Shown here one piece after another: positions 1 to 20,630 of a stretch of DNA of 20,630 bases. Source of the stretch: a virus; IMG/VR virus record IMGVR_UViG_3300027788_002317, positions 1 through 20,630 of that record; one strand, 5' to 3'. Under the pieces are notes generated by a model. It was not told the DNA's origin. It searched no databases and saw nothing but the letters and a program-made list of their open reading frames with translations. Both the position numbers and the translations under genes were made by a program. How positions within the stretch are numbered: position 1 is the stretch's first letter; every line of letters begins with the position of its first letter.

Positions 1-31
1 AAAACATAAGCTTAAAAACAAAATTAGAAAA

Positions 32-541
32 ATGAAAAAAATTTTAGCATTAATAGTAATCGGAGTAATAGGATACTTTAGTTACGGACATTATATGAAT
101 AATAATGTTGACTCTACTGACAAACTGACATTTACAGACATGGTAAACCTATCAAAGAAAGCTGTATTAAGTGAAGTACCTGGTTCTGATTTTTACATAG
201 CCACTACTTTACCTGGTGTAAGAATGATTGAGGCTATATATAGAGGTAACGATTCATGTCCTTCAGTTGCAGTAACTGTAACAGATGACGGAAAAACTAA
301 GGTGGAGAAACAGTCCTCACCTTGGATGGAATGTGTGGTGATTAAATTACCACTTAAAATGACATTAGAGGAAGCTGAGACTAAATTGGCCGATTCCAAG
401 TTTACTGGTAAATGGTCTGAAGTTGTTGTACGAAGTCCATTAGGTCCAGTAAGTTATCCAGCTCTTTATATTTTTACGGTTGATGGTATGGGGTGGGTTG
501 CGGTTAACACATTAACCGGTGAAGTGTTCCAACTAACATAA
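32..541 (+). CDS. Unknown protein with N-terminal membrane anchor
   Basis: I do not recognise this 169-residue protein. Residues about 3-20 (starting MKKILALIVIGVIGYF) form one hydrophobic segment after two lysines, either an uncleaved signal anchor or a signal peptide with no clear cleavage site. The rest is soluble and mixed in character, with two cysteines (in SCPSV and WMECVV) that could form a disulfide in the periplasm. The ATG follows an A-rich leader without a Shine-Dalgarno, as elsewhere in the window. The stop lies 25 bases before the next gene, so the two are probably cotranscribed. Any promoter lies off the left edge. The cell-envelope location is inferred from the N-terminus only. 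Confidence 0.7.
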   Translation: MKKILALIVIGVIGYFSYGHYMNNNVDSTDKLTFTDMVNLSKKAVLSEVPGSDFYIATTLPGVRMIEAIYRGNDSCPSVAVTVTDDGKTKVEKQSSPWMECVVIKLPLKMTLEEAETKLADSKFTGKWSEVVVRSPLGPVSYPALYIFTVDGMGWVAVNTLTGEVFQLT

Positions 542-566
542 ATAATACAAATAAAAACTAAAAAAG

Positions 567-1193
567 ATGGAAAAAAATTGTTACACTAGAGAGCAGATTA
601 AAACTGCTGTGAAAGAAAAGGGTTACAAATGGTTTGATGATGCAAACAATAAAGGGTATGACGTTAATATCGTGGGTGTTAGAAATGCCGAAACCGAAGA
701 TAGGGTGACAAATAAGTTTGATGATTGTGTTACTATTTCCTATAAGAAAAATGGGGAATGGAAATTCTTCTGTTTTGGGGCTACTACTGACCCTGGTGAT
801 GACTATATGGATAAACCAATAGTAGAAGATAAAGGGTGTGCTATTCTAAAAGAAGGTCAATATAGAGGTTCACACAAAATTAGATTACATGGTGGAAAAT
901 ACACAGCATTAGGCCAAAAGAAAGATGTTACTGTTTATAGAGATAAAAATAAAGATGGTAAGTATGATTTTGATGAGTCCAAAGCTGATACTGGTTTATT
1001 CGGGATTAACATCCATAGAGCAACTTCGAGAGCTGGAAAAACTTCAACATATGTGGATAAGTGGTCAGCGGGGTGTCAGGTGATTGCCTCTAATGATGAT
1101 TGGACCAAATTCTTAAAAATATGTGAAAAAGCTAGAGACATTCACGGTAACTCATTTTCATATACTTTACTAAGTTCAAAAGACATTGTTTAA
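567..1193 (+). CDS. YkuD-like (L,D-transpeptidase-type) protein
   Basis: The 208-residue protein has the layout of the YkuD/L,D-transpeptidase fold: a His in GINIHRA (H150), then 20 residues later SAGCQV with C170 as candidate nucleophile. This resembles the family's H...SxGC motif, although the usual Arg after the Cys is Gln here. Family members cross-link or trim peptidoglycan stem peptides. A phage copy could remodel the wall during lysis or act in the virion, which is inference. Residues 126-137 (DKNKDGKYDFDE) look like an EF-hand/dockerin calcium loop. No signal peptide is visible, so export would need a holin or virion delivery. It is probably cotranscribed with the preceding anchored protein, and an intrinsic terminator follows. 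The divergence is large, so a transpeptidase-like fold with another activity remains possible. Confidence 0.6.
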   Translation: MEKNCYTREQIKTAVKEKGYKWFDDANNKGYDVNIVGVRNAETEDRVTNKFDDCVTISYKKNGEWKFFCFGATTDPGDDYMDKPIVEDKGCAILKEGQYRGSHKIRLHGGKYTALGQKKDVTVYRDKNKDGKYDFDESKADTGLFGINIHRATSRAGKTSTYVDKWSAGCQVIASNDDWTKFLKICEKARDIHGNSFSYTLLSSKDIV

Positions 1194-1220
1194 AAAATAA
1201 TACACACATACATTAATAGT

Positions 1221-1249
1221 AAAAGAGGGTTTACCCCTCTTTTCCTTTT
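1221..1249 (+). terminator. Intrinsic terminator after the YkuD-like gene
   Basis: AAAAGAGGG (1221-1229), a five-base loop, and CCCTCTTTT (1235-1243) form a perfect 9-bp stem followed by a T-rich tail (TTTTCCTTTTT). It sits 28 bases after the stop of the preceding gene and ends the transcript from 32-1193. The A tract on the left side could let it work weakly in the other direction too. Confidence 0.8.
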
Positions 1250-1273
1250 TCGTAAGTTTTAACAAATAAACGT

Positions 1274-2377
1274 ATGAAAGACTTAAGAGAATACCAATAT
1301 AAATCACCAGGCAACCCAGATAAAATCTGTGAACAGATAACAGAAAATATAATTACGGACATATCTTTAAATGTTGATAATAATTTTAAATCGGATATTC
1401 ACACTATTGTAAATAATCAAGTTTCAGTGGTTGCTGGTAAAATATATTGTGGTAATTACCGACCAGATACTGAGAAAATTGTAAAAGAAGTTTCTGAAAA
1501 ACTAGGTTACACTGGTAAATTAAGGAGGTTCTCTAGTGAAACCGTAAGACATATAAATTTAATTGAGTTTGTTGATGACGTAAAAAGATTTCCAGAGTCA
1601 TCATTTGTGACTTCCTATGGATATTCTTCTGACGAAACAATAGAAGGTCTCCCTATGGGTTACATCATCAGTAGAGAAATAACACACAATGTTTTAGATT
1701 TAGACTTTGTGGGGTTAGATGTTACAACTAGTGTCACCATAGAGTACCAAGGACACCTACCTACTAAAATAACATCAATAAACATTGAGTATTCGTTAAT
1801 TGATTTTGATGAAGACCCAAAAGAATTATTACATGATTGTGAAATACTTTTTAACGGTAAATGTGATAAGTATGTTAATATGTTAGATAAAAATACAAAA
1901 ATTAATACTTCATGTTTTGGTTTAGGTGGACCAGATGTCAGAGTAGGTTCACTTTCCGGAACCATAATACCTACACACTTCGGTAACGTAGGGTTATATG
2001 ATTTTTTAGGTAAAGAAACTATCGGAGTACACAGGTTATCTTCCTTACTGGCAAGACAAGGAGCAAAAACAATTAGTAAAACTAATATGTGTAATGAATG
2101 TCTTATTAAAGTTTCCTATGGTTTAGAAAATGAACCCATTAGGTTCAGTGCAAAGTTCAACAAAGTTCTAGGAGACAGGAACTTTATGGAAAGTAATTTG
2201 CAAGACATATTTCATTTTAATAAAGATGAGTTAGTTAATAATTTCACCCCCAGTGAATTAAATAGAACAATAGACAATACCAATGAATATTTTGGTCAAC
2301 AATACCTAGACGTAACCGATAAAGGTATTCTACCCTGGGAACGACTAGATAAAATAATAGAGTTTACCCCTTTTTAA
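1274..2377 (+). CDS. Divergent S-adenosylmethionine synthetase-like protein
   Basis: The 367-residue protein aligns by eye along its whole length with MetK, which makes SAM from ATP and methionine. Matches include SPGNPDKICEQITENI (family SEGHPDKIADQISDAV), GYSSDET (GYATNET), GLGGPD (IGGP), CLIKVSYGLENEP (CEIQVSYAIGVAEP) and the C-terminal LPWERLDK (FPWEKTDK). Length is close to the usual 380-400. Several catalytic positions differ: His of GHPDK is Asn (N14), the Lys of DAKSQVTFQY is Thr (about T151), Glu of GGEIT is Lys (K56), Asp of GDQG is absent, and the GKDPSKVDR loop is GKETIGVHR. The reading frame is intact. It may be a degenerate or repurposed MetK fold rather than an active synthetase. 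The ATG lies just after the terminator at 1221-1249. The next ORF starts 2 bases past its stop. Confidence 0.75.
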   Translation: MKDLREYQYKSPGNPDKICEQITENIITDISLNVDNNFKSDIHTIVNNQVSVVAGKIYCGNYRPDTEKIVKEVSEKLGYTGKLRRFSSETVRHINLIEFVDDVKRFPESSFVTSYGYSSDETIEGLPMGYIISREITHNVLDLDFVGLDVTTSVTIEYQGHLPTKITSINIEYSLIDFDEDPKELLHDCEILFNGKCDKYVNMLDKNTKINTSCFGLGGPDVRVGSLSGTIIPTHFGNVGLYDFLGKETIGVHRLSSLLARQGAKTISKTNMCNECLIKVSYGLENEPIRFSAKFNKVLGDRNFMESNLQDIFHFNKDELVNNFTPSELNRTIDNTNEYFGQQYLDVTDKGILPWERLDKIIEFTPF

Positions 2378-2378
2378 A

Positions 2379-2561
2379 ATGAAAATATCAATTTGGACAT
2401 ACGAAGATAATTTACAATTACTATACAATTTTTTAAACAAAGAAAATACCTTACCTAACGACTTTGAGTACTTTTTAACGGTCCCTTTACTTGTGAAGGA
2501 TATTTATATAGTACAAGTACTTTTAACTTATGATGATTATGTGAGTCTAAGAGACTACTAA
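2379..2561 (+). CDS. Small unknown acidic protein
   Basis: A 60-residue ORF (MKISIWTYEDNLQLLY...) starts with ATG one base after the stop of the MetK-like gene, preceded by an A-run, which suggests translational coupling. I recognise no family. It is acidic and rich in aromatic residues, with no membrane segment and no cysteine. The tight spacing and normal codon use support a real gene, but its size leaves doubt. Confidence 0.5.
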   Translation: MKISIWTYEDNLQLLYNFLNKENTLPNDFEYFLTVPLLVKDIYIVQVLLTYDDYVSLRDY

Positions 2562-2636
2562 ATGGGCATAAAAAATAGGATTTACAAACTTTTTTCCTTA
2601 TACTTATGTACAATTGAAAAGATTATAACCCTGTAA
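2562..2636 (+). CDS. Possible 24-residue peptide
   Basis: An ATG immediately abuts the TAA of the previous ORF (CTAAATGGGC) and opens a 24-codon frame: a basic N-terminus (MGIKNRIYKLF) followed by SLYLCTIEKIITL. It would be a cationic amphipathic peptide. The stop lies 9 bases before the bS21 start, so it fits the string of abutting genes, but a frame this short can occur by chance. Comparison with related phages would decide it. Confidence 0.2.
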   Translation: MGIKNRIYKLFSLYLCTIEKIITL

Positions 2637-2645
2637 AGTAAATAA

Positions 2646-2834
2646 ATGTTAATAGTAGAAGTAAAATATAACAATATAGATAAGGCCTTAAAACTAATGA
2701 GGCGTAAAATAATCCAAACAAAACAATTAAAAAATTTAAGGGAAAATAAAACCTACAAAAAACCTTGTGAGGTTAGAAGAGAAGAATTTTTAAAAGCCCA
2801 ATACGCTCAAAGAAAGAAAGAACAGGAAGATTAA
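2646..2834 (+). CDS. rpsU: Phage-encoded ribosomal protein bS21
   Basis: The 62-residue protein (MLIVEVKYNNIDKALKLMRR...) matches bS21: a VxVK strand, the NIDKALKxxRRK helix, a KPxxxRREE segment and a lysine-rich C-terminus. It is closest to Bacteroidota forms, which read NIDKALKRFKRK and end QKLREAEE. bS21 binds the 30S platform near the anti-Shine-Dalgarno end of 16S rRNA. In Flavobacteriia, bS21 with bS18 and bS6 is reported to hide the anti-Shine-Dalgarno. Phage copies of bS21 are known from environmental virus genomes. Here it could swap into host ribosomes and favour phage mRNAs, which is inference. The ATG is preceded by GTAAATAA with no Shine-Dalgarno, unlike the host rpsU genes reported to carry one. 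The stop is 2 bases from the stop of the convergent gene. Confidence 0.85.
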   Translation: MLIVEVKYNNIDKALKLMRRKIIQTKQLKNLRENKTYKKPCEVRREEFLKAQYAQRKKEQED

Positions 2835-2836
2835 GT

Positions 2837-5668
2837 TTAGGCTAAGTTTCCAGCAGCATCTGTTGGGTATGGTATTTCATTAGAGACAACATAGTTTGAT
2901 AATTCTTGTGGGTTTATAACATGAGAAGCATTAAACTCACCATTCTCCTTTATTTTTATTGATAGTTCATTTTTAGATGGCTCCCAAGACCAAAGAATCA
3001 CTTCCTTATTTAATTCAGGTATTTTAAGGGGTTTAAACCCAATATTGTTATTCCAACCCCTATTAGCTCTACCTTCCCACTTAAAACCTAGTTCAGCTGC
3101 AATTTTTTTAAAATTTACAGTGTTAGTTAGTGATTCAGAATCTTCAGATGCAGTCTTAATTTCTTTTACAAACACATCAAGGTCATTACTAGCCTCCTCA
3201 GCACCCTCATCATCGAACCCATAAGCGTCGTACCAAGAATCACTTAAACTATAGTCCAACTCAAACTCATCGGTTTCCGCTAAATCACTAAGGGAAGTAA
3301 TGTTATTACGAGATGCTATAACTAATAACTGTGACCAACTTAACTCAAAACTAAAGTATCGCATGTAGTAATTTTCCACCTCAATTAATGTCTCACTCTC
3401 CCAAGTCTCCCTAAGGTTCTTTACACGTTCTCTATATAAACTATACCCAAGAGAACTAAGGACATTTTTTTCAAAATCTACATACTCACTAGGGAAATTT
3501 TCTTCCAATATATCCATAAGTCTACCATCTTCAAAATCTTGGTGGCCACAATTTTCAGGGGAGCCTGGTTCCAATAAGTCAATATCTTTCATAAAAGCAA
3601 TTAAATTAGACCATGAGGAGTCTGAGTAGTAACACTGAATATAATTCATTTCTTCTGATTCAAGTTCTTCATAGTTATATCCACTGTCATTAAAAATGTT
3701 ATCAATCATCCAAGAGTCATCTTCAGCCTTTAAGTAATCATAAACAAACATATCATGAGGAACATTGAATTCTAGTCCAGTAGAGCTAGCATGTATAGTT
3801 GTATGTCTATCCTCAGAATTAGGTTGGTCAGTACTAGAGAAAGCAAATCGCATATCAGCACCTGTAAAATCTTCTAAATCCTCCTCAACCACTTCTTCAT
3901 CGTATGTGTCTAACCACAACTTATATAAAATTTTTGTAAAGTTATTTTCTTTAGCCATCTCACTTAACTCATCATCATTAAAACTTACATCGTATCTTAT
4001 TCGGTCTCTTAAAGTGTACTCTAATTTAAAGAATTTTTGTAATTCGGGGTGTTGACTAAAAACCTTTTTTAAGTTTTGATTGTATTGGGACTTTCTATCC
4101 CAAAGTTGTTTCCTATCCCCTGAATGAATCATTAAGGGGATTTTACTAAATACGTCTACAATATACTTGTTAATGACCCAATTTTCTGCATAAGTTGAAT
4201 TTTTAAAAATAACAACATAAACACTACCCATGTTTTCATTAAATCTTTTCTTTATAGACTTAATAGCTACATTGGTAGTGGGGGAGACACCACTGTCATC
4301 CCTACACCAACTAGTGTCATTTGCGTAGTAACATAAAGAATCCCAAGTTAGAGGAACTATAATTTTATATTCGTCAGTGTCTAAAACCACTCTCTGTTTA
4401 ATTCCGGTTTTACTTTCTGTTTGTTCGTTTAAGTTAGTTTGGACTAATTGATTTTCTATGCCGTCTATTAATTTAGTGTATAAAGTTTTAGAATCATCAT
4501 CAGTTAACCCATATCTTTGTTTAGAAAATTCTATTGATTTCCTAACTACATCTTTATAGTCTTCTTTGGTTTTCCTAGCTCTTAAATCTAAACCTTTTAT
4601 TTGTGCTGGGACTTCATGGGACTGTAAGTAATAATCTAAATTAGACATTTCTTTTTCTTCTTCGTCGGTAGGTAGTTCACCCATTTCATTTTGTTCATGG
4701 TGAACTAATTCATGCCTTACATATTCTATCAAAAAAGCATAGATTTTTTGATAACTACCAGGTTCATTAAGTGGATTTATTTCTAGACCTAATTCTATGG
4801 TGTCATCACCAGGGCTATAATAAGCTTCTATTAAAAAATCTTCTTCTATTTCCTCATTCCTACTTATAGTTAACTCTAAATTAATTGTGGTGTCATTATA
4901 GGTTATTTCTCCAGTTATGTCTTCTGGAAGATACATTAATGTAGAGTCCTCTTTAAGGATAGTTTTTTTAATAGAAAACATAATATCTTTAACTATCTGT
5001 GTTGTTAATTGGTCATAGTACCTATCCTCAACCGACTCAACTAAAAGTCTAGACGGCCTATTAATTCTTTCGTCAAGCTTACCATATTTTCTTTTTATGT
5101 TTTTTATTATAGTGTTAAATCCATTTTTAACACTTAAAAGACCTACAGAAATTAATACACTTTTAAGGTAACCAGCTGGGTCACTAACATTAATAGTTCC
5201 ATCATTTATTAGACCCACTAATATATCTAAAAGAGGGAAAGTCATAAATGTAAAAGCTGTAACGTCTACCAGTGAATTAGCCGTATAACCAACCTCATTT
5301 GACATCTTCAATACGATATCCTCAGTAGACTTTAAGAAATCAAAAACTTTACTTAATAGACTAGTTAGTCCTTTTTCTCTAATAATTACAAGAGACTTTT
5401 CTATTTTGTCTTTATTCCTACTTAAAAGAATCCACATTGCTGTAATGTAAATTAAAATTATGTCTTGTTCTGTTATGTTAGGGCTTCCACCTTTTAATAA
5501 TTCTCTAACGGTTGGGAGGAAAGCTGTAATTCCAGTACCAAAGGTAAAGGTACCATCAATAACAACCCCTAAGTCCACTAGGACTTTTTTCATGAAAGAT
5601 TCGTTGTTTTCGTTTTGTTCTTTGATTAACCCACTAATAACAACCTCATTTAATATATCTCTTTGCAT
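2837..5668 (-). CDS. Large multidomain protein with HELVH metalloprotease-like motif; possible packaged protein
   Basis: This is a 943-residue protein. Residues 1-20 carry ILNE and LIKEQ, resembling prohead-protease cleavage sites of the (L/I)-x-E type. Hydrophobic stretches lie near 33-56, 68-83 and 135-155. Residues 319-323 are HELVH, with a candidate third zinc ligand E352 in SHEVPAQ, a gluzincin-like arrangement. Residues 425-545 hold a second region (VPLTWDSLCYYANDTSWC) that I recall from many uncharacterised marine phage proteins, where it reads like PLTxEASCKYGxGTKWC; its function is unknown. From about 560 to 850 it is strongly acidic, and the C-terminus has a WEGRANRGWNNNIGF stretch. 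A second LNEQ at about 413-416 lies between the protease-like and WC regions. A TATTTATA element sits 14 bases upstream. Protease activity and packaging are inferred, and it could instead be a structural virion protein. Confidence 0.6.
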   Translation of the reverse strand: MQRDILNEVVISGLIKEQNENNESFMKKVLVDLGVVIDGTFTFGTGITAFLPTVRELLKGGSPNITEQDIILIYITAMWILLSRNKDKIEKSLVIIREKGLTSLLSKVFDFLKSTEDIVLKMSNEVGYTANSLVDVTAFTFMTFPLLDILVGLINDGTINVSDPAGYLKSVLISVGLLSVKNGFNTIIKNIKRKYGKLDERINRPSRLLVESVEDRYYDQLTTQIVKDIMFSIKKTILKEDSTLMYLPEDITGEITYNDTTINLELTISRNEEIEEDFLIEAYYSPGDDTIELGLEINPLNEPGSYQKIYAFLIEYVRHELVHHEQNEMGELPTDEEEKEMSNLDYYLQSHEVPAQIKGLDLRARKTKEDYKDVVRKSIEFSKQRYGLTDDDSKTLYTKLIDGIENQLVQTNLNEQTESKTGIKQRVVLDTDEYKIIVPLTWDSLCYYANDTSWCRDDSGVSPTTNVAIKSIKKRFNENMGSVYVVIFKNSTYAENWVINKYIVDVFSKIPLMIHSGDRKQLWDRKSQYNQNLKKVFSQHPELQKFFKLEYTLRDRIRYDVSFNDDELSEMAKENNFTKILYKLWLDTYDEEVVEEDLEDFTGADMRFAFSSTDQPNSEDRHTTIHASSTGLEFNVPHDMFVYDYLKAEDDSWMIDNIFNDSGYNYEELESEEMNYIQCYYSDSSWSNLIAFMKDIDLLEPGSPENCGHQDFEDGRLMDILEENFPSEYVDFEKNVLSSLGYSLYRERVKNLRETWESETLIEVENYYMRYFSFELSWSQLLVIASRNNITSLSDLAETDEFELDYSLSDSWYDAYGFDDEGAEEASNDLDVFVKEIKTASEDSESLTNTVNFKKIAAELGFKWEGRANRGWNNNIGFKPLKIPELNKEVILWSWEPSKNELSIKIKENGEFNASHVINPQELSNYVVSNEIPYPTDAAGNLA

Positions 5669-5681
5669 AATAAGTTTTTTA

Positions 5682-5689
5682 TATAAATA
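5682..5689 (-). promoter_or_regulatory. TATTTATA element upstream of the 943-residue gene
   Basis: On the coding strand TATTTATA ends about 14 bases before the ATG. The same core occurs just upstream of five other genes in the window (7470, 8094, 18012, 18681 and 20453). It may be a phage-specific late promoter element or a variant of the Bacteroidota -7 box (TAnnTTTG with the final G replaced by A). No -33 partner is visible. Confidence 0.35.
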
Positions 5690-5718
5690 TTAACATTTTT
5701 AAAGTAATGAAAATACTC

Positions 5719-7470
5719 CTACTCGACAAAATTAATGCCAGGTTGTTCTAAGTCTGGTTGTAATCTGTAATCTGCTGTGAGTTCCTCTCCTTTAGATATT
5801 GGTACTGTGGTTACTAAGAAACGTGAATTATCTTTTAATTCGTTCTTACAATTAGGTTTACCTGAATGGTTATAAGATTTACCTAATTCCGTAAAGGTAT
5901 AGTTAGAGTCTGATATGTCATGTAATTTACCTACATTCACACCCAAGGGTAAGTCAGTTGAGGCAAAAACACCTTTACCGTGTATATTGCTATTATCAAC
6001 GTAGTAAGACGGAGTGTCTACCATCTCTGTTAGGATACCTAACAAACTACACTCAGACAATTGACTAGTATTAACTTTTTCTTTTAATTTGATTACAAAT
6101 GAGTTCTGTATTCTTTTAAGTAAATCTACATATGGTGTGTCACCACCTCCTTTACTTTTGTATGACCCTTTTTGTGGGTTTCTTTTTCCTCGTTTATAAA
6201 AGTTAAGACCAGATATATTAGTTATACATTTATGTCCTCCAGAATTAGAGTTTATTACATCCCAAGATGTAACACCAATCCTATCTAATAAAGCCTTTTG
6301 TTTTTCACTTAGTCTAGGCCAAGGAGTGTCTAAAATACTTCTAATTATTTTACCGTAGTTACCACTCTCATCCGGCATTCCTATTAATTTATCACCATAT
6401 AAAGCATATAAATCAGATGTTTTAAACCCTATACTATCATCGTTAACTTTAGTTTCACTTACTCTTTTAATTACAGAAAGTGGGACAACATAGTTTTTAA
6501 GCTCAGATTCAAACTGACTTAACACTTCTTTTGATATATCACCTAAGTTAACACCTTTTAAAGCTCTATCACTTTTAAATGGGTTACAGGAAGCTTGAAC
6601 TAACCCCATAGGCCACGCTATAACAATAAAATCAGCATCTGGATAAATCTTAAATGGTGTGTAACGGTCGTAAGAACCTGGTTTAAATAATGCACCCCCA
6701 CCATATTGTACAATAATATTATCTTCTAACCTTAAATTATTACTTTGTGTTTGTTTTTTAACATAGTTATCTTGGTTTTGTTTCATCTCTTCAGGTGTAG
6801 CAAATCCATTTTTCTTTGCGAAAGAATTAATATTTGTAAATATGTTTAATAAAGATGGTGTTGAGTTCATTACTAGGTATTCTAAAAACCCAGGTTTATT
6901 CTTATAAGCCAATAATAATTTATTTGTTAATAACCCTAGTACCCATTTATTTTTAGGTAAACTACCGTCCTCATCAAACTTATAAAGATAATTCATAACA
7001 TCATCTGGTGTTAGAGAGTTAGAAGCGTAGTCCGCACTATCTACAGTAGAAATCATCATAATATCTTCATTAGGGAATATATCTTGAGGGCTAACTATTT
7101 GAGAGACAGTCTCAACATTAGAACGAGCACCCCTAAATTGTGTGGAAGTTTCATCTTCTACCCCTGTTTGACTATCGTGGTGGTCTGTGTGAATAGTGAA
7201 TATTGGTTTTCCGTGGGCAAAATCTACTAACACTGGCATTACGTCCCCATTTGCAGAAGGTTTGGACACAGAAAATTCTTTATCACCATATTGTATCACA
7301 TGGGAATCGATTACAGTGATACCGTACTTCTCTAGGTATTCTTTCATTGCTATTGCAGTTACAACCCCATCTAAGTCTTGATGAAAATATATTTCTGCTT
7401 TAGGGTATCTATTTGCTATTGCATTGATATCTCTAATCCCACTCTCTTTTATTAATCTTTTGTTTTTCAT
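5719..7470 (-). CDS. DHH-family phosphoesterase fused to a C-terminal SET domain
   Basis: The 583-residue protein combines two domains. Residues about 24-150 carry the DHH superfamily metal motifs: HQDLDG (30-35), a hydrophobic strand ending in D83 (VLVDF), DHH itself (96-98, in IHTDHHDS) and VDSAD (143-147). Family members hydrolyse phosphodiesters or short oligonucleotides with two Mn ions. Residues about 488-570 form a SET domain: NIHGKGVFAS, then YNHSGKPNC (533-541), then GEELTADY (561-568). These are the SAM-binding and catalytic signatures of protein lysine methyltransferases. The middle (150-480) has no family I recognise. The N-terminus MKNKRLIKES contains an I-K-E site like those of packaged T4 proteins. 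TATTTAT lies 5 bases before the ATG. The frame is intact, so the fusion looks genuine. Confidence 0.75.
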   Translation of the reverse strand: MKNKRLIKESGIRDINAIANRYPKAEIYFHQDLDGVVTAIAMKEYLEKYGITVIDSHVIQYGDKEFSVSKPSANGDVMPVLVDFAHGKPIFTIHTDHHDSQTGVEDETSTQFRGARSNVETVSQIVSPQDIFPNEDIMMISTVDSADYASNSLTPDDVMNYLYKFDEDGSLPKNKWVLGLLTNKLLLAYKNKPGFLEYLVMNSTPSLLNIFTNINSFAKKNGFATPEEMKQNQDNYVKKQTQSNNLRLEDNIIVQYGGGALFKPGSYDRYTPFKIYPDADFIVIAWPMGLVQASCNPFKSDRALKGVNLGDISKEVLSQFESELKNYVVPLSVIKRVSETKVNDDSIGFKTSDLYALYGDKLIGMPDESGNYGKIIRSILDTPWPRLSEKQKALLDRIGVTSWDVINSNSGGHKCITNISGLNFYKRGKRNPQKGSYKSKGGGDTPYVDLLKRIQNSFVIKLKEKVNTSQLSECSLLGILTEMVDTPSYYVDNSNIHGKGVFASTDLPLGVNVGKLHDISDSNYTFTELGKSYNHSGKPNCKNELKDNSRFLVTTVPISKGEELTADYRLQPDLEQPGINFVE

Positions 7471-7475
7471 TACTA

Positions 7476-7482
7476 ATAAATA
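7476..7482 (-). promoter_or_regulatory. TATTTAT element upstream of the DHH-SET gene
   Basis: The coding strand reads GTATTTATTAGTAATG between the lysozyme stop (7486) and the DHH-SET start (7470). The element ends 5 bases before the ATG. If it is a -10 type element, the transcript would be leaderless or nearly so. Confidence 0.35.
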
Positions 7483-7485
7483 CTT

Positions 7486-8094
7486 CTAATACTCACAATT
7501 ATAAAATAGTTCCGATTCTTTTTCTCTACGTGAATAATTATTTACCCAAGTACCGTCCCCTTTTCTTTGTTGGGGTGGATTCCACGTCCTAATTCCTGTG
7601 TATGTATCTTCCCACCTACCAAATTTAACATCTTGTATCCAACCACTAGTCCTAACATTTTCACAACCAGAGTTAAACACTAAAGATACCATTGCGTCAT
7701 ACATACATAGGTCCATTTTTGCACCAGCTCTATCGTCCTTTATCCATTGTGTTACTATTCTATTTACACAACCAACAGCATTAGATAAATCATCTTTTAA
7801 TAATTCTAATGCCTTAGTTTTGGTAATAGTATTTCCTTCATAAGCTTCTTTACCTGTGTGACCATAACCTATAGTTAAAGTACCACCAGGTTTACCTTTC
7901 TTATATCTACTACTTTTATATTCTATTGGTGTGTCATTATAATATGCGTCATCATAGGTGTATAGTACTGGTTTCCCATTTACCCCTTCATCTTGAGAAA
8001 TAAAAGTTGTGAGCTTAGAAGAAGCTTTTGTTGGTATAACCAAGAACTCTTCTGTTTGTTCTATAAGAATTTGTAATGAATTTATTAGTTTCAT
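7486..8094 (-). CDS. GH24 (T4-type) lysozyme with N-terminal extension
   Basis: The protein is an N-acetylmuramidase of glycoside hydrolase family 24. Numbering from the chosen start, the catalytic Glu is in ISQDEG (E36), followed by YTYDDA and the signature TLTIGYGHTG (about 72-81), then the helical lobe with LELLKDDLSNAVGCVNRIV and VFNSGCEN. It cleaves the glycan strand of peptidoglycan. I place the start at the second in-frame ATG (8094, 202 residues), because the first (8100) lies inside the TATATTTATGG element. The extra N-terminus MKLINSLQILIEQTEEF precedes the fold and has L-I-E like a prohead-protease site, so this may be a virion enzyme used at entry rather than, or as well as, the lysis enzyme. 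No signal peptide is seen. Confidence 0.85.
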   Translation of the reverse strand: MKLINSLQILIEQTEEFLVIPTKASSKLTTFISQDEGVNGKPVLYTYDDAYYNDTPIEYKSSRYKKGKPGGTLTIGYGHTGKEAYEGNTITKTKALELLKDDLSNAVGCVNRIVTQWIKDDRAGAKMDLCMYDAMVSLVFNSGCENVRTSGWIQDVKFGRWEDTYTGIRTWNPPQQRKGDGTWVNNYSRREKESELFYNCEY

Positions 8095-8098
8095 ATCC

Positions 8099-8107
8099 AT
8101 AAATATA
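8099..8107 (-). promoter_or_regulatory. TATATTTAT element upstream of the lysozyme
   Basis: The coding strand reads GGTATATTTATGGATATGAAA. TATATTTAT overlaps the first possible ATG (8100) and ends 4 bases before the second (8094), which supports the second as the true start. It closely resembles the element before 20453 (TATATTTATAGTATATGAG). Confidence 0.35.
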
Positions 8108-8124
8108 CCTATAACATAATAGAA

Positions 8125-8448
8125 CTACTTTTTAAGTTCTCTATTAAGATACCACATTGCTTTCTTTAAGTCTTGTTTTAAATCGTCTTTTTTCCCTGCA
8201 CGAGAAATATACTTAACAACATTACCTAAATTAAAATTTAAGTCCCAAGCTTCAATAACTTTTATTGCTTCATACATATTATCTTCACCACCATAGTGGA
8301 TTGGGTGTTCAACCTTCTCTATACCCAACTTTCTATTGTATGCTATAATGTCTTCTTGTGTTGGGTAATTTTTGTCCCAGTTGGTATTGGGGTTTTCAGT
8401 TTGTTGGTCCCATTGAGTATTTTTTCCTATTTCTTTATTTTTTTCCAT
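8125..8448 (-). CDS. DUF3310 family protein (T7 gp1.7-like)
   Basis: The 107-residue protein has the DUF3310 signature in its C-terminal half: HPIHYGG, EAIKVIEAW, FNLGNVVKYISRAGKK and DLKKAMWYLNRELKK. This small domain is common in tailed phages. In T7 the related gp1.7 is reported to be a nucleotide kinase acting on dGMP/dTMP, so a role in phage nucleotide supply is plausible but not shown here. The N-terminal 45 residues are polar and low in complexity (NTQWDQQTENPNTNWD). The ATG overlaps the end of the L-2-hydroxyglutarate oxidase gene by 14 bases, which implies translational coupling. No hairpin is seen between it and the lysozyme. Confidence 0.85.
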   Translation of the reverse strand: MEKNKEIGKNTQWDQQTENPNTNWDKNYPTQEDIIAYNRKLGIEKVEHPIHYGGEDNMYEAIKVIEAWDLNFNLGNVVKYISRAGKKDDLKQDLKKAMWYLNRELKK

Positions 8449-9670
8449 TATTTTTGTTGTCTAAATTAAAATTTTTATTTATAAAATTTACCACTTCATC
8501 ACCTATAGATAGACATGCGGTCGCCGCGGGAGAAGGAGCGTTAAGTATGTGGATATTGTTATTGTGCTTAACTATTTTAAAGTCCTCTACTATAGTACCA
8601 TCAATATCTAGTACAGTTGCACGGACCCCACACTTACCTACGACTAAATCATCCATTTCTAATGAAGGGACCATTTTTTGTAACTCCCTTAAAAATAATC
8701 TTTTAGAAAAAGCTCTTTTATATTCCGTTAACCCAAAACGCCAATGTTTAAAAAATAAACGTAAAGTACCTAAAAAAGTCAAAGATTCCCAAGTGTCCCT
8801 CCAGCTAAAAGAAGTTTTTGTGTAACCTTCACGTTTAAATGTAAAAACAGCGTTGGGTCCACATTCCACACTACCATCAAACATTCTTGTAAAGTGTACA
8901 CCTAAAAATGGAAATTGAGGATTCGGTACTGGGTAGATTAGATTTTTTATTTTATATAGTGAGTTTTCCTTTATGTTATAATAATCTCCCCTAAAACCAA
9001 CTACTTTAGAATCTAATTCTACACCATCTTTTTTTGCCAACCTATCAGCAAATAAACCACCACAAAAGATAGAATGTTTAGTGTGAATAACACTATCCTG
9101 TAATATTAATTTTTCTTTTTCTATGTGGATAACTTCTGAATTGGTAGAGACACAACTTTTTGGGTTGATGGTTGTAATTAATTCACTTAATTTTTTAGTG
9201 ACCCCTTTATAGTCTATTATTCCTGACTCAGGTACAAATAGAGCTGACTTACCCTCAGCAAATGGTTCTATAGTTTTTATTTCTTTACTGTAAAGTAATT
9301 TTAATCCCTTTAGACCATTTTTTTTACCATTCTTTTTTAGGGACTTTAATTTTAGTGTTTCTTTGTCGTTAGTCGCTAATACTATTTTACCACAAATATC
9401 ATGTGTTATTTTATGTTTCTTAGCAAACTTAACTAACTGTTTTCTACCATCCACACAATTTTTAGCTCGATAACTACCAGGTTTATAATATAGTCCAGAA
9501 TGAATTACACCAGAATTTCTCCCAGTTTGATGAAATGCTACTTCATTTTCTTTTTCTAATACTATTAAAGAAAGGTTAGGGTGTTTTAGTTGTAACTTAT
9601 AAGCTGTCGCAAGACCAATAATCCCCCCACCTACTATAGCGACATCGTATTTTAAATTATTGTGACTCAT
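8435..9670 (-). CDS. lhgO: L-2-hydroxyglutarate oxidase (FAD-dependent)
   Basis: The enzyme oxidises L-2-hydroxyglutarate to 2-oxoglutarate with FAD. The N-terminus YDVAIVGGGIIGLATAYKL is the Rossmann FAD motif (GxGxxG at about 14-19), followed by a Glu ending strand 2 (VLEKE). HQTGRNSGVIHSGLYYKPGS (about 47-66) is the signature that sets LhgO apart from other DAO-family oxidases. The C-terminus has CGVRATVLD and NAPSPAATACLSIG. I chose ATG 9670 (411 residues, the normal family length); an upstream in-frame ATG at 9712 would add a poor, overlapping stretch. The start overlaps the upstream gene by 14 bases and the end overlaps DUF3310 by 14 bases, a matched coupling pattern. All visible family motifs are intact, so I expect activity. 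Such a gene is unusual in a phage and may top up 2-oxoglutarate during infection. Confidence 0.88.
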   Translation of the reverse strand: MSHNNLKYDVAIVGGGIIGLATAYKLQLKHPNLSLIVLEKENEVAFHQTGRNSGVIHSGLYYKPGSYRAKNCVDGRKQLVKFAKKHKITHDICGKIVLATNDKETLKLKSLKKNGKKNGLKGLKLLYSKEIKTIEPFAEGKSALFVPESGIIDYKGVTKKLSELITTINPKSCVSTNSEVIHIEKEKLILQDSVIHTKHSIFCGGLFADRLAKKDGVELDSKVVGFRGDYYNIKENSLYKIKNLIYPVPNPQFPFLGVHFTRMFDGSVECGPNAVFTFKREGYTKTSFSWRDTWESLTFLGTLRLFFKHWRFGLTEYKRAFSKRLFLRELQKMVPSLEMDDLVVGKCGVRATVLDIDGTIVEDFKIVKHNNNIHILNAPSPAATACLSIGDEVVNFINKNFNLDNKNNGKK

Positions 9671-9980
9671 CTGAACCAGAACCAACAGGTGATAGAATAT
9701 CTTTGTATTCACCCTCTAAGGTTTTTATCAAATCCAACACTCTAGATTGTAAGTCTTCAACTTTTTTAACATCACTTTTCATAACACTAATAAGTTCTAC
9801 TTTGGTTTCCACATCTCCCGGTAGAATTAATACCTTATAACCAAAATCGTTCATTAGTTTTTGAGCAAAAGCTCTAAGTTCTGCTTCAGGTGGTACCCTT
9901 AATAATTGCACCACTAAAATTGGTTCATATTTTTCCTCCACTAATTTAATTAAATTATCTAATACTTTTGTTTCTTCCAT
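9657..9980 (-). CDS. Unknown small protein between rmlA-like and lhgO
   Basis: I recognise no family in this 107-residue protein. It begins with a helix (MEETKVLDNLIKLVEEK), then a hydrophobic strand (YEPILVVQLLRV), a PPEAELRAFAQKLM helix and a second strand (YKVLILPGDVETKVELISV). This alternating pattern would suit a small alpha/beta domain. The C-terminal half is a predicted charged helix (VKKVEDLQSRVLDLIKTLEGEYK), possibly a coiled coil, with a flexible GSGSDESQ tail. The start is 11 bases after the stop of the RmlA-like gene, and the end overlaps lhgO. It therefore sits inside the metabolic transcript, but nothing shows its role. Confidence 0.65.
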   Translation of the reverse strand: MEETKVLDNLIKLVEEKYEPILVVQLLRVPPEAELRAFAQKLMNDFGYKVLILPGDVETKVELISVMKSDVKKVEDLQSRVLDLIKTLEGEYKDILSPVGSGSDESQ

Positions 9981-9991
9981 TTTTATATTTT

Positions 9992-10807
9992 TTATTTATT
10001 ACTTATTTTTGATTTACCATACTCACCATCAGCTCCAACCATTGGAAGTGGTGACTGGCAGTTATTTTCACACGAACATAATTTTTTATTTGACACTAAA
10101 GATGACGCCTTTAATAAACTCTCAAAGGTACCAGCATCCGACCACCAAGAACTTAAAAAATGACAACTCATTAACCTATCTTTCACATAGAAATTATTCA
10201 CATCTGTAATTTCTAACTCACCTCTATCTGAAGGTGTTAAATTTTTAATATAATTAAATACTTTATTGTCATAAACATATAAACCAGTAACACAGAAATT
10301 AGATTTTGGATTAGATGGCTTTTCTTCAATTGATACCACACTACACTCATCACCAGTTTTTATTTCCGCCACACCGAATCTTTCTGGGTCATGAACCTCC
10401 TTTAAAAATATTCTAGACCCACCATCAAAATCACTTAAATCAGAGGACGTAAGTTCATCATCAAATATGTTGTCACCTAAACAAACTGCTACATTTGAAG
10501 TACCGACAAAACGCTCAGTAAGAGCCAAAGCGTGAGCAATACCTCCTGCCTCATCTTGTATTTCATATGAGAGTCTAACGTTAAAGTCTCTCCCACTCCC
10601 TAAGAGGTTTAATATATCTCCACAGTGTTCTCTACCAGAAACTATCATAATGTCCTTACAACCCAGTTTAATTAAGGTCTGTAAAGGGTAATAAATCATA
10701 GGTTTATCGTAAACCGGTAATAGATGCTTGTTTGTCACTTTAGTTAACGGGTACAACCTACTTCCTGTACCACCCGCAAGAATAACTCCTTTTAATTTTT
10801 TTGCCAT
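9992..10807 (-). CDS. Glucose-1-phosphate thymidylyltransferase family protein (RmlA-like)
   Basis: The 271-residue protein carries the sugar-1-phosphate nucleotidyltransferase motifs: KGVILAGGTGSRLYPLT (6-22, nucleotide binding), LLPVYDKPMIYYPL (29-42, catalytic Lys), QDEAGGIAHA (84-93), CLGDN (109-113), IEEKPSNPKSNF (sugar phosphate) and WWSDAGTFESLL. RmlA makes dTDP-glucose, the precursor of dTDP-rhamnose and related surface sugars. It is somewhat shorter than bacterial RmlA (about 290) and ends in a short Cys-bearing tail (CSCENNC) that could bind metal or be a lineage quirk. No RmlB, C or D is in the window, so its product presumably feeds a host pathway or genes elsewhere. It heads the minus-strand group, back to back with the DUF932 gene. 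UTP-glucose specificity cannot be excluded. Confidence 0.85.
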   Translation of the reverse strand: MAKKLKGVILAGGTGSRLYPLTKVTNKHLLPVYDKPMIYYPLQTLIKLGCKDIMIVSGREHCGDILNLLGSGRDFNVRLSYEIQDEAGGIAHALALTERFVGTSNVAVCLGDNIFDDELTSSDLSDFDGGSRIFLKEVHDPERFGVAEIKTGDECSVVSIEEKPSNPKSNFCVTGLYVYDNKVFNYIKNLTPSDRGELEITDVNNFYVKDRLMSCHFLSSWWSDAGTFESLLKASSLVSNKKLCSCENNCQSPLPMVGADGEYGKSKISNK

Positions 10808-10873
10808 GTTAGTTGTTTTTACTAATATAATAAAGATAATTTAGATTTTCAACAGTAAATTTTCATGATTTAC

Positions 10874-10903
10874 TTTGTAATACAAAAATTATTCGTATAT
10901 TTG
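10874..10903 (+). promoter_or_regulatory. Canonical Bacteroidota promoter for the DUF932 gene
   Basis: TTTG (10874-10877), an 18-base spacer, and TATATTTG (10896-10903) match the Bacteroidota primary-sigma consensus of TTTG and TAnnTTTG exactly. Transcription would start near 10910, giving a leader of about 28 bases before the ATG at 10938. This is the best evidence in the window for the host phylum and implies early or host-polymerase transcription. Confidence 0.85.
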
Positions 10904-10937
10904 TACTGAATTAATAACCCATATAAAAAATTATAAA

Positions 10938-11720
10938 ATGAAAAATCTATTTAATGCCCCATTAACGGAGGAAGAAATGACCTCAATCGCACCATCTATA
11001 TTCGCTAAAGAAGCCGATTCAAAAGTTTCAGACAAATATAGCTTTATCCCAACAACACAAATCCTAAGTGATTTAGCTAAAGAAAATTGGTTACCTTACG
11101 ATGTGTCACAAAGAAATTCTAAACATGCTGGAGGACTTTATACTAAACATATGGTAAGGTTAAGAAATGAAAACTTAGGTAAAATAGATGACATTGTTCC
11201 AGAAATAATTTTAACTAATTCTCATGATGGTAGAAACGCATTCAACCTTCATGCAGGATTATTTCGTTTAGTGTGTTCTAATGGGTTAGTTATAGCAGAC
11301 CAAACATTTGAACAAATAAAAATAAAACATCAGTGGTACGATTTAGAAGATGTAAAAGAAATGACAGATAATGTTATTATTAAAATACCGGCAATAATTA
11401 ACTGTGTTAAAAAGTTTAAATCTACAGAGTTAACAGAACAAACAAAAAAAGAGTTTGCTAAAAAAGCTGTTTTAACTAGATGGAAAAAAGGACAAGAGTT
11501 TTTGTCGGTAGAGGATTTGTTGACACCTTACAGAGAAGAGGATAGGGGTAATGAACTATGGAAAGTATTTAATGTACTTCAAGAAAAAGTTTTAAATGGT
11601 GGAATTACTTATAACCTTCCACAAGGCAGAAGTCAAACGGTTAGAGCTTTAACTAACATTGACCAGAAATTAAAAGTAAATAAAGAGTTATGGGAGTTAG
11701 CTGAAGAATTCGTTTCCTAA
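10938..11720 (+). CDS. DUF932 (phage/plasmid-like) protein
   Basis: The 260-residue protein has the DUF932 hallmark: an HMVRLRNE strand, then a variable stretch, then LTNSHDGRNAFNLHAGLFRLVCSNGLVIAD, where NShDG and GLFRxxCSNGL are the family's most conserved blocks. This domain is widespread on phages and plasmids. I know of no firm biochemical role; it is often suggested to act in DNA maintenance or repair. The N-terminus (LFNAPLTEEEMTSIAP) and helical C-terminus look complete, and length is typical. It stands alone between a textbook host-type promoter and a strong terminator, so it is probably an early monocistronic gene. Confidence 0.85.
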   Translation: MKNLFNAPLTEEEMTSIAPSIFAKEADSKVSDKYSFIPTTQILSDLAKENWLPYDVSQRNSKHAGGLYTKHMVRLRNENLGKIDDIVPEIILTNSHDGRNAFNLHAGLFRLVCSNGLVIADQTFEQIKIKHQWYDLEDVKEMTDNVIIKIPAIINCVKKFKSTELTEQTKKEFAKKAVLTRWKKGQEFLSVEDLLTPYREEDRGNELWKVFNVLQEKVLNGGITYNLPQGRSQTVRALTNIDQKLKVNKELWELAEEFVS

Positions 11721-11741
11721 GTCTATTAATTATTGTGTAAT

Positions 11742-11774
11742 AAAAAACCCCCGGACTAATCCAGGGGTTTTTTT
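11742..11774. terminator. Bidirectional intrinsic terminator
   Basis: AAAAAACCCC (11742-11751) and GGGGTTTTTT (11764-11773) pair, with an inner GG/CC pair around an ACTAAT loop. The stem is flanked by an A-run on the left and a T-run on the right, so it can stop transcription from both the DUF932 gene (+) and the convergent gene ending at 11793 (-). Confidence 0.88.
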
Positions 11775-11792
11775 AACAAATTTTCTAATTAC

Positions 11793-12221
11793 TTAGAACT
11801 TGTATGAGAAACCTAGATTGAAAGTTCCCTCTCTGTCTCCAGTTGTTTCATCTGCTGTTAAAGGCATCGTGTATCTTGGCTCAACACTAAGACCTTTCCA
11901 CACATTGTAAGAATAACCAAGTCCAACCGTTAAGTTGTCCATCATTTCTTCCGTAGGTGCTTGAGCTGAAACATACAAATTGTTCTTCATATTGTATCTA
12001 CTCCATAGGTCATAAGTCATATCTCCGTCAACATCTTCACCAGCTTGAATCATACCCAAAGTCCATGTGTCATTTAAAGCGTACCCAAAACCTAAATTTT
12101 GTGTTACTTTATCCATAGTTACTTCTTGGTCACCGTCATAAGTTGACACAACCATAAAGTTTTGAGCTGATGCACAGATTGTTGAGAATGCTACAGCGAA
12201 TGCTAAAATCAATTTTTTCAT
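11793..12221 (-). CDS. Secreted outer-membrane beta-barrel-like protein
   Basis: The 142-residue protein begins with a classic signal peptide (MKKLILAFAVAFSTICASAQ) with predicted cleavage after ASA. The mature part, about 123 residues, is built of alternating amphipathic strands separated by acidic turns (NLGFGYALNDTWTLGM, DLWSRYNMKNNLYVSAQ, NLTVGLGYSYNVW, LSVEPRYTM). It ends in FNLGFSYKF, with the C-terminal Phe typical of outer-membrane barrels recognised by the BAM complex. It is short for a porin but would suit an eight-strand barrel of the OmpX/OmpW size class. A phage-coded outer-membrane protein might block superinfection or alter the surface, which is inference. It probably shares a transcript with the small membrane gene upstream. 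The terminator at 11742-11774 follows. Confidence 0.75.
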   Translation of the reverse strand: MKKLILAFAVAFSTICASAQNFMVVSTYDGDQEVTMDKVTQNLGFGYALNDTWTLGMIQAGEDVDGDMTYDLWSRYNMKNNLYVSAQAPTEEMMDNLTVGLGYSYNVWKGLSVEPRYTMPLTADETTGDREGTFNLGFSYKF

Positions 12222-12288
12222 TATATTGTTTTTTTAATTTTTATTCTCACATTTTTATCGATGCATGTGAATAGTCATCGTTTTGTAT

Positions 12289-12513
12289 CTACTTCTTAAC
12301 GAAGAAACTAGCTAACATCACTAGAACTACCAAACCTACGAAACCTCCTTCACCAAGTGAAGTGATTAATGCTGTAAGATTTGTTACCACGTCCATGTTA
12401 AATATTGCACCACCAGTTAAGACGAACCACACGATTGTTAAAGGTAAAACTGCCATCATTACTGATAATAGTCCACCGAAAAATCCTGTTACATACTTAA
12501 TTACACTTTCCAT
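12289..12513 (-). CDS. Small two-helix membrane protein
   Basis: I take ATG 12513, giving 74 residues (MESVIKYVTGFFGGLLSVMM...). The frame stays open upstream to 12696, but that stretch translates to basic, low-complexity sequence that looks like non-coding DNA. Two hydrophobic segments are visible: about 8-36, with a Pro (VLPLTIVWFVL), and about 56-71 (GFVGLVVLVMLASFF), joined by a short loop. The protein ends FFVKK. Size and topology would fit a class II holin, but no sequence signature proves it and the lysozyme is 4 kb away. It is probably expressed with the beta-barrel gene 67 bases downstream. An envelope or superinfection-exclusion role is equally possible. Confidence 0.65.
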   Translation of the reverse strand: MESVIKYVTGFFGGLLSVMMAVLPLTIVWFVLTGGAIFNMDVVTNLTALITSLGEGGFVGLVVLVMLASFFVKK

Positions 12514-12636
12514 AATAATTTTTTTTTTATTTAAATGTTTATGAATAAGGATTAATTTAATCCATGGTATTCTGCCCTCATTCGAAAAATAATTACTCCG
12601 ATAATTAATAAAATACCTAAAAAAATATAATGGTTT

Positions 12637-12751
12637 TTTGTCGTATTTTATTAAGAACAGAGGAAACGTACCTACAACTTTTCCTAATCCACACATTTTT
12701 TTACGCTAAGTTTTTTTATTTTTGTATTAGAAATGTATTAAATACGACAAA
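12637..12751. repeat. 12-bp perfect inverted repeat in the divergent intergenic region
   Basis: TTTGTCGTATTT (12637-12648) and AAATACGACAAA (12740-12751) are perfect reverse complements, 91 bases apart. They lie in the 280-base region between the divergent genes starting at 12513 (-) and 12794 (+), so each gene has one copy in the same orientation relative to itself. This arrangement would suit an operator pair for one regulator. Apart from this and the TATTTTTGT repeats, I see nothing in 12514-12793. Confidence 0.5.
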
Positions 12752-12790
12752 TAATTTGTTGGTTTTTCGGATATTTTTGTTTATTTTTGT
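12717..12790 (+). promoter_or_regulatory. Three TATTTTTGT repeats upstream of the PcfJ-like gene
   Basis: TATTTTTGT occurs at 12717-12725, 12772-12780 and 12782-12790, each containing the Bacteroidota -7 consensus TAnnTTTG. The last ends 3 bases before the ATG at 12794. A TTTG at 12755-12758 could serve as -33 for the third copy (23-base spacer, long) but is too close for the second. The region is a likely promoter, but which copy acts is unclear. Confidence 0.45.
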
Positions 12791-12793
12791 AAA

Positions 12794-14524
12794 ATGAAAA
12801 GTAAAACTACTAAAAAAAAACATAATTGGACAACACTTTTAACTTTTAAGAGAGAATATTTTACTATAATAGAACACCAATCATTTAATGAATTAACATT
12901 AGTTGGTGATTTAAATGAGGTTGCTGTCCCACATGAAATAAAAACAATAAGCAGAACTCCATTTGTTAAAGACAAAGATAATTTTAGAGTTGTAGACGTT
13001 GTGTTCTTCACCCCAAAAGACAAATGGTCAGAGGGTTCACCAGTTATAGATGAAAAAACTTGGATAGATAAATCACTAGATATTTTTAGTAGTGCTATGG
13101 TAAGTAGGGTTACGGTAGCATTGGAAAAAAATGAGGATAAGATTAAATTATCTTTATTTAGGTTTAGTAAACAAAGGAGAGTAGGACATAAATACTTTAG
13201 TAAACGAAGTGATGATTTACACATTACTTTTAATACAACAACAAAAAATTTCTTTATAACAGACTCTAGATTTTTAAATAGAAAAAGGTCAACAGTAACA
13301 ACCAAAAACGATTTCATGAAAATTATAAGTGTACTAAACCCACTATCAACTAAAGGGCTGTTATCGACTGATGGGTATAGAGAAAACCAACAACAAAAAG
13401 ATATCGATAATGAAGAACTAATTTTGTTTATGAAACAAATTGAAAAAACTTTACAAAAAGAACTAAAGGTTAAAAATGACTTGAGTTACTTTGGTGAAGG
13501 GATGGGTAAGTTATTGATGGATTGGTTTGTTAAAGTACGTAAAATAAAAGTACCTAACGATTACTATTATTATTTGTCACGACATTACCCAGGAATTAGA
13601 AAATTAAATAAATTTAAAATGAATTTAGGTAGAGCAATTCTAGATAATAAAAATTTAGTTGGGAAATATTACATAAAACTAATTAATACACATGGTGGTT
13701 ATAATCTAAATGACCTAGTTATGTTAAAAATTATCTTTGGTGAAAATCACACTAAATTAATACCTAAAAATTTCCTAAAAATAAGTGCGAATTCTTCTGA
13801 CAGTAAACAAAACTTAGAGGCAAATCCCATTGACCACATTAACTCTTTAAAATCTAGAGAGAAACTAAATTTAATAAAAGTAATTAAGGAGGTGGATGAC
13901 CCATTTTTCATATCACAGATATTTGACCACATATACGCAAAAAAAAGATTAAATGGTTTGGGTTTAGAAAAGAATATTAACTGTACTACTTTAAACCAAT
14001 TCAACCAAGAACACCAAAACTGGGCTGAATTAATTAATTTATGTGAACGTAATGAAGAAACAACATACCACTATCAAAATAACTTTATAAATGAAATGGA
14101 AAAAAATATGATAGTTAAAGAAAATACGTATAAAGTAAAAGTCCTTGATTCAGATTTAGAGTATTTTAATGAGGGGCAAGTTCAATCCCACTGTGTCAGG
14201 ACTTATTTAAGTAGATATGATAGTATAGTGGTTTCAGTTAGGCAAGAAAGTCTAAACTCAGTTAATAGAATGACATGTGAATTTAAACATGGTGAGTTAA
14301 ACATATCACAAACCAGAATGAAACATAATAAGTTACCAGTGGGTGATTGGTTAGAAGTTACGGAAAAATTAGAGGTAAGGTATAAGGAATTTTGTCTAAG
14401 AAACACATTAGAAAAACCAAAAATAGAAATATATAATAGAATAACTAATATGAAATATGATGGTTATAAGAGTGATAGAGGGGTAACCTACGGTAATATA
14501 GCACAGGAAGACTTACCTTTTTAA
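12794..14524 (+). CDS. PcfJ-like protein
   Basis: The 576-residue protein has a C-terminal region typical of PcfJ-like proteins of phages and conjugative plasmids (first named on Enterococcus pCF10). It reads YFNEGQVQSHCVRTYLSRY (457-475), then SIVVSVRQ, a TCEFKHGELNISQTRMKHNKLP strand-turn unit, and a closing helix. The family consensus is EGxxMxHCVGSY...IFSLR...TxEI...IxQxxGxxNxxP; here Gly after HCV is Arg. The molecular function of PcfJ is unknown. The N-terminal 200 residues are basic and strand-rich with many Lys/Arg, suggesting nucleic-acid contact. The middle is helical. It is the first gene of the long plus-strand run; a 34-base gap separates it from the glutamine synthetase gene. 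Confidence 0.7.
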   Translation: MKSKTTKKKHNWTTLLTFKREYFTIIEHQSFNELTLVGDLNEVAVPHEIKTISRTPFVKDKDNFRVVDVVFFTPKDKWSEGSPVIDEKTWIDKSLDIFSSAMVSRVTVALEKNEDKIKLSLFRFSKQRRVGHKYFSKRSDDLHITFNTTTKNFFITDSRFLNRKRSTVTTKNDFMKIISVLNPLSTKGLLSTDGYRENQQQKDIDNEELILFMKQIEKTLQKELKVKNDLSYFGEGMGKLLMDWFVKVRKIKVPNDYYYYLSRHYPGIRKLNKFKMNLGRAILDNKNLVGKYYIKLINTHGGYNLNDLVMLKIIFGENHTKLIPKNFLKISANSSDSKQNLEANPIDHINSLKSREKLNLIKVIKEVDDPFFISQIFDHIYAKKRLNGLGLEKNINCTTLNQFNQEHQNWAELINLCERNEETTYHYQNNFINEMEKNMIVKENTYKVKVLDSDLEYFNEGQVQSHCVRTYLSRYDSIVVSVRQESLNSVNRMTCEFKHGELNISQTRMKHNKLPVGDWLEVTEKLEVRYKEFCLRNTLEKPKIEIYNRITNMKYDGYKSDRGVTYGNIAQEDLPF

Positions 14525-14558
14525 CGGAATATTTCTATAATTTAAAAAAACGAATAAA

Positions 14559-15635
14559 ATGAAGATAAAATTAGAGTATGTTTGGTTAGATGGGTACATA
14601 CCAGAACCTAACATAAGAAGTAAAACTAAAATTTGGGATTTCGACCCACTAACATCGCCGAAATACCAACCACAAAGAAAAATGTCAATAGACGGTAAGT
14701 TAATACCTGTACCTAACGAATTACCGGATTGGTCATTTGACGGAAGCTCAACTAAACAAGCTAAAGGTAACAATTCGGATTGTATACTTTCACCAGTAAA
14801 AGTAGTTAGGGACCCACAAAGGTTAGATGCTTTTTTAGTTTTATGTGAAGTATATGATTCTAAAGGTAAAGCTCACCCAACTAACAACAGGGAAGGGTTA
14901 TCTAAAGATGAACAATATTGGTTTGGTTTTGAACAAGAGTATGTGTTACTTAAAAACGGAAAACCATTAGGTTTCCCTGTAGATGGGCACCCAGAACCAC
15001 AAGGTAGGTATTACTGTGGGGTTGGTTTTGAATCTGTAGAAGGTAGGGACATTGTAGAAGAACATTTACAAGTGTGTTTAGAGTCTGGGTTAAATATTAC
15101 AGGTGTAAATGCTGAAGTAATGCTTGGACAATGGGAATATCAGATTTTTGGTAGAGGTTGTACAAACGCTTCAGATGATTTATGGTTATCTAGATATTTT
15201 TTAAATAGGATAACTGAAAAATATGGGGTTAAGGTTGAGTTGCACCCTAAACCAGTAGATGGAGATTGGAACGGGTCAGGAATGCACTGTAATTTTTCTA
15301 GTGACCTAATGAGAGAGACTGGTGGGGAAGAATTATTCAATACAATTTGTGATGAACTAGGTAAAAAACATAATGAAGATATTATGGTTTATGGTTCCGA
15401 TAATGAATATAGGTTAACTGGATTACACGAAACCCAGTCCATGGATAAATTTACTTATGGGGTCTCTGACAGAGGAGCTTCAATACGGATTCCAATTCAT
15501 ACGGTGGAAAACAATTGGAAAGGTTATTTAGAAGATAGAAGACCAGCAAGTAACTCTGACCCTTACCAGGTAGCTTCAAAAATATTTAAAACTATTGAGA
15601 AAGTAGAAAAAGAATTTAGAACCATAACCGCTTAA
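14559..15635 (+). CDS. Type II glutamine synthetase
   Basis: The 358-residue enzyme joins ammonia to glutamate using ATP. It is the short, eukaryote-like GSII type, which also occurs in Bacteroidota. Motifs in order: the beta-grasp start (LEYVWLDGY), WSFDGSSTKQA (58-68), FEQEYVL (124-130, metal ligands), NAEVMLGQWEYQI (184-196), GDWNGSGMHCNFS (235-247, ATP site), RLTGLHET (285-292), GVSDRGASIRIP (301-312) and EDRRPASNSDPY (325-336). All main ligands are present; one notable change is Asp for the usual Asn before RGASIRIP. Length is normal. No adenylylation loop is expected in this type. It is likely cotranscribed with its downstream neighbours. The probable role is supplying glutamine for phage nucleotide and protein synthesis. 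Confidence 0.92.
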   Translation: MKIKLEYVWLDGYIPEPNIRSKTKIWDFDPLTSPKYQPQRKMSIDGKLIPVPNELPDWSFDGSSTKQAKGNNSDCILSPVKVVRDPQRLDAFLVLCEVYDSKGKAHPTNNREGLSKDEQYWFGFEQEYVLLKNGKPLGFPVDGHPEPQGRYYCGVGFESVEGRDIVEEHLQVCLESGLNITGVNAEVMLGQWEYQIFGRGCTNASDDLWLSRYFLNRITEKYGVKVELHPKPVDGDWNGSGMHCNFSSDLMRETGGEELFNTICDELGKKHNEDIMVYGSDNEYRLTGLHETQSMDKFTYGVSDRGASIRIPIHTVENNWKGYLEDRRPASNSDPYQVASKIFKTIEKVEKEFRTITA

Positions 15636-15650
15636 CTTATAATTATAATT

Positions 15651-16766
15651 TTGAAAAATATATACGAACAAAAAACAGACTTCACTAATGAAAATTTCCC
15701 ACTAGGGGAATATTTTTTAGAGACTTTTAAAACTGTACCTAACATGCTTTTTATTGAAAAACAACATTCATATAAAATTAAAGGTTGGTTGGAAAAAAAC
15801 ATGGTAAAAATTCACGAAATTACTGTGTTACTTAATGATGAAGTGTTGCCCCAAACTGAATACTATAAACACGAGGCAATTCTAGGGCATAATGGGGCAA
15901 ATCTAATAGTGGAAGTTAGATACCACCACCAAGGAATAGTTGATTTTAACCTAGAAGACAATACAAGTCAACCACCACTTAAAGTGGACGATATGGGGGT
16001 AGCGGTTAGGTGTTTTTACCAGAGAATGGAAACAGTACAACCATTTTTAGATTTTTTAAAAACAGATAGTTTTGAAGATAAAAATAAAAAAAGTTTATCC
16101 ATAATTACTAAAGATGAGTTTGGTTTTAGACTTAAAGAATTTAAAATAGAGTATGATGAAAAATTAGATTTAGATTTACATTACGGTAAAAATTTTATTA
16201 AAGTACATAAAAATACTTGTGAAGGTTTAAATAAAAGTAAAAGTGGTTTAGTGTTATTACATGGTAAACCAGGTACAGGTAAAACCACATATATAAGAAA
16301 TCTAATTAATAACCTTAATAAAAAAGTAATTTTTGTTCCACCTTTTATGGTTGAGTCATTAACAAGTCCGGAGTTTATACCTTTTCTAATGAACCATCCA
16401 GATTCTATACTGGTAATAGAGGACGCTGAAAAAGTAGTGTCTACCAGAAGCTCCACTAGTAGTAATACTGGGGTGTCAAACATATTAAATTTAACTGATG
16501 GTTTATTAAGTGATTGTTTAAATGTTAAGATAATAGCTACTTTTAATATGGATACAAAAGACATAGACCAAGCGTTGATGAGGAAGGGAAGATTAATATC
16601 CGAATATAGATTCTGTGACCTACCAATCGAAAACGTAAAGAGAATATTTAAAAAATTAAAGATAGATAATAAAGTAACAACCCCTATGTCTTTAGCAGAT
16701 ATTTATCATCATGGGGTTGAGTCATATAAAATAAAAAATAACCCTATAGGTTTTAAAAATAATTAA
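15651..16766 (+). CDS. BCS1-like AAA ATPase
   Basis: The 371-residue protein has a C-terminal AAA module: Walker A HGKPGTGKTT (204-213), Walker B ILVIEDAE (253-260), sensor 1 IIATFN (294-299) and ALMRKGRL (308-315) with the candidate arginine finger. These resemble the BCS1/ClpX-related AAA ATPases found in many large phages. The first 180 residues are not a family I recognise. The start is a TTG at 15651, because the next in-frame Met is 32 codons in and the nearby ATG is out of frame. The TTG follows an AT-rich leader 15 bases after the glutamine synthetase stop. It abuts the thioredoxin start directly. The role is probably protein or nucleoprotein remodelling, with an unknown substrate. 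Confidence 0.8.
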   Translation: MKNIYEQKTDFTNENFPLGEYFLETFKTVPNMLFIEKQHSYKIKGWLEKNMVKIHEITVLLNDEVLPQTEYYKHEAILGHNGANLIVEVRYHHQGIVDFNLEDNTSQPPLKVDDMGVAVRCFYQRMETVQPFLDFLKTDSFEDKNKKSLSIITKDEFGFRLKEFKIEYDEKLDLDLHYGKNFIKVHKNTCEGLNKSKSGLVLLHGKPGTGKTTYIRNLINNLNKKVIFVPPFMVESLTSPEFIPFLMNHPDSILVIEDAEKVVSTRSSTSSNTGVSNILNLTDGLLSDCLNVKIIATFNMDTKDIDQALMRKGRLISEYRFCDLPIENVKRIFKKLKIDNKVTTPMSLADIYHHGVESYKIKNNPIGFKNN

Positions 16767-17081
16767 ATGGAATTAACAAATAATAATTTTAGTGAAACAC
16801 TAAAAGACAATAAAGTTGTAATGGTGGATTTTTGGGCTCCCTGGTGTGGTCCTTGTAGAATGTTGGGTCCAACGATAGAAGAAATAAAAAACGAAAACAC
16901 CAATAAAGAAGCTGTGGTGGCAAAAGTTAATGTCGATAAGGAAGGTCAATTAAGTCAAGAATTTGGAATAAGAGGAATACCAGCTGTTCTATTTTTTAAA
17001 GATGGTGAGTTAATAGAAAGGATACAAGGTGTTCACCCTAAGTCACATTATGTGGAAAAATTAAATTATTATTTAAATTAA
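16767..17081 (+). CDS. Thioredoxin
   Basis: The 104-residue protein is a full-length thioredoxin with the WCGPC active site (26-30), the buried Asp (D21 in VMVDFWAPW), the conserved GIRGIPAVLFF strand with cis-Pro (P72) and the KDGELIERIQG hairpin. It reduces protein disulfides and ribonucleotide reductase in the cytoplasm. In T7, host thioredoxin is also the DNA polymerase clamp, but nothing here shows such use. The ATG follows the AAA ATPase stop with no gap, and the glutaredoxin begins one base after its stop, so the two redox genes form a coupled pair. Confidence 0.95.
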   Translation: MELTNNNFSETLKDNKVVMVDFWAPWCGPCRMLGPTIEEIKNENTNKEAVVAKVNVDKEGQLSQEFGIRGIPAVLFFKDGELIERIQGVHPKSHYVEKLNYYLN

Positions 17082-17082
17082 T

Positions 17083-17355
17083 ATGAAAAGTATTTTATTA
17101 TATAGTGAAGATGGTTGCCCTTGGTGTACCGACCTTAAGAAACAACTAACAGAAAATAACATAAAGTTTTTAGTTAGAGATGTTCAAAAATACGCTAAAG
17201 AATGGGAGTTAGTTGTTACATTAACAGAAAATGAATATGTCCCTTCTTTATGTATAATTGACCACACCAGTAAAGAAAAAACATATGTAGTACCTGATAG
17301 GGATTTTGAAGATATAAATGAAGCTATAGATAAAGTTAAAAATATTTTAAAATAA
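17083..17355 (+). CDS. Glutaredoxin
   Basis: The 90-residue protein has a glutaredoxin fold: an N-terminal strand (SILLYSEDG), active site CPWC (12-15), a second strand (IKFLVRDVQKY) and a cis-Pro in EYVPSLCII (P54). CPWC differs from the common CPYC but occurs in phage and NrdH-like glutaredoxins. The typical GG motif near the C-terminus is replaced by PDRDFEDINEAI, so glutathione binding may be altered. It probably supplies electrons to ribonucleotide reductase with the thioredoxin beside it; no reductase is in this window. It is separated by one base from each neighbour. Confidence 0.85.
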   Translation: MKSILLYSEDGCPWCTDLKKQLTENNIKFLVRDVQKYAKEWELVVTLTENEYVPSLCIIDHTSKEKTYVVPDRDFEDINEAIDKVKNILK

Positions 17356-17356
17356 T

Positions 17357-17920
17357 ATGGGGTTAGATATAACTGCTATTTCGGAGTTAGAAAGTTTGGT
17401 GTTACCAGATAATATTGTACTACATTCTGATGAATATTGGGATTGGGAACAAGAACAAGCAGGCCCTGTTTATAGTATGTGGCAACATCCAGGGACGACA
17501 GGGTATCTGGATGGTTTACAAGAAGGTTTAGTCGTTGTCCATGGAGAAACTTATGGTTTTAGAGCGGGGTCATATAGTGGGTATGGTGAGTGGAGAGATG
17601 ATTTAGCTAAGGCTTCTAATTACGGAAGTGCAAATAATATATGGCAAGACCCAGAATCGGTAAGAGGAAGACCATTTGTTGAGTTAATTAACTTCTCAGA
17701 CGCTGATGGGGTTATAGGTCCTGTTATGAGTGAAAAACTTTATATGGATTTTGTTGAACAAGAAGAAAATATAATGAAAAAAGTTGATGAATGGTATTTA
17801 AAGTTTGACCCAGAAAAAGAATATGATGGTGATACGGTTAAGTGGTTCAGACAGAAATACAGTGACTGGAAACAGGCATTTAATGTTGCACGTAATAATG
17901 GAGCAGTAATCTTCCATTAA
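17357..17920 (+). CDS. Conserved GLDITA-type protein of unknown function
   Basis: The 187-residue protein begins MGLDITAISELE and contains FRAGSYSGYGEWRDDLA (about 73-89). I recall this pair of blocks from small uncharacterised proteins in bacteria and phages (MGLDITAY... and FRAGSYSGYNxWR). No activity is known to me. The C-terminal third is helical and rich in aromatic and acidic residues (EWYLKFDPEKEYDGDTVKWFRQKY). There is no signal peptide or membrane segment. It starts one base after the glutaredoxin stop and is the last gene before the terminator at 17946, so it closes the operon. Confidence 0.7.
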   Translation: MGLDITAISELESLVLPDNIVLHSDEYWDWEQEQAGPVYSMWQHPGTTGYLDGLQEGLVVVHGETYGFRAGSYSGYGEWRDDLAKASNYGSANNIWQDPESVRGRPFVELINFSDADGVIGPVMSEKLYMDFVEQEENIMKKVDEWYLKFDPEKEYDGDTVKWFRQKYSDWKQAFNVARNNGAVIFH

Positions 17921-17945
17921 AATTTATAATTAATTTATAGTAATT

Positions 17946-17977
17946 ATAAGAAACCTATTGGTTTCTTATTTTTTTTT
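17946..17977 (+). terminator. Intrinsic terminator closing the 12794-17920 run
   Basis: ATAAGAAACC (17946-17955), loop TATT, and GGTTTCTTAT (17960-17969) form a perfect 10-bp stem, followed directly by a run of T (17969-17977). It lies 25 bases past the stop. Confidence 0.92.
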
Positions 17978-17988
17978 ACGTATTATTT

Positions 17989-17996
17989 TATTTATA
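17989..17996 (+). promoter_or_regulatory. TATTTATA element upstream of the HAD gene
   Basis: TATTTATA lies 15 bases before the ATG at 18012 and 11 bases after the terminator T-run. It shares the core found before 5668, 7470, 8094, 18681 and 20453. Because a terminator precedes it, some promoter is needed here, which supports the element. Confidence 0.35.
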
Positions 17997-18011
17997 AAAA
18001 ATAAAAATAAG

Positions 18012-18371
18012 ATGAAAACAATAATATGTGATATAGATGGTACTCTAGTTAAGTATCGAAAAGACGCTAAAGGAATTATGATATACGGACATCAGGAATT
18101 ACCAGGTGTTGTAGAAAAATTAAACCGTTGGGAAAATATGGGATGTAAAATAATCTTAATTACCGGTAGAAGAGAAAGTTTAAGAGAAGTGACTGAAAAC
18201 GCTCTAGTAAATCTAGGAATTCCTTTTGATATGTTATTAATGGGGTTTGCTGACACAGGTAGAATATTAATAAATGATGAAGCTGGTAAAACTAAAGCTC
18301 ATTCAGTTTCTTTACAAAGGGACGAGGGGTTTGAAAACTTTAACTGGGAAACCATAGGGTTGACAAACTAA
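18012..18371 (+). CDS. HAD-superfamily phosphatase-like protein
   Basis: The 119-residue protein has HAD motif I at its N-terminus (MKTIICDIDGTLVKY, nucleophile Asp 7 and acid Asp 9), motif II ILITGRRE (Thr) and a likely motif III/IV region at GRILINDEAGKTKAHSV. It has no large cap domain, like small capless phosphatases and the phosphatase half of polynucleotide kinases. The substrate is unknown: a nucleic-acid end, sugar phosphate or nucleotide are all possible. An upstream in-frame ATG at 17958 would put the start inside the terminator, so I use 18012, which has the A-rich leader AAAATAAG. The next gene begins one base past its stop. Confidence 0.8.
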   Translation: MKTIICDIDGTLVKYRKDAKGIMIYGHQELPGVVEKLNRWENMGCKIILITGRRESLREVTENALVNLGIPFDMLLMGFADTGRILINDEAGKTKAHSVSLQRDEGFENFNWETIGLTN

Positions 18372-18372
18372 C

Positions 18373-18612
18373 GTGGGATTCAACAAAAGATACATAGACA
18401 CAGAAAAAATTGTACATGCATTCTCACACCGAGGAATACTGGGCATAAGAGAATTGATGGGGTTAGCAGGTTTGGGGAAAATAGATACTATTATAACTAC
18501 AGATGATTTTAGTGCTAGGGTAGTGACGGCATACCAAGAAGGTAACGAAAATGACGTATCTATGGAAATAACCGATGAAGTACTTAAGAAACATCGAAAA
18601 AACTTACCTTAA
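18373..18612 (+). CDS. Small unknown protein with GTG start
   Basis: The 79-residue ORF starts with GTG one base after the HAD stop (TAACGTGGGA). I recognise no family. The sequence MGFNKRYIDTEKIVHAFSHRGILGIRELMGLAGLGKIDTIITTDDFSARVVTAYQ splits into a helical first half and a strand-like second half, ending in a basic KKHRKNLP tail. There is no membrane segment. The tight spacing suggests coupling to the HAD gene. It could be a small regulator or accessory subunit, but nothing in the sequence proves it. Confidence 0.55.
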   Translation: MGFNKRYIDTEKIVHAFSHRGILGIRELMGLAGLGKIDTIITTDDFSARVVTAYQEGNENDVSMEITDEVLKKHRKNLP

Positions 18613-18616
18613 GGGC

Positions 18617-18650
18617 TTGACACAACTGTATTTTTACCATATATTTATAT
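18617..18650 (+). promoter_or_regulatory. Strong sigma70-like promoter upstream of the Ro-like gene
   Basis: TTGACA (18617-18622), a 17-base spacer and TATATT (18640-18645) match the Escherichia-type -35/-10 consensus at 11 of 12 positions. This is unusual in a Bacteroidota-type genome. TATTTATA (18642-18649) overlaps the -10, and TATATTTA resembles the Bacteroidota -7 box without its final G. Transcription would start near 18652, about 29 bases before the ATG. The -35 begins 5 bases past the preceding stop and no terminator lies between. Confidence 0.55.
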
Positions 18651-18680
18651 CCAGTTAGTAATTTTAAAAATTTAACCATA

Positions 18681-20114
18681 ATGAATTTAATCGACGCCAT
18701 ACAACAAAAAGACACAACGACTGAGAACGGGATGACCACAAACTCAACCTCACTCAATCACTGTGTTAATCTATTTTTTCAAATAGGAGCGATGCGTGGT
18801 GCGAGCAAAGACAGACTTCACGCCAAGGTTTCGAAAGCTTTTAATGAAGACCCTCTCACAACAATTAGAATTATTTTTTGGGCACGTGATGTCCGTGGTG
18901 GAGCTGGTGAGAGACAAATCTTCAGAGATTGTTTATTGTGGTTATGTGACAATCACAGAGAAGTACTACATAAAAACATTCACTTAATTAGTGAATACGG
19001 TAGGTGGGATGACGTTTTAACGTTAGTTGGGACTCAAAACTGTTGGGATACAGCACTTGATTTAGTTAAGGTCGCTTTGGTTAACAAAGATGGGTTATGT
19101 GCTAAATGGATGCCAAGAAAAGGTAGGAAAGCGAATATTATTCGAAGATACCTTAAAGTATCACCAAAAACATACCGTAAGTTATTAGTAGGACTTACAA
19201 ATGTGGTTGAAACCAAGATGTGTGCAAAGGACTGGTCAAGTATCGAGTATTCGAAACTTCCGTCCTTAGCCTCGTCAAGGTATCAAAAATCTTTCATGAA
19301 TAATGATGAAGAGAGGTATGAGGAGTACAAAAGAGCTTTAGTTGATGGTAAAACTACTATTAACGCGGGAGCTGTATACCCTTATGACATTACTAAATCC
19401 ATCAAATATGGTGGAGAGAAGGATGTTGCGCAAGCACAATGGGATTCTCTTCCAAATTACATGGAAGATATTAATGAAAGAGTATTACCTGTAGTTGATG
19501 TATCAGGTTCAATGGGAAACTCCGCAGGAAATAACGGTAACGTTACTTGTATGGATGTTTCAACATCATTGGGTCTGTATATCTCAGAGAGAAATGAAGG
19601 TGTCTTCAAAAACGCATTCATAACATTCTCTTCGAAACCACAACTACAATTACTTGAAGGTTCATTAGCCAATAGGTTACATGAATTACAGAGAGCAGAC
19701 TGGGGAATGAATACTGATTTACAAGCAACGTTTAAGTTAATCTTAGACCAAGCGGTAAAAAATAATGTTCCAGTATCAGAGATGCCAACCAAAGTTCTTA
19801 TCCTTTCGGATATGGAGTTTGATGAAGCAATCAGTGGTGACTATGACAGAGTATCAGAATGGAACCCAACTGCGCAAGAAATGATTAAAGGGATGTATGA
19901 GGAAGCTGGTTACAAAATGCCAGGGATTGTTTATTGGAATATCCAAAGTAGACAAGACAAGGTACCAACTAGTTTCGACGAGATGGGAACGGCATTAGTA
20001 TCAGGATTCTCACCCTCAATCATGAAAAGTATATTAAGTTGTCAGGATATGACACCTTATAATATGATGATGGAGACTATCGGGTCCGCTCGATATGAAC
20101 CAATCAAGGTCTAA
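18681..20114 (+). CDS. Ro60/TROVE-like DUF2828 protein with vWA domain
   Basis: The 477-residue protein has an N-terminal helical-repeat region with DUF2828/TROVE blocks: NSTSLNHCVNLFFQIGAMRG (21-40), DPLTTIRIIFWARDVRGGAGERQIF (57-81) and ISEYGRWDDVLTL (103-115). A C-terminal von Willebrand A domain has the MIDAS residues DVSGSM (273-278), Thr in GMNTD (T345) and Asp in LSDMEF (D377). Ro60 relatives form a ring that binds misfolded RNA inside and Y RNA outside; the bacterial Rsr protein of Deinococcus works with Y RNA and PNPase. DUF2828 proteins are less studied, so an RNA role is inferred. Codon use looks less AT-rich than in neighbouring genes, hinting at strong expression or separate origin. 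About 270 bases of hairpin-rich non-coding sequence follow the stop with no gap. Confidence 0.82.
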   Translation: MNLIDAIQQKDTTTENGMTTNSTSLNHCVNLFFQIGAMRGASKDRLHAKVSKAFNEDPLTTIRIIFWARDVRGGAGERQIFRDCLLWLCDNHREVLHKNIHLISEYGRWDDVLTLVGTQNCWDTALDLVKVALVNKDGLCAKWMPRKGRKANIIRRYLKVSPKTYRKLLVGLTNVVETKMCAKDWSSIEYSKLPSLASSRYQKSFMNNDEERYEEYKRALVDGKTTINAGAVYPYDITKSIKYGGEKDVAQAQWDSLPNYMEDINERVLPVVDVSGSMGNSAGNNGNVTCMDVSTSLGLYISERNEGVFKNAFITFSSKPQLQLLEGSLANRLHELQRADWGMNTDLQATFKLILDQAVKNNVPVSEMPTKVLILSDMEFDEAISGDYDRVSEWNPTAQEMIKGMYEEAGYKMPGIVYWNIQSRQDKVPTSFDEMGTALVSGFSPSIMKSILSCQDMTPYNMMMETIGSARYEPIKV

Positions 20115-20388
20115 TGGGTAGACCAAAGAATCTCTGCGGCAACTTAAACTAACAAGAGAGAGAGGTGGACGTTACTCCCCACCTTGTTGACAAAAAAACT
20201 CAGGGGTAATAGGTAGAAGACCTATTAAAAAAAAATCCTATGTGGAGACTTAGGCAAGCAAAATACTCAAAACTGATTCTGACTACCCAGAAGATTTAAG
20301 ACTGTTCGCGGGAAACCGCTTATATATATGAAAGGAAGATTACCGCAATCTTACAATTAACTATAATAAATTGAAACCCCTTCCTGAG
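20115..20388 (+). ncRNA. Putative structured RNA downstream of the Ro-like gene
   Basis: No convincing frame is open here, yet complementary segments are dense. Local hairpins: AGGTGG/CCACCT (20163-20168 with 20179-20184), TAATAGGT/ACCTATTA (20207-20214 with 20220-20227), GCGG-GAAA-CCGC with a GNRA loop (20308-20319) and AAGATT/AATCTT (20336-20341 with 20347-20352). Long-range pairs: TGGGTAG with CTACCCA (20115-20121 with 20283-20289) and CTCAGG with CCTGAG (20199-20204 with 20383-20388). The two long-range pairs cross, so they imply a pseudoknot or alternative folds. An intrinsic terminator follows. I do not recognise a known RNA class. It may be a Y-RNA-like partner of the Ro-like protein, a structured 3' UTR, or both. 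Confidence 0.5.
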
Positions 20389-20423
20389 AATCCCCGTATT
20401 ATAATGATATGGGGATTTTTTTT
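20389..20423 (+). terminator. Intrinsic terminator after the putative RNA
   Basis: AATCCCC (20389-20395) and GGGGATT (20411-20417) pair, with an inner TAT/ATA extension around an AT-rich loop, followed by eight T residues (20416-20423). It defines the 3' end of the Ro-like gene and RNA transcript. Confidence 0.88.
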
Positions 20424-20438
20424 ATGAAAGATTTGTTG

Positions 20439-20448
20439 TATATTTATA
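20439..20448 (+). promoter_or_regulatory. TATATTTATA element upstream of the last gene
   Basis: TATATTTATA ends 4 bases before the ATG at 20453, nearly the same layout as at the lysozyme gene (8099-8107). It follows a terminator, so some promoter is needed here. A transcript starting just downstream would be leaderless. Confidence 0.35.
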
Positions 20449-20452
20449 GTAT

Positions 20453-20630
20453 ATGAGAAAGTTATTAATAATAGTATGTTTATTCTTAAGCTTAGGGGTG
20501 TCTTCTCAATGTGTGTCGAATCAATCATTTATAATTTCGTCACCTGGACCATACTCCCCTGGGGATGTTGTCGCTGTTGATTATACATTAGGGACATTTA
20601 CCCAACTAAATATAAATTGGATAATTGCAT
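20453..20630 (+). CDS. Secreted protein, N-terminal part (runs off the window)
   Basis: The ATG at 20453 opens a frame that continues to the last base. It encodes a signal peptide (MRKLLIIVCLFLSLGVSSQC) with a basic start, a hydrophobic core and VSSQC at the likely cleavage site. The Cys could be a lipoprotein acceptor, though LGVSSQC is a poor lipobox. The mature start (SFIISSPGPYSPGDVVAVDYTLGTF) resembles the Pro/Gly-rich beginnings of Bacteroidota surface proteins with Ig-like or PKD-like repeats. At least 59 residues are present; full length and role cannot be judged. It stands alone behind a terminator and a TATATTTATA element. Confidence 0.65.
   Translation, partial: MRKLLIIVCLFLSLGVSSQCVSNQSFIISSPGPYSPGDVVAVDYTLGTFTQLNINWIIA

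Follow-up and report, generated by a model that had tools for sequence, protein, structure and literature searches.

A DHH-DHHA1 phosphoesterase joined to a SET domain in a marine phage is a candidate head-packaged precursor

Why would a phage carry two unrelated effector domains, DHH-DHHA1 and SET, in one protein chain? The question is raised by a gene from a marine virus of bacteria, located in a stretch of 20,630 bases which was analysed at full length and is referred to below as the window (Table 1). The original prediction, that DHH and SET motifs occur together in one intact frame, is borne out by the uninterrupted ORF, by the predicted fold and by a Pfam match to SET. The frame has no internal stop and is equally open in the source virus record. 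The motifs named at that time are all present, those of the DHH half being invariant in 29 homologues, and homologues keep the fusion, with SET following DHH in about 13 distinct proteins. In particular, record L132 has exactly the same intact arrangement, with 92% identity to the window protein in the DHH half and 81% in the SET half, and with dN/dS values of 0.059 and 0.114, respectively. Purifying selection acts on the two halves alike. Because L132 keeps the arrangement, with these identities and low dN/dS, a frameshift or assembly artefact as the source of the fusion is ruled out. Our literature search found no paper combining a SET domain, a DHH phosphoesterase and a phage, a megablast comparison of the full window with phages had no match, and neither the DHH-SET protein nor its 943-residue neighbour had a match in PADLOC.

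Table 1. Coordinates of the DHH-SET gene, its parts and neighbours, and of features in related records (↓, candidate cut site)
Feature	Record	Position	Strand	Basis or remarks
Whole DHH-SET gene (putative precursor)	window	5719..7470	-	583 aa, ATG start, uninterrupted frame
Candidate capsid-targeting tag MKNKRLIKE, residues 1-9, ending in (I/L)xE	window	7444..7470	-	tags of homologues; disorder
DHH domain, residues 10-215	window	6826..7443	-	invariant catalytic residues, fold; boundary with DHHA1 approximate
DHHA1 half, residues 216-470, SGGHKCITN motif and closing helix	window	6061..6825	-	alignment to AlaRS C-Ala and NrnA
Linker, residues 471-487, candidate cuts LSE-473↓C and LTE-482↓M	window	6010..6060	-	conserved in L132; modelled disordered
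Minimal SET domain, residues 488-583 (start approximate)	window	5722..6009	-	PF00856; structural matches vSET, SETD8
Phage lysozyme	window	7486..8100	-	N-terminus MDMKLINSLQILIE↓Q, same kind of tag as DHH-SET
943-aa protein	window	2837..5668	-	tag ...GLIKE↓Q; membrane-like module, HELVHH zincin module, third module behind NLNE↓Q
AdoMet synthetase (MetK) relative	window	1274..2377	+	86.5 bits vs curated cut-off of 309 bits; GHPDK reads GNPDK
PcfJ-like protein	window	12794..14524	+	PF14284, 1.3e-14
RNA-binding protein phrog_850	window	18681..20114	+	4e-151; TROVE/Ro60-like as judged from sequence
Metabolic genes	window	14559..17355; 8435..10807	+; -	judged from sequence only
Myxococcales relative of the DHH part	L127	3662..5488		apparent signal peptide where the phage family has the tag
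Four proteins sharing one tag type	immuto NC_055915	1803; 103806; 117631; 118632		MENFDLKKFLVENKLTxNSxLLxE
SCYYGxxTKWCTAS domain	G003	71201..73117; 160579..162198; 187034..188365		no Pfam match for the domain in these three copies
SCYYGxxTKWCTAS domain	G004	68617..70185; 73503..74783		
SCYYGxxTKWCTAS domain	G001	131636..133000; 135567..137252		

Residues 10–470 are, by modelled fold and intact motifs, clearly a DHH-DHHA1 phosphoesterase, for which catalysis is predicted. The Pfam DHH match at residues 27–127 is sub-threshold (17.2 against a cut-off of 28.1 bits), matches to the recJ profile are weak, and no solved-structure sequence was matched at E≤1 when the family alignment was used as the profile. 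The catalytic positions D32 and D34 (HQDLDG), D83, D96-H97-H98 (DHH) and D144 (VDSAD) are invariant in 29 aligned homologues, as are most positions of the NSGGHKCITN block (residues 409–418), which resembles the GGGH motif of DHHA1. In a first AlphaFold2 model, made for the whole protein (mean pLDDT 67), residues 1–12 and 471–500 are poorly modelled and probably disordered. DHH-DHHA1 structures align with this model across residues 24–465, and the DHHA1 regions of AlaRS C-Ala and NrnA align to about 229–474. Since the model aligns with DHH-DHHA1 structures there, the middle of the protein, some 330 residues that had initially gone unrecognised, is mostly DHHA1, and the linker from DHHA1 to SET is short, about 15–20 residues.

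A second model, of residues 10–472 with 40 sequences (pLDDT 79, pTM 0.79), has PAP phosphatase 8a8k as its best structural match (VIA-align Z 16.6, 283 residues, rmsd 3.8), followed by the pGpG phosphodiesterase PggH (7d62; Z 15.8), RecJ and archaeal RecJ (Z about 13–14 over about 300 residues), pApA phosphodiesterases (Z about 12–13) and NrN with SAM-AMP or SAH-AMP (Z about 11.5–12). Nearly all of the matches listed for residues 10–470 belong to the DHH superfamily. The ranking favours a small-nucleotide substrate without proving one. Alternatively, the DHH half could be a single-strand exonuclease like RecJ, serving to degrade host DNA or to trim the injected DNA, as the RecJ scores and the weak recJ profile matches would allow; the two top matches, however, are small-substrate enzymes, and although this gap in Z does not decide the substrate, we regard the exonuclease as the less probable enzyme. 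The window protein thus shares its fold and invariant metal-binding motifs with RecJ and with the DHH-DHHA1 phosphodiesterases NrnA/Pde2, DhhP, PggH, NrN and PAP phosphatase, but it differs from the known enzymes in its low structural-alignment identity (about 10–16%), in its length (about 460 versus about 320 residues) and in being phage-borne, tagged and placed at the head of a putative polyprotein.

The C-terminal ~100 residues are, from sequence, a SET domain of the lysine methyltransferase type, and methylation is predicted. The PF00856 match covers residues 525–568 (1.4e-6, 29.1 bits against a cut-off of 22.4), the SAM-binding and catalytic motifs GKGVFA, NHSGKPNC and GEELTADY are present, and vSET and SETD8 are among the structural matches of the first model, so that neither of the two folds is missing from the predicted structures. 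In its minimal size and in these motifs the domain is similar to vSET of PBCV-1 and other small SET lysine methyltransferases; unlike them, it is encoded by a phage and lies behind a DHH half with candidate cut sites in between. A relative of AdoMet synthetase is also encoded in the window, and a functional tie between it and the SET domain is speculation.

The N-terminus of the window protein, MKNKRLIKE↓S, looks like a capsid-targeting sequence. In phage T4, the prohead protease gp21 cuts after L/I-x-E, the propeptides of internal proteins (10–19 residues) are capsid-targeting sequences, and Alt and the internal proteins are ejected into the host (PMC9026906). Because the (I/L)xE motif is short, only comparative evidence counts: the motif alone is found near 17% of N-termini and about equally often elsewhere. 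Where the start can be read, every distinct homologue (74/74) has a short N-terminal tag that varies in sequence, with 32 different versions, but always ends in [ILV]xE, and E9 is invariant in the 29 aligned homologues. The cellular homologue (L127) lacks the tag glutamate and has an apparent signal peptide instead; therefore, the DHH fold does not require E9. Remote homologues in phages of 635–735 kb keep xNE tags with otherwise different sequence. At the other end of the DHH-DHHA1 half, the junction reads QLSE↓CSLLGILTE↓M, and 14 of 15 linker residues are the same in L132 although synonymous sites are saturated. Among distinct junctions with a further module, 31 of 33 have the motif at most 32 residues away, compared with 27% of control windows in the same proteins; the remaining two are proteins with a longer DHH tail, the true junctions of which read NITE and NLTE. 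The homologues are related to one another, and the p-values of the comparison with L132 are therefore only indicative. Genome-wide, the short tag pattern is weakly enriched, and therefore the homologue comparison was relied on; a longer pattern gave 7, 2 and 5 matches where 0.9, 0.7 and 0.6 were expected. Furthermore, same-strand neighbours of the DHH gene are tagged in 35 of 92 cases and opposite-strand neighbours in 1 of 75, and the tag of the adjacent lysozyme is retained in the lysozymes of relatives. In a scaffold-like protein there was no excess of cut sites (15 versus 13 expected).

The tag rule is not universal, since in three records (L133–L135) SET is part of a polyprotein with internal (I/L)xE motifs and no N-terminal tag. 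In these records the larger protein starts with a nucleotidyltransferase-like PGGFKPPHAGHY motif. Likewise, phage SET proteins are not always tagged: those of cyanophages P-RSM6 and P-SSM7 have only 99 residues and the SET match begins near residue 7–11, and SET of the non-T4 phage Kolga has no (I/L)xE-type tag.

An alternative would be an ordinary bifunctional enzyme, made during infection, whose DHH and SET parts are never separated and whose (I/L)xE motifs are structural or due to chance. The continuous ORF, purifying selection on both halves and the brevity and commonness of the motif agree with it. By contrast, the motif recurs at the N-termini and junctions regardless of the module behind it, SET is absent from most homologues, the linker is modelled as disordered yet conserved, and the same tag is found on neighbouring genes, all of which makes an uncut enzyme improbable in our view. 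Conservation of the junction sites (QLSE↓C and ILTE↓M in L132), together with unrelated modules behind the same kind of site, suggests rather that DHH and SET are separated before acting; the notion of the fusion as a functional unit is not supported.

A protease that would have the matching specificity is encoded by relatives with large genomes. Both a gp21-type S77 protease and the major capsid protein gp23 occur in two related records (G003 and G004, 199 and 298 kb), and the gp23 propeptide is predicted to end in HLINE↓A, the same grammar as in the DHH tags. Neither gp21 nor gp23 is present in the 20.6 kb window fragment, gp21-type protease was not found in 17 other records, most of which are fragments, and none of the SET-fused relatives has been tied to a complete T4-type genome. 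Flavobacterium phage immuto, a related isolate, likewise encodes a gp21-type protease; its capsid site is predicted to read QIVSE↓A, and its genome shows families of similar tags. A literature search for a virion proteomics paper on this phage found none. Four immuto proteins share one tag type, in a genome with both gp21 and gp23 (Table 1), which makes the isolate a tractable test system.

What lies behind the sites varies from phage to phage. At least 594 relatives of the DHH part are present in viral contigs, whereas the annotated phage collection has only a few, distant ones, in the 635–735 kb phages, and just one, in a Myxococcales assembly, came out of 84,980 scanned bacterial and archaeal genomes. 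Most homologues have no SET, and the C-terminal extensions of DHH range from none through SET and M23/PG-binding/GH19 modules to other domains. In L136, where T4-type gp23 and portal are also encoded, SET forms a tagged protein of its own (MKVLFENWRKYINE↓A). The third module of the 943-residue neighbour is a separate gene elsewhere, starting MSINNLNE↓QVNK or MLNE↓QVNK, and the zincin that forms the middle module of this neighbour stands alone in G003, likewise tagged (MGHLINE↓I). Thus, as read from these sequences, the same modules occur behind an (I/L)xE site in one phage and as independent tagged proteins in another, and the 943-residue neighbour is itself a candidate packaged polyprotein. 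An unnamed recurring domain, SCYYGxxTKWCTAS, is often found in (I/L)xE-tagged proteins of G001, G003 and G004. The metabolic set of the window comprises a glutamine synthetase-like protein, thioredoxin, glutaredoxin, an L-2-hydroxyglutarate oxidase-like FAD oxidase and a sugar nucleotidyltransferase.

The extensions bear on where the proteins act. They might be packaged and cut but act in the envelope, the modules helping DNA through the periplasm and DHH removing nucleotides or nucleic acid there, as the sister fusions of DHH to M23, PG-binding and GH19 modules, the adjoining tagged lysozyme and the apparent signal peptide of the sole cellular homologue would suggest. However, SET requires SAM, which is cytoplasmic, and the swapped modules need no common compartment, since cut modules can reach different places; we consider action in the envelope unlikely.

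Overall, we favour, with a probability of roughly 0.65, a reading in which DHH-SET is a head-packaged precursor that a gp21-type protease divides into DHH and SET enzymes, which are then injected. We infer packaging, cleavage and injection from comparative sequence evidence, and the substrates and roles in the host from family knowledge only. The first nine residues would act as a capsid-targeting sequence, bringing the precursor into the assembling prohead, where the T4 gp21-type protease would cut behind LIKE-9 and again at LSE-473, LTE-482 or both. The virion would then contain the DHH-DHHA1 phosphoesterase and the small SET methyltransferase as two free enzymes. Both would enter the host with the DNA, ahead of phage gene expression; given what the N-terminus looks like, the original suggestion of delivery on entry was a reasonable guess. 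The DHH enzyme would most likely hydrolyse a small nucleotide substrate as a pre-emptive counter-defence, the candidates being short oligonucleotides and alarm signals made of linear or cyclic di- or oligonucleotides. SET would most likely methylate a host protein on lysine and so play a part comparable to that of T4 Alt, which modifies RNA polymerase. Counter-signal roles have been predicted for DHH phosphodiesterases in a survey of jumbo phages (PMC7824862), and NrN is a SAM-AMP phosphodiesterase, a host CRISPR-associated enzyme (PMC10600005). The window protein shares with them the DHH chemistry, there proposed or shown to remove nucleotide alarm signals, but in the survey's passages on them the jumbo-phage enzymes are listed with neither SET partner nor tag.

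The candidate precursor resembles two known kinds of injected proteins. As in T4 IPI, IPII, IPIII and Alt (PMC9026906, PMC3012670), there is a short N-terminal propeptide ending in (I/L)xE, relatives of the phage have a gp21-type protease together with a gp23 that follows this cut grammar, and the cargo would be enzymes or inhibitors meant for the host. Unlike the T4 proteins, the chain comprises at least two enzyme modules with internal sites, so that the protease would act as a polyprotein processor, and its packaging and ejection are predicted. Polyvalent proteins of phages and conjugative elements are injected multi-domain proteins, probably separated by zincin-like peptidases, which about 36% of the surveyed proteins have in their own chain and which are thus common but not universal there; the survey mentions neither DHH nor SET domains (PMC5512222). 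DHH-SET is similar to them in having several unrelated effector domains per chain, neighbouring genes with lysozyme and zincin domains, and a predicted delivery with DNA, which here would follow from the tag. It differs in that its sites match the prohead protease and that its own chain has no zincin, the HExxH motif being absent from the sequence.

On balance, we think that in T4-related phages of this marine group the prohead protease processes general cargo, with DHH, SET, cell-wall hydrolase, zincin and unnamed modules being shuffled: modules would move between tagged single proteins and (I/L)xE polyproteins, to be cut in the head and injected as a kit. Phage proteins already present in the host at DNA entry are so far known chiefly from T4 (Alt and IPI) and from the Dar proteins of P1. 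If the packaged-cargo reading holds, it would describe a modular route by which viruses deliver ready-made enzymes to the host, here a nucleotide phosphoesterase and a protein methyltransferase present in the host at DNA entry. Odd fusions such as DHH-SET would then reflect packaging convenience and not shared chemistry. Moreover, the grammar of tags and cut sites would make it possible to list, from sequence only, which proteins a large and mostly unannotated group of marine phages injects, and would predict the cut positions of each precursor.

Follow-up and report, generated by a model that had tools for sequence, protein, structure and literature searches.

The end of a 20,630-nucleotide stretch of viral DNA (IMG/VR virus record IMGVR_UViG_3300027788_002317, positions 1 to 20,630; hereafter the window) raises the question of whether a phage carries both halves of a Ro ribonucleoprotein, i.e., a Ro60-like protein and a structured RNA beside it. 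Our analysis suggests that it probably does: the locus is likely to encode the protein together with an RNA composed of a handle and an exchangeable cargo, and we infer that the one binds the other.

The gene (18681–20114, plus strand) encodes a protein of 477 amino acids that matches Pfam DUF7788 (E 5e-52) and DUF2828 (E 1e-37) above the profile cut-offs and, across its full length, PHROG 850, annotated as 'RNA-binding protein' (E 4e-151). A sequence search with the protein gave no match to PF05731 (TROVE), and the Ro60-like reading therefore rests on fold rather than on family membership. The AlphaFold2 model built with an alignment of 65 relatives has a pLDDT of 84 and a pTM of 0.81 (a run without alignment reached a pLDDT of just 38), and its sole Foldseek matches against the PDB with E <1e-3 are the TROVE structure 9kop (8e-9), Ro60 with RNA (2i91; 3e-6, TMq 0.60) and Ro60 (1yvr). 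The phage protein thus shares with Ro60 and Rsr (TROVE, PF05731) a predicted α-helical ring-type part and a vWA domain bearing a MIDAS, whereas by sequence it falls in DUF2828/DUF7788. The MIDAS residues D273-x-S275-G-S277, T345 and D377 are unchanged among 65 aligned relatives, which is in agreement with the original prediction of a Ro60-like protein with an intact MIDAS. The gene had also been assigned a strong promoter of its own. A promoter-like site, TTGACA-17-TATATT, does lie ahead of it (18617–18645, plus strand) and agrees with the consensus at 11 of 12 positions, but sites of this kind show no enrichment relative to shuffled sequence (10 versus 7.0 ± 2.9), so that a strong promoter at this position is plausible rather than established. 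Ro-like proteins of this type are present in at least 682 public phage records, where they are mostly labelled hypothetical or RNA-binding.

The non-coding region (20115–20386, about 270 bases) starts right after the stop codon and is followed by an intrinsic terminator, AAUCCCC...GGGGAUU and then U8 (20389–20423), which was read from the sequence and is missing from the output of a simple terminator scan. The hairpins, the GAAA tetraloop, the two long-range pairs and the terminator described for this region are all present. Its plus strand holds no ORF of 50 amino acids or more, and insertions in relatives do not come in threes; a hidden reading frame was rejected on these grounds, and no conserved one of that size was found on the plus strand. 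What the original prediction overlooked is that the region consists of two tandem copies of a single, widespread module, with a G-rich 5' strand and the general layout [A]G-stem, 3–5 nt, C(A/G/C)GCAA, variable insert, complementary stem, UG.

All elements of the RNA lie on the plus strand. RNA domain 1 (20115–20289), conserved in relatives, comprises module 1 with a large insert and is enclosed by an additional outer helix, P1, in which UGGGUAG (20115–20121) pairs with CUACCCA (20283–20289). The stem of module 1 is formed by AGAAUC (20127–20132) and GAUUCU (20275–20280), the latter followed at 20281 by a conserved G that occurs in 98% of spacing-3 modules; the motif, identified by a scan of relatives, is CGGCAA (20137–20142) in place of the family consensus CAGCAA. 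Within the module are the hairpins AGGUGG...CCACCU (20163–20184) and AAUAGGU-AGAAG-ACCUAUU (20208–20226), which is missing from two relatives (L001 and L003). A linker hairpin, GCGG-GAAA-CCGC (20308–20319), precedes module 2 (20333–20386), which has the stem AGGAAG (20333–20338)/CUUCCU (20380–20385), the motif CCGCAA (20343–20348) and a final UG. Both CGGCAA and CCGCAA are minority variants in the module family.

The RNA region is recognizable in close relatives whose contigs reach far enough (blastn down to 1e-74), with the second RNA domain alone retained in L005. An exact 22-mer from its 3' strand recurs in 10 other viral contigs, all 10 of which also have the Ro-like gene. Compensatory changes can be read directly from the sequences: P1 becomes UGAGUAG/CUACUCA in L016 and UUAAGUA/UACUUA in L007, the module 1 stem becomes AGAAUA/UAUUCU in L016 and GGAAUC/GAUUCC in L007, and the linker hairpin GCGG/CCGC is swapped for CGCC/GGCG and CGUGA/UCACG. 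The predicted structured RNA adjoining the gene is borne out in this respect, whereas formal covariance analysis supported it weakly; on a MAFFT alignment of 11 sequences the window group yielded three double-change pairs, which did not exceed every slid control, because there are few sequences and MAFFT misaligns the divergent L007. The MAFFT columns do not support the hairpin at 20208–20226 (35% paired), because it sits at different positions in different relatives.

The module was tested against chance across the wider family. Near the gene, 226 of 352 C[A/C]GCAA motifs had an exact complement of the 6 nt located 3 nt upstream, compared with 146/1016 elsewhere and 27/352 after stems were swapped, and 211 of the 226 complement-bearing modules have a G at +2 after the stem. 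Held-out genome contigs, fetched after this count, gave 96/212 near the gene, 43/595 far from it and 20 with swapped stems. Of 198 modules, 167 have a Watson-Crick pair at the seventh position, which played no part in choosing the modules, versus 109.5 when permuted (maximum 126), with A-U, U-A and G-C all occurring. For group F, the alignment by itself yields 12 double-change cells versus 3.9 when shuffled (0/500); the count is higher still for an alignment of 29 modules, but these were picked for complementarity. A covariance model built on the 29 phage modules (R1) gave 54 matches in 77 held-out loci, every one on the strand of the gene, 52 of them within 900 nt and none inside the Ro-like gene itself. 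In the five whole bacterial genomes with any R1 match at E ≤ 0.01, all six matches adjoin the gene. Module 2 of the window scores 42.4 bits, this copy being part of the training set.

A scan of relatives placed the module beside the Ro-like gene in most of those tested: upstream in some, downstream in others and on both sides in one group. Many phages have modules directly preceding the start codon of the Ro-like gene, and another ORF sometimes intervenes. Hosts of the module-bearing phages include Bacteroidota, Listeria, Staphylococcus, E. coli, Campylobacter and Mycobacterium, and the module also occurs in bacterial contigs; the cultured phages that have it infect Listeria, Staphylococcus, E. 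coli, Enterococcus, Campylobacter and Mycobacterium, and a Lak megaphage has it as well. Among the coliphages with both gene and modules are the felixounaviruses JohannRWettstein and Bas63. Three T4-like loci (L313, L314 and L316) encode a Ro-like protein without a strict module. Modules are also found inside tRNA gene arrays: Class I-like modules (the RNA class is discussed below) lie within phage tRNA arrays of LR756503.1 at ~186.4 kb and 363.1–363.9 kb (L405, L406), where at least some 20 kb separate them from the Ro-like gene, and within tRNA arrays of the L068 genome (L407). A contig from a Lokiarchaeota MAG (L344), which may be viral or misbinned, has a Ro-like gene and two modules.

The module differs from the RNA known to accompany bacterial Ro proteins. 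No Rfam family matched the module or the RNA region at curated cut-offs, and neither YrlA (RF02553) nor any other Rfam Y RNA family matched the window region; identity with YrlA was rejected on the missing RF02553 match and the different motif. As a positive control, a TROVE-type Rsr locus (L411) scored 92 bits for YrlA and was not matched by R1. What the phage module shares with YrlA and its TROVE-type Rsr is the adjoining gene for a Ro-fold protein, and with Y RNAs in general a terminal stem as protein handle and a variable effector part that is sometimes tRNA-like; a tRNA-like domain is absent from the window RNA and present in inserts of some relatives. Y RNAs are built from a fixed handle and an exchangeable insert. 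The phage RNA has the same build, so there is good support for the view that it functions like a Y RNA, but not for the view that it is one. Low-scoring matches to CRISPR-DR5, NsiR1 and PyrR were taken as chance or terminator resemblance, because RF01414, the family of Dictyostelium Class I RNAs, is the only one to reappear at modules of other phages; its matches are sub-threshold and fall exactly at modules. The RNA had been predicted to be of a new type, which holds in that no known Y RNA or Rfam family matches it, but not in the sense of a private invention of this phage, as it recurs throughout the family and has Class I anatomy.

Dictyostelium Class I RNAs are abundant and required for normal development, and their function is unknown. 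They have been characterized by a 6-bp stem kept via compensation, a 5' G, an 11-nt motif, a variable remainder and a 3' CUGU, and were described as 'unique to dictyostelid social amoebas' (PMC7919456). The phage module has the same elements in the same arrangement, i.e., a terminal stem of about 6 bp that varies by compensation behind a conserved 5' G, an 11-nt motif that adjoins the 5' strand and ends in C..CAA (CCUUACAGCAA in the RF01414 model), a variable insert and a 3' CUG(U), and module 2 of the window fits the 42–65 nt size range. In the phage modules, including both of the window, the stem keeps its structure while its sequence is free and starts with G; C6, C9, A10 and A11 of the 11-nt motif are conserved, although the conserved U of the motif is at position 3 in amoebae (PMC7919456) and mostly at position 4 in phages. 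After the stem of spacing-3 modules, G occupies +2 in 98% and U occupies +3 in 62%, and the window has CUGA. The RF01414 model, which derives from amoeba sequences, has its top match in the window record at module 2 (20334–20386; 19.9 bits, E 0.004). Of 33 whole phage records, 24 match at E ≤ 1, and in 13 of these the gene-adjacent module ranks first, a count that comes from comparing coordinates with the loci and takes in the window and two near-identical Listeria phages. The highest phage scores, 37.1 and 33 bits, belong to modules inside tRNA gene arrays, and no phage match reaches the cut-off of 41.5 bits.

The differences are also considerable. Besides scoring below the curated cut-off, the phage modules occur in phages and bacteria adjoining a Ro-like gene, are often tandem and often carry large or tRNA-like inserts; a DUSE promoter would be unexpected in a phage, and the known partner of Class I RNA is the RRM protein Rnp1A (PMC7919456). 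That the resemblance reflects convergence on a simple stem-plus-motif design, instead of common descent or a shared partner, has close to an even chance in our judgment: the shared signal amounts to just ~10 conserved bases and a 6-bp stem, the best phage match stays at 37.1 versus 41.5 bits, and the known partner, Rnp1A, is an RRM protein (PMC7919456). Against convergence, unrelated phages yield RF01414 at the module, and there is also agreement in two features that were not used in module finding: the UG that follows the 3' strand and the A-U pair that lies outside the stem. We therefore put forward, tentatively and at somewhat less than even odds, that Class I RNAs belong to an old and widespread Ro-associated class present in phages and some bacteria, with a DUF2828/DUF7788 Ro-like protein as partner and with tRNA mimics and other cargo as exchangeable inserts directed against host RNA defence. 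The phage module and its Ro-like protein are a candidate relative and a candidate partner, respectively, for the Class I RNAs of Dictyostelium.

The inserts bear on what the particle may do. Anticodon-arm-like hairpins were found in 39 of 236 inserts (4.6 in shuffled sequences), with loops such as CUUGUAA, CUUUUAA and CUUCUAA, and T-arm-like hairpins in 41 of 236 (1.3 in shuffled sequences). Such tRNA-like inserts occur in proteobacterial and other phages; inserts of the window group are elaborate and have no tRNA-like arm. Upstream of the Ro-like gene in L071, L146, L163 and L164, inserts resemble a tRNA core in which the stem-CAGCAA handle replaces the acceptor stem, and some of this set show a D arm, an anticodon arm and a T arm. 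Downstream of the gene in L023, L029, L026 and L041, the insert of one module is an ornate RNA of 150–250 nt with many conserved bases.

Ro60 and Rsr grip the terminal stem of Y RNAs. By analogy, the phage Ro-like protein would recognize the handle, i.e., the terminal stem of 6–7 bp and variable sequence, C[A/G/C]GCAA on its 5' side and UG after it, and the insert, whether a small hairpin, a tRNA-like element or a large folded domain as in the window, would be the effector, gating the Ro ring or bringing in a partner. With lower confidence, the particle may handle tRNA-sized or misfolded RNA during infection, and handling or mimicry of tRNA-like RNA at this stage appears to be its most likely role. 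RNA decay via PNPase, as in Deinococcus, is a possible role of the putative phage particle; a tRNA-mimic, decoy or repair role would seem to fit better, given that inserts imitate anticodon and T arms and that tRNA genes are often close by. Because the two tandem modules of the window directly follow the stop codon and end at the terminator, their RNA is probably released from the 3' end of the Ro mRNA or builds up as that end.

A special case of the ribonucleoprotein explanation is that the RNA, carried by the Ro-like protein, mimics anticodon arms and thereby absorbs host anticodon nucleases or aids tRNA repair. The great excess of anticodon-arm-like loops and T arms over shuffles speaks for it, as do an RtcB-like ligase near the Listeria gene, a PNKP-like phosphatase adjoining the window gene and the competitor role proposed for YrlA (PMC7790460), but the inserts of the window itself have no tRNA-like arm, and we consider this version possible though on the unlikely side. 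Dispensing with a separate particle, one could regard the modules as cis-acting controls of the Ro-like mRNA, the protein binding its own untranslated region and thereby regulating its own synthesis or the stability of the mRNA. The position of the window RNA right after the stop codon, and of many other modules just before the start codon, would suit such an operator; however, modules lie variously upstream, downstream or on both sides of the gene, behind an intervening ORF, in tRNA arrays or ~20 kb off, and an operator needs neither inserts of at least 200 nt nor tRNA mimics, which makes cis-control improbable. Copies far from the Ro-like gene could even suggest an unrelated phage element beside it by coincidence, an explanation that linkage across phyla, in both gene orders and in held-out data renders very improbable. 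The ribonucleoprotein with handle and cargo RNA thus remains our preferred reading, and since the partner RNA can be recognized by sequence, the particle becomes testable in ordinary laboratory phages.

One such phage has already provided related observations. For the Listeria phage CKA15, the available part of the published account reports the homologous protein in purified virions, names two non-coding loci within 2 kb of its gene as the most abundant phage transcripts, and suggests Y RNAs near the gene (PMC12282133). These putative Y RNAs are described there, in the part available, without a motif or structure, unlike the module presented here. Equating our modules with the abundant CKA15 transcripts would be premature, and the modules of sister phages are closer to the gene. 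In the Listeria phages LP-124 and cka8 (L319/L320), positions 1930–2990 form a strongly folding non-coding segment of ~1 kb around a tRNA-Pro-like gene, which is possibly the highly transcribed CKA15_059–061 region. The stem-CAGCAA motif itself was not found in the open-access literature searched.

Just upstream of the Ro-like gene lies a gene for a HAD phosphatase (17988–18371, plus strand) that resembles the 3'-phosphatase domains of polynucleotide kinases, and is by its sequence a possible RNA-repair neighbour. Elsewhere the window has metabolic genes, namely an S-adenosylmethionine synthetase-like gene (1274–2377), an FAD-dependent oxidoreductase (DAO) gene (8435–9712, minus strand), a nucleotidyl transferase gene (9992–10807, minus strand) and a glutamine synthetase gene (14559–15635). 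The protein encoded at 5719–7470 (minus strand) has a C-terminal SET domain (Pfam E 1e-6), which is unusual in a phage, and an N-terminal part that appears DHH-like by eye.
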